Assembly (NCBI RefSeq): GCF_021555175.1
Contig: NZ_JAKGRW010000027.1
Span: forward strand, 1 to 64,000
Direction: 5' to 3'
DNA: 64,000 bases
From: Nocardioides alcanivorans
GTDB lineage: Bacteria; Actinomycetota; Actinomycetes; Propionibacteriales; Nocardioidaceae
Program-made: the position numbers and the translations under genes
Shown: piece after piece, positions 1 through 64,000 of the stretch
How positions within the stretch are numbered: position 1 is the first letter of the stretch
Layout of the letters: each line of letters starts with the position of its first letter
Notes under the pieces: model-generated
Databases searched by the model: none
The model's input: only the letters and a program-made list of their open reading frames with translations
Told to the model about the DNA's origin: nothing

Positions 1-309
1 TGGAATGTCACGTGCCAGCGCAGCAGCCGCCATCTATTTTGATTTTGTAGTTTGAGAAGTTTGTTTGTTTGTAATGACATCATTTTTCGACAAACAGATT
101 TTGCCGAGGTTTCACTCAGATCACCGTCGTGCCGGGAAAAAGAAACAAATTTTTTATTTTAAGCCGGTTGCGACGTTTAAATTTGCTCGAGAAAAAAATG
201 ACCAGGTTTGCCGTTTAAATAGACAGAGACGCGGTTTTTTGGACGCGGAATTGCGGCCGTGACGGCGCGACGAGTATCTCTCGGCATTTATTCTGCTGCC
301 GGTGATTTC
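1..309. other. AT-rich stretch without a recognisable gene
   Basis: The stretch is clearly richer in A and T than everything to its right, with runs such as aaaaaaa and ttttttt, in a chromosome whose genes are strongly G/C-rich. A 65-residue open frame at 65-262 has no recognisable motif, no good ribosome site and no family resemblance, so I do not call it. A 13-mer at 41-53 (gattttgtagttt) nearly matches the core of the inverted repeat at 1613-1713. It may be the end of a foreign insertion that continues to the left. Confidence 0.5.
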
Positions 310-1450
310 TCCGCACACAATCCTTCAAACGAGTGGGCGGCTCACACGCCGAGGTCGGCGCTTAACGGCACTGATAACGCGCATCACCACGCCGTCGACC
401 CATTCGATCGCCGCCGACACCATGACCTCAGGCTGTCGAATCAACTTCTGCCATGGATCTTCAGCGCCAGTAACCCGGCGAACGCGGCCTAGCTTGGCCG
501 GGCCAGTAGCCTGCGACTTTCCTCTAGTGCCGATCTGCCGCGCCGGCCGAGTAGCTTCTCCCAGGGCTGGGTGAGCGGCTGGCACCGCGGGCCGACGCTC
601 CAGTTCGAGCTCGACTCGAGGGTCATCCGCTTCCGCCTGTGGCGCAGAGCGCCATTCCCGACGGGACGCCAGACGGCAACATGCTGGTCTGTCGCGAGTC
701 CGTCGAGGTCGATGCGCCGACGCAGGATTGAGATCCGGAAGCTGGGCGCCAAGGCTGACCTGCCTCGCCGGTCGATCTCCATGACGACTCAGGTCTATGC
801 CAAGATGCAACGCGGCTCGACGAAGCGCTCTGCTGGCCGTCGACGATGTGCCGCCTCGGAGTGTGTGGTCTCGAAATTTCTGTGTTTGGGCGGGGACATT
901 TGATCTGTGTCATCTCGGCGACACGTTCAGCCGCCTGGGGCGTACACTCGATCCTACGCCGCTCAGGCTGCGTCGCTGATGACGGCGCCGCTATCGGGCA
1001 GTCTTGCCGACCGAAGGGTGTAACAGGGTCGACCCAGTTCCGGGCAGCGATGCCCAACCACGTTTCGCTCGCCTGTTCCTGCGCGCCCGAGTCGATTCTC
1101 GGAGCTCGCCGACGGGGCAGGCTCGTACTGATGGTCCGGGCTGCACGACCAGTCCCGATCGCGCGCCCGGCGCGGATCGACACCGAGCCGAAGGTGACCC
1201 GGGCCAGAGGGCGGTCTGCCGGACGCCGGAGGGGGAGAGGAGCTGAAAACGGCGGCACCTCAACCACACCCATGACACGACAGGTGCTCTCCTCAGTCCA
1301 GCGGCCAGGGATGATGCGGGCTGGCGCCATGCTTGCCTGACAGGGGCCGGTCGCCTGTGCGCCATGCCCTGGCTCCGCCTGTCGACGCGTGCTGAGCTGA
1401 ACTTCGCTCGGTCGCGCCAGCGCCGGCGCCGACCGAGCGACAGGCGATGA
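310..1450 (+). pseudogene. Decayed pepN-like paralogue, convergent with intact pepN
   Basis: Read on the plus strand, this region follows the coding sequence of the intact pepN on the minus strand, in order, from about codon 330 to the stop. Recognisable blocks are gagtgggcggctcacacgc near 334, gatcgccgccgaca near 404, cagttcgagctcgactcg near 601, tatgccaagat near 796, gctcaggctgcgtcgctgat near 962, ccgggcagcgatgccc near 1038 and ggatcgacaccgag near 1176. A weaker C-terminal match ends near 1447. Many small indels and stops break every frame, so no product is possible. The two copies lie tail to tail around the inverted repeat at 1613-1713. Either an old inverted duplication lost its left copy, or a paralogous pepN decayed. 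Blocks align by eye only; I cannot give a percent identity. Confidence 0.85.
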
Positions 1451-1612
1451 GATGCAAGATATTTTTGTAAACATTTTGAGACGGCAGAGACTGCGAACTT
1501 CCCGCGACTGGGCACCGTGACCGGCGCCTGCGACTGGACACTAATGATCCCGACGAAGCCAGACCCGACGACGAAGTTTGCCGGCCTGCCCGCCTCCGGT
1601 CGGCCGGCCTTT

Positions 1613-1713
1613 CACATTTCCCGGTGGAGCAGATCGTTCCCTAACAGATTTGTAGTTTCCAGCCGAAAACTACAAATCTGTTAGGGACGATCTGCTTTCC
1701 ACCGGGGAAGGTG
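1613..1713. repeat. Long near-perfect inverted repeat with AT-rich core
   Basis: Two arms of about 46 nt flank an 8-nt centre. The inner 20 bp (1639-1658 and 1667-1686) are perfectly complementary; the outer parts differ only by small indels. It lies between the stop of pepN and the end of the decayed pepN copy, so it could act as a bidirectional terminator for convergent genes. Its length and AT-rich core in a G/C-rich genome also fit a MITE-like element or the junction of an inverted duplication. Confidence 0.85.
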
Positions 1714-1800
1714 AGGCGGAAGCGCCCCGGGCCGACCGGGTGCGGTCGGGGCCGGGGCGCTTCGTCGTCGGGTCCTGTCGTCGGGTCCCGTTCGTTGGGT

Positions 1801-1884
1801 GTCCAGTCGCGGGTGTCCAGTCGCGGGTGCCCAGTCGCGGGTGCCCAGTCGCGGGTGCCCGGTCGCGGGTGCCCAGGCGCGGGT
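1801..1884. repeat. 14-nt tandem repeat, six copies
   Basis: Six adjoining 14-nt units of the type gcccagtcgcgggt, with one or two substitutions between copies, begin immediately after the corrected pepN stop codon. Read in the pepN direction without frame correction, the repeat would be translated as a false C-terminal tail. It is non-coding after correction. Confidence 0.9.
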
Positions 1885-1888
1885 GGCG

Positions 1889-4449
<2,561 letters not shown>

Positions 4450-4552
4450 GTCCGGCATCATGACACGCCAAGGTGAGCGTTGATCCAATCGTTACCGCTG
4501 CGGTCCGAAGACTCCGCGGAACAACCCGGCGGCGCCGGGCGTTGCCCCAGAC

Positions 4553-5152
4553 ATGAACAGAGCAGACTTCTGGTTCGACCCCCTGTGCCCCTTCGCCTGG
4601 ATCACCTCCCGCTGGATGCTCGAGGTGGAGCAGGTCCGTGACGTCGAGGTCTCATGGCACGTCATGAGCCTCGCCTACCTCAACCAGGACAAGGACATCC
4701 CTGACGACTACCGCGAGATGCTCGAGGGTGCCTGGAAGCCGGTGCGGATGCTCCTCGCCGCAGAGAAGGCCCACGGCAACGAGGTGCTGCTGCCGCTCTA
4801 CACGGCAATCGGCAATCGGGTGCACCCGGGCGGTCGCGAGCTCGATGAGAAGCTCCTGGCGGAGGCGCTGGCCGAGGTCGGCCTGCCTGCCGAGCTGCTC
4901 GAGGCGACCGACTCCTCCGAGTTCGATGACGACGTGAAGCGTTCCCACCACGAGGGCATGGACCAGGTCGGCCAAGAGGTCGGCACCCCGGTCATCTCCA
5001 TCAACGGCGCTGCGTTCTTCGGCCCCGTGCTCACGTCCATCCCGCGCGGAGAGTCGGCAGGGGAGTTGTGGGACGCCACGGTCACCCTGGCTGGCTATCC
5101 CTACTTCTTCGAGCTCAAGCGCTCGCGTACGGCGGAGCTCGACTTCTCCTGA
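4553..5152 (+). CDS. DsbA-like oxidoreductase of the Rv2466c (mycothiol-dependent nitroreductase) family
   Basis: 199 residues, matching the mycobacterial Rv2466c family from end to end: FWFDPLCPFAWITSRW at the N-terminus, the SHHEGMDQVGQEVGTP segment, and YPYFFELKRSRT at the C-terminus. In that family a thioredoxin fold with an alpha-helical insertion uses mycothiol as electron donor under oxidative stress. Rv2466c has a CPWC active site. Here it reads CPFA, so the second (resolving) cysteine is absent while the nucleophilic one is kept. A single-cysteine mechanism with mycothiol as resolving thiol is my inference. The gene is alone, divergent from pepN and followed by a hairpin. Confidence 0.85.
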   Translation: MNRADFWFDPLCPFAWITSRWMLEVEQVRDVEVSWHVMSLAYLNQDKDIPDDYREMLEGAWKPVRMLLAAEKAHGNEVLLPLYTAIGNRVHPGGRELDEKLLAEALAEVGLPAELLEATDSSEFDDDVKRSHHEGMDQVGQEVGTPVISINGAAFFGPVLTSIPRGESAGELWDATVTLAGYPYFFELKRSRTAELDFS

Positions 5153-5178
5153 CCCGCGGTCTCGGTGCAGCCTTGGCG

Positions 5179-5224
5179 GAACCGGTCTTCGTCCCACTCA
5201 GTGAGTCGGGACGGAGGCCGGTTC
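5179..5224. terminator. Hairpin after the DsbA-like gene
   Basis: The sequence from gaaccggtcttcgtccc pairs with the facing gggacggaggccggttc, with two G-U type mismatches, around a loop that is itself nearly palindromic. It lies 27 nt after the stop. No run of T follows, as is common for actinobacterial terminators. Confidence 0.6.
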
Positions 5225-5317
5225 GTCGCTGTTTCAGGCGGGCGAAGAGAGTTACATGGCTGTAATTAATTGGACTGCATAGCGTGTCGGTGCTTGACAT
5301 GTGCATACTGACGCCTC

Positions 5318-6930
5318 GTGAGGCCAATGTTGCGTGTGTGGTTACTGGCGCTGGTGGGATTGATGGCCAGCCTCCTTGTCCCTGTCGGCTCCGGCACGGC
5401 GGCGGTGACGTCGTACCTGTGCTGGGGCTATGACGGCTGCCAGAAGGCCGGCTACAGCCACGCGAACTACAAGCAGAACGCGAGCAAGATGTGGTGGCGG
5501 ATGTATTCCGGCCACAACTGCACCAACTACGTCGCCTACCGCCTCATCCAGAACGGCTATTCCTCGGAGCGGCCGTGGACCGGCAGTGGCAACGCCACCA
5601 ACTGGGGCGTGGCCATGAAGAGCATCACCGACACCACGCCCACCGTGGGGTCGGTCGCGTGGTGGAAGGCCGGTCAGGGCGGCGTCGGCAGCGCCGGACA
5701 CGTCGCCTACGTCGAGAAGGTCGTCTCCAGCACCGAGATCATCGTCTCCCAGGACAGCTGGGGCGGCGACTTCAGCTGGCGACGGATCACGAAGAGCAGT
5801 TCCTCGTGGCCGTCGGGCTTCATCCACTTCAACGACCGCACGATCACCTCGACGGCCGCCCCGACGATCCAGGGCACCGCGAAGGTGGGGGCGACCGTGA
5901 AGACGGCGGGTGCCAAGTGGGACGGCAAGCCGACGACGATCGGCCGTCAGTGGTACGCCGACGGGGTCGCGATCCCGGGGGCGAACAAGGCGAGCTTCAC
6001 CGTCGCGCCGGCGCAGGTCGGCAAGAAGCTCACTGCCACGATCACCGCGAGCCGTGACGGCTTCACCCCGGCAACTGCCTCGGCTCCGGCCACGAAGGCG
6101 GTCGAGAAGGGTGAGTTCGCACCGATCGATGAGCCGGTGCTCAACGGGGCGCCGGAACTGGACGAGACGCTCGAACTCACGACCAACGCGTGGACCCCGT
6201 CGCCCAACAAGGTCAACGTCAAGTGGTTCGCCGACGGCAAGCGCATCACGGACCCGACCGGTGCCAACGTGACCGGCACGAAGTTGACGCTCACCGAGGC
6301 GCAGGTCGACGCACGGATCCACGTCCGGGTGGTCGTGAACGGGCCGGGTTACGTGAAGGCGGCCAAGGACACGGCGGCGACCGAGCCCGTGGTGGCGGGG
6401 GCGACCGAGCTCTCGGCGCCGACCAAGGTCACCGGAAAGCCGAGAGTGGGCGACACCCTCACCGCAACGCCGGGCAAGGTCAGCCCGACCGACGCGACCA
6501 CCACGATCACCTGGCTCCGGGACGGGAAGCAGGTCGGCACCGGGCCGACGTACGTCGTGCAGGGTGCGGACCTCGGTCGGGTCCTGCGGGTGCAGACCAC
6601 CGCGACCCTGAAGTCCCATCGCCCGGCGACGTCCCTGACCGACGTCGCGAAGGCGGCCTTCACCAAGCCCGTCCTCACGGCGGAGCCGGTGGGCAAGAAG
6701 GGCGCCGCCGTCGTCCACGTGAAGGGCTCGGCCCCCGGGGTCAGCGGCCTCTCGGGCACCGTCATGGTGAAGGTGGGCAAGCAGAAGGTCCGTGCGGAAC
6801 TGGTCAACGGCAAGGCCAAGGTCCGGGTGGAGGGACTGAAGAAGGGGCGCGCCCGGTCAAGGCGCGGCTCCTCCCGGCCCTTCCGATCAAGGGCGCCAAG
6901 ACAGTGAAGAGCAAGGTCCAGGTCAAGTGA
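5318..6930 (+). CDS. Secreted CHAP-domain cell-wall hydrolase with Ig-like repeats
   Basis: A signal peptide (hydrophobic LLALVGLMASLLVPVGSGTAA) is followed by a CHAP amidase/peptidase domain. Its catalytic Cys lies in NCTNYVAYR, the His in AGHVAYVEKV, and SQDSWGG supplies the third residue. About four repeated modules follow (APTIQGTAKVGATVKT, PVLNGAPELDETLELT, APTKVTGKPRVGDTLTA), each the beta-sandwich type common in Nocardioides surface proteins. About 537 residues. A base is missing near 6846-6856; after correction the tail reads KARLLPALPIKGAKTVKSK and stops at 6930. The start is the GTG at 5318; ATG 5327 is possible. It probably cleaves peptidoglycan peptides, and sits beside a PGRP amidase of similar role. 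Confidence 0.8.
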
Positions 6931-6991
6931 GCAAACGACAGCAGCAGACATCACACCGGCGCTGAGCGCCAGGAGACGGAGATCGACCAGC

Positions 6992-8229
6992 ATGACTCGA
7001 GGACGACACATCAAGACCAGCGCAGCGCTGCTGCTCACCGTCGGGCTGATGGCCCCCTCGGCGGTGCCGCCTCGAACGCCAACGCGGTGATTGCGCCGCC
7101 GGGTGCTGATGAACTCGCCCTCGCCGCCGACGGCTCGGGTGTCGCCGCCCTGGACCTGCCCGTCGGCACCGCGGCCCAGGGCCCGGCCGCTCGGCGCTCC
7201 CTGAGCAGCAGCGACGTCCAGGTGCTCGACGCCTGGGACACCGAGACCTTCTCCCAGGTGGCGGTGACCTGGCAGGGCGCCGCCGGCGATGTCGAGGTGC
7301 GCACCCGCAGCAACGGCCAATGGACCGGATGGCAGGAGCTCGAGCCGCTCGGCGACGGACCGGACGGTCCCGAGGCGAGCAAGCGGCAGGGCAGCGACCT
7401 GGTCTGGGTGGGCGACTCCGACGGAGTCCAGCTCCGCGCCACCGGCGCGATCCCTGACGACCTTCGCCTGGTGCTGCAGCGACCCGAGCTGGAGACGACG
7501 ACGGTCGCGCGCACGGCGGCGAACTCCACCGAGACGCCCCCGGTCGTCAATGCCGCGAACACCAACGCCAACAACACCACCACCAACACCGCCGCGCCGG
7601 CCAAGCGGACCAAGGTGCCGCGCCCCGGGCTCCTGAAGAAGCGCAAGGCGTGGGGACCCAACAACAAGTGGCGCAACGGCAAGCCCACCTTCAACACGTC
7701 GCTCAACCAGGTGCACATCCACCACACGGCGTCCAGCAACGACTACACGAAGGCCGAGGTCCCGGGCATCATCCGCGGCATGATGCGCTACCACACCCAG
7801 ACCCTGGGCTGGTTCGACATCGGCTACAACTTCCTGGTCGACAAGTACGGCGGCATGTGGGTCGGACGAAGTGGTGGCGCCGGCAAGTTGGTGCGCGGTG
7901 CCCACACGCTGGGCTTCAACAACGACTCCACTGGGATCGCGGTGATCGGCAACTTCGAGACGGCGACGCCGACCAAGCAGATGCTCGTCAAGATCGCTCG
8001 GATCGCGGCGTGGAAGCTGGACCGGCACAACGCGCCCAAGGCCAAGGGGAAGGTGACGGTCACCTCCACCGGCAGTGACCGCTACAAGGCGGGGACGAAG
8101 GTCAAGCTCCCGGCGATCGACGGCCACCGTGACACCAACCAGACGGCGTGCCCCGGTGCCCAGCTCTACGACCGCCTCGGCAAGATCCGCAACCGCGCGC
8201 AGAAGCGCCTCAACAAGTTCCGCTCGTGA
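6992..8229 (+). CDS. Secreted N-acetylmuramoyl-L-alanine amidase, PGRP/Amidase_2 type
   Basis: The protein starts at ATG 6992 with a signal peptide ([17 protein letters not shown]). A missing base near 7061-7067 (gcggtgccgcc) must be restored to join it to the main frame, giving about 412 residues. The mature part has an N-terminal beta-rich module (residues ~60-160), an Asn/Thr-rich linker, then the zinc amidase fold. Likely zinc ligands are the His of VHIHHTAS and the His and Cys of [13 protein letters not shown]. The family cuts the MurNAc-L-Ala bond in peptidoglycan. It is downstream of the CHAP gene in the same direction, and both probably act outside the membrane. Confidence 0.88.
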
Positions 8230-8286
8230 TCGCGGTCGCGCGGTGCGGTTCGCCGCGCCGGCTGAGGGGAGATCGGTCCACACCAC

Positions 8287-8292
8287 TAGACT
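8287..8292 (+). promoter_or_regulatory. -10 element of a probable leaderless promoter (metG)
   Basis: TAGACT ends exactly 7 nt before the metG ATG, placing transcription start at or next to the start codon. No Shine-Dalgarno sequence lies between. The same arrangement recurs before the 11111 hydrolase, clpP1 and ndk. Confidence 0.6.
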
Positions 8293-8299
8293 CCCGGGC

Positions 8300-10096
8300 A
8301 TGAGTCATGTCCTTTCTGCTGTCGCCTGGCCCTACGCAAATGGGCCGCGCCACATCGGCCACGTGGCCGGTTTCGGTGTCCCCTCCGATGTCTTCAGCAG
8401 ATACATGCGCATGGCGGGGCACGACGTGCTCATGGTCTCCGGCTCCGACGAGCACGGCACCCCGATCCTCATCGCCGCCGACGAGGCCGGTCTCACGCCC
8501 CAGCAGCTGGCAGACCGCAACCATCGGTTGATCGCCGAGGACCTCGCGTCGCTGGGCATCTCCTACGACCTCTACACGCGCACCACCACGCGCAACCACC
8601 ACGCGGTGGTCCAGGAACTCTTCCTGGGGGTCTACGAGAACGGCTACTTCGTCGAGCAGACGACGTACGGCGCGATCTCGCCCTCGACGGGCCGCACCCT
8701 TCCCGACCGCTACATCGAGGGCACCTGCCCCATCTGTGACGCCGACGGCGCCCGGGGCGACCAGTGCGACAACTGTGGCAACCAGCTCGATCCCCACGAC
8801 CTCATCAACCCGCGGTCGAAGATCAACGGCGAGACCCCGGAGTTCATCGAGACGCAGCACTTCTTCCTCGATCTTCCGGCGTTGGCCGAGGCGCTCACCG
8901 AGTGGCTCGACGAGCGTGAGCGGTCCGGCACTTGGCGGCCCAACGTCATCCGCTTCAGCCAGAACATCCTGAAGGAGATCCGGCCACGCGCGATGACGCG
9001 CGACATCGACTGGGGCATCGCGGTCCCGCTCGAGGGCTGGCAGGACAACCCCACGAAGAAGCTCTACGTCTGGTTCGACGCCGTGATCGGCTATCTCTCC
9101 GCTTCGATCGAGTGGGCCCGCCGCAGCGGCGATCCCGAAGCTTGGCGCCGGTGGTGGAACGAGCCGGAGGCGTTGTCCTACTACTTCATGGGCAAGGACA
9201 ACATCACCTTCCACAGCCAGATCTGGCCGGCGGAGCTGCTGGCCTACTCCGGCAAGGGGTCCAAGGGCGGCGAGGCGCGCTCCTACGGCGAGCTCAACCT
9301 GCCCACCGAGGTCGTCTCGAGCGAGTTCCTGACGATGGAGGGCAAGAAGTTCTCCTCGTCCAAGAAGATCGTCATCTACGTGCGCGACCTGCTCAGCCGC
9401 TACCAGCCCGATGCGTTCCGCTACTTCGTGGCAGCGGCCGGCCCCGAGAACCAGGACAGTGACTTCACCTGGGCGGAGTTCGTCCGGCGTACCAATGACG
9501 AGCTCGTTGCGGGCTGGGGCAACCTGGTCAACCGCACGGCCACGCTCATCGCGAAGAACTTCGGTGAGATCCCGCCGGCCGGTGAGCTCACCGATCAGGA
9601 CCGGGCCGTGTTGGCGGCCACCGAGACCGCCTTCGGTGTCGTCGGCTCCGAGATCGCGGTGCACCGTCAGAAGTCGGCGATCACCGAGGCGATGCGAGCC
9701 GTTGCCGACGTCAACAAGTATGTCACCGACACCGCCCCGTGGACCCTGGCCAAGGACCCGGCCGACCGGGAGCGCCTGGGCACGATCCTGCACGTCATGG
9801 CACAGTGCGTTGCCGACCTCAACCTGGTGCTCTCACCGTTCCTGCCCTTCTCCGCCAACGCGGTGGACGAGGTCTTCGGTGGCAAGGGCGACGTGCAGCC
9901 GATGCCCCGGATTGTGGAGGCTGAGGACCTCGACGGGGGCGCGGCCTACCCGATCATCACCGGCGACTACGCCGAGGTGCGGTCCTGGCAGCGCCACCCG
10001 GTCGCGGTGGGCACGCCGGTCGCCAAGCCGACCCCGGTCTTCACCAAGCTCGACCCGGCGATCATCGACGAGGAGCTCGAGCGCCTCGGCAGCTGA
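8300..10096 (+). CDS. metG: Methionyl-tRNA synthetase
   Basis: Charges tRNA-Met in the cytosol. The class I HIGH motif appears as HIGH in [13 protein letters not shown] near residue 18, the KMSKS loop as KFSSSKK, and a single knuckle [18 protein letters not shown] near residue 140 binds zinc. About 598 residues with the usual anticodon-binding C-terminal domain. The start ATG at 8300 fits the [15 protein letters not shown] family N-terminus and lies 7 nt after a -10 element, so the message is probably leaderless. Intact, convergent with the SDR gene. Confidence 0.97.
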
Positions 10097-10114
10097 ACGG
10101 CGTGCCCGGACCGG

Positions 10115-10858
10115 TCAGCGAAGCATGACCGAACCGCCGTCGGTCATGAGCGTCTGACCGGTCATGTACTGAGCGTCGGCACTGGCCAGGAAGACGGCCA
10201 CGGGTGCGATGTCGTTGCGCGGGTCGCCCAGTCGCTTCATCGGGGTGCCCTTGGTCAGGGTCTTCTCCTGCTCGGGGTGCGCGGCGATGAAGTTCGCCAC
10301 TCCCTCGGTGAGGGCGAGCGGGGAGATCAGGTTGACGTTGATGCCGTCAGCAGCCCACTCGTTGGCGGCCACGCGGCTGAGGCCTCGTACGGCTTCCTTC
10401 GCCGCGGCGTACGCCGCCTGGGTGACGTTGCCCCGCAACCCGGCGCCGGAGGCGAAATTGATGACGGACCCCTTGGTCTGGAGCAGGTGCGGGTGCGCCT
10501 CGCGCATCAGCCAGAAGACCGGCCAGAAGCCGGTGCCGAAGGAGAGGTCGAAGTCGGCCATCGAGGTCTCGACGAACGGTGCCTGGCGCGATGCGTGGGC
10601 GTTGTTGACCAACACGTCCAGCTTGCCGAAGTGCTCCACCGCCGTGTTCACGATGATCGCCGCATTGGCCTCGACCGACAGGTCGGCCGCCAGGAAGTGA
10701 GCGGCATCGCCGAGATTCGCTGCGAAGTCACGGCCGGCCTCCTCGTTGACGTCGACGAGGAGGACCTTGGCGCCCTCGTCGACGTAGGCCTGGACGATGG
10801 CCTTGCCGATCCCTCCGGCGCCGCCGGTGACGATGGCAACCTTGCCTTCGAGCCTCAT
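10115..10858 (-). CDS. Short-chain dehydrogenase/reductase
   Basis: 247 residues with a classical SDR layout: the nucleotide-binding TGGAGGIG near residue 12, NNAH after strand 4, and the catalytic YAAAK within QAAYAAAKEAVRG. The C-terminal TGQTLMTDGG segment is typical. The TGxxxGIG pattern with VDVNEEAGRDF suggests NAD(H) preference, an inference from the acidic residue after strand 2. Substrate unknown. Divergent from the 11111 hydrolase. Confidence 0.9.
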   Translation of the reverse strand: MRLEGKVAIVTGGAGGIGKAIVQAYVDEGAKVLLVDVNEEAGRDFAANLGDAAHFLAADLSVEANAAIIVNTAVEHFGKLDVLVNNAHASRQAPFVETSMADFDLSFGTGFWPVFWLMREAHPHLLQTKGSVINFASGAGLRGNVTQAAYAAAKEAVRGLSRVAANEWAADGINVNLISPLALTEGVANFIAAHPEQEKTLTKGTPMKRLGDPRNDIAPVAVFLASADAQYMTGQTLMTDGGSVMLR

Positions 10859-11097
10859 GTCGTTGCACTCCTCCTGCGTGTGGCCCGGGCGTGGTCGGTC
10901 CGCGCCCGTCGCTGGCCCCGGTGACAGTAGGACGAGCAGCGTTGTGACCGGAGTCTCCCGGTCCAGTGATCGGGACAGCAGCGGCCGGGCCGATCAGGCC
11001 ATGTAGGTCAACGTCCTGGCCTGCTGCGTGCGGCGCCTCCGGGGAGCTGCGCCATGGATGCCACGCTCGCGACGGCCAAGCGCTGACCAACGTGACC

Positions 11098-11103
11098 TAG
11101 GGT
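11098..11103 (+). promoter_or_regulatory. -10 element of a probable leaderless promoter (alpha/beta hydrolase)
   Basis: TAGGGT ends 7 nt before the ATG at 11111, the spacing seen at metG, clpP1 and ndk. Confidence 0.5.
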
Positions 11104-11110
11104 TCGGAGC

Positions 11111-12027
11111 ATGGCCCTGCATCCCCAAGCGCGGCGCGCGGTCGAGGCGAGCGCCGGCGGACCGTCCGTGACCGATCCCGGCTTCGACATCGGTGCGGCG
11201 CGTCTCGCCGACCGGGCCGCTGAGGTGGGGCGGGAGCGTGAAGCCGTGCTCGAGGTCCGTGACATCGATGCCGACGGCGTGCCGGGGCGCTACTACCGGC
11301 CGGCCGGACGTACCGATGCGCTCGTGCTGCACCTCCACGGTGGTGGTTTCGTCTTCAACGACGTCGAGGTGCACGACCGAGCGGTGCGCGGTTTCGCCAA
11401 CAGGCTCGGGGTCCCGGTCCTGAGCGTCGACTACCGCCGTCCGCCCGAGCACCGCTTTCCGGCGGCTCCCGACGACGTCGACCGGGTCGTGCGCTGGGTG
11501 CTGGGAGGGGACTGGGTGAGGTACCTCGTCTGCTCGTGCACGGGGACAGCGCCGGTGGCAACCTGGCGTTGGTCGCCGCGCTGCGCAACCCCGGTGTCTT
11601 CGAGGCGGTGCTGCTCGTCTACCCCTTCCTCGACCCGGAGCAGCGCTTCGACTCCTACCGGACCGCTGCCGACGGGTTCGAACCCGCGGAGGCGGCCTGG
11701 TACTGGCAGCAGTACGCCGCCTCCCCGGCCGACCTCGAGCACCCCGACCTCGCCCCACTGCGATCGAAGGTGCTCGACACCTTGCCGGCGACGCTCGTGC
11801 TCACCTCCGAGCACGACCCGCTTCGTGACGAGGGGGAGCACCTGGTGCACCTTTTGGCCGAGTCCGGCGTCGAGGTGCTCGGCAGCCGGGTGCTGGGGCA
11901 GCTCCACGGCTTCTGGCGTCACCCGGACGTCTTTCCCGTGGCCACACCGGTCCAGTGGCAGGTGGCGGCCTTCGCGCACATGGTCCTGCAACGTGAACCC
12001 GCGGTGCGCGGCGGCCACACTTCCTGA
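11111..12027 (+). CDS. Alpha/beta hydrolase of the hormone-sensitive-lipase family
   Basis: An esterase-type enzyme. The oxyanion-hole HLHGGGF lies near residue 80, the nucleophile elbow GDSAGG near residue 145, the acid in SEHDPLRDEG and the His in GQLHGF. Corrected length about 305 residues. A base is missing between about 11507 and 11520 (gctgggaggggactgggtg); without it the frame runs into nonsense before the GDSAGG motif. The natural substrate is not evident. Followed after 12 nt by rpiB, probably in the same transcript. Confidence 0.85.
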
Positions 12028-12039
12028 GAGGCTTGTTCC

Positions 12040-12549
12040 ATGCGCGTGCACCTCGGCTCGGACCATGCCGGACTAGAACTCAAGGACCACCTCCTTAACG
12101 CGATCGTGGAGCTGGGGCACGAGGTCATCGACCACGGCCCCTTCGTCTACGACGCCCTCGACGACTACCCCGTCTTCTGCCTGCGTGCCGCAGAGGGCGT
12201 GGCCACCGACCGCGCCGAGGGCCTCGACAGCCTCGGCGTCGTGATCGGCGGCTCGGGCAACGGTGAGCAGATGGCGGCCAACAAGGTCGCCGGCATCCGC
12301 TCGGCGCTGGTGTGGTCGGAGGAGACCGCCGTCCTTGCCCGTGAGCACAACGACGCCAATGTGATCTCGGTGGGCGGCCGGATGCACACCCTCGAGGAGA
12401 TGACCCGCTTCATCGAGGTCTTCCTCGCCACTGCCTTCCCCGGCGACGAGCGGCACGTCCGCCGCATCGACCAGTTGGCGACGTACGAGCACGACGGCGA
12501 GCTGCCGCCGCTGCCGGAGTCCGCGCTCCGCGGCAGCACGGATGCCTGA
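12040..12549 (+). CDS. rpiB: Ribose-5-phosphate isomerase B (RpiB/LacAB family)
   Basis: 169 residues. It matches RpiB in the DHAGLELKDHL N-terminal segment, the phosphate-binding GSGNGEQMAANKVAGIRSAL loop and NVISVGGRMH. The family interconverts ribose-5-phosphate and ribulose-5-phosphate in the pentose phosphate pathway. Where E. coli RpiB has its catalytic Cys the protein has Gly-Ser, as in the actinobacterial subgroup that uses an acidic residue instead. The 3' end overlaps the next gene by 8 nt, so the two are co-translated. Confidence 0.9.
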   Translation: MRVHLGSDHAGLELKDHLLNAIVELGHEVIDHGPFVYDALDDYPVFCLRAAEGVATDRAEGLDSLGVVIGGSGNGEQMAANKVAGIRSALVWSEETAVLAREHNDANVISVGGRMHTLEEMTRFIEVFLATAFPGDERHVRRIDQLATYEHDGELPPLPESALRGSTDA

Positions 12550-13383
12550 GGGGCACACCCTCCATCGCCTGGCCGGACAACTCACCGACGTGTTCGCCGG
12601 CCATCGGGTGCACGTCTCGAGTCCACAAGGACGCTTCGCTGCAGATGCCGCCCTGGTGGACCGCACCGAGCTGGTCGGCGCGGAGGCCTGGGGCAAGCAG
12701 CTCTTCGTCGAGTTCGCCGACGAACGCCTGGTGCACGTGCACCTCGGGCTGATCGGCAGGTTCGACGTGGTCGCCGGTCCGTTGGCACCGCCCGTGGGGC
12801 AGGTGCGGCTGCGGCTGGTGCGCGACGACGGTGGCGCGTACGCCGACCTGCGTGGTGCCACCCGGTGCGACCTCGTGGGGCCGGCCCGTCGTACGGAGGT
12901 GGCGGCGTCGCTCGGCCCCGACCCGCTACGCACCGACGCGGACCCGGAGCGGGCGTGGCGGCGGATCTCCACCAGCGACCGGACCATCGGTGACCTGCTC
13001 ATGGACCAGTCGGTGTTGGCAGGGGTCGGCAACGTCTATCGCGCCGAGGTGCTCTTCCGGCACCACATGCATCCCCTCCGCCCGGGACGGACCCTGCGCC
13101 GATCGCAGTTCGCCGCGATCTGGGCCGACCTCACCGAGCTCATGACGGAGGGGTCCGTACCGGACGCATCGACACCGTCCGACCCGAGCACACGCCGGAG
13201 GCGATGGGGCGTCCGCCGCGCAAGGACGACCACGGCGGTGAGGTGTATGTCTATCGTCGCACCGGCATGGCGTGCCTGGTCTGCGGAGGCACCGTGCGCA
13301 CCGAGGGACTTGCCGGACGCAACTCGTTCTGGTGCCCCCGTTGCCAGCCGGTCTTCCGCTCACGTGCTCGCGTTTCGGGTTAG
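12542..13383 (+). CDS. Fpg/Nei family DNA glycosylase
   Basis: The protein begins MPEGHTLHRLA, the Nei2-type version of the PE catalytic N-terminus used for beta,delta-elimination at damaged bases. MDQSVLAGVGNVYRAE is the H2TH region. The C-terminal zinc finger CLVCGGTVRTEG...FWCPRCQ is read only after restoring one G in the run at about 13150-13153; it then stops at 13383 with about 280 residues. The family removes oxidised pyrimidines and purines in base excision repair. It overlaps rpiB by 8 nt. Confidence 0.9.
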
Positions 13384-13412
13384 ATTCGCCCCGGGCCGTC
13401 GGAGGAGCTGGG

Positions 13413-14485
13413 ATGTCGCTTGAGTCACGCATGCGGTGGCGCGGATATGTGCGAGGGCTGCGACGGCTGATCACCGACGAGGGCTCCATCCTGGTGCTGC
13501 TGACGATCTTCACCGTCGTGCTGGCGGTGATCTCCGTCGGTTTCCCGGGCTCCTTCCCGCTCACGTCCGTGCTGATCCCGCTGACCATCGGCAGTGTGCT
13601 CCTCGGGCCCCGTCGCCTGCCGTGGTTCGTGATCATCGTGCTCGGGGTGCTGGTGCTGGCGATGACCCGGCAGCCGACCATCACCCCACGCATCGCCTCG
13701 GGCATCGTGGTGATCTTCGTGGTCGGACTGATCATCATGGTGACGTCGTTCCGGCGCACCGAGCTCGGCGTCGGCGGCATGCGCGGCGAGTCGATGCTCG
13801 TCGACCTGCGTGACCGGATCCTGCACCAGGCGCGTCTGCCGGCGCTGCCGGAAGGCTGGTACGTCGAGTCCGCGTTGCGGTCCGCGAGCGACACTCCGTT
13901 CGCCGGCGACCTGGTCCTCGCCGCCCGCCGGGGCCGAATGATCGACCTCGTGGTGGCCGACGTCTCGGGCAAGGGGAGGGAGTCGGCACCAAGTCGCTGC
14001 TGTTGTCGGGCGCCTTCGCCGGACTGCTCAGTGAGATTCCGTCCGCCGAGTTCCTCCCGGCGGCCAACCGCTACCTGATCCGGCAGGAGTGGATGGAGGG
14101 ATTCGCCACGTGCGTGCACCTGACCGTCGACCTGGACTCCGGCGACTTCGAGCTGCGCAGCGCGGGCCATCCGCCGGCGATCCAGCTCCAGGCCCTCTCC
14201 GGTGAGAGCTGCGCCCATCAGCCGGAGGGGCCGTTGCTCGGCCTGATCGACGAGGCGGAGTTCGAGGTGGCACGTGGCAGCCTGGCTCCGGGTGACGCCG
14301 TCGTCATCTACACCGACGGCATGGTCGAGTCCCCGGGTCGCGACCTGGCCCAGGGCATCGACCGGCTCATCGATGGGGCGCACAGGATCCTCGGGGAGGG
14401 CCACCAGTACGGCGCCCAGCGCCTCGTCGACGAACTCGGTTCACCCGACGACGACCGCGCCCTCGTGCTCGTGCACCGCACCTGA
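13413..14485 (+). CDS. Membrane-anchored PP2C-type (SpoIIE/RsbU-like) serine phosphatase
   Basis: The start at 13413 has a strong ribosome site (ggaggagctgg). The first ~125 residues contain three or four membrane segments (ILVLLTIFTVVLAVISV, WFVIIVLGVLVLAM, GIVVIFVVGLIIMV). The remainder is a PP2C phosphatase with metal-binding DLVLAARRGRMIDLVVADVSGKG and VVIYTDGMVE. About 357 residues after restoring a base in the G run at 13973-13980. Such proteins dephosphorylate anti-sigma-factor antagonists. No partner kinase or antagonist gene is visible nearby, so the signalling role is inferred from the family. Confidence 0.87.
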
Positions 14486-14530
14486 CCCGCGAGGTCGCGG
14501 AACTTGTCACGCGAGGTCGCAGTGGTTGCG
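14485..14530. repeat. Short tandem repeat after a stop codon (gcgaggtcgc type)
   Basis: Two copies of about 22 nt, each beginning with cgcgaggtcgc, follow directly on the phosphatase stop codon. A related repeat built on gaggtcgc follows the stop of the MetE-like gene at 54699. The role is unknown. Confidence 0.55.
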
Positions 14531-14652
14531 CGCCGAAGTGGGGAAGTTGCGAGGAATCGCGCGAGCCGGGTGCCCACCATGGGCCGGCGGGGGTGAATTG
14601 GGAGGGCTCGGCGCCATGTGGCACGATTGCTCCGCACGTGGAACACGTGTGC

Positions 14653-14723
14653 GCGGATGTAGCTCAATGGTAGAGCCTCAGTCTTCCAAACTGATTACGC
14701 GGGTTCGATTCCCGTCATCCGCT
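14653..14723 (+). tRNA. tRNA-Gly (anticodon TCC)
   Basis: A 71-nt cloverleaf. Acceptor arms gcggatg and catccgc pair fully, the D arm is gctc/gagc, the anticodon stem tcagt/actga closes a 7-nt loop with TCC, and the T arm has gggttcgattccc. CCA is not encoded. Confidence 0.95.
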
Positions 14724-14750
14724 CCGAGGACCCTGCAATTGGGGTCCTGG

Positions 14751-14823
14751 CGGGGCGTAGCGTAGTGGCTAGCGCGCCTGCTTTGGGAGCAGGAGATCGC
14801 AGGTTCGAGTCCTGTCGCCCCGA
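14751..14823 (+). tRNA. tRNA-Pro (anticodon TGG)
   Basis: A 73-nt cloverleaf. Acceptor cggggcg pairs with cgccccg, anticodon stem cctgc/gcagg closes a loop holding TGG, and the T loop is ttcgagt. CCA is not encoded. It lies 27 nt after tRNA-Gly and 34 nt before the trigger-factor start, so all three may share a transcript. Confidence 0.95.
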
Positions 14824-14857
14824 CACGTGCACCAATCCGAACCAGAGGAGACCACCT

Positions 14858-16252
14858 GTGAAGAGCGCCGTCGAGACCTTGAGCCCGACCCGGGCCAAGC
14901 TGACCGTCGAGGTGCCCTTCGAGGAGCTCAAGCCGAGCCTCGACGCGGCCTACCAGCAGATCGCCAAGCAGATCAACGTGCCGGGCTTCCGCCGCGGCAA
15001 GGTTCCGCCGATGGTGATCGACCGTCAGATCGGCCGGGGTGCAGTGCTCGACCAGGCGATCAACGAGGCGCTCCCGCAGAAGTACTTCGAGGCGCTGCAG
15101 GAGTCGGAGCTCGAGCCGCTCGGCCAGCCCGAGATCGAGGTCACCAAGCTGGAGGACAACGAGGTCTTCGAGTTCACGGCCGAGGTCGACGTCAAGCCCG
15201 ACTTCGAGCTGCCCGCCTACGACGGCATCGAGGCCAAGGTCGACGACGTGACCGTTGCCGACGCCGACGTCGAGGAGCAGCTGCAGGCTCTGCGCGAGCG
15301 CTTCGGCACCCTCAAGACGGTGGAGCGCGCGGCCGCCGATGGTGACTTCGTCACCATCGACCTGACTGCCCGTCAGGACGGCGAGGTCGTCGAGGGCGCC
15401 GAGGTCAGCGGCATGTCCTACAAGGTCGGCCGCGGCGGGATGCTCGACGGTCTCGACGAGGCCCTCGCCGGCATGAACGCCGACGACACCAAGACCTTCA
15501 CCTCCGAGCTGGTCGGTGGCAACCTCGTCGGCGAGCCCGTCGAGGTCGAGGTCACGGTCACCCAGGTCCAGGAGCAGGAGCTCCCCGAGGCCGACGACGA
15601 GTTCGCCCAGCTGGCCTCCGAGTTCGACACCATCGGTGAGCTCACCGATGACGTGCGCGAGCGACTCACCCGTGGCAAGCGCCTGGAGCAGGCTGCCGCT
15701 GCCCGCGACGCGGTGCTCGAGGTGCTGCTGGAGAAGGTCGAGATCCCGCTTCCCGAGTCCCTGGTCACCGACGAGCTCAATGCGCGCCGCGAGAACATCG
15801 AGCAGCAGCTCATGTACTCCGGTCTCACCATGGAGAAGTACCTCGAGGACGAGAAGCAGACGCAGGAGGAGTTCGAGGCCGACCTCGACCGCCGCGTCCG
15901 CGACGCCGTTGCCGCGCAGTTCATCCTCGACAAGGTCGCCAAGGCCGAGGAGCTCGGTGTCGACCAGAACGAGCTGTCCCAGCACCTGGTGCGTCGCGCC
16001 CAGCAGTCCGGTCAGGACCCGCAGGAGTTCGCGAACCACATGTTCGAGCACAACCACATCCCCGACCTCGTCCAGGAGATCCTGCGTGGCAAGGCGCTCG
16101 CAACGATCGTCGAGGCCGCTGTGGTCACCGACGAGAGTGGCGAAGCCGTCGAGCTGAAGAACCTGCTGCCGGACGGCACCATCGGCGACCCGGCGGCCGA
16201 GGTCGCCGACGAGGCTGCCGACACCGAGGAGGACGCTCCCGCCGCGGAGTGA
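14858..16252 (+). CDS. tig: Trigger factor
   Basis: Ribosome-bound chaperone and peptidyl-prolyl isomerase for nascent chains. The GTG at 14858 is preceded by gaggag at 8 nt and gives the family N-terminus KSAVETLSPTRAKLTVEVPFEELKP. The ribosome-docking loop is seen as GFRRGKVP near residue 47. A central FKBP-type domain and a helical C-terminal domain follow, ending in an acidic tail. About 464 residues, intact. It heads the tig-clpP1-clpP2-clpX region, the usual actinobacterial neighbourhood, although two hydrolase genes are interposed here. Confidence 0.96.
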   Translation: MKSAVETLSPTRAKLTVEVPFEELKPSLDAAYQQIAKQINVPGFRRGKVPPMVIDRQIGRGAVLDQAINEALPQKYFEALQESELEPLGQPEIEVTKLEDNEVFEFTAEVDVKPDFELPAYDGIEAKVDDVTVADADVEEQLQALRERFGTLKTVERAAADGDFVTIDLTARQDGEVVEGAEVSGMSYKVGRGGMLDGLDEALAGMNADDTKTFTSELVGGNLVGEPVEVEVTVTQVQEQELPEADDEFAQLASEFDTIGELTDDVRERLTRGKRLEQAAAARDAVLEVLLEKVEIPLPESLVTDELNARRENIEQQLMYSGLTMEKYLEDEKQTQEEFEADLDRRVRDAVAAQFILDKVAKAEELGVDQNELSQHLVRRAQQSGQDPQEFANHMFEHNHIPDLVQEILRGKALATIVEAAVVTDESGEAVELKNLLPDGTIGDPAAEVADEAADTEEDAPAAE

Positions 16253-16270
16253 TCCCACCCGTTCCACCAC

Positions 16271-16305
16271 GACCGCCGGTCGGTGCCCAGCACCGACCGG
16301 CGGTC
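16271..16305 (+). terminator. Intrinsic terminator of tig
   Basis: Perfect 15-bp arms gaccgccggtcggtg and caccgaccggcggtc close a 5-nt loop, followed 5 nt later by TTTT, 19 nt after the tig stop. Confidence 0.85.
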
Positions 16306-16366
16306 GCGCATTTTCACCCCGGTGTGTTGGTTTGCTCGGGCGGTCACCTGCAGGAAGACTCGCGGG

Positions 16367-17290
16367 ATGACCACTGGAGCCCCGCAGGTGGAGCGAGCTG
16401 CGCTGCCTGCCGTCGTACGCCTGGGTTGGTCCTACGTGCGCTCCACCGCCGGCTTCGGGTGGCGGCTCGTGCAGCGTCAGGCGCCACCCGCGCTGACCGC
16501 GGGCCCGTTGGGGCGCGTGGCGAGGTCGCGAACGTCGGCGGTGCTGCGCAGCGCCGGCCGGGACGTGGAACCGAGCGAGGCCACGCTGATGGTCTCCTTT
16601 CCCCATGCCACCGGCCGCTTGCTGGTGTTCGTGCCCGACTCCACCGAGGACGAGTCGGTCTGGCAGGTCGGCCAGGAGCAGTACGGCGGCACCTACGCCT
16701 CGCGGCTCGCCCCGCGGTTGGACTGGACCCCGGTCCATGTGCGTGCCGCCGCTCCGTCCGGCGACCTCGATCGAGCGGCTGAGCTCGGCGCACTGCTGCA
16801 GCGGGTCGTCGACCACTGGCCCGAGCCCGTGGAGCGGATCGCCCTGGTTGCCCACGGTGACGGTGGACTGGCGCTGAGGGCCGCCGCCGGGGTGCGTTCG
16901 TGGACATCCGATGCCTGGCAGGAGAAGGTCTCCGACGTCGTCCTGCTCGGCACCCCGCATCTGTGGTCCGACGGGGAACGCTCCTTGGCCGTCAGCCGTC
17001 AGCTCGATGAGGACCTCGCGGGCATCGTGGGGAGCGAACGAGCTGATCCCGAGGTGGAGCCGATCCCCGGCGCGATCTACACCGTCATCACCCGCGCGGC
17101 ACGCCTCGAGCGCAACGTGGCCGGCTCGCTGCTGGGCAGCCTGCTCTGGTGGCGTGACCGCGCCGCCCTGCGCCGCCGGGTGGCCCGTCAGCTCTTCCCG
17201 ACCGCGACCGTGGTGCACGTCGAGGAGCCGGGCGTCTCGTTGGCCAACCACCCGGAGGTGCAGCAAGCCCTGATCGGCTGGTTGGCTTGA
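16367..17290 (+). CDS. Alpha/beta-hydrolase-like protein lacking the catalytic serine
   Basis: 307 residues from ATG 16367. The fold is indicated by strand-turn patterns LLVFVPDS and ERIALVAHGDGGLALRAAAG, and by DVVLLGTPHLW. The product of the next gene shares the same layout. Where that neighbour has the nucleophile elbow GHSMGG, this one has AHGDGG, with Asp in place of Ser, so ordinary esterase chemistry is unlikely. It may be a binding or regulatory paralogue, or use another mechanism. No signal peptide is apparent. No known family name can be given with confidence. Confidence 0.65.
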   Translation: MTTGAPQVERAALPAVVRLGWSYVRSTAGFGWRLVQRQAPPALTAGPLGRVARSRTSAVLRSAGRDVEPSEATLMVSFPHATGRLLVFVPDSTEDESVWQVGQEQYGGTYASRLAPRLDWTPVHVRAAAPSGDLDRAAELGALLQRVVDHWPEPVERIALVAHGDGGLALRAAAGVRSWTSDAWQEKVSDVVLLGTPHLWSDGERSLAVSRQLDEDLAGIVGSERADPEVEPIPGAIYTVITRAARLERNVAGSLLGSLLWWRDRAALRRRVARQLFPTATVVHVEEPGVSLANHPEVQQALIGWLA

Positions 17291-17302
17291 CCCTTCCCTC
17301 CA

Positions 17303-17328
17303 CTTGAGTGAACATATGTTCACTCAAG
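17303..17328. promoter_or_regulatory. Perfect 26-bp palindrome, likely operator
   Basis: Two 13-bp arms, CTTGAGTGAACAT and ATGTTCACTCAAG, are perfectly complementary without a spacer. The palindrome lies between the two hydrolase genes, 14 nt before the second gene's GTG. Its form (gtgaac..gttcac) resembles operators of TetR-type regulators. No regulator gene is adjacent. Confidence 0.7.
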
Positions 17329-17342
17329 CCCTTGGAGGAAGC

Positions 17343-18500
17343 GTGGTCGCATCGACCCAGGCTCGCGTCACCGACCTGTGCTCGTTCGCGGCAACTGCTG
17401 CGCAGGAGCTGGTCGCCGACACCGTCCGCGACACCCACCGAGCAGTCGCGCAGCGCACCTTCTCCGTCCTCGAACCTCGCATCGGACCTCCGGCGGCGGT
17501 GGCCCGGCGGGTCCACGACGCCATCGCCGGCACCGTCCACACGTCCGTGCGCCTCGGTTTCCTCGGTGCCGCGCTCGGTCTCAAGGTGGCCGCCGATGCG
17601 GGCGCCGGTGCACCCGTGGAAGCCGGTGCGCGGGGCATCTTCGTGCGGACGTCGCTCAATGGTCTGGTCGGCGACCGGTTCGCGGCCGAGGGTTCGCGTC
17701 TCGCGCTCACCACCTCCGTGCGGGTCGGAGGTGCCGACGTCCCGCTCGACCGGTTGGCCTCGGCCTTCCCCGAGCCGGGTCGAAAGGTGGCGGTGCTCCT
17801 GCACGGGCTCTCCGAGGACGAGACCTGCTGGAACTGGCGTTCCAGGCCGGGGGTGCCCACGACCCTCGAGGTGCTCGTGGCGGCTGGTTGGACTCCGGTG
17901 CTGCTGCGCTCCAACACCGGCCTGCCGGTGCGGGAGAACGGGGCAGCGGTCTCCTCGCTCCTGCAGGACCTGGTCGCCGGTTGGCCGGTTCAGGTGGAAC
18001 GGATCGTTCTCATCGGCCACTCGATGGGTGGGCTCATCCACCGTGCGGCCAGTGCGGTGACCACTGCTCACGAACGCCCCTGGACCGACCTGCTCACCGA
18101 TGTGGTGACCTTGGGGACGCCCCATCTCGGCGCTCCGATTGCGCGCGGGATCAGCCGGGGGTGCGCAGCGCTGGCCCGGCTCCCCGAGACGGCCCCGGTC
18201 GGTCGGATCCTGGAGATGCGTTCCGCCGGCGTGCGCGACCTCGAGCAGGGCCTTCCCGACCTGCCGGCGCCGGAGCACGTCCGGTTCCGTCTGGTGTCCG
18301 CCTCGCTGACCCGCTCGCCCGACCATCCGGTGGGCCGTGTGGTGGGAGACCTCTTGGTGCAGGTGCCGTCGGCTCAGCCGGGCAGCGACCTCTTCCCGCG
18401 TGCCGACACGCTCCATGTGTCCAACGCGGACCATTTCGACATCCTCAACCACCCCCGGGTGCACGCGGCCCTGCGTGGCTGGCTGGCAGATTCCGCCTGA
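17343..18500 (+). CDS. Alpha/beta hydrolase (PGAP1/triacylglycerol-lipase-like)
   Basis: About 385 residues. VAVLLHGLSEDETCW gives the oxyanion region, LIGHSMGGLIHRAA the nucleophile elbow with an intact Ser, DVVTLGTPHLGAPIARG a lipase-type strand, and NADHFDILNHP the catalytic His. The upstream helical ~110 residues are of unknown role. I place the start at GTG 17343, four nt after ggagg; two ATGs further upstream (17304 frame and 17316) would lie inside the palindromic operator. Probably an intracellular lipase or esterase. It is a paralogue of the preceding gene, which has lost its serine. Confidence 0.8.
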   Translation: MVASTQARVTDLCSFAATAAQELVADTVRDTHRAVAQRTFSVLEPRIGPPAAVARRVHDAIAGTVHTSVRLGFLGAALGLKVAADAGAGAPVEAGARGIFVRTSLNGLVGDRFAAEGSRLALTTSVRVGGADVPLDRLASAFPEPGRKVAVLLHGLSEDETCWNWRSRPGVPTTLEVLVAAGWTPVLLRSNTGLPVRENGAAVSSLLQDLVAGWPVQVERIVLIGHSMGGLIHRAASAVTTAHERPWTDLLTDVVTLGTPHLGAPIARGISRGCAALARLPETAPVGRILEMRSAGVRDLEQGLPDLPAPEHVRFRLVSASLTRSPDHPVGRVVGDLLVQVPSAQPGSDLFPRADTLHVSNADHFDILNHPRVHAALRGWLADSA

Positions 18501-18598
18501 GCGACTCGACGCCCACCCGCGAACCTCTCGGCGTCCGCGCCGAATCCGCTGTGGGCGAACACCACTCGGATCCCCGTGGTTTTGGCGGACCTGCCGTC

Positions 18599-18604
18599 TA
18601 GTGT
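18599..18604 (+). promoter_or_regulatory. -10 element of a probable leaderless promoter (clpP1)
   Basis: TAGTGT ends 7 nt before the GTG at 18612, again with no ribosome site between. This spacing also helps to choose that GTG over upstream in-frame codons. Confidence 0.5.
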
Positions 18605-18611
18605 CGGTCTC

Positions 18612-19223
18612 GTGAACCAGATTCCCAGCCCTCAGATGAACGGCGGCCTGCCGTCCTACGGACTCGACGACAACGTCTACCAGCGGTTGTTGCGCGAACG
18701 GATCGTCTTCCTCGGTTCCGAGGTGCGTGACCAGAACGCCAACGCGATCTGCGCGCAACTGCTGCTGCTTTCGGCGGAGGACCCCGAGGCAGACATCTTC
18801 TTGCACATCAACAGCCCAGGTGGCTCGGTGGACGCCGGCATGGCGATCTACGACACGATGAACTACATCCCCAACGACGTGGCCACCGTGGCGATGGGAC
18901 TGGCTGCCTCGATGGGGCAGTTCCTCCTGTGTGCCGGCACCGAGGGCAAGCGCTTCGCGCTGCCCCACGCGCGCATCATGATGCACCAGCCGTCCGGCGG
19001 CATCGGCGGCTCCGCCTCCGACATCAAGATCCAGGCGGAGCAGAGCCTGCTGCTGAAGAAGCAGCTCGGTGAACTGATCGCGCATCACACCGGTCGTTCC
19101 GTCGAGGAGATCGAGCGCGACTCCGACCGCGACCGTTGGTTCACCCCGCAGCAGGCCAAGGAGTACGGCCTCATCGACCAGGTCATCACCAACGCCCGCG
19201 AGACCGAGCAGAAGGACGCCTGA
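18612..19223 (+). CDS. clpP1: ATP-dependent Clp protease proteolytic subunit 1
   Basis: About 203 residues of the ClpP serine protease. The oxyanion segment is [11 protein letters not shown], the catalytic Ser lies in [12 protein letters not shown], the His in MMHQPSGG. It forms a heptameric ring and, in actinobacteria, a mixed barrel with ClpP2 served by ClpX or ClpC. The start GTG 18612 is chosen by the leaderless -10 spacing; ATG 18636 is an alternative. Six nt separate it from clpP2. Confidence 0.95.
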
Positions 19224-19228
19224 GGCAC

Positions 19229-19837
19229 ATGAACTACTACATTCCCCAGTGGGAAGAGCGCACCTCCTACGGCGTCCGCCGCATCGACCCCTACGCCAAG
19301 CTCTTCGAGGACCGGATCATCTTCCTGGGCACCCCGATCAGCGACGACATCGCCAACGCGGTCATGGCGCAGCTGCTGTGCCTGGAGTCGATGGACACCG
19401 AGCGTGACATCTCCATCTACATCAACAGCCCCGGTGGCTCGTTCACCGCGCTGACGGCGATCTACGACACGATGAAGTTCATCAAGCCCGACGTGCAGAC
19501 CGTCTGCATGGGCCAGGCCGCTTCGGCTGCCGCGGTCCTGCTGGCGGCCGGTGCCCCGGGCAAGCGGCTCGCGCTGCCCAACGCCCGGATCCTGATCCAC
19601 CAGCCCTACACCGAGGGTCAGGGTGGCCAGATCTCCGACCTGGAGATCCAGGCCAACGAGATCATTCGGATGCGCCAGCTGCTTGAGAAGATGCTCGCTG
19701 ACCACAGCGGCAAGTCGGCCGAGGAGGTCAGCCGCGACATCGAACGTGACAAGATCCTGACCGCCGATCAGGCTGTCGAGTACGGCCTGATCGACTCGGT
19801 GCTCGAGTCCCGCAAGGCGACTCCCGCACTCGGATGA
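19229..19837 (+). CDS. clpP2: ATP-dependent Clp protease proteolytic subunit 2
   Basis: 202 residues beginning [15 protein letters not shown], the usual ClpP2 N-terminus. [23 protein letters not shown] (catalytic Ser) and LIHQPYTEG (catalytic His) are present. It partners ClpP1 in the two-ring protease. Same strand, 5-nt gap to clpP1, 83 nt to clpX, so the three are probably co-regulated. Confidence 0.95.
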
Positions 19838-19920
19838 GTTCGATCCCCGTGTCCGACCCCGGGTGGGGCCGGGCGCGGGGTACCGTCGGCAGAGTTTGAC
19901 GTTGAGGAAGGGACTTATCA

Positions 19921-21189
19921 GTGGCACGCATTGGGGACGGGGGCGACCTGCTCAAATGCTCGTTCTGCGGGAAGAGCCAGAAGCAGGTCAAGAAGTTGAT
20001 TGCCGGACCCGGCGTCTACATATGTGACGAGTGCATCGACCTCTGCAACGAGATCATCGAGGAGGAGCTCTCCGAGCGCTCCGACGTGGGCCTCGAGGAA
20101 CTGCCGAAGCCGAAGGAGATCTTCGATTTCCTCAACTCCTACGTGATCGGTCAGGAGCAGGCCAAGAAGTCGCTCGCCGTGGCGGTCTACAACCACTACA
20201 AGCGCGTGCAGTCAGGCGCCACGATCGGCAAGGGCGCCGACAACGTCGAGGTGGCCAAGTCCAACATCCTCGTCATGGGGCCCACCGGGTGTGGCAAGAC
20301 CTACCTCGCGCAGACGTTGGCCAAGATGCTCAACGTCCCCTTCGCGATCGCCGATGCCACGGCGCTGACCGAGGCAGGCTATGTCGGCGAGGACGTCGAG
20401 AACATCCTGCTCAAGCTGATCCAAGCTGCCGACTACGACGTCAAGAAGGCCGAGACCGGCATCATCTACATCGACGAGATCGACAAGGTGGCCCGCAAGG
20501 CCGAGAACCCCTCGATCACGCGTGACGTCTCGGGTGAAGGCGTCCAGCAGGCACTGCTGAAGATCCTGGAGGGCACCTCTGCATCGGTCCCACCGCAGGG
20601 CGGTCGCAAGCACCCCCACCAGGAGTTCATCCAGATCGACACCACCAACATCCTCTTCATCGTGGGTGGTGCCTTCGCCGGGCTCGATCACATCATCGAG
20701 CAACGGGTCGGCAAGAAGAGCCTCGGCTTCACGGCCGAGGTGCGTGGCCAGGCCGAGCGCGACGCCGATGACCTCCTGGCGCAGGTGCGGCCTGAGGACC
20801 TCACCAAGTTCGGCTTGATTCCCGAGTTCATCGGTCGTCTCCCGCTGATCGCCAGCGTCTCGCCGCTCGACCGCCCGGCGCTGGTGCAGATCCTGACCGA
20901 GCCCAAGAATGCACTCGTCAAGCAGTACCAGAAGCTCTTCGAGATCGATGGCGTCGATCTCGAGTTCACCGACGATGCGATCAACGCCGTTGCGGAGAAG
21001 GCATTGGAGCGGGGCACCGGAGCCCGGGGGCTGCGCGCCATCATCGAGGAGGTCCTGCTCCACGTGATGTACGACGTGCCCTCCCGCAGCGACGTAGCCA
21101 AGGTGATCGTCACTGCCGAGGTCGTGACTGGCGAGGCGGCTCCGGAACTCGAACTGATCGACGAGGGCAAGAAGAAGAAGTCTGCCTGA
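19921..21189 (+). CDS. clpX: ATP-dependent Clp protease ATP-binding subunit ClpX
   Basis: 422 residues from GTG 19921. An N-terminal four-Cys zinc domain ([14 protein letters not shown] and CDECIDLC) recognises substrates. The AAA+ core has Walker [13 protein letters not shown], Walker [10 protein letters not shown] and the arginine-finger region. The IGF-type ClpP-docking loop appears as KSLGF. It unfolds proteins and feeds them to ClpP1P2. Intact. Confidence 0.97.
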
Positions 21190-21307
21190 CCGTGGCGGTC
21201 CCGGTTCCGCCTGGCCCGAACGGGCCATATTGCGGAGCCGGTTGGACCTCGCCGGGTGATCCTTGGGATACTGGTCCGGTTCGCCGTTCTCGGGAGGTGT
21301 GAGGCAG

Positions 21308-21973
21308 ATGAAGAACGCACAGCGTGGTCCGCTGGCGGCGTTCGCCGTCCTCGCGTTGCTCGCCACCACCGTGGCGGGTTCACTCATGGCGGCCGCCAGC
21401 ACCGACGACGCGGTTGAGTCGGCTGGCGAGATCTTGATCCAGGCTCGGGTCGACGATGAAGCCGCGCCCCGCGACGTCGGTCTCCGCGCCCTGTTGGGCG
21501 GTCGACTTCCCAGTGAGACCGGATCGGGCACGGACGACGACGCTTCCACGTCGTCGGCCGGCAACCGGGCCGCGACGGCGAAGGGCACCAAGACCAAGAA
21601 GAGCAAGGCCACCGCGAGCAAGGCGAAGAAGGACAAGGCCCGCTCGGCCAAGGGGGCGAACAACAAGGCGGGCAAGGACACCTCGCAGGCCGCGCGCAAG
21701 AAGGCCAAGGCGACCCCGGGCAGCAGCCGGACCCGCAACCACACCCATTCCGACCGTGGCCACCGGCGCGACCACCGCGGGCAGCGCTCGGACCAGCGTC
21801 GCGGCAACGTACGGAGCACCTCCCACCGGGGACACGACCGGAGCAGTTCGAGTCACCGGGGACACGACCGGAGCAGTTCGAGCCGCAAGTCGCGGGGCCG
21901 CTCCGACAGGGGACACCAGCGCTCCTCGCACCACCGCAGTCAGCGCTCCTCGCACCACCGCAGTCGACGCTGA
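21308..21973 (+). CDS. Secreted or anchored basic repeat protein (SSHRGHDR / SSHHRS repeats)
   Basis: Not a recognised family. 221 residues. An N-terminal hydrophobic segment (FAVLALLATTVAGSLMAAAS) is a signal peptide or anchor. A short ordered region (residues ~30-65) contains DDEAAPRDVGLRALLGG. Then comes a Lys/Ala-rich stretch like histone H1 tails, and from residue ~145 an Arg/His/Ser-rich tail with near-perfect repeats of HRGHDRSSSS and QRSSHHRS. The DNA repeats are equally exact, which points to recent expansion. High pI and His content could suit binding of nucleic acid, anionic wall polymers or metals, but this is speculation. A strong terminator follows. Confidence 0.7.
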   Translation: MKNAQRGPLAAFAVLALLATTVAGSLMAAASTDDAVESAGEILIQARVDDEAAPRDVGLRALLGGRLPSETGSGTDDDASTSSAGNRAATAKGTKTKKSKATASKAKKDKARSAKGANNKAGKDTSQAARKKAKATPGSSRTRNHTHSDRGHRRDHRGQRSDQRRGNVRSTSHRGHDRSSSSHRGHDRSSSSRKSRGRSDRGHQRSSHHRSQRSSHHRSRR

Positions 21974-22002
21974 CCCTCGCAGCCGCAGTTCACGGACGCA
22001 TG

Positions 22003-22034
22003 ACGAAGGGCCCCACCTCGGTGGGGCCCTTCGT
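22003..22034. terminator. Bidirectional terminator between the repeat protein gene and valS
   Basis: Perfect 14-bp arms acgaagggccccac and gtggggcccttcgt around a ctcg loop, between two convergent genes, so it can serve both. Confidence 0.85.
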
Positions 22035-22100
22035 CATGTTCAGTCCGCGTCCCAGCAGACGATGGCCTGCTGCGCGGGTCGAGCCTTCTCGATCAGGTAC

Positions 22101-24775
22101 TCAGTCAGCCTGGACGAGCTCTGCGGTGACGGTGACCTCGGTGGCGTCCTCCTGCTCGGTGAGCACGAAGTCACCGGTCACCTTGCCAGCGCGACGCAGG
22201 TCGGCCTCGGCATCGCCGATCGCGCGCAGCTCCGCCTGGTTGCCGGTGAACTCGGCGCGGGAGATCTCGGTCTTCATCGAGACCTTGGCCTGCGACTTTG
22301 CGCCGCGGATGCCGGCAAGGGCGGCGGCGATCGCATCGAGGGCCGCCGGATCGGTGGCGGCGGCAGAGCCGAGCTCGGTGGCCTGCGGCCAGGCGGCGGT
22401 GTGCACGGAACCGTCCTGCCACCACGACCAGACTTCTTCGGTGACGTAGGGCAGGAAGGGTGCGAGCAGGCGCAGCACGGTGTGCAGCGCGGTCACCAGC
22501 GTGGCGCGGGCGGAGTCCGTGGCCAGGCCGCCCTCCTCGTCGTAGGCCCGCTCCTTGACCAACTCGAGGTAGTCGTCGCAGAACTCCCAGAAGAAGCGCT
22601 CCGTGACCTCGAGTGCGGTCGTGTAGTCGTAGGCCTCGAACGCCTCCGTGGCGGCGGTCACCACATTGGCAAGACGGCCCATGAGCGCACAGTCGACCGG
22701 CTCGGAGATCGCCGAGGGAGTGAGCCCCGTGGCGCCGACCTTGCCGAGCACGAAGTTGGAGGCGTTGAGGACCTTCATCGCGAGTCGACGCCCGACCTTC
22801 ATCTGGGTCTCGTCGAAGGGGAGTCCAGGCCCGGCCGGGCCATGGCAGCGCGCCAACGGACCGCGTCGGCCCCGAACTTCTCGAGGATCTCGGTGGGCAC
22901 GACCACGTTGCCCTTCGACTTCGACATCTTCTTGCGGTCCGGGTCGACCACGAAGCCCGAGATCAGGGCGTGCGACCAAGGAACCTGGCCGTTCTCGAAG
23001 TGCGCCCGCACGACGCGGGAGAAGAGCCAGGTGCGGATGATGTCGTGGGCCTGGGTGGCCAGGTCCATCGGGAAGACGCGCTCGAACAGGTCGTTGTCAC
23101 GCTCCCAGCCACCGGCGATGTGTGGGGTCAGCGAGCTCGTCGCCCAGGTGTCCATCACGTCGGGGTCGCCGAGGAAGCCACCCGCCTGGCCGCGCTGCGC
23201 CTCGGTGAAGCCACGCGGGGCGTCGGTGGACGGGTCGACCGGCAACTCCGCCTCGGCGGGCAGCAGCGGATGGTCGTAGTCGGGCTCACCCTCGGCGTCG
23301 AGGGGGTACCAGACCGGGAAAGGGATGCCGAAGAAGCGCTGGCGCGACACCAACCAGTCACCATTGAGGCCGCCGACCCAGTTGTCATAGCGGTGCTTCA
23401 TGTATTCGGGGACCCAGGTGATCTTGGTGCCCTCGCCGACCAACGTCTTGCGCAGGTCGGTGTCCCGACCGCCGTTGCGGATGTACCACTGGCGGGTGGA
23501 GACGATCTCCAGGGGCTTGTCACCCTTCTCGAAGAAGTTCGTCATGCGCTGGGTCGGCTTGGGGTCGCCGTCGAGGTCGCCGGTCTCGCGCAGCTTGGCC
23601 ACCATCGCCTCGCGGGCGCTGAATGCAGTCTTGCCGGCCAGGTCGGCATAGTGCGTCGCCGCCTGGTCGCTCGAGAGCCATGCGGGGGTCTCGCGGGTGA
23701 AGCGGCCGTCGCGGCCGATCACGGTGCGCACCGGCAGTTGCAGCTCCCGCCACCACTGCACGTCGGTGAGGTCACCGAAGGTGCAGCACATCGCGATACC
23801 GGCACCCTTGTCCTTCTCGGCTGCCGGGTGGGCGAGCACCGGGATCTCCACGCCGAAGACGGGGGAGGTGACGGTGGTGCCGAACAGGTCGGCGTAGCGC
23901 TCGTCGTCGGGGTGGGCGATCAGCGCAACCACTGAGGGAATCAGCTCCGGGCGGGTGGTCTCGATGTAGATCGGCTCCACTCCGTCGTTGGTCGAGCCGC
24001 TCCCGTCGTTGGTCGGGCCGCTCCCGTCGTTGGTCGAGCTTGTCGAGACCCGGTGGAACGCGACGCGGTGGTAGGCACCGGCGTACTCGCGCGCCTCGAG
24101 CTCGGCCTGGGCGACGGCGGTCTGGAAGGTGACGTCCCACAGCGTGGGGGCCTCCTGCAGATAGGCCTCGCCGCGGGCGAAGTTGCGCAGGAACGCGCGC
24201 TGGCTGACGGTCTGGGCGTCCTTGCCGATCGTCGTGTAGGTGGTGTCCCAGTCGACCGAGAGGCCGAGGGTGCGCCACAGGGACTCGAACGCCTTCTCAT
24301 CCTCCTCGACGAGCTGCTCGCACAGCTCGATGAAGTTCGGGCGTGAGATCGGCACCTGCTTCTTCGGGTTCGGCTTCTCCGGTGGGGTGAAGTCGGCGTC
24401 GTAGGGCAGGCTCGGGTCGCAACGGACGCCGAAGTAGTTCTGCACCCGACGCTCGGTCGGCAGGCCGTTGTCGTCCCAGCCCATCGGGTAGAAGACCGAC
24501 TTGCCGGTCATCCGCTGGTAACGGGCGATGACGTCGGTGTGGGTGTAGGAGAAGACGTGGCCGACGTGCAGCGAACCGGACACGGTCGGCGGGGGAGTAT
24601 CGATGGAGTAGACGTTCTCCCGCGGCTGGGTGCGGTCGAAGGCGTAGGTGGCGTCCTGCTTCCACCGCGCGGCCCACTTCTCCTCGAGGCCCTCCAGGGC
24701 CGGCTTGTCCGGTACGACGACGGCGCGCGTGTCGGCGGGCGTCGTGGACAGGTCGGCAGGAGCGTTCTCATTCAT
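22101..24775 (-). CDS. valS: Valyl-tRNA synthetase
   Basis: Charges tRNA-Val. Class I signatures: HVGH within [18 protein letters not shown] near residue 47, [10 protein letters not shown] near the end of the catalytic core, and the WWQDGSVH C-terminal part. About 891 residues. A missing C in the run facing 22818-22821 shifts the frame after RPGLDSP; corrected, it continues [22 protein letters not shown]. Near the editing (CP1) domain, between AYHRVAFHR and [13 protein letters not shown], about 22 extra residues are encoded by three copies of a 21-nt unit (STNDGSG), see the repeat entry. The start ATG 24775 has only a weak agggc upstream. Divergent from folC. Confidence 0.93.
23980..24051 (-). 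repeat. REP-type repeat inserted in frame within valS
   Basis: On the minus strand the sequence begins ggtctcgacaagctcgacc and continues with three 21-nt units containing accaacgacgggagcgg. The starting motif also occurs, slightly changed, in the non-coding region at 38001-38025, so it is an interspersed element rather than native valS sequence. It adds a Ser/Thr/Asn/Asp/Gly-rich loop without breaking the frame. Confidence 0.8.
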
Positions 24776-24901
24776 GCCCTGAATGTTACGGGTGTGACAC
24801 GGGCCGGCGAAAAGCGAGTTGCCGATGACGGGCTCGGTGATCCGGGTCATCGAATCAACCGAAGGCAGTGACAGGAGTCCTGCCGCTGCCTGGGGCACCG
24901 A

Positions 24902-24907
24902 TAGACT
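24902..24907 (+). promoter_or_regulatory. -10 element upstream of folC
   Basis: TAGACT ends 9 nt before the folC ATG at 24917. This leaves at most a few untranslated bases, like the leaderless genes in the window. Confidence 0.45.
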
Positions 24908-24916
24908 GACCGGATC

Positions 24917-26290
24917 ATGACAGATGCTTCGCACGCAGCCCCTGAAGTCCGTCCGGCTCGGACCTTCGCCGAGGCCGAGGACGCTCTCCTCTCCCGGTGG
25001 CCCGAGACCAGGTTGGAGCCCTCGCTCGACCGCATTCGGGCCCTTGCCGAGCTGTTGGGGAACCCGCAACGTGCCTACCGGGTGGTCCACCTGACGGGGA
25101 CCAACGGCAAGACCTCGACTTCGCGCATGGTCGACGCCCTGCTGCGCGCCCTCGACCTGCGCACCGGGCGGTTCACCAGTCCGCACGTGGAGCGGATGAA
25201 CGAGCGGATCTCCGTCGACGGTGAGCCGATCGACGACGAGGCCTTCGTGCGCGCGTTCAACGATGTCGCGCCCTACCTGTGGATGGTCGACCACGACCAG
25301 CCGCACCCGCTCTCGTTCTTCGAAGCCGTGGTGGGGATGGCTTTCGCCGCGTTCGCTGACGCGCCGGTCGACGTGGCCGTGGTCGAGGTGGGCATGGGTG
25401 GTGGCTGGGACGCCACCAACGTCGCCGACGGGGACGTGGCCGTGGTCCTTCCAGTCGCACTCGACCACGCGAACTACCTCGGTGACGATCTGCGGCTGAT
25501 CGCCCGCGAGAAGGCCGGCATCATCAAGGCGGGTTCCCGGGTCGTGCTCGCGGAGCAGACTCCCGAGGTTGCCGCGGTCCTCCTGGAGCGGGTGGCCGAG
25601 GTCGGTGCCACCGTTGCTCGGGAGGGCATCGAGTTCTCGGTGCTGAGCCGGGTCCCCGGTGTCGGTGGTCAGGTCATCTCGGTGCAGGGCCTGCACGCGC
25701 GTTACGACGACCTCTTCCTGCCCTTGCACGGCGCCCACCAGGCCCAGAACGCTGCCGTCGCGCTGGCCACGGTCGAGGCGCTGCTCGGCGGTGAACCGCT
25801 CGACGACGAGCTGGTGCGCGCCACCTTCGCCGACTTCACCTCGCCCGGCCGCCTCGAGGTGATCCGGAGCAGTCCCACGATCGTCCTCGACGCCGCCCAC
25901 AACCCCGCCGGTGCGGCAGCGACGGCTGCCACGCTGGAGGAGTCGTTCGCGTTCTCGCCGCTGATCGGAGTGATGGGCGTGATGGCCGACAAGGACGTCG
26001 AGGGGTTGCTCGCCGCCTTCGAGCCCGAGTTGACCCATCTCATCTGCACCCGCAACTCCACGCCGCGCTCGATGTCGGGTGCGGAGCTGGGCCGGCGGGC
26101 GGAGGAGATCTTCGGGCCCGACCGGGTCACCGTGGTGGAGGATCTCTCCGAGGCGATCGACCGCGCTGCCGCCCTCGCTGAGGCGGGTGAGGCCTTTGGC
26201 GACGCCCTCGGGTCGGGTGGCGTCCTGGTGACCGGTTCGGTCATCACCGTCGGTGAGGCGCGCACGATGTTGAAGGGCAGGCGCAAGTGA
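24917..26290 (+). CDS. folC: Folylpolyglutamate synthase / dihydrofolate synthase
   Basis: 457 residues of the Mur-ligase superfamily. The P-loop is [12 protein letters not shown] near residue 60, followed by [28 protein letters not shown] is the metal and ATP segment and [12 protein letters not shown] lies in the C-terminal domain. The enzyme adds glutamate to folates (and in the bifunctional form makes dihydrofolate from dihydropteroate). Intact; its stop overlaps the next gene's GTG by four bases. Confidence 0.95.
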
Positions 26291-26685
26291 ACGACGAGTC
26301 GGTGGAGCTCCCCGCAGAGGCACACAAGTCACCCCGGCGCGGCATGTGCTCGGGCATCCTGGGTCTTGAGGCAATCGCGCTCGGCCTGAGTGCGCCGGTG
26401 ATGATCTTCCTCGGCGACGTCGATCGCACCCCCGCGCTCGTGCTCGGGCTGGGGTTGGCGCTCGCCTGCATCGTGGTGGCCGGCATGCTGCGTGCCGAGT
26501 GGGCCTACGGACTCGGCTGGGCGATCCAGGTCGGTGCGATCTGCCTGGGGTTCCTGGTGCCGATCATGTTCTTCATCGGCGGACTCTTCGCGCTGTTGTG
26601 GGCCACCGGGTACTTCCTCGGACGGCGCATCGAGGCTGAACGAGCACTCGCCTGGGAGCGATGGGCGGCAGAACAGCAGGGCTGA
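26287..26685 (+). CDS. DUF4233 small membrane protein
   Basis: 132 residues with four predicted membrane helices ([73 protein letters not shown]) and a short basic/acidic C-terminal tail. It sits between folC and ndk exactly where actinobacterial DUF4233 genes lie, and overlaps folC by a GTGA. Function unknown. Confidence 0.85.
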
Positions 26686-26693
26686 GCGCCCAG

Positions 26694-26699
26694 TAGGCT
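26694..26699 (+). promoter_or_regulatory. -10 element of a probable leaderless promoter (ndk)
   Basis: TAGGCT ends 7 nt before the ndk ATG at 26707, inside the 21-nt gap after the DUF4233 gene. ndk may thus have its own start besides read-through from folC. Confidence 0.5.
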
Positions 26700-26706
26700 G
26701 CGCTCC

Positions 26707-27114
26707 ATGACGCAGCGCACCCTCGTGATCCTGAAGCCCGACGCCGTACGCCGCGGGCTGGTCGGCAACATCCTGGCCCGTTACGAGGCCAAGGGGCTGG
26801 GCATCGTGGCCATGGAGCAGCGCACGATCGACGCGGCCAAGGCCGACGAGCACTACGCCGAGCACGTCGAACGCGACTTCTACCCGCCGCTGCGCGCCTT
26901 CGTCACCTCCGGGCCCCTTGTGGTGCTGGTGCTCGAGGGCGACGAGGCGATCGAGGTCGTGCGCGCCCTCAACGGTGCCACCGACGGTCGCAAGGCCGCT
27001 CCCGGCACCATTCGCGGTGACCTGTCCCTCTCCAACCGCGAGAACCTCGTGCACGGATCCGACTCCCCGGAGTCGGCCGAGCGAGAGATCGGCATCTGGT
27101 TCCCCACGCTGTGA
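26707..27114 (+). CDS. ndk: Nucleoside diphosphate kinase
   Basis: 135 residues. RTLVILKPDAVRRGLVG opens the fold. The phospho-histidine motif reads LVHGSDSPESAEREI. Exchanges gamma-phosphates among NTPs. Intact and standard length. Confidence 0.97.
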   Translation: MTQRTLVILKPDAVRRGLVGNILARYEAKGLGIVAMEQRTIDAAKADEHYAEHVERDFYPPLRAFVTSGPLVVLVLEGDEAIEVVRALNGATDGRKAAPGTIRGDLSLSNRENLVHGSDSPESAEREIGIWFPTL

Positions 27115-27231
27115 CCCATCCGGTCCGCGTGTCCTCCCCGGACTGACCCTCCTGCGCTCTTAGCCTCGTGACTGGCGCGTCGTGCCCTCGGCGTGCACTT
27201 CCCCCAGAGACACACGAGCAAGGGTCCAGCG

Positions 27232-28259
27232 ATGGCGAACAGCATCATCGGTCGTGACATGGCCGTGGACCTCGGCACCGCCAACACCCTGGTGTACGTC
27301 CGAGGTCGCGGTGTGTTGCTCGACGAGCCCTCGGTGGTGGCGATGAACGCCACGACCGGCGAGGTCCTCGCGGTCGGCCACGAGGCCAAGCGGATGATCG
27401 GCCGCACCCCTGACAACATCGTCGCGCTCCGGCCCCTCAAGGACGGCGTCATCGCCGACTTCGAGGGCTGCGAGCAGATGCTCCGCCACTTCATCCGGCA
27501 GGTTCACAAGCGCCGCTACCTGGCCAAGCCCCGTCTCGTCGTGTGCGTGCCCAGCGGCATCACGCCGGTGGAGCAGCGTGCCGTCAAGGAGGCCGGCTAC
27601 CAGGCCGGCGCCCGACGGGTCTACATCGTCGAGGAACCCATGGCCGCCGCCATCGGTGCCGGACTGCCCGTGCACGAGGCAACCGGCAACATGGTCGTCG
27701 ACGTGGGGGCGGCACCACGGAGGTCGCGGTCATCTCACTCGGCGGCATCGTCACCTCGCTCTCGATCCGCACCGCTGGCGACGACCTCGACCAGGCAGTC
27801 ATCTCCTGGATGAAGAAGACCTACTCCCTGCTGCTGGGCGAGCGCACCGCCGAGGAGATCAAGATGTCGCTCGGGTCGGCGTTCCCGCTGGCCAAGGAGG
27901 TGGAAGCGGAGGTCCGTGGCCGCGACATGGTCTCGGGGCTGCCCCGTACCGTCCTGGTCTCCAGCGCGGAGGTGCGCCAGGCCCTCGAGGAGCCACTGCA
28001 CAACATCGTCGACGCGGTGCGCCACACCCTCGACCAGACGCCCCCGGAGCTCGCCGGCGACATCATGGACCGCGGCATCGTGCTGACCGGTGGCGGCGCG
28101 TTGCTGCGCGGCCTCGACGAGCGGATCCGCCACGAGACCGGTATGCCCGTCCACATCGCCGACGACCCCCTGTCCTCGGTCGCGCTCGGTGCCGGCCGCT
28201 GCGTGGAGGAGTTCGACGCCCTCCAGCAGGTGCTGGTCTCCGACCACCGGCGGTTCTGA
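27232..28259 (+). CDS. mreB: Rod shape-determining protein MreB
   Basis: Bacterial actin that guides lateral wall synthesis. Phosphate-1 loop [17 protein letters not shown] at the start, [16 protein letters not shown], phosphate-2 motif ([17 protein letters not shown] after correction) and adenosine motif [14 protein letters not shown]. About 342 residues. One G is missing from the run 27705-27709, splitting the gene in two frames in the middle of the phosphate-2 motif. The start ATG 27232 fits [15 protein letters not shown]. First gene of the mreBCD-mrdA-rodA operon; overlaps mreC by one base. Confidence 0.95.
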
Positions 28260-29188
28260 TGGTCTGGGAGTCCTTGGGGCGCGAACGCCGGATGCGACGT
28301 GAGCCGTCGGACGGCCCCAACCGGCCGAAGGGCACCGTGGTGCTCGCCCTGGTGCTGGCCTGCGCCACGGTCATGACGCTCGACCACGTCGGCGGGGACA
28401 GCTCCCCGTTGGAGGGACCACGCCGCGTCGTCGGTGAGGTGCTCGGGCCGGTGGAGTCGGCCGCGACCAGTGCGATCGAGCCGCTCGCCGCCGTCCCGGA
28501 CTACTTCCGCACTCGCAACTCGCTGCGAGACGACGTCGAGCGGCTGGAGAAGGAGAAGGCGGCACTGCAGGCGGAGAACCGCACGGTCGGGCTCGATCGC
28601 AACCGCCTCGCCGAGTACGACGCCCTCGCGACCAGCGCGAAGGAGGCCGGTAGACAGGTCGTTCCCGCTCGGGTCATCGCCATCGGACCGGCCCAGTCCT
28701 TCAGCCGCACCGTCACCATCGACGCCGGGAGCTCCTCCGGCATCACTCCCGACCTCACCGTCATCAACCGAGACGGCTTGGTCGGTCGGGTCCTGCGGGT
28801 CACGCGCACCACGGCGACGGTGCTCCTGGCGGCGGACGAGCAGTCGGTCGTGGGGGCTCGGGTCACCTCCAGCATGGAGCTGGGCTTCCTGAACGGCACT
28901 GGTGACATCGGGAACGACGGCACCCTGGCTCTCGATCTGGTCGATGCGGGCGCTGTGGTCGAGGCCGGCGACGTCGTCACCACGTGGGGGAGCCAGGGCG
29001 CCGGCCCCTACGTCTCGGGCATCCCCGTCGGGGAGGTCGTCTCGGTGAGCAGCAGCCCGCGCGAGACCAGCCTCAAGGCGGAGGTTCGGCCGTTCGTCGA
29101 CTACACGTCGCTCGACATCGTCGGGGTCGTGGTCAAGGCAGGCACCGCCTCCGACCGGGGAGTGCTCAATGCGGAGGAGAAGCAGTGA
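28259..29188 (+). CDS. mreC: Rod shape-determining protein MreC
   Basis: 309 residues: a single N-terminal membrane segment (GTVVLALVLACATVMTLDHV), a coiled coil (LRDDVERLEKEKAALQAEN, residues ~82-105) and the two beta domains of MreC (DAGSSSGITPDLTVIN, LVGRVLRVTRTTATVLL). It links MreB and PBP2 on the outer face of the membrane. Start in TGATG overlap with mreB; its stop overlaps the mreD GTG. Confidence 0.93.
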   Translation: MVWESLGRERRMRREPSDGPNRPKGTVVLALVLACATVMTLDHVGGDSSPLEGPRRVVGEVLGPVESAATSAIEPLAAVPDYFRTRNSLRDDVERLEKEKAALQAENRTVGLDRNRLAEYDALATSAKEAGRQVVPARVIAIGPAQSFSRTVTIDAGSSSGITPDLTVINRDGLVGRVLRVTRTTATVLLAADEQSVVGARVTSSMELGFLNGTGDIGNDGTLALDLVDAGAVVEAGDVVTTWGSQGAGPYVSGIPVGEVVSVSSSPRETSLKAEVRPFVDYTSLDIVGVVVKAGTASDRGVLNAEEKQ

Positions 29189-29697
29189 CCCTCGCGCGCA
29201 ACCTGACCCTCGCCGTACTCGTCGTCGTGGCCCTGGTGCTGCAGGTCAGTGTCTTCTCGCACGCCTTGATCGAGGGAGTGGTGCCGAACTTCGTGCTGCT
29301 CGTCGTCGTCGCGGCGGGCCTCATGCAGGGCGCCCAGTTCGGCGCGGTCCTGGGATTCTCGGCCGGGATGCTCGTCGATCTCGCCCCGCCTGCCGAGCAC
29401 GTCGCCGGCCGCTGGGCGTTGGCCCTCATGCTCGCGGGGTACGTCGCCGGGCGGCTCCGCCAGGACGTGCGGCCGACCTGGGGCACCGTGGCGCTCACCG
29501 TGCTGGCCTGTTCCTTCGTCTCCTCCTCCGTCTTCGCCCTGTCGGGAGTGGTCCTGCGGGACGCCGCCGGTTCCGTGACCGAGATGCTCAGGGTCACGAT
29601 CTGGGGCATGGGCTGGGACCTGCTCCTGGCAGCGCTCGTGGTGCCGGCAGTCCTGCTGCTGTTGCGCCGGCTCACCCCGGGACGGGTGGTGTGGTGA
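29185..29697 (+). CDS. mreD: Rod shape-determining protein MreD
   Basis: 170 residues, almost entirely membrane segments (LTLAVLVVVALVLQVSVFS, VPNFVLLVVVAAGLM, AVLGFSAGMLVDLAPP and three more). Order and size fit MreD. GTG start in a GTGA overlap with mreC; four nt before mrdA. Confidence 0.88.
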   Translation: MTLARNLTLAVLVVVALVLQVSVFSHALIEGVVPNFVLLVVVAAGLMQGAQFGAVLGFSAGMLVDLAPPAEHVAGRWALALMLAGYVAGRLRQDVRPTWGTVALTVLACSFVSSSVFALSGVVLRDAAGSVTEMLRVTIWGMGWDLLLAALVVPAVLLLLRRLTPGRVVW

Positions 29698-29701
29698 TCC
29701 G

Positions 29702-31833
29702 ATGCATGCGTTGACCGGCGTCCGACGCAGCCGCCTGCGGTTGATCGTCATCCAGTGCCTCGTGCTGAGCCTGTTCGCGACCCTCATGGTCCGGCTCTGG
29801 TACCTCCAGGTCGACGGCGGCGAGGCCTACCAGGCACGTGCCGAATCCCAGTCCGTGCGCGAGATCGTGCTCCAGCCCGATCGCGGGTTGATCGTCGACG
29901 CCCAAGGACGTTCACTGGTGGCCAACCGCAGTTCCTGGGTGCTCTCCGTCGACCGCACGACCCTCGGCAAGCTGCCCGAGGGCGAGTCCGACACGTTGCT
30001 GCGCCGCCTCTCCAAGGCGGTCGGGGTGAAGGCCAAGCGCATCCGCGCGATGCTCCTTGACTGCGGGCAGAGCGGGAGCGTCGCGGGGACGTGTTGGAAC
30101 GGGTCGCCCTACCAGCCGGTGCCGATCGCCCAGGACGTCGACCAGGACGTGGCACTGCGCATCCTCGAGCAGCCCGAGGACTACCCGGCAGTGATCGCGC
30201 AACAGCAGTCACTGCGCAGCTACCCGCAGCCCTTCGGGATCAATGCGGCGCACCTTCTCGGCTATCTCAGTCCGATCACCGAGGGCGAGATGGAAGCCGC
30301 CGAGGAGGAGAACGACACCTCCGTCAACGGCGCCTCGCGTGTCGGGCGGGCCGGCGTGGAGAAGCAGTACGACAAGTGGCTGCGCGGGATGCCGGGCTAC
30401 CAGCGCGTCGAGGTCGACTCGATGGGCCGGGTGTTGCGTGAGCACAGCGTCGACGAGGGCAGCCCGGGCGACACGCTCGTGACCTCGCTCGATGCGCAGG
30501 TCCAGGCAGTGGTCGAGCAGCAGCTGGCCCAGACCATCGAGACCGCGCGAGCGACCCATGACTCGGTGACGGGCAAGAACTACGTCGCCGACTCGGGAGC
30601 TGCGATCGTCCTCGAGGCCGACACCGGGCGGATCGTTGCGGCGGCGAGCCAACCGACGTACGACCCCGAGGTGTGGGTCGGCGGCATCAGTGAGAAGCAG
30701 CTCGAGCAGCTCTACTCCGAGGCCGCGGGCACCCCGCTGCTCTCCCGCGTCACCCAAGGGCAGTTCGCCCCCGGCTCGACCTGGAAGCCCTTCATGACCG
30801 CGGGCGCCCTGACCAACGGCTACAGCCCGGACACCCGGCTCGCCTGCTCCTCGTCGTTCCAGGTCGGCAACCGCGCCTTCAAGAACTACGAGTCGGGCGC
30901 CTACGGGTCGATCGGCTTCGACCGGGCCCTCGAGGTCTCGTGCAACACCTTCTTCTATCGGATCGGCTACGACTTCTGGCAGCGGATGGGCTCCGACGTG
31001 GCTGACGTCAACGCCAAGGACCCGCTGGTGCAGGAGGCCAAGGACTTCGGCTTCGGCAAGCGCACCGGGCTCGACCTGCCCGGCGAGGCATCGGGGCGGA
31101 TCGCCGACCGGAAGTGGAAGAAGGCCTACTACGAGTCGCAGAAGGACTACTACTGCGACATCGCCGACGACCCGCCGCCCGATGCCAGCGACTTCCTGAA
31201 GCGTTTCGCCCGGGAGTTCTGCATCGAGGGCTACGCCTACCGCGCCGGTGACGCCGTCAACTTCGCGATCGGCCAGGGCGACACCATCGTCACCCCGTTG
31301 CAGCTGGCCCGGGCCTACGCCGCGCTGGTCAACGGGGAGTGCTCTACGAACCCCGCATCGGCAAGGCGATCGTCGACCCCGACGGCAACGTGGTGAAGAA
31401 GATCAAGCCGAAGGTGCAGGCCAAGCTCGACCTGCCGAAGTCGGTGCTCACCTACATCGACGACGCGCTCAAGGGAGTCAGTCGCCAGGGCACGATGGCC
31501 TGGCGACTCAACGGGTTCCCGCTCGATGAGGTGGAGATCCGGTCCAAGACCGGTTCGGCCGAGGTCTACGGCAAGCAGTCCACCTCGTGGGTGGCGTCCT
31601 ACACCGACGACTACGTCGTGGTGATGATGGTGAGCCAGGGTGGAACCGGCTCGGGAACCAACGGCCCCGCGATCCGCGCCATCTACGAGGCCCTCTACGG
31701 GGTCGAGGGCGACCAGGTGAAGCCGGCCAAGGCTGCCATCCCGGGTGTCGTTGCCGGCAACGGGCTTCCGGTCTTCGCCGAGGACGGTGCGATCCTGCCG
31801 CCGGTCACCGAGCGGAAGGCGGCCAAGAGGTGA
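29702..31833 (+). CDS. mrdA: Penicillin-binding protein 2 (elongation transpeptidase)
   Basis: Class B PBP that cross-links lateral wall peptidoglycan with RodA. N-terminal membrane anchor (LRLIVIQCLVLSLFATLMVRLW), dimerisation/pedestal domain, then transpeptidase motifs STWK (within FAPGSTWKPF), SCN (VSCNTFFYRIG) and KTG (SKTGSAEVYG). About 710 residues. A missing G in the run 31334-31337 separates the two frames, between SCN and KTG; corrected, it reads LVNGGVLYEPRIGKAIVD. Its stop overlaps the rodA GTG. Confidence 0.94.
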
Positions 31834-33008
31834 GCCCGATGCGCCAACTGGCGCGGCGTCGTACGTCGGGCCTCGACTGGGTGCTCATGGCGGCGACCGC
31901 GGTGCTGCTGCTCGTGGGCACGCTGCTGGTGTGGTCGGCCACCGCCAACAAGGACGCGCTCACCGGGGGCGACAGCACCGCGTTCCTCAAGAAGCACCTC
32001 GTCAACGTCGCCATCGGCCTGGTGCTGATGGTGCTGGTGCTTGCCACCGACCACCGCTGGCTCCGCCTGCTCACCCCGATCCTCTACGTGGTGTCGATGG
32101 TGGGCCTGCTGCTCGTGCTCCTGATGGGCTCGACCATCAACGGATCACGCTCGTGGCTGATGGTGGGCGGCATGTCGATCCAGCCATCGGAGTTCGCCAA
32201 ACTGGCCGTGGTGGCGGGGATGGCACTGTGGGCGGCCGAACGCACCGAGTGGGGCAAGCGCACCGGAGCCCTCGACGTGGTCGGGTTGCTCGGCATCGCG
32301 GCGGTGCCGGCCGCGCTCATCATGCTGCAGCCCGACCTCGGCACGATGCTGGTGCTCTCCGCCACCGTGTTCGGTCTCCTGGCCGTGGCGGGGGTGCAGC
32401 GCCGATGGCTGGGTGGCCTCGCCCTGGCCGGGGTGGCCGTGGCCGCGACGGCTGTGGTGGCGGGCTTCCTGAAGCCCTATCAGGTCGACCGATTCATGGC
32501 CTTCACGAACCCGTCGCTCGACCCCGCCGGCGCCGGCTACAACACCGAGCAGGCCCGCATCGCCGTCGGCAACGGCGGCATTCTCGGGCAGAACCTCTTC
32601 TCGGGTTCCCAGACGCGGTCCGGCTTCGTGCCCGAGCAGCAGACCGACTTCATCTTCACCGTCGCCGGTGAGGAGTTGGGTCTGCTCGGCGCCGGGCTGT
32701 TGGTGCTGCTGCTCGGCCTCGTGGTGTGGCGCGCGCTGGCCATCGCGGCCCGGGCCCAGGACATGTTCGGTCGAGTGGCGGCCTCGGGCATCGCGTGCTG
32801 GCTCGGGTTCCAGGCGTTCCAGAACATCGGCATGTGCCTGGGGATCATGCCGGTCACGGGCGTGCCGCTGCCGCTCATCTCCTACGGTGGCTCCTCGATG
32901 TTTGCCGTGATGATGGCGGTCGGCCTGCTGCAGAACATCCACCTGCGCTCCAGCGCCGGCGTCCCGGGTTCGTTCACCGAGCCCACCCGTCACCTCGTCT
33001 CACGGTGA
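31830..33008 (+). CDS. rodA: Rod shape-determining protein RodA (SEDS glycosyltransferase)
   Basis: 392 residues with about ten membrane helices. SEDS features: WLMVGGMSIQPSEFAKL, the loop after RSGFVPEQQTDFIFTVAGEE and ITGVPLPLISYGGSSM-like VTGVPLPLISYGGSSM near the C-terminus. Polymerises lipid II with PBP2. Start GTG 31830 overlaps the mrdA stop; ATG 31839 is possible. Intact and last in the mre operon. Confidence 0.94.
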   Translation: MSPMRQLARRRTSGLDWVLMAATAVLLLVGTLLVWSATANKDALTGGDSTAFLKKHLVNVAIGLVLMVLVLATDHRWLRLLTPILYVVSMVGLLLVLLMGSTINGSRSWLMVGGMSIQPSEFAKLAVVAGMALWAAERTEWGKRTGALDVVGLLGIAAVPAALIMLQPDLGTMLVLSATVFGLLAVAGVQRRWLGGLALAGVAVAATAVVAGFLKPYQVDRFMAFTNPSLDPAGAGYNTEQARIAVGNGGILGQNLFSGSQTRSGFVPEQQTDFIFTVAGEELGLLGAGLLVLLLGLVVWRALAIAARAQDMFGRVAASGIACWLGFQAFQNIGMCLGIMPVTGVPLPLISYGGSSMFAVMMAVGLLQNIHLRSSAGVPGSFTEPTRHLVSR

Positions 33009-33106
33009 GCCTCGCTGTCGGGCGTCTTCGGTTCCGCATCCGACCGCCCGGCGACGTACTCTTTTGTCCTGGCCCTCCATCCCCGTTCCTTGAGGTGTGA
33101 CTCCCT

Positions 33107-35140
33107 GTGACCACGACCGGTCCCGACCTGCGACTCCAGCCTGAGCCGGAGTCGGTCTTTCCCCGTCTCGAGCCCCGGCTCGCCTCGGTGCAGAAGCCGA
33201 TCCAGTACGTCGGTGGCGAGCTCAACTCGACCCACAAGGAGTGGAACTGCGGGGCGGAGACCGAGGAGGGTGTCACCGTCCGCTGGGCGCTGATGTATCC
33301 CGACGCCTACGAGGTCGGCCTGCCCAACCAGGGCGTGCAGATCCTCTACGAAGTGCTCAACGAGCGTGACTGGCTCATCGCCGAGCGCACCTACTCGGTC
33401 TGGCCCGACCTCGAGCAGGTGATGCGGACCGGCGACGAGCAGGGGCCGATCCCGCAGTTCACCGTCGATGGGCATCGCCCGGTGGGCTCCTTCGACCTCT
33501 TCGGCATCAGCTTCTCGACCGAGCTGGGCTACACCAACATGCTCAACGCCATCGACCTCGCCGGGATCCCGTTGCACGCGGTCGACCGCGGTGAGGGCGA
33601 CCCGATCGTGATCGCCGGCGGTCACGCCTCCTTCAACCCGGAGCCCATCGCCGACTTCATCGACGCGGCCGTGCCCGGTGACGGCGAGGAGGTCGTGCTG
33701 AAGATCTCCGAGGTGGTGCGCGAGTGGAAGCAGCACTGCGCCGACAACGGTGGTGCCTTCGACAGCGGTCGTACGCCGCGCGACGAGCTGCTCTTCCGGC
33801 TGGCCGCCACGGGCGGTGTCTATGTGCCGAAGTTCTACGACGTCTCCTACGACGACACCTCCGGCGAGATCGCCGCAGTCGTCCCCAACCTTCCGGGCGT
33901 GCCGGCCCGGATCCGCAAGCACACCCTCATGGACCTCGACGCCTGGCCCTACCCGGCCAAGCCCTTGGTGCCGCTCGCCGAGACGGTGCATGAACGCTTC
34001 TCCGTCGAGATCTTCCGTGGCTGCACCCGTGGCTGCCGCTTCTGCCAGGCCGGCATGATCACCCGGCCGGTGCGCGAGCGCTCCATCACCACCATCGGTG
34101 ACATGGTGGAGAACGGCATCCGCAAGTCCGGCTTCGAGGAGGTCGGCCTGCTGTCACTCTCCAGCGCCGACCACACCGAGATCGCCGAGGTGGCCGAGGG
34201 ACTGGCCGACCGCTACGAGGGGTCCAACGTCTCGTTGTCGCTGCCCTCGACGCGGGTCGACGCGTTCAACATCTCGCTCGCCAACGAGTTCTCCCGCAAC
34301 GGCCGTCGCTCGGGGTTGACCTTCGCGCCCGAGGGTGGCTCGGAGCGCCTGCGCAAGGTCATCAACAAGATGGTCACCGAGGAAGACCTCATCCGGACCG
34401 TCGCGGCGGCGTACTCCCACGGCTGGCGGCAGGTGAAGCTCTACTTCATGTGTGGCCTGCCGACCGAGACCGACGAAGACGTGCTCGGCATCGCCGACCT
34501 GGCGAAGAAGGTCATCGCCAAGGGACGTGAGGTGTCGGGCCGCAACGACATCCGTTGCACCGTCTCCATCGGTGGTTTCGTGCCGAAGTCGCACACCCCG
34601 TTCCAGTGGGCGGCGCAACTCGACCCCGAGACCACCGACGAGCGGCTGCGCCAGCTGCGCGACGAGGTGCGCAACGACAAGCGCTACGGCCGCGCCATCG
34701 GCTTCCGATACCACGATGGCAAGCCGGGCCTGATCGAAGGACTGCTGTCGCGTGGTGACCGCCGCGTCGGCCGCATCATCGAGGAGGTCTGGCGCGACGG
34801 CGGCCGGTTCGACGGCTGGAGCGAGCACTTCAGCTTCGACCGGTGGAGCGAGGCCAGTGAGCGCGGGCTCGAAGGCACCGGTGTCGACCTGCTGTGGTTC
34901 ACCACCCGCGAGCGTGGCTACGACGAGGTGCTGCCCTGGGACCACCTCGACTCGGGTCTCGACAAGGACTGGCTGTGGGGCGACTGGGAGGACGCCCTGG
35001 CGGCGGCCGACGGCGAGGACATCGAGATCGAGGACTGCCGCTGGACGCCCTGCTACGACTGTGGCGTGTGCCCCGAGATGTCCACCGAGATCCAGATCGG
35101 CCCCACGGGCCAGAAGCTACTGCCGCTGTCAGTCGTCTGA
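33107..35140 (+). CDS. B12-binding-type radical SAM protein, TIGR03960 family
   Basis: 677 residues. The radical SAM cluster motif CTRGCRFC (Cys at about residues 306, 310, 313) follows a cobalamin-binding-like N-terminal domain, and YDCGVCPE at the C-terminus holds further cysteines. The family is found next to TIGR03936 (DUF2344) genes and is linked to tRNA or rRNA modification only by context. The last ~20 codons appear twice in the window: here, and again at 36568-36633 with synonymous changes. The copy attached here uses cta and tca, unusual for this genome, and so probably arrived with the island. The product is unchanged. Confidence 0.92.
   Translation: MTTTGPDLRLQPEPESVFPRLEPRLASVQKPIQYVGGELNSTHKEWNCGAETEEGVTVRWALMYPDAYEVGLPNQGVQILYEVLNERDWLIAERTYSVWPDLEQVMRTGDEQGPIPQFTVDGHRPVGSFDLFGISFSTELGYTNMLNAIDLAGIPLHAVDRGEGDPIVIAGGHASFNPEPIADFIDAAVPGDGEEVVLKISEVVREWKQHCADNGGAFDSGRTPRDELLFRLAATGGVYVPKFYDVSYDDTSGEIAAVVPNLPGVPARIRKHTLMDLDAWPYPAKPLVPLAETVHERFSVEIFRGCTRGCRFCQAGMITRPVRERSITTIGDMVENGIRKSGFEEVGLLSLSSADHTEIAEVAEGLADRYEGSNVSLSLPSTRVDAFNISLANEFSRNGRRSGLTFAPEGGSERLRKVINKMVTEEDLIRTVAAAYSHGWRQVKLYFMCGLPTETDEDVLGIADLAKKVIAKGREVSGRNDIRCTVSIGGFVPKSHTPFQWAAQLDPETTDERLRQLRDEVRNDKRYGRAIGFRYHDGKPGLIEGLLSRGDRRVGRIIEEVWRDGGRFDGWSEHFSFDRWSEASERGLEGTGVDLLWFTTRERGYDEVLPWDHLDSGLDKDWLWGDWEDALAAADGEDIEIEDCRWTPCYDCGVCPEMSTEIQIGPTGQKLLPLSVV
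35074..35109 (+). repeat. Left copy of 36-bp direct repeat (attL-like)
   Basis: Identical over 36 bp to 36568-36603. It lies in the 3' end of the radical SAM gene. The next 31 bp to the stop codon encode the same residues (QKLLPLSVV) in both copies, with several synonymous differences. This pattern is expected when an integrative element targets a gene end and supplies a replacement end. Confidence 0.85.
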
Positions 35141-35536
35141 CCTGGGCAAACGCGGTCCTGCAGTCGGGCTGTGTAACTGAGAGTTAGAAACATCGTCTTT
35201 CGCTTCCGGAGTCGCGATGCACCAGACTCGATGCGTGATGACAGTGGGTGCCCCGGTTGAATGGCGATTGACAGGCCGTATCGAGTCCTAAAACGGCATC
35301 CAGAGCCGGCGGGTATCGAGTCGCTGCTAGGGGGCGGTTGCCCGCCGCTGTCGTCGACGCCTATAACCGGGATACGGGGCTCTCCTTCAGAGAGACCTCA
35401 GGGCGAAGGAGCCAGGCGACGGTCACCATGGAGCAGATTGAAGACCTTAAGAAACGCCGCTCAACGGTTTCGGAGATCAGCTGCGAGATCGTGATCGTCA
35501 CGGAGTGCGGAGAGGTTCCTTCGACCCCTCCTTGCT
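35141..35536. other. Left part of the island, no supported gene
   Basis: Between the new radical SAM stop and the end of the TIR gene I see two overlapping short frames (35261-35494 and 35338-35580), neither with a ribosome site or family match. The stretch TVTMEQIEDLKKRR in the second recalls the start of a helix-turn-helix of small recombinases, but too little is left to call it. Confidence 0.5.
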
Positions 35537-36490
35537 TCATGTGCCTGGCCGGAACTCCGGGGTACAGGTTTCCGGAATGAAGTAGCGGAAAGTGATGCGC
35601 GGTTCGCCAGTTAGAGACGTCTCGCGGACTTCGATTTCGTCCACGAAGACGGCTGCCCAGTAGCCGTTGACGTTGCTCACGACTGCTGCGTCCCCGGTCT
35701 TGATGACGCGCGCCCTACTGGAGCCGTCGTACTGAGATGCGTCTCCTATGTGGGAGGGCTCGGTCGCGTCTCTTGCTAGTGCGACTGTCCTAATGTCGGC
35801 CGGGTCGTGATAGATCACTACGCTATCGGGTCCGCTGACGCTAAACGCGAGGGTGAAGGATCGGTCGCCCGCGCCAATCACATACTGCCCGTCGTCGTTG
35901 CTGTGGTCGAACTGCACGGTGCCACTCAGTCCTGGCGAGACGTAACGACCTTTGCTCCAGCTTACTGCTGATCGGACTTCGCTATCGGGGTGAAGTAGGA
36001 AGGGATTCCTGCCAAGCGGTGGCTTAGGTGTTGCTTCCATGCCGTGTAGGTCCTGGAGGAGTTCGAAGTACGCATCCTCGTACCTTTCAGGCGCCCGCAT
36101 ATCGACGTACTTCGCAGCCCCGAGAAAGCGCGGCAAGGCGGCGAAAGGATTGCTTCGCAGCACAGGGATGATGCGGTGTCCAGCCAGATTGGCCATGAGA
36201 GTTGGAGTGATCACTCTCCTCTCGTAACCGACGCCGCCCTCAGCGTTGTCCGCCTTCGATGTGTACGTGTCCGAAGCGATGGCGACCACGCGGAACTCGA
36301 TGTCGGCGGACTGCTCCATAAATAGGCTCAGATCGGAGCCGAGCGAGGTATCCCAACGATCGAGGACAACATCGACGCCATCATGACGAAGCCGGGTCGC
36401 CAGTTGCAGCACCCAATCCATATGCTCCGCGTTGTCCCAGGAGTAGGAGATGAAAGCCTTTGGCGGAATAGAGGGCGCGACGGTGGACAT
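35537..36490 (-). CDS. TIR-domain protein with uncharacterised C-terminal domain
   Basis: 317 residues if started at ATG 36490 (MSTVAPSIPPKAF); ATG 36517 is an alternative and neither has a good ribosome site. Residues ~10-135 are a bacterial TIR domain: KAFISYSWDNAEH at strand A, LRHDGVDVVLDRWD, FRVVAIASDTYTSKAD, and GGVGYERRVI, whose Glu sits where NAD-cleaving TIR enzymes keep theirs. From ~175 on is a separate beta-rich domain (SKGRYVSPGLSGTVQFDHSN, YWAAVFVDEIEV) I cannot name. Many bacterial TIR proteins are phage-defence NADases; this one has no partner gene on the island, so it would act alone or sense through its C-terminus. Codon use is less GC-rich than the flanking genes, consistent with transfer. 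Confidence 0.8.
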   Translation of the reverse strand: MSTVAPSIPPKAFISYSWDNAEHMDWVLQLATRLRHDGVDVVLDRWDTSLGSDLSLFMEQSADIEFRVVAIASDTYTSKADNAEGGVGYERRVITPTLMANLAGHRIIPVLRSNPFAALPRFLGAAKYVDMRAPERYEDAYFELLQDLHGMEATPKPPLGRNPFLLHPDSEVRSAVSWSKGRYVSPGLSGTVQFDHSNDDGQYVIGAGDRSFTLAFSVSGPDSVVIYHDPADIRTVALARDATEPSHIGDASQYDGSSRARVIKTGDAAVVSNVNGYWAAVFVDEIEVRETSLTGEPRITFRYFIPETCTPEFRPGT

Positions 36491-36567
36491 GTCGTGAGTG
36501 TCCCAGAAGACTGACATGGCTGGGAGGCGGGCTGCGGTCGTGGATATCTTTAACGTCCCATCTGCCA

Positions 36568-36603
36568 CGAGATGTCCACCGAGATCCAGATCGGCCCCAC
36601 GGG
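36568..36603 (+). repeat. Right copy of 36-bp direct repeat (attR-like), with orphan gene end to 36633
   Basis: Same 36 bp as 35074-35109. It is followed by codons for QKLLPLSVV and a TGA at 36631-36633, the apparent original end of the radical SAM gene, with the host's codon preferences (ttg, ccc, gtg). Confidence 0.85.
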
Positions 36604-36704
36604 TCAGAAGTTGCTGCCCCTGTCCGTGGTGTGACGACTGACTACGGTCGCCACGCTGACCAAAGCGGTTCATGTGAACCCCTTGGGTGGTGGGCACGGT
36701 CAAT

Positions 36705-36746
36705 CCGCTGACCGAAGGGGTTCATGTGAACCCCTTTGGTCAGCGG
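36705..36746. terminator. Bidirectional terminator after the radical SAM gene's original end
   Basis: A 42-nt near-perfect palindrome, arms ccgctgaccgaaggggttca and the facing tgaacccctttggtcagcgg. A related but imperfect copy (cgctgaccaaagcggttcatg) lies just before it at about 36654. It separates convergent genes. Confidence 0.8.
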
Positions 36747-36750
36747 GGTC

Positions 36751-37911
36751 CTACGCCGGCTCGCGCAGCTCGTCCTCGACGTACCGGGGCCGGGCAGCCT
36801 GGAGACCCACGAACAGTTGCGGGACGGTGAGGGCGAGCAGGAACCAGAGTGGGATCGTCCAACCGCCCGTGGCGTCGTAGAGCACGCCGACGGTGAACGG
36901 GCCGATCGCCGCGATGATGTAGCCGACCGACTGGGTGAAGCCGGAGAGCGCCGCGGTGCCGGCGGGTGTGCGGGTCCGCAGGCCGATCATGACCAGCACC
37001 AGGGGGAAGCTGCAGGCCCCGACACCGATGAGCAAGGCCCACAGGACGGCCAGGTCGTGCGGCGCGAGCATGAGGCCGATGTAGCCGACTGGATAGCACG
37101 ACAGCACGGCCATCAGGATGCCCCGCTGATCGGCACGTCGCGCGGCAGCAGCCGGGATCCACAGCGACAGCGGGATGCTCACGGCGGCGACGATGCCCAC
37201 GAGGTTGCCGGCGGTGGCGGGCGAGTAGCCGGCGTCACGCCAGAGTTGCGCGAACCAGCCGAAGACGGCGTAGGCCTGGATCGATTGCAGGCCGAAGAAG
37301 ACCGCCATCATCCAGCCGAGTCGGGTCCGCGCGACGTCTCCCAAGGAGATCTCGCTCTTCTTCCGCTCGACCTGCTTGTCGTGGACGATCAGCGAGAGCC
37401 ACGGCAGGGCGGAGACGGCCGCGACCACTGCCCAGACGCCCAGGCCGACGCGCCAGCTGTCGAACGCCTCGCTGATCGGGACCGTCAGCATGAGCGCTGC
37501 GGTGAGGCCGATCGCCAACGACGTGGTGTAGGCCGCGGTCATGATGCCGATGCGGGTCGGGAAGTGCAGCTTGATCAGCGACGGGAGCAGCACGTTGGTG
37601 GCCGCCATGCCGGCCAGCGCCAGCATCGTCAGGAGCAGGAACAGGGCAGGGGAGTGCACCAGAGCTCGTCCGGCCAGCCCGGCCACCACGCCCAGCAGGC
37701 CGATCAGCGTCACCCGGTGGACTCCCACCTTGGTGGCAGCCCAGGGGGAGAGGGCACCGAAGCCGGCGAACGCGACGACCGGCAACGAGGTGAGCACACC
37801 CGCCACGGTGTGCGACATCCCCAGCCCGTCGGTGACCTCGGCGAGCACCGGGCCCACGCTGACGGCAGCGGGGCGGAGATTGACCGCGACGGTCAAGATG
37901 CCGATGAGCAC
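36751..37911 (-). CDS. MFS transporter, CynX/NimT type
   Basis: 386 residues with about twelve membrane segments. It matches the cyanate/nitroimidazole-transporter-like MFS group (ILTVAVNLRPAAVSVGPVL at the start, GLQSIQAYAVFGWFAQLW in helix 7, GFTQSVGYIIAAIGPF in helix 10). The GTG at 37911 leaves no residues before helix 1. Restoring one C in the run facing 37923-37928 would extend it to a GTG at 37958 (SVSRPRSSFSPQRLLVLIG), which I think is the true start. Substrate unknown. An inverted repeat (gggagac..gtctccc) at 37946-37976 overlaps the promoter region. Confidence 0.83.
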   Translation of the reverse strand: MLIGILTVAVNLRPAAVSVGPVLAEVTDGLGMSHTVAGVLTSLPVVAFAGFGALSPWAATKVGVHRVTLIGLLGVVAGLAGRALVHSPALFLLLTMLALAGMAATNVLLPSLIKLHFPTRIGIMTAAYTTSLAIGLTAALMLTVPISEAFDSWRVGLGVWAVVAAVSALPWLSLIVHDKQVERKKSEISLGDVARTRLGWMMAVFFGLQSIQAYAVFGWFAQLWRDAGYSPATAGNLVGIVAAVSIPLSLWIPAAAARRADQRGILMAVLSCYPVGYIGLMLAPHDLAVLWALLIGVGACSFPLVLVMIGLRTRTPAGTAALSGFTQSVGYIIAAIGPFTVGVLYDATGGWTIPLWFLLALTVPQLFVGLQAARPRYVEDELREPA

Positions 37912-38000
37912 CAGCAGACGCTGGGGGAGAACGACGAACGGGGCCGGGAGACAGACACGTCCTGTATCGTCTCCCGACCCCGTTCGACGCGGCCTCGCGG

Positions 38001-38025
38001 GGTCTCGCGGGGCTCGACCAACGAC
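38001..38025. repeat. REP-type element, second copy
   Basis: ggtctcg, five bases, ctcgaccaacgac: the same core as the element inside valS, here between the MFS gene and the DUF4190 gene. Confidence 0.55.
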
Positions 38026-38050
38026 TGCGGTGCAGCCAGGCCTCAGTCGT
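38021..38050. terminator. Candidate terminator downstream of the DUF4190 gene
   Basis: acgactg pairs with cagtcgt around 16 nt, 14 nt past the end of the minus-strand gene. Weak. Confidence 0.4.
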
Positions 38051-38063
38051 GACCCACGCTCGC

Positions 38064-38860
38064 TCAGTCCACGTAGCTCTTGTCGAGCTTGCCGCTGTCG
38101 GCCTCGATGAAGCAGATGACGGTGTCACCTGCGCTCGGGTCCTTCGGGTCCTCGGTCGCCCAGCGCACGATGCCCCGTTTGCCGTCCGCCTCGAGCTTGT
38201 CCAACGGTGCCTCGCCGCTGCTGCACGTGGTCAGCGTCGCGTTGCCGCCGTTGTCGTCGATGGCCCGTGCGTCATCGGCGGAGAGCTTCTCCACGGCGTA
38301 GATCTGGCCGTCGTGCTTGTCGCCGCAGTCCTTCTTGCGCAGCATGATCGTGTTGTCGTCGCCGTCGTCGATGTTGATGCACTGGCCGACCTCGGCGTTG
38401 TCCGGCGTCACCGTGTTGTTGACGACCCACACGACGGCGATGATCCCGCCCACCAGGATGAGCGTGCCGATGATGCCGACCGGGATCGCGGCGATCGCGG
38501 CCCAGCGGCCCTTGCGCTGGTTGTTCTTGGTGCGCTTGAGACCGAAGAACGACAGGATCAGGCCGACGAGCGACAGGCAGCAGGTGAGGCTGAGCACGAA
38601 CGCCGTGATCGAGACGCCGTCGGTCGACCGCGCGGCGTCGTTGCCGCCCTGCCACTGGCCGTACGGCTGCCCGTACTGCCCCGCCTGCTGATCGCCGTAC
38701 TGCGGCTGACCGTACTGGGGCTGGCCGTACTGGGGTTGACCGTACGGGGGCTGGTCCTGGCTGGATTGCCCGTAGGACTGGTGGGTGGGCGGAGGCGGGT
38801 AGTCGCCACCGGGGTTCTCGGGGGTGTCCCCGGAGCCGGGGTAGGAGGGGGCTCGCTCAT
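38064..38860 (-). CDS. DUF4190 / septum-formation-type membrane protein
   Basis: About 265 residues after restoring one C in the run facing 38847-38851. The corrected N-terminus is Pro/Gln/Tyr/Gly-rich with repeated QPQYG units. Two membrane segments follow (ITAFVLSLTCCLSLVGLILSFFGL and AAIPVGIIGTLILVGGIIAVVWVV), then an extracellular domain with paired cysteines (VGQCINID, KKDCGDKHDGQIYAV, VICFIEAD) of the septum-formation (pfam13845-like) type. Role unknown. One nt after the next minus-strand gene, so the two form an operon of like proteins. Confidence 0.8.
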
Positions 38861-38861
38861 C

Positions 38862-39461
38862 TCAGTCCTCTGTCTGCGGTGTGGCGGAGGTGTCCACAAC
38901 GGTTCCGGTCATCTTCTCTCCCGCACGGCTGCGCAGGAAACACACCACCCGGGTGTCGGGTGAGATCTTCCGTGTCACGGCTAGTGGACGCACCTCGAAA
39001 CCGCGCTCCGTCACGGAGCGGAGGCTGCTGCCGACGGCGTCGAGCAGGTCGCCGCACCGGACACCGGCGGAGTCGAGATCGGTGACCTCGTCTCCCGCGT
39101 CGAAGGTGGCGAAGACCTCTCCGTCGTGCTCGTCCTCGCAGTCGACGTGCTCCAGGTTTGCGAGATCGGCGCCGGCCTGTCCCAGCTCCGGGCTGCTCAA
39201 GCAGTCGCCGGGCTCGAGTTCGCTCAGCGCGAGCGGCGAAGGTGCGTTTCCGCGGATCCACAGCACCACACCGGTGGCGACCACACCGACCAGCAGGAAG
39301 CCAACGAGGATGCGGACCACGTTGGGCCCCCAGCCGCGAGGCGTACGTCGACGGTGGCCACGGGCGTCCTCGCTGCCCTCCCGGGGCGCGAGCTGGCCGC
39401 GCCACAGGGGTTGCTCGGAGGGGTCCTCCGGAGGTGGGGACGGCGTGGCGCGTTGGGGCAC
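38862..39461 (-). CDS. Septum-formation-type membrane protein
   Basis: 199 residues from GTG 39461. A proline-rich, charged cytoplasmic head, one membrane segment (NVVRILVGFLLVGVVATGVVLWI) and an exported domain with GDCLSSPEL, HVDCEDEHDGEVFATF and TRVVCFLRS, the same cysteine pattern as the DUF4190 protein beside it. The domain is named for septum formation but its action is not established. Confidence 0.8.
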   Translation of the reverse strand: MPQRATPSPPPEDPSEQPLWRGQLAPREGSEDARGHRRRTPRGWGPNVVRILVGFLLVGVVATGVVLWIRGNAPSPLALSELEPGDCLSSPELGQAGADLANLEHVDCEDEHDGEVFATFDAGDEVTDLDSAGVRCGDLLDAVGSSLRSVTERGFEVRPLAVTRKISPDTRVVCFLRSRAGEKMTGTVVDTSATPQTED

Positions 39462-39538
39462 GTCACTCCTCTCTCCAGCGACTCGCGGTCAGGGTACCGG
39501 GGTCGACGCAGCGTTGGCGGCACCGCCACACTGGCCTC

Positions 39539-40719
39539 ATGCTGCACATCAGTGATGCGGAGCGACGTCGCCGGATCCGCGCCCGCCACGGGATCGACCC
39601 CGCCCACCGCCGACCCGACATCGAGACCGCGGTGGGTGACATGACCGTGCTCCATGCGACGGACAGTTCCACCGTCCACCTGTCGTTGCTGGCCCGGGTC
39701 GACGCCGTCACTGTCGCCGATGTCGACGATGCGCTCCACGGCCGGCGCTCGGTGGTGCGGCAGCTGGCGATGCGACGCACCCTCTTCGGGGTGCCCCGGG
39801 ACCTGCTCGGCGATGTCGTCGGCAGCGCCGGGGCGAGGTTGGTGACCCAGCAGCGCAACGCATTGGTGAAGGACGTCGAGCGGTGCGGCCTCGCCCGGGA
39901 CGGAACCATGTGGCTGCGGGATGCGGAGTCGGCGGTCAACGAGTTCCTGGCCGGGGGCGGTCAGTTCACGGCCGCGGAGCTCCGCAAGCAGGTGCCCGCG
40001 GTGGCGGGCATGCTGCACATGGCCCCGGGCAAGTCCTACGGAGGTGAGGTACCGGTCGCGCCACGCGTGCTCACCGTGCTCAGCGCGGCGGGGGACGTGG
40101 TGCGGGCCAGGCAGACCCATCATTGGCGACTCAACAAGCCGACGTGGGCGTCGATGACCGAGTGGTTGGGCGAACCGCTCGTCGCCAACGAGTCCGCGGC
40201 CGGCTATGCAACGCTCGTCGAGCGTTGGCTGCGCACCTTCGCTCCGGGCACCGAGGACGACATCGTCTGGTGGCTCGGCGCCACCAAGGCGGCCGTACGG
40301 CGCGCGCTCACCGACCTCGGAGCCGTGCCGGTGTCGCTCGACGACGGCGGCACCGGATGGGTGCTTCCCGACGACCTCGACGAGACCCCCGAAGGGGACA
40401 CGTGGGTGGCCCTGCTGCCCGCCCTCGACCCGACGGTGATGGGCTGGAAGCAGCGCGACTTCCTCCTCGGCGGACTCGTGGAGCCGCTCTTCGACGGCCG
40501 GGGAACGCCGGCTCCACGGCCTGGGTCAACGCTCGCCCGGTGGGATGCTGGATCCAAGGCCCCGGTGGCGAGGTGCGGATCGCCTATCTGGTCGACGTGC
40601 CCGCCTCGGCACGCAGGGCGCTCGAGGCTGAGGGGGAGCGGATCGCAGCGTGGTGCGACGGGGTCCCGGTGAACTCGATCTGGATCTCGCAGGCCATGAG
40701 GGTCGCCCTCGGGACCTGA
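39539..40719 (+). CDS. Winged-helix DNA-binding protein (HTH_42 / AlkZ-like)
   Basis: About 393 residues after restoring a G in 40500-40503. It matches the winged-helix family that includes DNA crosslink glycosylases: SLLARVDAVTVADVDDAL at the N-terminus, a winged-helix repeat, ARQTHHWRLNKPTWASM, and the LLPALDPTVMGWKQRDF segment. Family members AlkZ and YcaQ unhook interstrand crosslinks. The usual QxQ or QxD catalytic signature is not obvious here, so activity is uncertain. Confidence 0.75.
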
Positions 40720-40768
40720 TCCGTGCCGCGATGCCCGGGACCGGCTCGCGCGCCGGTATCGTGCGGCC

Positions 40769-41472
40769 GTGCGTGAACAGCCCGAGCAGCAAGCCCCGCC
40801 CGTCCAACGGCTCCGGATCCGCTATGCCAAACGCGGTCGGATGCGCTTCACCAGCCACCGCGACTTCAGCCGCGCCTTCGAGCGCGCCGTCTTCCGCGCG
40901 CGGATCCCGATGGCCTACTCCTCGGGCTTCAACCCGCACCCCCGGATCTCGTACGCCGGCGCCGCGCCCACCGGCTCAGCGAGCGAGGCCGAGTTCCTCG
41001 AGATCGCACTCGCCGAGGTGGTGGTGCCCGACGACATCGCTCGCCAGCTGGGGAGGTGATGCCGGAGGGACTCGACATCATGCAGGTGGTCGAGAGCGTG
41101 CCCGGCTCCCTCGCCGATCGCCTCGAGGGCAGCCGCTGGCAGATCACCTTGCCGCAGTCGGTCGACGTCGTCGGTTCGGCAGTGGCGTGGTTCCTCGGTC
41201 AGGAGGCCGTCGAGGTGCAGCGGATGACCAAGAAGGGGTTGCGCATCTTCGACTGCCGCGCCGCGGTGGTCTCCCTGGCCGCTGAGCCCGCTGACGCGGG
41301 CTCCCGGATCGACCTCGTGCTGCGGCACGGCACGCCGAGTGTCCGCCCTGACGACGTGCTCGGTGCGCTCTCCGAGCAGACCGGTGCGGCCCTGGGGGAG
41401 CGGGCCCTCCTCACCCGCCTCGAACAGGGTCCGCTCAGCGACGACGGCGTCGTCGGCGACCCGCTGGCCTGA
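40769..41472 (+). CDS. TIGR03936 / DUF2344 family protein
   Basis: About 234 residues after restoring a G in 41050-41053; corrected, the join reads IARQLGEVMPEGLDIMQ. Conserved RIRYAKRGRMRFTSHRDFSRAFERA and SSGFNPHPRISYAGAAPTG are typical. The family normally sits directly after, or is fused to, TIGR03960 radical SAM proteins and precedes rne. Here 5.6 kb separates it from that partner. A TATCGT 6 nt before the GTG suggests a leaderless start. Function unknown, RNA modification suspected from context. Confidence 0.88.
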
Positions 41473-41833
41473 GCCGGTCCGAGCCGAGATCTGGGCGCGA
41501 CCCGCTGCGCGGAATGAACCGATGCGGTGGGTCGTGTGCGATACTCGCCCTCAGGTCGTCGTGACGCGGTTCGCCGCGCACCCCGACCCGACGACGTTCT
41601 CGCCGGACCGCAGGGTTCGGCACACTGAGTGACGACGGCGACCAACGGACCGCGACGTGGCCTGCGCTGGTGACAGAAGCGCTGGTCTTGCGACCGCGGC
41701 GGGTGGGCACGGTTGGCACCAGTGACGCGAAGCGGAGGGCTTCGTCGCCACCCGAAGGCTTGACGTCCCCGGCACTCGTGTCGGGAGGCGGTGACCAGGT
41801 GGTGCCGTGAGGGCATCGCCGAGGAGCGTGAAC
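41473..41833 (+). promoter_or_regulatory. Intergenic leader of rne
   Basis: 361 bp without a gene. It contains a probable extended -10 (tgtgcgatact near 41536-41546), leaving a roughly 290-nt leader with possible stems (gcgaagcggagggcttcg near 41736). RNase E genes elsewhere are autoregulated through long leaders; that this one works so is inference. Confidence 0.4.
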
Positions 41834-46657
<4,824 letters not shown>

Positions 46658-46676
46658 GTGCAGAGAACCTGACCGA

Positions 46677-47802
46677 GTGAGCCACATCGGCTACGTCGAG
46701 ACACAGCGGGCCGTCCTCTTCACCGAGGACGACCCGCTGCGTCTGCGTGGCGGCGCCACCCTTGCTCCGGTGGAGGTCGCCTACGAGACGTACGGCGAGC
46801 TCTCGCCCGAGCGCGACAACGCGATCTTCGTCTGCCACGCGCTCACCGGCGATGCCCATGCCGCGGGCCTGCACCTGGGCGACAAGAAGCGCGGGTGGTG
46901 GGACAACCTCATCGGTCGTGGCAAGGCGATCGACACCGACCGCTACTTCGTGATCAGCGCCAACCTGTTGGGGGCTGCTCGGGCACCACGGGGCCGCAGT
47001 CGGTCGACCCGGCGACCGGGACGGCCTACGGCCTCGACTTCCCGATGGTCGAGATGGCAGATCTCGTGGCCGTCCACCGGCGCTTGATGAGGCACCTGGG
47101 CATCGAACGGCTCCACGCCGCGGTGGGTGGTTCCCTCGGGGGCATGCAGGTGCTGCAGTGGGTCGTCGACGCCCCCGACGAGATCGAACGGGCAGTGCTC
47201 GTCGCGGCGTCGTCGCAGCTGAGCGCCGAGAACATCGGCTTCTCGGCCGTCGCGCGCGAAGCCATCATGGGCGACCCCGACTTCCACGACGGTCGCTATG
47301 TCGACCACGGGGTGGTGCCGGCCCACGGCCTCAAGGTGGCTCGCATGATGGCCCACATCACCTATGTCTCCGACGAGTCGCTGGCCCGCAAGTTCGGCAG
47401 GCGGAGGGTCGAGGGAGTGGGAAGAACCGGTTCGGAGTCGACTTCGAGGTGGAGAGCTATCTGCATCACCAGGGCGACTCGTTCCTCCGGCGCTTCGATG
47501 CGCTCTCCTACCTCTACCTCTCCAGACTTCTCGACTACTTCGACCCGTTCGCCGACGAGGCGGCCTTGGCACGGCTGCGGGAGGCGGTGACCGCCTTCCG
47601 GGTGCTCTCCTTCGACTCCGACTGGCGTTTCGACACCAGCCAGTCCGAGCGCATGGTGAGGGTGCTGCGTGCGTGCGGTCTCCCGGTGGAGTTCGACGAG
47701 CTCGCCTCGCCCCACGGGCATGACTCCTTCCTGTTGGAGCCGCCCGGCTATCACGACGCGATCCGCGAGTTCCTGGATCGGCCGCGCGCCGACGTACCGT
47801 GA
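46677..47802 (+). CDS. metX: Homoserine O-acetyltransferase
   Basis: Alpha/beta-hydrolase-fold acyltransferase that acetylates homoserine for MetY. Nucleophile elbow GGSLGGMQ, acid in [13 protein letters not shown], His in [11 protein letters not shown]. About 375 residues. Two bases are missing: in the run 46970-46974 ([14 protein letters not shown] after repair) and near 47416-47424 ([20 protein letters not shown]). Start GTG 46677. Forms an operon with metY. Confidence 0.93.
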
Positions 47803-47837
47803 TTGACGCACATCACGCCACCGGTCGCACCGTCGTT

Positions 47838-47866
47838 TTGCACGTGGGGGAGTGGACCCGTAATAT
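47838..47866 (+). promoter_or_regulatory. Promoter of rplU-rpmA
   Basis: TTGCAC at 47838-47843, a 17-nt spacer and TAATAT at 47861-47866, a near-consensus housekeeping promoter, the best in the window. A stem (ccgac..gtcgg near 47909-47933) lies in the leader. Confidence 0.75.
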
Positions 47867-47982
47867 GGCTCTTCGGTGTGCAGCAGCACGCCCGCTCCGC
47901 GTCGGCCCCGACCGACTGACCTAGTGGTCGGCGAGCCCCGGAGGATTTGAGACGTCAGATGGACACGACGAAGGAGACCGCG

Positions 47983-48291
47983 GTGTACGCGATCGTGCGC
48001 GCAGGCGCCACCCAGCAGAAGGTTGCCGTGGGCGACGTCATCGAGATCGACAAGGTGGAGACCTCGGTCGGCGAGTCCGTCGAGCTTCCGGTGGTCCTCC
48101 TGGTTGACGGTGAGTCGGTCACCTCCGACTCCTCGACCCTTGGCAAGGCCTCCGTGACCGCCGAGGTTCTCGGTGGCACCAAGGGCCCCAAGATCATCAT
48201 CCAGAAGTACAAGAACAAGACCGGCTACAAGAAGCGCCAGGGTCACCGTCAGAAGTACACCCAGGTCAAGGTCACCGCGATCAGCGCGTGA
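47983..48291 (+). CDS. rplU: 50S ribosomal protein L21
   Basis: 102 residues from GTG 47983, which has aaggag 7 nt upstream and yields the standard [18 protein letters not shown]-terminus. Longer frames from ATG 47959 or further upstream are unlikely. [15 protein letters not shown] is the usual C-terminus. Intact. Confidence 0.96.
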
Positions 48292-48334
48292 CTGGCTGAC
48301 ACCGATCTTCCACTGACTCCTAAGGACTGAACAG

Positions 48335-48589
48335 ATGGCACACAAGAAGGGCGCAGCCTCGACCCGCAACGGTCGCGACTCGAACTCCCAGCGTCTCGGC
48401 GTCAAGCGTTTCGGCGGTCAGACCGTCAACGCCGGCGAGATCATCGTCCGCCAGCGCGGCACCCACTTCCACCCGGGCTCGAACGTCGGCCGTGGTGGCG
48501 ACGACACCCTGTTCGCCCTCGCCGCCGGTGCGGTCGAGTTCGGCACCCGCCGTGGTCGCCGCGTGGTGAACATCGTCCCGGGTGAGTGA
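48335..48589 (+). CDS. rpmA: 50S ribosomal protein L27
   Basis: 84 residues, [28 protein letters not shown], identical in layout to other L27. The N-terminal tail reaches the peptidyl-transferase centre. Co-transcribed with rplU. Confidence 0.97.
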
Positions 48590-48612
48590 ACTGACGCTCA
48601 CCGCATGACTTC

Positions 48613-48630
48613 GTGGCCGATCAAGGCCAC
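48613..48630 (+). terminator. Weak hairpin after rpmA
   Basis: gtggcc and ggccac around a 6-nt loop, 24 nt after the stop. It may attenuate rather than end the transcript. A TAGACT at 48647-48652 could start a separate obgE message. Confidence 0.35.
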
Positions 48631-48688
48631 TCCCTGAAGGCGTCCCTAGACTTGGGGGCGCTTTCGGCATTTACCCCAGGAGATCCCC

Positions 48689-50236
48689 ATGGCCGTCCCC
48701 ACTTTCGTCGACCAGGTCCGGTTGCACATCGCTGCCGGTCGCGGTGGCAACGGCGTGGCATCCGTGCACCGCGAGAAGTTCAAGCCGCTCGGCGGTCCTG
48801 ACGGCGGCAACGGCGGTCCCGGCGGATCGGTGATCCTGCGTGTCGACCCCGACGTCACCACGCTCATCGACTACCACCACAACGCCAAGCGCCGTGCGGA
48901 GCACGGTGGTCACGGAGCCGGTGCGCACCGCAATGGTGGTCACGGCGCCGACCTGGTGCTGCCGGTGCCCGACGGCACCGTCGTCAGCGACGAGGCAGGC
49001 AACGTGCTGGCCGACCTCGTCGGGTCCGGCACCGAGATGGTGATCGCCCAGGGCGGCCGTGGTGGTCTCGGCAACGCCGCACTGGCATCAGCGAAGCGCA
49101 AGGCGCCCGGCTTCGCCCTCCTCGGCGAGCCCGGTGACGAGCTCGACGTGGTGCTGGAGCTGAAGGTCGTGGCCGACATCGGTCTCGTGGGCTTCCCGAG
49201 CGCTGGCAAGTCGTCGCTCATCGCGGCCATCTCCCGGGCTCGCCCCAAGATCGCCGACTATCCGTTCACCACGTTGGTGCCCAACCTCGGCGTGGTCCGA
49301 GCCGGTGACACCATCTTCACCGTCGCGGACGTGCCCGGTCTGATCGAGGGCGCCGCAGAGGGCCGTGGTCTGGGCCACGACTTCCTCCGTCACATCGAGC
49401 GTTGCGCGGCTTTGGTGCACGTGGTCGACACCGCCAGCATCGAGCCGGGACGCAACCCGATCGATGACCTCGACGTCATCGAGGGCGAGCTCCAGCGCTA
49501 CGGCGGGCTCGAGGACCGCCCGCGGTTGGTCGCCCTCAACAAGGTCGACGTGCCCGACGGAAGCGACATCGCCTCGTTCGTCGTCGACGAACTGCGTGAG
49601 CGTGGCCTGGAGGTCTTCGAGGTGAGTGCCGCATCGGGGCAGGGCCTCAAGGAGCTCACCTTCGCCATGGCTCGCATCGTCGCTGAGGCCCGTGCCGAGA
49701 AGCCGGTCGTCGAGGCGACTCGCATCGTGTTGCGTCCGGCTGCAGTCGACGGCGGTGGCGAGTTCGTCGTCACCCAGACCGAATCGGGTTGGCGGGTGCG
49801 CGGCGTCAAGCCGGAGCGCTGGGTGCGTCAGACCGACTTCAGCAACGACGAGGCCGTGGGCTTCCTCGCCGACCGTCTCAACCGACTCGGCGTGGAGAAG
49901 AAGCTCCTCGAGAGCGGGGCGCAGGAGGGCGACGCCGTCCTCATCGGCCGCGAGGAGGACTCGGTGGTCTTCGACTTCAAGCCCGGCATCGACGCAGGTG
50001 TGGAGATGCTCGGGCGTCGTGGTGAGGACCACCGCTTCGGCGAGGACCGTCCGGCCGCCGAACGTCGCCGCCGCATCGACGAGGCGATGGAGGACCGCGC
50101 CGAGAACGAGGTCCGGGCAGACGTCGCCCGTCGTGTCGCGGAGGACGCTGGCGACGAGTCGGGGCCGCACTCCTACGAGATCGGCAGCGCCGACGACCCG
50201 GACTGGCAGGAATTCGACCCGGACGCGGAGAAGTGA
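48689..50236 (+). CDS. obgE: GTPase Obg
   Basis: 515 residues. Glycine-rich OBG domain ([17 protein letters not shown]), G domain with [13 protein letters not shown] (G1), [12 protein letters not shown] (G3) and NKVD (G4), and a C-terminal OCT domain as in actinobacteria. Acts in 50S assembly and stress response. Start ATG 48689 with aggag 7 nt upstream. Overlaps proB by GTGA. Confidence 0.96.
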
Positions 50237-51357
50237 GCGGCGGCGTACGTCGAGCCGAGGTGCTCGAGGCCCGTCGGGTCGTGGTCAAGGTCGGTTCGTC
50301 GTCGCTGACGACGGCCGAAGGCGGCCTCGACCCGGAGCGGGTGGCCTCACTCGTCGACGTGCTCGCCGGGGTGCGCAGGCGCGGCGCCGAGGTGGTGCTG
50401 GTCTCCTCCGGAGCCATCGCCGCGGGCCTGGCACCGCTGGGCCTCAAACGGCGCCCGCGCAGCCTGGCCGGTCAGCAGGCTGCCGCGTCCGTGGGACAGG
50501 GGGTGCTCGTGCACCGCTACAACGAGGAGCTCGGACGCCACGGGCTGACCGGAGGGCAGGTGCTGCTCACCGTCGACGACGTGACCCGGCGCTCCAACTA
50601 CCGCAATGCCTACCAGACCTTCGCGAAGCTCCTCGACTACGGCGTGATGCCGATCGTCAACGAGAACGACACCGTGGCCACCTCCGAGATCCGCTTCGGT
50701 GACAACGACCGGCTGGCCGCACTTGTCGCGCACCTGGTGCATGCCGACCTGCTGGTGCTGCTCTCCGACGTCGACGGGCTCTATGACGGCAACCCGGCCA
50801 AGCCGGGTGCCACGCTCCTGCGCGCGGTCAGGGGCGAGGCCGACCTGGCGGGCGTCAGCATCGGTTCGGCGGGAGTGGCCGGGGTCGGCACCGGCGGCAT
50901 GCAGACCAAGGTGGAGGCCGCCCAGATCGCCACCGGCGCCGGGATCCCCGTGGTGTTGACCTCTGCCGCCAACGCTCCGGCAGCGCTGGCCGGGGAGCAG
51001 GTGGGCACGCTCTTCCACCCGACGGGGCGCAAGCGTCCCACCCGGCTGCTGTGGCTGCGCCACGCGACCGAGCCCAAGGGGCAGCTGCTCCTCGACGCGG
51101 GCGCGGTCCGTGCCGTCGTGGAACGTCGTGCCTCCCTGCTGGCGGCCGGCGTCACCGGCGCCGTGGGCAGCTTCTCCCACGGTGATCCCGTCGATCTGGT
51201 CGGGCCCGACGGGGTGGCAGTCGCGCGCGGCCTGGTCAATTTCGACGCCGAGGAGATCCCGCAGCTGGCGGGCAAGTCGTCGCACCAGCTGCGCGAGGAG
51301 TTCGGCGAGGAGTACGAGCGTGAGCTCGTGCATCGCGACGGCCTGGTCGTGCTCTGA
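50233..51357 (+). CDS. proB: Glutamate 5-kinase
   Basis: 374 residues. Amino-acid-kinase fold ([43 protein letters not shown]) and a C-terminal PUA domain. First step of proline synthesis from glutamate. GTG start overlapping obgE. proA, which usually follows proB in this neighbourhood, is absent here. Confidence 0.96.
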
Positions 51358-51382
51358 GGCGGGGTCGTACCCTAGGTGTGCA

Positions 51383-52572
51383 ATGACTGAAGCTTCTCCG
51401 CGGGTCTATCTCGACCACGCCGCCACCACGCCGATGCTGCCCGAGGCCGTCGAGGCGATGACGGCGCACCTCGGCCGCGTCGGCAACCCCTCGTCGCTGC
51501 ACGCGTCGGGGCGCGACGCACGGCGCGTCGTCGAGGAGTCCCGGGAGCGGATCGCCCACGCCATGGGATGCCGACCCGGAGAGGTGGTCTTCACCTCCGG
51601 TGGCACCGAGGCCGACAATCTGGCGGTCAAGGGTGTGCACTGGGCCCGGACGACGGCCGATGCGGACCGCACCCGGATCCTGTCCACCTCCATCGAGCAC
51701 CACGCCGTGCTTGACCCCCTGCACTGGCTCTCCGAGCGCGGTGCCAGTGTTGAGCTGCTCCCGGTCGACGACGCTGGCCGGTTGGACCTCGTCGCGCTGG
51801 AGGACCGGATCGAGGTCGACCCCGCGTCGGTGAGCCTGCTCTCGGTCATGTGGGCCAACAACGAGGTGGGCACGCTGCAGCCCGTCGAAGCGGTGGTTGC
51901 CCTCGCGCGTCGGCACGGGATCCCGGTGCACACCGATGCCGTGCAGGCGGTCGGTGCCACCGCTGTCGACTTCGCCGCGTCTGGCGTCGACGCGCTCACG
52001 ATGACCGGACACAAGGTGGGCGGTCCCTTCGGCGTGGGCGCCCTGCTGGCGCGTCGCGAACTCCAACTCACCCCGCTCGTGCACGGCGGTGGCCAGGAGC
52101 GCGACGTACGCTCGGGCACCATCGATGCACCTGCCATCGCCGGATTCGCAGCCGCGGTCGAGATCTCGGTCAAGGAGCGTGAGCACCGGGCCAGCCACCT
52201 CGCCGAGCTGCGCGACGACCTCGTACGTCGAGTGCTCGCCGAGGTGCCCGACGTACAGCTGAGCGGTGAGGGTGCCTCGTTGCTCCCCGGCCACGCACAC
52301 CTGCGCTTCCCGGTTGTGAAGGGGATTCGCTGTTGATGTTGCTCGACGCCCAGGGGATCGAGTGCTCCACGGGATCCGCCTGCAATGCCGGGGTACCCCA
52401 GGCCTCCCACGTGCTGCTCGCCATGGGCTGCTCCGAGGCGGAGGCGCGCAGCTCGTTGCGCTTCACCCTCGGTCACACGACAACGGCTGCCGACGTCGAC
52501 CGGCTGGTGGCCGCCATCGGGCCCGCCGTCGAGCGGGCGCGTGCCGCCAGTCAGCCTCGAGGCCTGCGATGA
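51383..52572 (+). CDS. Cysteine desulfurase (NifS/IscS family)
   Basis: About 396 residues. [19 protein letters not shown] at the start, PLP-lysine in [16 protein letters not shown], and catalytic Cys in [16 protein letters not shown] base is missing near 52310-52313 (cccggttgtg); repaired, it reads [19 protein letters not shown]. Supplies persulfide sulfur, here most likely to MnmA, whose gene overlaps its stop by ATGA. Confidence 0.94.
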
Positions 52573-53693
52573 AGGTGCTCGCCGCCATGTCCGGCGGGGT
52601 CGACTCCGCCGTCGCCGCCGCCCGGGCCGCGGAGGCGGGTCATGATGTGACCGGCATCCACCTGGCGCTCTCACGCAACCCGAAGTCCTATCGCAGCGGG
52701 GCGCGGGGTTGCTGCACGATCGAGGACAGCAACGACGCCCGTCGTGCGGCTGACGTCATCGGTATCCCCTTCTACGTCTGGGACATGAGTGACCGCTTCC
52801 ACGATGACGTGGTCGAGGACTTCATGGACGAGTACGCAGCAGGTCGCACCCCCAACCCGTGCCTGCGCTGCAACGAGAAGATCAAGTTCGCAGCGGTGCT
52901 CGACCGGGCCCTGGCACTGGGCTTCGACGCCGTCGCCACGGGGCACTACGCCCAGTTGCACACCGGCACCGACGGTCTGATCGAGTTGCACCGTGCCGAG
53001 GACCCGGGCAAGGACCAGTCCTACGTGCTCGGGGTGCTCACCCAGGACCAGTTGGCGCACTCGCTGTTTCCCTTGGGTGACTCCCACAAGACTGCGGTGC
53101 GCGCCGAGGCCGAACGCCGTGGTCTGATGGTGGCCAACAAGCCCGACTCCCACGACATCTGCTTCATCGCCGACGGTGACAACGCCGGCTGGCTGCGTGA
53201 GAAGCTCGGCGAGCGACTGCCCAACGAGGGTGGCGACATCGTCGACGACGCCACCGGGGAGGTGCTCGGCCAGCACCAGGGCACCACGGCCTACACGATC
53301 GGTCAGCGCAAGGGACTTGCCATCGGACGTCCCGCGGCCGACGGCAAGCCGCGCTTCGTGCTCGACATCGAGCCGGTGAGCGGAACCGTCAGGGTCGGCT
53401 CGCGGGAGAAGTTGCGGATCGATCGGATCTCGGGGATCAAGGCGCGTTGGTGCGGCACCGTGCCCGAGCGGCTCGAGGGCACCGTGCAGTTGCGTGCCCA
53501 CGGTGCCGAGCACCGCGCCGTGGTCACGCTGGGCGCGGAGCCCGACACGGTCGAGATCGAGCTGCTCGATGCAGCAGAGGGCATCGCGCCGGGGCAGGCG
53601 GCAGTGATCTATGACGGGACCCGTGTGGTCGGTTCCGCGACGATCTCCTCGACGGCGCGCAGCGAGGCGCTGACGGCGGAGCCGTCGCAGTGA
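52569..53693 (+). CDS. mnmA: tRNA-specific 2-thiouridylase MnmA
   Basis: 374 residues. PP-loop [11 protein letters not shown], nucleophile Cys in [13 protein letters not shown] and persulfide-forming Cys in [11 protein letters not shown]. Thiolates U34 of tRNA with sulfur from the adjacent desulfurase. Intact; ATGA overlap upstream, and its stop overlaps the next gene's GTG. Confidence 0.96.
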
Positions 53694-54693
53694 GCGGCGT
53701 CGTCGCGACCGGCATCGGTTCGATGCCCGGGGAGACGTGCTTGCCTCCGAGGACGACAACGCCCGCGACTATGCAGAGGCGGTCCGGGTGGTGTTGGGCG
53801 AGTTGCCCGATCTGCCACACCTTCCTGAGGTGCCCGGCCGTGGTGCCGGCGCCGGGATGACCGGGCGTGGTGTCGCGCTCCTCGCCGGACTGGCCGCCGA
53901 CCTGCAACCGGCCGGGTGGCGGCTCACCGATGCACCCGGCGTCGACCATCGTCGCGCCCGCTCCCTGCTGGCGCGCGACCTCGACGTGATCGAGGAGATG
54001 ACGGACGGTTACGTCGGTCCCTTCAAGGTGCAGGTGATCGGTCCGTGGACGCTCGCTGCCACCGTCGAGCTGCCCCGCGGTGACAAGGTGCTTGCCGACC
54101 ACGGTGCCCGACGTGACCTGGCCCAGTCGCTGGCCGAGGGCGTGATCACCCACATCGAGGATGTACGCCGCCGCCTCGGCGGTCTCACCGAGCTGATCGT
54201 TCAGGTCGACGAGCCGGCCATCAACGCAGTGTTGGACGGCAAGGTGCCCACGGCCTCCGGGTTCGGTCGTCACCGCAGCGTCGATCGTCCGGAGCTCTCC
54301 GACACCCTTGGCTGGGTGCTCTCGGCCATTCGCGACGCCGGCGCCGAGCCCGTCGTGCACTGTTGCGCCGACGACGCCCCGATCTCCCTGCTCCGTGGTG
54401 CCGGCGCCGCGGGCGTGGCGGTCGATCTCGGCACGCTCACAGCCGCTGGTCTCGACGAGTTCGCCGAGGCAGTCGAGGCAGGGGACCGGGTGCTCCTGGG
54501 GGCGGCCCCCACGACCGGAGCGGCCACGACGAAGCAGGTCGCCGAGTCGGTGGCCCGGACCTTCGACATCCTCGGTATCGAGCCGACCTCCCGCTTGGCG
54601 CTCACCCCCGCCTGCGGGCTCGCCGGCAGCGCCGACGTACCCGACGCGCGCCAGCGTCTCGTTGCCTGCCGCGAGGCCGCTGCCACCCTCTGA
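53690..54693 (+). CDS. MetE-like protein (cobalamin-independent methionine synthase C-terminal domain family)
   Basis: About 334 residues after restoring a G in 53729-53732, which joins [13 protein letters not shown] to [18 protein letters not shown]. The zinc-site segments of MetE appear as [10 protein letters not shown] and LTPACGLAG. Only the catalytic barrel is present, not the N-terminal half of full MetE. Single-domain proteins of this kind follow mnmA in many actinobacteria; methyl donor and acceptor are not established. Start GTG 53690 overlaps mnmA. ligA, which often follows, is absent. Confidence 0.83.
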
Positions 54694-54698
54694 CAGCC

Positions 54699-54761
54699 GA
54701 GGTCGCCCAGATCCGCGTCGAGGTCGCCCAGATCCGCGTCGAGGTCGCCCAGATCCGCGTA
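54699..54761. repeat. 21-nt tandem repeat, three copies
   Basis: Three units of gaggtcgcccagatccgcgt plus one base directly follow the MetE-like stop codon. They recall the gcgaggtcgc repeat after the phosphatase at 14485. Confidence 0.85.
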
Positions 54762-54775
54762 GACGTCGCGCAAAA

Positions 54776-54810
54776 GGGGCGCGTCGGATCGAACTGATCC
54801 GACGCGCCCC
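54776..54810. terminator. Bidirectional terminator between MetE-like and MFS genes
   Basis: Perfect 15-bp arms ggggcgcgtcggatc and gatccgacgcgcccc, loop gaact, preceded by AAAA (a T run for the opposite strand). Confidence 0.88.
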
Positions 54811-54818
54811 TTGCGCGA

Positions 54819-56423
54819 TCAGTGTGCGACAGGCGCAGGGCTGTCGGTGGCGAGCTCGGTGTGCTTGACCCGCAGCTGGGTCCAGATGATCAACGACGCG
54901 AGCACCGCCATCCCGGCCGCGACGGTGAACGCGGTGGTGGCGCCGTCGGTGAAGGCTGCCTGACCGGCCAGCTCGCCGATCCGCCTCATCACCTCGGGGC
55001 TGGTCTCGGGTGAAGCCGAGGCTCCACCGCTCCCGAGTGACCAGTTGCCGGCGACGTGCGTCGCGACCGTGCTGAGGGTGGCCAGGCCGAGTGCGCCGCC
55101 GACCTGCTGCATGGTGTTGAGCACCCCGGAGCCGATGCCGGACTCCTCGGGACGGATGTGGTGCACGGCGGACAGGGTGAGTGGGATGAAGGTGCAGCCC
55201 ATGCCGAGCGCCATGGTGATCACCCAGGGGAAGATCGCCGTCCAGTAGTTGACGCCGTCGCCGACATGGCCGCCCTCCATCGCCAACCGGGCAATGGTGC
55301 TGGCCCGGTCGTCGACCTCGATGCGGGAGAACATGAACAGGGAGAACGCCGCGATCAGGGTGCCGGTGCCGGCAATCACGCGAGTGTCGACCTTGCTCAC
55401 CAACTTCGAGGAGAGGGCGGCAGCTGCGACCATGCCGAAGCAGAAGGGCAGGAAGGCGAAACCGGCCTTCAGTGGGCTGTAGCCCATCACGTTCTGGACG
55501 AACAGGCTCAGGAAGAAGAACATCGCGAACATCGCGGCGGGCATCAGGAACATCGCGGCGAAGCTCGCGGCCCGGGTGCGGTTGGCCAAGACGCGGAAGG
55601 GCAGCAGCGGGTGCTCCTGGTTGCGCTCGACGAGTACGAACACGAGCAGCAGCAGCGCACCGGCGACGAGGCTGGAGATCGTCCAGGTGTCTCCCCAGCC
55701 GTGAGCGGGCTCCCCAGCCCGGGAGAGGCCGAAGACAATGGCCAGCAGGCCGCCGGTGCCGGTGATGGCGCCGGGAACGTCGAGCCACCCGGTGTGGCGC
55801 TCCGACTCCCTGAGGACCCGGGGAGCAGCCGCTGCGGCGGCCAGGCCGATCGGGACGTTGATCAAGAAGGTGAGCCGCCAGCCGTCGACATGGACGCCGA
55901 ACGCGTCGAAGCCGGAACCGGTCAACCAGCCACCGAGGAGCAGGCCGACGGCCGCGCCGATGCCGGACATCGCGGCGTAGACGGCGAAGGCACGACTGCG
56001 GGCCGGACCGGCCGGGAACGTCGTGGTGATCAACGCGAGAGCGGCAGGGGCGGCGAGCGACGCACCGACACCCTGGAGGCCGCGCGAGGCCAGGAGCAGG
56101 CCCTCGTTGGTGGCCAGGCCGCCCAGCAGTGAGGCGACGGCGAAGACGGTCACGCCGATCATGAAGATGAGTCGCCGGCCGTACAGGTCTCCGAGCCGGC
56201 CGCCGAGGAGCAGCAGGCCACCGAAGGCAAGGGCGTAGCCGGTCACGATCCATTGCAGGTTCGCTTGGCCGATGTCGAGGTCGGCACCGATGTAGGGCAG
56301 TGCGATGTTGGCGATGGTGCCGTCGAGCACCACCATCAGTTGGGCCACGCAGATGAGCACCAGCGCCCAGGCGTGGTTCGTCTCGACCTCGTCAGTGGCC
56401 GCTGCGGGGGTGTTGCTGGTCAT
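54819..56423 (-). CDS. MFS drug-efflux transporter, DHA2 (EmrB/QacA) family
   Basis: 534 residues with 14 membrane segments. WALVLICVAQLMVVLDGTIANIALP in helix 1 carries the family's Asp, and GGRLGDLYGRR is the loop 2-3 signature. A proton-driven exporter, substrate unknown. It lies 25 nt after the TetR gene on the same strand, so the pump is probably controlled by that regulator. Confidence 0.92.
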   Translation of the reverse strand: MTSNTPAAATDEVETNHAWALVLICVAQLMVVLDGTIANIALPYIGADLDIGQANLQWIVTGYALAFGGLLLLGGRLGDLYGRRLIFMIGVTVFAVASLLGGLATNEGLLLASRGLQGVGASLAAPAALALITTTFPAGPARSRAFAVYAAMSGIGAAVGLLLGGWLTGSGFDAFGVHVDGWRLTFLINVPIGLAAAAAAPRVLRESERHTGWLDVPGAITGTGGLLAIVFGLSRAGEPAHGWGDTWTISSLVAGALLLLVFVLVERNQEHPLLPFRVLANRTRAASFAAMFLMPAAMFAMFFFLSLFVQNVMGYSPLKAGFAFLPFCFGMVAAAALSSKLVSKVDTRVIAGTGTLIAAFSLFMFSRIEVDDRASTIARLAMEGGHVGDGVNYWTAIFPWVITMALGMGCTFIPLTLSAVHHIRPEESGIGSGVLNTMQQVGGALGLATLSTVATHVAGNWSLGSGGASASPETSPEVMRRIGELAGQAAFTDGATTAFTVAAGMAVLASLIIWTQLRVKHTELATDSPAPVAH

Positions 56424-56448
56424 CTAGGTCTCGCTGTTCGTGGAGTCT

Positions 56449-57035
56449 TCAGGGGCAGGCAGCGCGGAGGATGACCTGATCGATCAGCGTCAGCATCTGC
56501 TCGCGGGTGGGGGGATCGCCGAGCACGAAGGCTCGGTGCAGGACGATGCCGGGCAGAGCGGGGCCGAGCAACTCGATGTCGATGTCGTCGCGGAGCTCGC
56601 CTCGTGCCCGAGCACGTTCGTAGATGCCGTGCATTGCCCGGATCTTCGGCCCGAGGAAGCGCTCTCGGAACTGGCCGGCAAAATCGGCGTCGCGGTGCAC
56701 TGCGGTCAGTACCGCGGCCATGATCGTGATCAGCTCCGGGTCGATCAGCGCGTGAGCGGCGAACTCGCGGAGGTCCTCGCGCAACGATCCGGTGTCGGGC
56801 ACCGGGGAACGTCCTTGACGGCGAGAAGCGCATCGATCACCAGCGTGGGCTTGTTGGTCCAGCGTCGGTAGAGCGTGGCCTTGCTTGCCCGGGCGGCCCG
56901 GGCGACCGCATCCATGGTGAGCCGGTCGTAGCCGACCTCGACGAGTACGTCGAGCGCTGCGGCGAGGATCTCGCGCTGGCGGTCACCCTCGATTCGCGGT
57001 CGGGACGGGGAAGAGCTCACGGACGGTGCAGACAC
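56449..57035 (-). CDS. TetR-family regulator
   Basis: About 195 residues after restoring a C in the run facing 56804-56807 (AVKDVPPVPDTGSLREDL). The DNA-binding domain is REILAAALDVLVEVGYDRLTMDAVARAARASKATLYRRW; the C-terminal ligand domain is of the TetR_C_16/AefR-like type. Start GTG 57035 is preferred; ATG 57071 is possible. Probably represses itself and the DHA2 pump through the site at 57051-57062. Confidence 0.88.
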
Positions 57036-57891
57036 ACCGGGATGATACGAAACGGTTCCGTTCCATTGCAAGCGGTGCGTGGTCAGGAGCGAGGGGCACG
57101 CTTGGGGGGTCGGGTGTGGGAGATGCGTCCGCGTTGCCCAGCCACTCCGAGAGTCCCCGGGCGGTCTCGAGCAGCGCTTGGGCCATCGGGCTCGTCAGTT
57201 CTGCTGACACCGACACCGTGGTGCCGACGATCGCCATCGTCGCCACGATCGATCGACCTTCGAAGATCGGTGCCGCGATGGTGCGAACGCCGTTGATGTC
57301 GGGTGAGTTGAGGGAGAGTCCGTTCTTGCGGATTGCCTCCATCTCCGAGGCGAGGTCGGGGGTTCGCTTGAGTGCGCGCGCGAGGCCGGGCACCTGGTCC
57401 GGCGGCAGGTGCGTGCAGAACACGCGGCCCTGCGCCGAGTTGAGCGGGTCCAGGCGCGCTCCGGCCCGGACGCTGATCCGGATGGTGTGGTCGGTGTTGT
57501 CCAAGGAGCGCACGACGGTGGCGGTCTCGCCGTCCCAGATTCCGAGCACCACCGTTTCGTCCACCTGCCGCAGCAGCGACTCCATGTAGGGCTCGGCGGC
57601 GGCGACGATCGGCAGGCCGGCTCGTGCGGCCGCAGCCAGGGTCAGCACTTGTGGACCGAGTGAGTACAGCGAGGTCCGCTCGTCGTACCGCAGCAGGTTG
57701 GCGGCCCGCAGGGCCTTCGTGTACCGGTGCGCGGTCGCCTTGCTGGTCCCCAACGACGCGGTGATCTCGTTGAGGGACAGGTAGGGCCGCGAGACGGTGA
57801 ACGAGCCGAGAACCACGGCAGCGCGTTGGACCGTTTGGATGGTCGGTGTCGCGGGCACTTGCTCCGCGGCTTCGTTCTTCTGTGGACTCAT
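56983..57891 (-). CDS. IclR-family regulator
   Basis: Start ATG 57891 with gaagg upstream. N-terminal winged helix (TIQTVQRAAVVLGSF, LSLNEITASLGTSKATAHRY) and the IclR effector domain (LYSLGPQVLTLAAAAR, RISVRAGARLDPLNSAQGRV, GVRTIAAPIFEGRSIVATMAIVG). As written, the frame runs 302 residues into the TetR promoter. If one C is restored in the six-base run facing 57104-57109, it would end at 57083 as DPPKRAPRS, about 269 residues, normal for the family and not overlapping TetR; I favour that. It lies next to the divergent catabolic promoters and probably controls them. Confidence 0.88.
   Translation of the reverse strand: MSPQKNEAAEQVPATPTIQTVQRAAVVLGSFTVSRPYLSLNEITASLGTSKATAHRYTKALRAANLLRYDERTSLYSLGPQVLTLAAAARAGLPIVAAAEPYMESLLRQVDETVVLGIWDGETATVVRSLDNTDHTIRISVRAGARLDPLNSAQGRVFCTHLPPDQVPGLARALKRTPDLASEMEAIRKNGLSLNSPDINGVRTIAAPIFEGRSIVATMAIVGTTVSVSAELTSPMAQALLETARGLSEWLGNADASPTPDPPSVPLAPDHAPLAMERNRFVSSRCVCTVRELFPVPTANRG
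57051..57062. promoter_or_regulatory. Candidate TetR operator
   Basis: AACGG, TT, CCGTT, set in gaaacggttccgttcc, 15 nt upstream of the TetR GTG. Position and symmetry fit autoregulation. Confidence 0.5.
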
Positions 57892-57974
57892 ACGCCTTCG
57901 AATTCCGGAGGTGAGACGGAGTTCGGAGTATTCCATGCGAAGGCAACCGTGCTGGCCGATCACCCCCGAACGGC

Positions 57975-58945
57975 TCACTGGTCGGACGAGTGACCCGGAT
58001 TGAGTGATGCTCCGGGACGAAGCATCGAGGCCACGTGGTTGACGGCGAGAGCCGCTTCGCCGAAGCCAATGGAGATCAGTGAGACCCGGCCCTCGTAGTG
58101 GGCGAGGTCCCCCGCGGCGAAGACCCGGGGAGATTGGTGCGCATGGTCCGGTCGACCACGATCCGGCGGCGGTGCAGTTCCAGGCCCCAGCTCTCGATGG
58201 GTCCGAGGTCGGCGATGAAGCCCAGTGCCGCCACCACTGCCTGGACCTTCAGGACCTCGCGGCTCCCCGACTTGTCGACGAGGGTGACCTCCTCCACGGT
58301 CGGGTCACCGGAGACGGATTCGACCTCGTACGGCGTCAGCACGGTCACGCTCGAGCCGTGCAGCTCCGACACGCTGCGTTCGTGGGCCCGGAAGTTCGGC
58401 CTCCGGTGGGCGAGGGTCACGCTGCGGGCGATCGGTTCCAGCGCCAGTGCCCAGTCGACCGCCGAGTCGCCACCGCCGACGACGAGGACGTCCAGGTCGG
58501 TCAGCTCGTTGAGGCGAGGCACGAAGTAGCGGAGCCCTCGCCCCAGGAACTCCGAACCGGTGGGGAGCTCGCGTGGCGTGAAGCTGCCGATGCCGGCGGT
58601 GATGAGTACGGCGCCCGCGCGGATCTGTTCGCCGTTGTCGGTGGTGACGAGGACGCCGTCGTCATCGGTGGTGAGGTCGACGGCCGTACGGCCCAGCAGC
58701 AGCACCGGGTCCGCGGCGAGCGCCTGCTGGTGTAGCTGGTCCACCAGCTCCTGCCCACGGATCGACGGGAACCCGGCGATGTCATAGATCGCCTTCTCCG
58801 GATAGAGTGCAGCGATCTGGCCGCCGACCTGGGGCATGGCGTCCAGCAGGGCGACCCGGAGGTCGCGGAAGCCTGCGTAGTAGGTGGCGTAGAGACCTGA
58901 CGGACCGGCACCCAAGACCAGGAGGTCGACGTCGTGGCGGGTCAT
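57975..58945 (-). CDS. Thioredoxin-reductase-like ferredoxin-NADP reductase
   Basis: About 323 residues after restoring a C in the run facing 58127-58130; the repaired C-terminus reads [23 protein letters not shown] motif [42 protein letters not shown](P) motif [15 protein letters not shown]. No CxxC redox pair is present, as in the YumC-type flavodoxin/ferredoxin reductases. It would pass electrons from NAD(P)H to the adjacent ferredoxin. Start overlaps the ferredoxin stop (ATGA). Confidence 0.92.
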
Positions 58946-59241
58946 CCGACGTCCGGGTGATCGGTTCCGATGCGTCCCACCTTGCGGGCGCCGCCAGGCG
59001 AGCCGAGATCGGCGAAGAACTCGGAGTTGATCTTCTCGAACGGCAACGACTCCTCCGGCAGGTCCTCGTGGTGATAGATCGAGACCTCGGGGCAGACCGG
59101 TTCGCAGCGCCCACACTCGACGCACTCGTCGGGCTGGATGTAGAGCATCCGGTTGCCCTCGTAGATGCAGTCGACGGGGCACTCCTCGATGCAGGACTTG
59201 TCCATCACGTCAATGCAGGACGCGGTGATCACGTATGCCAA
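58942..59241 (-). CDS. FdxA-type ferredoxin (3Fe-4S/4Fe-4S)
   Basis: 99 residues. AYVITASCIDVMDKSCIEECPVD... carries the first cluster's cysteines, CVECGRCEPVCPEVS the second. The start is an unusual TTG at 59241, chosen because aaggag lies 7 nt upstream and it yields the standard (M)AYVIT N-terminus; no in-frame ATG is near. Likely direct electron donor to the Rieske dioxygenase encoded divergently. Confidence 0.92.
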   Translation of the reverse strand: MAYVITASCIDVMDKSCIEECPVDCIYEGNRMLYIQPDECVECGRCEPVCPEVSIYHHEDLPEESLPFEKINSEFFADLGSPGGARKVGRIGTDHPDVG

Positions 59242-59261
59242 GGCCCACTCCTTCACACAAT

Positions 59262-59278
59262 GCGAGACAGTATCTCTG
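59262..59278. promoter_or_regulatory. Candidate regulator site, ferredoxin side
   Basis: gcgagacagtatctctg shares both half-sites (cgaga and atctc, equally spaced) with the perfect palindrome at 59387-59403. It lies 20 nt upstream of the ferredoxin start. Confidence 0.45.
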
Positions 59279-59347
59279 ATCGCAATACTGAATCTTGGGA
59301 CACCCATGGCCGTCGCGTCAACACTGCGGCAGGGTGGGATGTGACGC

Positions 59348-59381
59348 TTGACACTGCCGGGCGCTTGCGTGATGGTATGTT
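59348..59381 (+). promoter_or_regulatory. Candidate promoter of the dioxygenase operon
   Basis: TTGACA at 59348-59353; possible -10 hexamers are gatggt (17-nt spacing) and tatgtt (22-nt). The spacing leaves the exact -10 open. Confidence 0.4.
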
Positions 59382-59386
59382 GCAAT

Positions 59387-59403
59387 ACGAGATGCCATCT
59401 CGT
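59387..59403. promoter_or_regulatory. Perfect 17-bp palindrome, likely IclR operator
   Basis: ACGAGATG, C, CATCTCGT, just downstream of the candidate promoter and 43 nt before the dioxygenase ATG, a position suited to repression. Length and symmetry fit IclR-family sites. Confidence 0.65.
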
Positions 59404-59446
59404 CATAGACAACGATTCAGTGCAACGGCTGAAGGAGCAATGCGCC

Positions 59447-60802
59447 ATGCCACGTGCGGCAACTGACTCGACGAGCGAACCCATGCTCGTCGAGGACTGG
59501 GACCAGCTCACGTTTCGTGTGAACCGGGAGGCATACCGGTCGCCGGAGATCTTCGAGCGGGAGCTGGATGCCATCTGGCAACAGACCTGGCTCTATCTCG
59601 GACACGAGACCGAGGTGCCCAACCCCAATGACTTCAAGTCGCGCAGCCTCGGCGGTCGTCCGCTGATCTTCTGTCGTGACAGCGAGGGACAGGTACGGGC
59701 GTGGCTCAACTCCTGCCCGCACCGCGGCACCATCCTGTGCCGGGAGAACGAGGGCTCGAGCCGTCGTTTCCAGTGCTTCTACCATGCGTGGACGTTCAAC
59801 AACGACGGCACGGTTGCCGCCATTCCGGACGTGGAGGCCTACGAGGACTTCGAGTCCCTCAGCCAGAGCATGATGCTGCGCTCGGTGCCGCGGTTGGAGA
59901 TCCACGAGGGCTACGTCTTCGTCTCCTTCAACCCGGACGTACCGCCGCTGCTGGAGCACCTGGGCGACGCGGCCGACTACATGACGATGATCGAGCAGCA
60001 GCACGCGTGCGGTGTGACCACGTTGCCGGGCGTCCAGCAGTACAGCGTGCGGGGCAACTGGAAGCTGGGCGTGGAGAACGCCATGGACGGCTACCACTTC
60101 GCCCCCACCCACAACACGTTCGTGGGCTACCTGCGCGAGACCGGCTTCGCGGTGACCGACGAGGGCCAGTACGCCTACAACCTGGGCAATGGCCACTCGC
60201 TGCTGGTGCTGACCGGCCACGGCGGCCGGATCAGCATGGTCTGGGAGCCGCGCTTCGGCGAGGACGAGCGGATTCGCACCGAGGAGCACCGTGCCGAGAT
60301 GGTGGAGCGGCTCGGGGAGAAACGTGCGCACTACGTGGCCGACGAGAGCCACATCCTGTTCGTGTTCCCGAACCTGCTGCTCTTCGACATCGAGGGACTG
60401 TCGATCCGCCAGTTGGAGCCGGTCGCCGCCGACCACACGAAGGTGCGGGCCTGGCAACTGGTTCCCCGCGAGGAGGATCCGGCGGCGCGGGCGCTGCGCA
60501 TGAAGACCGTGGTGAGCTTCGTCGGACCCGGCGGCCTGGCCACCCCTGACGACATCGAGGCCTACGAGGCCGTGCAGCGGGGTATCGATGCGACGGCGCA
60601 CGAGCGGCGCGCGGAGCTGGACTTCAGTGACATGTCCCGGGGGATGGGTGACGAGGTCAAGGGCGTGCAGGGACGGTCGATCGACGAAGGCGCGATGCGC
60701 GGCTTCTGGCGCGAATGGGCTGCCGTCGTCGGTGGTGACGACTACGTGAAGATCACCGGCGAGCGGCCGGCAGAATTCCTCGAGGGAAGGGACGTGCGAT
60801 GA
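59447..60802 (+). CDS. Rieske aromatic-ring-hydroxylating dioxygenase, alpha subunit
   Basis: 451 residues from ATG 59447, nine nt after gaaggag. The Rieske cluster motif CPH-x17-CFYH (SCPHRGTILC...FQCFYHAW) lies near residue 90. The mononuclear iron site reads ENAMDGYHFAPTH near residue 220. It adds both atoms of O2 to an aromatic ring, yielding a cis-diol, or demethylates in some relatives. The substrate class cannot be assigned; the layout is of the benzoate/cumate-like group. Overlaps the beta subunit gene by ATGA. Confidence 0.93.
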   Translation: MPRAATDSTSEPMLVEDWDQLTFRVNREAYRSPEIFERELDAIWQQTWLYLGHETEVPNPNDFKSRSLGGRPLIFCRDSEGQVRAWLNSCPHRGTILCRENEGSSRRFQCFYHAWTFNNDGTVAAIPDVEAYEDFESLSQSMMLRSVPRLEIHEGYVFVSFNPDVPPLLEHLGDAADYMTMIEQQHACGVTTLPGVQQYSVRGNWKLGVENAMDGYHFAPTHNTFVGYLRETGFAVTDEGQYAYNLGNGHSLLVLTGHGGRISMVWEPRFGEDERIRTEEHRAEMVERLGEKRAHYVADESHILFVFPNLLLFDIEGLSIRQLEPVAADHTKVRAWQLVPREEDPAARALRMKTVVSFVGPGGLATPDDIEAYEAVQRGIDATAHERRAELDFSDMSRGMGDEVKGVQGRSIDEGAMRGFWREWAAVVGGDDYVKITGERPAEFLEGRDVR

Positions 60803-61320
60803 CGGTCGTGGACGAGTACGGCGCGGTGCGGGTCGGGGGGCACACGGTCAGCCGCGCCCAGGTCGAGGATTTCCTCTACGAAGAGGCCGACATCCTTGAC
60901 GAGTGGCGCTACGACGACTGGTTGGCATTGTTCGTCGAGGGTGCCCGCTACGAGATCCCGACGACCGACTACACGGGTTGGTCACTGGACGAGGGTGGAT
61001 CGTTCGTGGTCGACGACTACGAGTTGATCAAGGCCCGGGTGAAGCGACTCAAGTCGCGCAAGGCGCATGCGGAGAACCCGCACTCGCGCACGCACCGGAT
61101 GATCTCCAACGTGCGAATCTCGCCGTCCGATGGCGGAGAGGTCAAGGTACGTGCGTCATTCGTCGTGCACCGCGCTCGCGACGGTCAGTTCGACCAGTAC
61201 GTCGGCAAGTACGAGCACCTGCTGGCTCCGACCGACGCGGGACTCAGGTTCCAGGTGCGTCGCAGCCTGTTGGGGCACGAAACCCTCCCGCTCGGCGCGC
61301 GCCTGAGCTTCATCCTCTAG
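60799..61320 (+). CDS. Ring-hydroxylating dioxygenase, beta subunit
   Basis: 173 residues of the NTF2-like beta subunit: VEDFLYEEADILDEWRYDDWLALF at the start and SNVRISPSDGGEVKVRASFVVHRAR later. Structural partner that completes the alpha3beta3 enzyme. Translationally coupled to the alpha subunit. Confidence 0.92.
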   Translation: MTVVDEYGAVRVGGHTVSRAQVEDFLYEEADILDEWRYDDWLALFVEGARYEIPTTDYTGWSLDEGGSFVVDDYELIKARVKRLKSRKAHAENPHSRTHRMISNVRISPSDGGEVKVRASFVVHRARDGQFDQYVGKYEHLLAPTDAGLRFQVRRSLLGHETLPLGARLSFIL

Positions 61321-61328
61321 GAGCCGCG

Positions 61329-62546
61329 ATGATTCGCCACACCGTCCTTTTCCGGTTCGCGGAGACTGTCTCCGTGGAGCAACGTTCCGCCGTGCTGTCC
61401 GAGCTCGAGACGTTCCCGGGGCGATATCCGGGGATGCTGAACTGGTCGATGGGGGAGAACCTCAGCACCCGTGACGCCACCTACTCGCATGGCATGTCCA
61501 TGGACTTCGCCACCGACGAGGAGCTGCTTGCCTACCTGCACAGCGAGTCGCACGAACAGTTCGTCCGGGAGAGATGGCGGCCCGTCATCGACCACCACGT
61601 CATCGTCTCCTATCCGTACGACCCGCAAGCATCCGACAGCTCCGCCACGAAAGAGGTCACTGTGACCAATCAACGCCCCCGCGGTCCCTACGGGATGGAA
61701 TACGCCCGTATCGAGGTGCCTGACATGCAGGCGACCATCGACTTCCTGCAGTACCACGTCGGTCTCCAGTTGGAGGAGCACACCGAGGAGTACGCGTACC
61801 TCCGCGCAGACATCGAGCACCACGCGATCGAGCTGATCAGCGCGCCGGAGCGTGAGGACGGCTGGACGGTCGCGGTCGGCTACAGCGTCGAGAACGAGGA
61901 GATCCTCGAACAGATCCGCCAGCGCGCGATCGATGCCGGCCACGAGATCCTGCCCCTGCAGGAACGGCAACAGGGTCTGTGTGACAACGGGTTCGCGCTC
62001 ATGGACCCCGACGGTCTGGTGGTGGAACTGTTCACCGAGTTCCAGGAGTACGCCGAGGCGCCGCACGTCGAGATCCGCCCGGTGGACCTGGTCCACCCGT
62101 TCCTGGCGACTCCCCGCTACGAGGAGATGCTGACGTTCTACATGGATGTGCTCGGGTTCATCGCCTCGGACCACATCGTCGGATCGGCCACGTTCCTGCG
62201 TTGTGAGGACCGCTACCACCACAGCTTGGCGATCCAGAAGAACGACGAGCACTACGTCGCGCACCTGTGTTTCGCGATGAAGAGCCTCGACCATGTGATG
62301 CGGATGCGGGCCAAGGCGCTCTACAAGGGAGCACCGATCGCATCCGACATCGTGAACCACTCCGCGTCGACCTCGATCGCGTTCTATTTGCACGACACCA
62401 AGTTCGGGCCACGATTCGAGCTGTGCGACAGCCACCGGGTGTTCACGCCCGAGGAGCATGAGACGCACCGGGCCCGCAAGATGCCTGCCGACCCGCGCAA
62501 CATCGACGTGTGGCGCCCGGCCTCGGACGACTGGGGTCGCTTCTGA
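61329..62546 (+). CDS. Fusion of a Dabb domain and a type I extradiol dioxygenase
   Basis: 405 residues. Residues 1-~97 form a Dabb (dimeric alpha/beta barrel) domain: MIRHTVLFRFAE, SWPMGENLS-like NWSMGENLSTRDATYSHGM. Two vicinal-oxygen-chelate modules follow. The Fe ligands of the extradiol family are kept in the second: His256 (DLVHPFL), His312 (VAHLCFAM), Glu364 (RFELCD). It should cleave a catechol beside its hydroxyls. An in-frame GTG at 61662 has aaagagg 5 nt upstream, so the dioxygenase could also be made alone. Follows the beta subunit gene by 8 nt. Confidence 0.88.
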   Translation: MIRHTVLFRFAETVSVEQRSAVLSELETFPGRYPGMLNWSMGENLSTRDATYSHGMSMDFATDEELLAYLHSESHEQFVRERWRPVIDHHVIVSYPYDPQASDSSATKEVTVTNQRPRGPYGMEYARIEVPDMQATIDFLQYHVGLQLEEHTEEYAYLRADIEHHAIELISAPEREDGWTVAVGYSVENEEILEQIRQRAIDAGHEILPLQERQQGLCDNGFALMDPDGLVVELFTEFQEYAEAPHVEIRPVDLVHPFLATPRYEEMLTFYMDVLGFIASDHIVGSATFLRCEDRYHHSLAIQKNDEHYVAHLCFAMKSLDHVMRMRAKALYKGAPIASDIVNHSASTSIAFYLHDTKFGPRFELCDSHRVFTPEEHETHRARKMPADPRNIDVWRPASDDWGRF

Positions 62547-63709
62547 GCGAGGATCTGGTCGAGCTCCTGGGCGTGCTCGACCAGACGCCGGCACCTCGTG
62601 GCCGTGAGGCCCGCGCGGCAGCGGCGCTGGCTGCTTGGTGCAACCAGCGCTGGCCGGCGATCACGTGGACGGTTCAGCCCTACGGCGCCGAAGGCGCCAA
62701 TGTCGTGGCAACGTGTGGTCCCGGCCCCCTGCTCTATTCGCATCTGGACACCTCGCTGGACGGGGACGGGCGATCCGCGGCAGAGGTGACGGGTCGTACT
62801 GACCCGCCAGCTCCGCTGCGGATCGGTGAGGGGATCGCCGAGGGGTTCTGCCTGGGGGTCGCTCGGGCGCCGGTTGCCGCGGCGGTGGCCGCTTTCGCCC
62901 ATGCCGGCCGTGGGACGTTGCTGATCGCCGGCAGCGGCACGCACCGGCGTGGTGGGCACGGCGAAGGAGTGCGTGCCTTCCTTGCGTCGGCACCGCCGAT
63001 CTCCTCGGCGATCGTCGCCAAGGGCGGACCGCCGGCACTGATCCTCGAGGAGCCCGGTGCCGCGTTCCTTCGGGTCCGCGTCACCGGCCGCCCGGGGGTC
63101 TCCATGCTGCCCGACACCGCGGTGCCGTCAGGTGGGGTCGTGCGCCACGCGGGCCTGGTGCTGGACGCTATCGAGACCTGGCGGCAGCGTTACCTGATCA
63201 GTCGGGCGCCGTTCGGCAGGGTCGGGGCCCAAGCGGGAGTCGGTGCGATCCGCGCCGGGTGGACGGAGAAGCCGGACCTGTTGCCGGCCGAGCTGCTGCT
63301 CGATCTGTATGTGATCACGGTGCCCGGCGAGCGTGGCTCCCGCTTGGCCACCGAGCTGACCGCCACCCTCCATGCATTGTTGGCGGGTGGTCCCTTGGAG
63401 GGTTGCTCCGCGCACGTGGAGGTGGAGTGGCTGCACGATGCGCAGGCCACCGGGGAGCAGGCGCCGATCGTGAAGGCGGCCGAACACGCTTGGGGTCAGG
63501 TCTTCGACTTCCCGTCGCTGGAGGTCGCCGGCTGGACCGGCTCGACCGACGGCGTGGTCCTGCGTGAGCACGGCATCGACACAGTGCGGGTCGGCCCGCA
63601 GAGTGAGCGCAGCGCTGTCGATCCGCGACTGGACCTGGTGGATCTGGCCGTTCTCGCCCGCTACCAGCGACTGTACGAGATGCTGCTGAGCGACACGCGC
63701 GCGCACTGA
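62510..63709 (+). CDS. M20-like metallopeptidase/amidohydrolase, divergent
   Basis: 399 residues if started at GTG 62510, overlapping the previous gene by 37 nt; a later non-ATG start just after 62546 is also possible. The pattern is M20-like: PAPRGREARAAAALAAWC, LLYSHLDTSLDGDG (first metal His/Asp), a dimerisation-like middle and TGSTDGVVLREHGIDTVRVGP near the end. The usual HDE metal cluster is only partly visible, so it may be a degenerate or specialised member. In this operon it may hydrolyse an amide or conjugate of the aromatic substrate or of a ring-cleavage product. Confidence 0.65.
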   Translation: MAPGLGRLGSLLSEDLVELLGVLDQTPAPRGREARAAAALAAWCNQRWPAITWTVQPYGAEGANVVATCGPGPLLYSHLDTSLDGDGRSAAEVTGRTDPPAPLRIGEGIAEGFCLGVARAPVAAAVAAFAHAGRGTLLIAGSGTHRRGGHGEGVRAFLASAPPISSAIVAKGGPPALILEEPGAAFLRVRVTGRPGVSMLPDTAVPSGGVVRHAGLVLDAIETWRQRYLISRAPFGRVGAQAGVGAIRAGWTEKPDLLPAELLLDLYVITVPGERGSRLATELTATLHALLAGGPLEGCSAHVEVEWLHDAQATGEQAPIVKAAEHAWGQVFDFPSLEVAGWTGSTDGVVLREHGIDTVRVGPQSERSAVDPRLDLVDLAVLARYQRLYEMLLSDTRAH

Positions 63710-63774
63710 GCCCCTGGTGGTGAGCGCCGCGAGTCGAGCACCGGCTTGGCCGACGACTTCGAAACGCTCTCAAT

Positions 63775-63793
63775 CATCTTGCATTGCAAGATG
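63775..63793. promoter_or_regulatory. Perfect 19-bp palindrome upstream of the last operon
   Basis: CATCTTGCA, T, TGCAAGATG, 13 nt upstream of the -35 at 63807. The half-site gcaagatg resembles acgagatg of the 59387 palindrome, so the same regulator may act here, perhaps as activator given its place. Confidence 0.6.
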
Positions 63794-63806
63794 CCGTTAC
63801 GTTCTA

Positions 63807-63836
63807 TTGACCAAGATCACGCGTGCGACCTAGCAT
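63807..63836 (+). promoter_or_regulatory. Promoter of the terminal amidohydrolase gene
   Basis: TTGACC at 63807-63812, 18-nt spacer, TAGCAT at 63831-63836. It leaves a leader of about 110 nt. Confidence 0.6.
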
Positions 63837-63847
63837 CGTGTGGTCGG

Positions 63848-63873
63848 CATCACCCTCGAACGGCGAGGTGATG
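63848..63873 (+). other. Hairpin in the leader of the amidohydrolase gene
   Basis: catcaccctcg pairs with cgaggtgatg around aacgg, with one bulged C. It is followed by G/C-rich sequence able to form further stems. No known riboswitch class is matched with confidence. Confidence 0.4.
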
Positions 63874-63955
63874 ACAACCCTGACGCACTGTGCGCCGGGT
63901 GTGCGCCGACAGCCACCCGCTCGGATCCCAGTGCGCACCAGCATGCGGAGGCAAG

Positions 63956-64000
63956 ATGCGCGTGGACACCATCGTCGCCGGCGGACGGATCGTCAGCCCC
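63956..64000 (+). CDS. Amidohydrolase (dihydropyrimidinase/allantoinase type), N-terminus only
   Basis: Fifteen codons before the window ends: MRVDTIVAGGRIVSP. The pattern D-x-I-V-x-G-G-R-I-V is typical of the N-terminal beta-sandwich of hydantoinase, dihydropyrimidinase and allantoinase. ggagg lies 5 nt upstream of the ATG. With the M20-like gene upstream it suggests C-N bond hydrolysis in the pathway, but the fragment is too short for certainty. Confidence 0.55.
   Translation, partial: MRVDTIVAGGRIVSP

What the first reader, a model, noticed from the sequence alone, without database searches (positions are those of the whole stretch)
35074..36633. TIR-domain gene on a small island that integrated into a radical SAM gene and rebuilt its 3' end
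The last ~67 bp of the TIGR03960 gene occur twice, flanking a lower-GC segment. The first 36 bp are identical. The rest encode the same residues with synonymous changes. The copy now joined to the gene uses codons rare in this genome, and the orphan copy uses host-like codons. This is how an integrative element looks after targeting a gene end and supplying a replacement. The cargo is a single TIR protein, a fold common in phage defence. Elements that use this protein-coding gene as attachment site would be a new integration hotspot.
Basis: partly seen in the sequence, partly recalled or inferred. Interest (0 to 1): 0.85.

Follow-up and report, generated by a model that had tools for sequence, protein, structure and literature searches.

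The report
Integrase-free gene cassettes at one gene
In soil bacteria of the genus Nocardioides, small one- or two-gene DNA inserts sit repeatedly at the end of the same enzyme gene without damaging it and without carrying an integrase gene; the insert found here carries an antiviral-type SEFIR gene.

Summary
The end of the TIGR03960 radical SAM gene is duplicated (73 nt, 89%), flanking 1.4 kb of lower-GC DNA whose one clear gene is a SEFIR/TIR protein (PADLOC bSEFIR, E 1.7e-63). It is not unique. Seven other Nocardioides genomes have the same layout with other cargo (NUDIX, OLD-like ATPase, histidine phosphatase, HxlR/F420 oxidoreductase, unnamed small proteins). Four more carry decayed second copies: 12 of 161 genus genomes examined. 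Empty sites are seen in relatives for five of seven independent intact inserts. No insert shows an integrase or directionality factor. The hotspot is not new: phage phiJoe and SCO2603-type serine-integrase elements use this gene in Streptomyces (PMC5311408). A Streptomyces element found here joins at the same proline codon, and six of ten Nocardioides right ends resemble the phiJoe attP half-site. New is a minimal, integrase-free, gene-repairing form: the left end is a restored gene end, not the expected hybrid site. How these inserts move is unproven. Best guess: a phiJoe-type serine integrase in trans acting on a hybrid P-B' site; rivals are a tyrosine recombinase, homologous recombination or decay. 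Which copy is original is unresolved for the window.

The parts
33107..35140 (+). TIGR03960 B12-binding radical SAM gene, complete; target of the insertion
   Evidence: NCBIfam TIGR03960 647 bits; Pfam Radical_SAM_N2 and Radical_SAM
35072..35073 (+). Inferred crossover dinucleotide CC (first two bases of the Pro codon in C-P-E-M)
   Evidence: Same CC is the junction of the SCO2603-like element in Streptomyces G595; centre of the phiJoe attP palindrome
35075..35100 (+). B' block, joined copy (GAGATGTCCACCGAGATCCAGATCGG)
   Evidence: Identical in both copies in 8 of 8 intact inserts; 1 and 4 differences in G307 and G254
35101..35140 (+). Gene tail of the joined copy; inferred to have come with the insert
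   Evidence: 7 synonymous differences from the orphan tail; origin unresolved
35141..36541 (.). Low-GC insert with the cargo
   Evidence: GC 0.595 for 35141-36566; best match of phiJoe Int, gp52 or the G595 RDF-like protein in the window insert E 0.78
35537..36490 (-). SEFIR/TIR protein, bSEFIR type (start ATG at 36490, alternatively 36517)
   Evidence: PADLOC bSEFIR 1.7e-63; Pfam TIR_2 1.3e-16, SEFIR 3.4e-13; start chosen by eye
36542..36565 (+). P half-site at the right end (GGATATCTTTAACGTCCCATCTGC)
   Evidence: 13 of 24 identical to the phiJoe P half-site; 0.15% of windows in the insert do as well, the best of them 14; CCATCTG shared with 5 other right ends
36569..36634 (+). Orphan copy of the gene end (B' block and tail with stop)
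36751..37911 (-). CynX/NimT-like MFS gene (340 bits, under that model's cut-off of 406); in N. ungokensis (L086) the matching stretch starts right after the gene's stop, marking the empty site

Best explanation
The insert is one of a recurrent set of integrase-free, mostly one- or two-gene cassettes that occupy the phiJoe/SCO2603-type attachment site near the 3' end of TIGR03960 in Nocardioides. Shown: duplicated gene end, different cargo in different species, empty sites in relatives, a half-site shared by several inserts just before the orphan copy, no detectable integrase or directionality factor inside, and a complete gene on the left. Inferred: the mobile form is a circle whose attachment site joins a P half-site to a gene-like half-site (P-CC-B'), followed by a gene tail and the cargo. 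A serine integrase of the phiJoe type supplied in trans recombines it with the chromosomal B-CC-B' at the proline codon. The circle's tail then completes the gene and the host's own tail is left as the orphan copy. With B-B' on the left and P-B' on the right, the insert lacks the attL needed for normal excision, so it should be stable.
For: Eight genomes with the layout among 341 family genomes, four more decayed copies among 140 further flanks. Empty sites: L080 for G298; L283 for G214 (gene 95.5%, flank 90.9% identical), L086 for the window (gene 84.6%, flank 72.5%), L231 for G285 (87.8%, 78.6%), L177 for G240 (89.5%, 69.3%). CCATCTG lies within 12 nt of the junction in 6 of 10 independent right ends, TCTGCGAA within 40 nt in 4 of 10 (G203, whose junction is deleted, not counted). 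phiJoe attP has CCATCT-6 nt-AGATGG around its annotated central dinucleotide; win, G214, G285 and G298 have CCATCT-6 nt-AGATG. Identity to the 24-nt phiJoe P half-site is 16 (G285), 14 (G298), 13 (win, G214), 12 (G240, G290). Streptomyces G595 carries a 2.37-kb element with an integrase 68% identical to phiJoe Int at the same gene, joined at the same CC. The pattern TCTGCGAA-N4/5-CCATCTG occurs in 4 of 164 genus genomes: three times at this site, once inside an unrelated gene.
Against: The left end is B-B', not the attL (B-P') that a serine integrase makes; in Streptomyces G595 it is B-P'. In PMC5311408 recombination of attP with attLsc or attRsc was undetectable in vitro, though plasmids did enter both sites at low frequency in vivo. 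Best phiJoe Int hit in 209 genus genomes is 32% identical; none lies beside the gene where I had the gene's position, but for a number of genomes with hits I had none (by eye). PF07508 has no match in G000 (92% complete) or G240. G215, G235 and G307 right ends match phiJoe's half-site no better than background in register, G254 scores 9 untested; and within the inserts the best chance windows score 14-15, so only G285 exceeds every window of its own insert. The window's orphan junction reads CA where CC is expected. Perfect identity of the B' block (8 of 8; random pairs 0.19), including the window's TCC codon found in 0 of 140 relatives, is not predicted by a two-base crossover. G240 and G290 share an almost identical insert but differ at six positions of the joined tail.
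Confidence: 0.45

Rival explanations
1. A tyrosine recombinase (ICE or phage type, now elsewhere or lost) uses the gene end as attB. Its attP carries the gene end as in tRNA-targeting islands, which explains the repaired gene and the long identity; CCATCT and AGATGG are its core arms.
For: Gene repair and long repeats starting at the junction are the usual tyrosine-recombinase picture (recalled). All 10 hosts searched have PF00589 recombinases.
Against: The strongest two hits in each host look like XerC/XerD by score, and I saw no other one in all hosts (by eye). None lies near the site on the same contig: nearest about 71 kb (G235), 124 kb (G285), 126 kb (G214), 227 kb (G215, G298); in G000, G240, G290, G307 and G254 there is none on the site's contig, but those contigs are of limited length. 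The crossover point and half-site resemble a serine-integrase family known to use this very gene.
Confidence: 0.2
2. Homologous recombination of a circle or fragment through the 26-36 bp B' block, or through the gene, with gene conversion making the block identical. The cassette ends derive from the attR of a former serine-integrase element.
For: Block identity in 8 of 8 with diverged tails (product of chances 0.0016 for win, G214, G215, G285); TCC in both window copies but in 0 of 140 relatives; the almost identical G240/G290 insert inside flanks about 95-97% identical.
Against: The same half-site motifs sit at the end of inserts with unrelated cargo, which suggests a retained functional site; the shared homology is short.
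Confidence: 0.15
3. Remnants: complete serine-integrase elements that lost integrase and directionality factor by deletion, with later repair of the gene end by recombination with relatives' genes. No cassette class exists.
For: Decay is visible: G254, G307, G181, G203; L290 keeps cargo without an orphan copy.
Against: 12 inserts searched: no integrase fragment (best E 0.19 for phiJoe Int). Two inserts look young: G235 and G298 have identical copies.
Confidence: 0.15

Closest known systems
phiJoe prophage and SCO2603-type serine-integrase elements of Streptomyces (Fogg et al. 2017, PMC5311408)
   Same: Same target gene (SCO2606-like B12-binding radical SAM); joined at the same Pro codon as G595; similar P half-site in part of the inserts; variable cargo reported; replacement gene tail present in phiJoe and G595
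   Different: No integrase or directionality factor found; left end is a native-like gene end instead of a P' half-site; insert of about 0.04-2.4 kb; Nocardioides
CIMEs (cis-mobilizable elements with att sites but no integrase; description recalled, name seen in search listing)
   Same: No integrase; flanked by att-like sites; assumed dependence on recombinase in trans
   Different: CIMEs are flanked by attL and attR of an ICE (recalled); here the left flank is attB-like
Integron gene cassettes (recalled)
   Same: Single genes of many kinds, no own recombinase, one chromosomal insertion place
   Different: No integron integrase or attC was searched for; no array seen, one insert per genome in these data
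bSEFIR single-gene defence (PADLOC PDLC03957)
   Same: Cargo residues 7-227 match positions 38-241 of the 412-position model
   Different: The rest of the model is not covered; function in this host untested

Membership tests
phiJoe/SCO2603 serine-integrase element | Inserts in the 3' end of the SCO2606-like (TIGR03960) gene | tested here: met
   PMC5311408 section 6
phiJoe/SCO2603 serine-integrase element | Crossover at the CC of the Pro codon | tested here: inconclusive
   G595 reference joins there. In Nocardioides the identity between copies starts near there, but the crossover cannot be located inside identical sequence, and the window's orphan junction reads CA
phiJoe/SCO2603 serine-integrase element | P half-site on one side | tested here: inconclusive
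   12 to 16 of 24 in 6 of 10 right ends (G240 and G290 counted apart); 3 of 10 at background in register and G254 (9 of 24) untested; only G285 exceeds all chance windows. Shared motifs among right ends support a common site
phiJoe/SCO2603 serine-integrase element | P' half-site on the other side (attL) | tested here: not met
   Left junction is B-B' in all 10 rows
phiJoe/SCO2603 serine-integrase element | Encodes serine integrase and RDF | tested here: not met
   tblastn of phiJoe Int, gp52 and the G595 RDF-like protein against 12 inserts: best E 0.047 (17 residues of gp52 in G298), nothing significant
CIME | Flanked by functional attL and attR, mobilised by a related ICE | not testable with these tools
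   No excision data; left flank is not attL-like
bSEFIR defence protein | Matches the PADLOC bSEFIR profile | tested here: met
   E 1.7e-63, residues 7-227 on positions 38-241 of 412
bSEFIR defence protein | Protects against phage | not testable with these tools
   needs a bench assay

The most novel reading that the evidence does not exclude
A single-locus cassette system: minimal circles with a hybrid P-B' site and a spare gene end, driven by a serine integrase in trans, deliver single genes into one conserved gene and repair it as they enter, leaving inserts that ordinary excision cannot remove. This would be a functional analogue of integron cassettes built on serine-integrase half-sites.
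Probability: 0.25. Interest if true: 0.8.

Novelty: new variant of a known kind. Interest (0 to 1): 0.6.

Why it matters
It shows how single genes, including likely defence genes, can be exchanged at a protein-coding gene without an integrase in the insert and without visible damage to the gene. If hybrid P-B' sites are substrates, the usual rule (recalled) that serine integrases act only on attP x attB, or on attL x attR with an RDF, needs an exception, and such sites would be useful for stable integration tools. It also shows that phiJoe and one related element bring a replacement C-terminus, which may explain why this gene tolerates so many insertions; a term search of the phiJoe paper's main text returned no statement of that.

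Tried and rejected
Core in phages, plasmids, viral contigs: blastn of the 73-nt end against 50,697 phage records gave one weak hit in an Aeromonas phage; against 72,556 plasmid records five hits, of which H3 is a chromosome-sized record with its own gene, H2 an orphan fragment, and H4-H6 weak and not followed up; a 35-nt degenerate pattern in viral contigs gave 0.

Other same-genome double hits: G053, G245, G270, G274 lie on different contigs and look like gene duplicates, contig overlaps or mixed genomes by eye; dropped from the count.

Wider taxa: the order scan (293 genomes, 74 matched) used a pattern with E-M that no genome outside the family matched, so it says nothing there. The class scan (394 genomes, 116 matched) gave two hits on one contig only in G000; G603 had two on different contigs. 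The exact pattern misses real elements: the orphan end of G595 was found only by protein, so restriction to Nocardioides is not shown.

Integrase at the site: PF00589 and PF07508 in 10 hosts (G181 and G203 not searched) and phiJoe Int in 209 genus genomes: none seen beside the gene, with the limits told above.

Half-site elsewhere as a pointer to the recombinase: one extra hit, G119, inside a transporter-like gene; taken as chance.

Empty sites: none clean for G235, G215, G307 or G254; the window's nearest relative L182 (gene 88.9%) does not share the flank, so its empty site rests on L086 and more distant genomes.

The statistics were computed after the motifs were seen, so their tiny P values are only a guide. 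'BrnT-like' for the 108-residue protein, in my notes, was my reading by eye; it has no Pfam or NCBIfam hit and I do not claim it.

Papers: PMC5311408 section 6 in full plus passages; PMC12924846 and PMC7261884 passages (the last irrelevant); all others only as search listings. Searches for print on integrase-less inserts at this gene or in Nocardioides; none seen in those listings.

Full report
What is there. The radical SAM gene 33107-35140 (TIGR03960) ends normally. After it come 1.4 kb of DNA at 59.5% GC, against 68.4 +/- 2.1% elsewhere in the window, and then a second copy of the gene's last 66 nt at 36569-36634. The first 36 nt of the repeat are identical, the remaining seven differences are silent. 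The only clear gene between them is a SEFIR/TIR protein of about 317 residues on the minus strand that matches half of PADLOC's bSEFIR model.

It recurs. A degenerate gene-end pattern over 341 Nocardioidaceae genomes matched 243; 12 had two matches, 8 of them (G000, G214, G215, G235, G240, G285, G290, G298) on one contig and strand, 0.76-2.45 kb apart. I fetched 140 further genus flanks and 13 more from genomes without a pattern match; a few are cut short by contig ends. A profile of the core found two more, diverged, second copies among the 140 (G307, G254). A profile of the tail found these two and two more whose block is deleted (G181, G203). That makes 12 of 161 genus genomes examined (8 + 140 + 13; the 13 were scanned with the core profile only). 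The other 54 of 215 genus genomes were seen only by the exact pattern. In another set of 80 loci only L101, the same genome as G290, has a second copy.

Cargo differs. NUDIX plus a 108-residue protein (G214); a 569-residue AAA/OLD-like ATPase (G215); histidine phosphatase and a 124-residue protein (G298); relatives of the 108-residue protein alone (G235) or with a 131-residue protein (G240, G290); HxlR regulator and F420-type oxidoreductase (G285); a 150-residue protein with a sub-cut-off match to an Rv0910-family model (G181). Defence is therefore only part of the cargo. Related cargo sits at the same place in L243 (G203) and L290 (G312), the latter with no orphan copy left, so the same genes have been there in several species.

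Empty sites. In N. turkmenicus L080 the gene end runs straight into the flank that follows the orphan copy in G298. L283 does nearly the same for G214 (54 nt extra), L231 for G285, L177 for G240 (69% identity only), and L086 for the window: there the MFS stretch begins at the stop codon, while the window has 108 nt of its own before it. For G215 and G235 I found no clean one, and the window's nearest relative (L182) has another flank.

The junction. Directly left of the orphan block several inserts share sequence: CCATCTG in 6 of 10 independent right ends and TCTGCGAA in 4 of 10 (motifs chosen after inspection, G203 not counted because its junction is deleted). phiJoe's annotated attP has the CCATCT-6 nt-AGATGG palindrome around its central dinucleotide. 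Identity to its 24-nt P half-site is 16 in G285, 14 in G298, 13 in the window and G214, 12 in G240 and G290; G215, G235 and G307 show 5-6 in register, no better than background, and G254 9, untested. Chance windows inside the inserts reach 14-15, so taken singly only G285 stands above all of them. G215, G235 and G307 look shifted by one base, by eye.

A reference element. Streptomyces G595 has a second gene-end copy and between the copies a 2.37-kb element whose integrase is 68% identical to phiJoe Int, the value reported for SCO2603 (PMC5311408). Its left junction is gene-CC-P' and its right junction P-CC-gene end, with CC the first two bases of the proline codon. So the Nocardioides inserts lie at the attachment site of a known family. 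Fogg et al. wrote that many elements use it and that cargo varies; PMC12924846 (passages) says phiJoe, phiOZJ and phiWTR share one attB, in a radical SAM gene. The hotspot is thus not new.

What is different. In 12 Nocardioides inserts no integrase or directionality factor was detectable, and the left junction is a normal gene end (10 of 10 rows) where P' is expected. phiJoe and G595 also bring a replacement tail (GGKMLPLTV..., GKKLLPLTV...), but with a visibly altered P' stretch; in Nocardioides the repair is exact. The simplest reading is a circle with a P-B' site. Against it stand the undetectable activity of attP on hybrid sites in vitro, the lack of a close phiJoe-like integrase in the 209 genus genomes searched, and the unexplained perfect identity of the 26-nt block in 8 of 8, including the window's TCC codon seen in 0 of 140 relatives. 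The last point favours a step with homologous recombination or gene conversion.

Which tail is original. G285 points to the orphan copy (mean difference to 10 nearest relatives 10.6 joined, 6.5 orphan). G214 is undecided: its nearest relative gives 7 against 3, the mean of ten 6.1 against 6.1. The window (6.8 against 8.9), G215 (6.2 against 7.9), G307 and G254 point to the joined copy; G298 and G235 are identical; G240 and G290 have no orphan tail to compare. G240 and G290 share an almost identical insert within flanks about 95-97% identical, yet their joined tails differ at six positions.

Verdict. A real, recurrent, integrase-free and gene-repairing variant at a known serine-integrase insertion site, carrying a probable defence gene in this genome; mechanism open.

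Noticed in passing
L295 (phiJoe, around 14302-14606) and L407 (Streptomyces G595, 764-1040 in gene orientation): phiJoe and the G595 element encode a replacement C-terminus for the radical SAM protein, and its stop codon overlaps the start (GTGA) of the directionality-factor gene (gp52, and a 62-aa relative in G595), so after integration the factor would lie directly behind the host gene.
   Followed up: partly
window 36481-36496: Inverted 15/16 copy of the core (CACGACATGTCCACCG on the minus strand) over the start of the SEFIR gene, including the rare TCC.
   Followed up: no
window 36644-36748: Palindromic repeats of about 40 nt between the orphan gene end and the MFS gene, possibly terminators or an operator.
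   Followed up: no
L083 and L080, directly after the radical SAM stop: N. luteus has a NUDIX-like gene and N. turkmenicus a GNAT-like gene (both named by eye) between gene end and a RidA-like gene, without orphan copy; perhaps older cassettes.
   Followed up: partly
L073 8001-8056 (Streptomyces sp. NBC_00984 plasmid): Unannotated orphan fragment of the radical SAM gene end on an 846-kb plasmid.
   Followed up: no
G245 C4:45129 and C8:270555: Two gene ends with identical flanks on two contigs; duplication or assembly artefact.
   Followed up: no
L276 (G254): Only 41 nt lie between the gene stop and the decayed second copy's junction: an almost empty insert.
   Followed up: no
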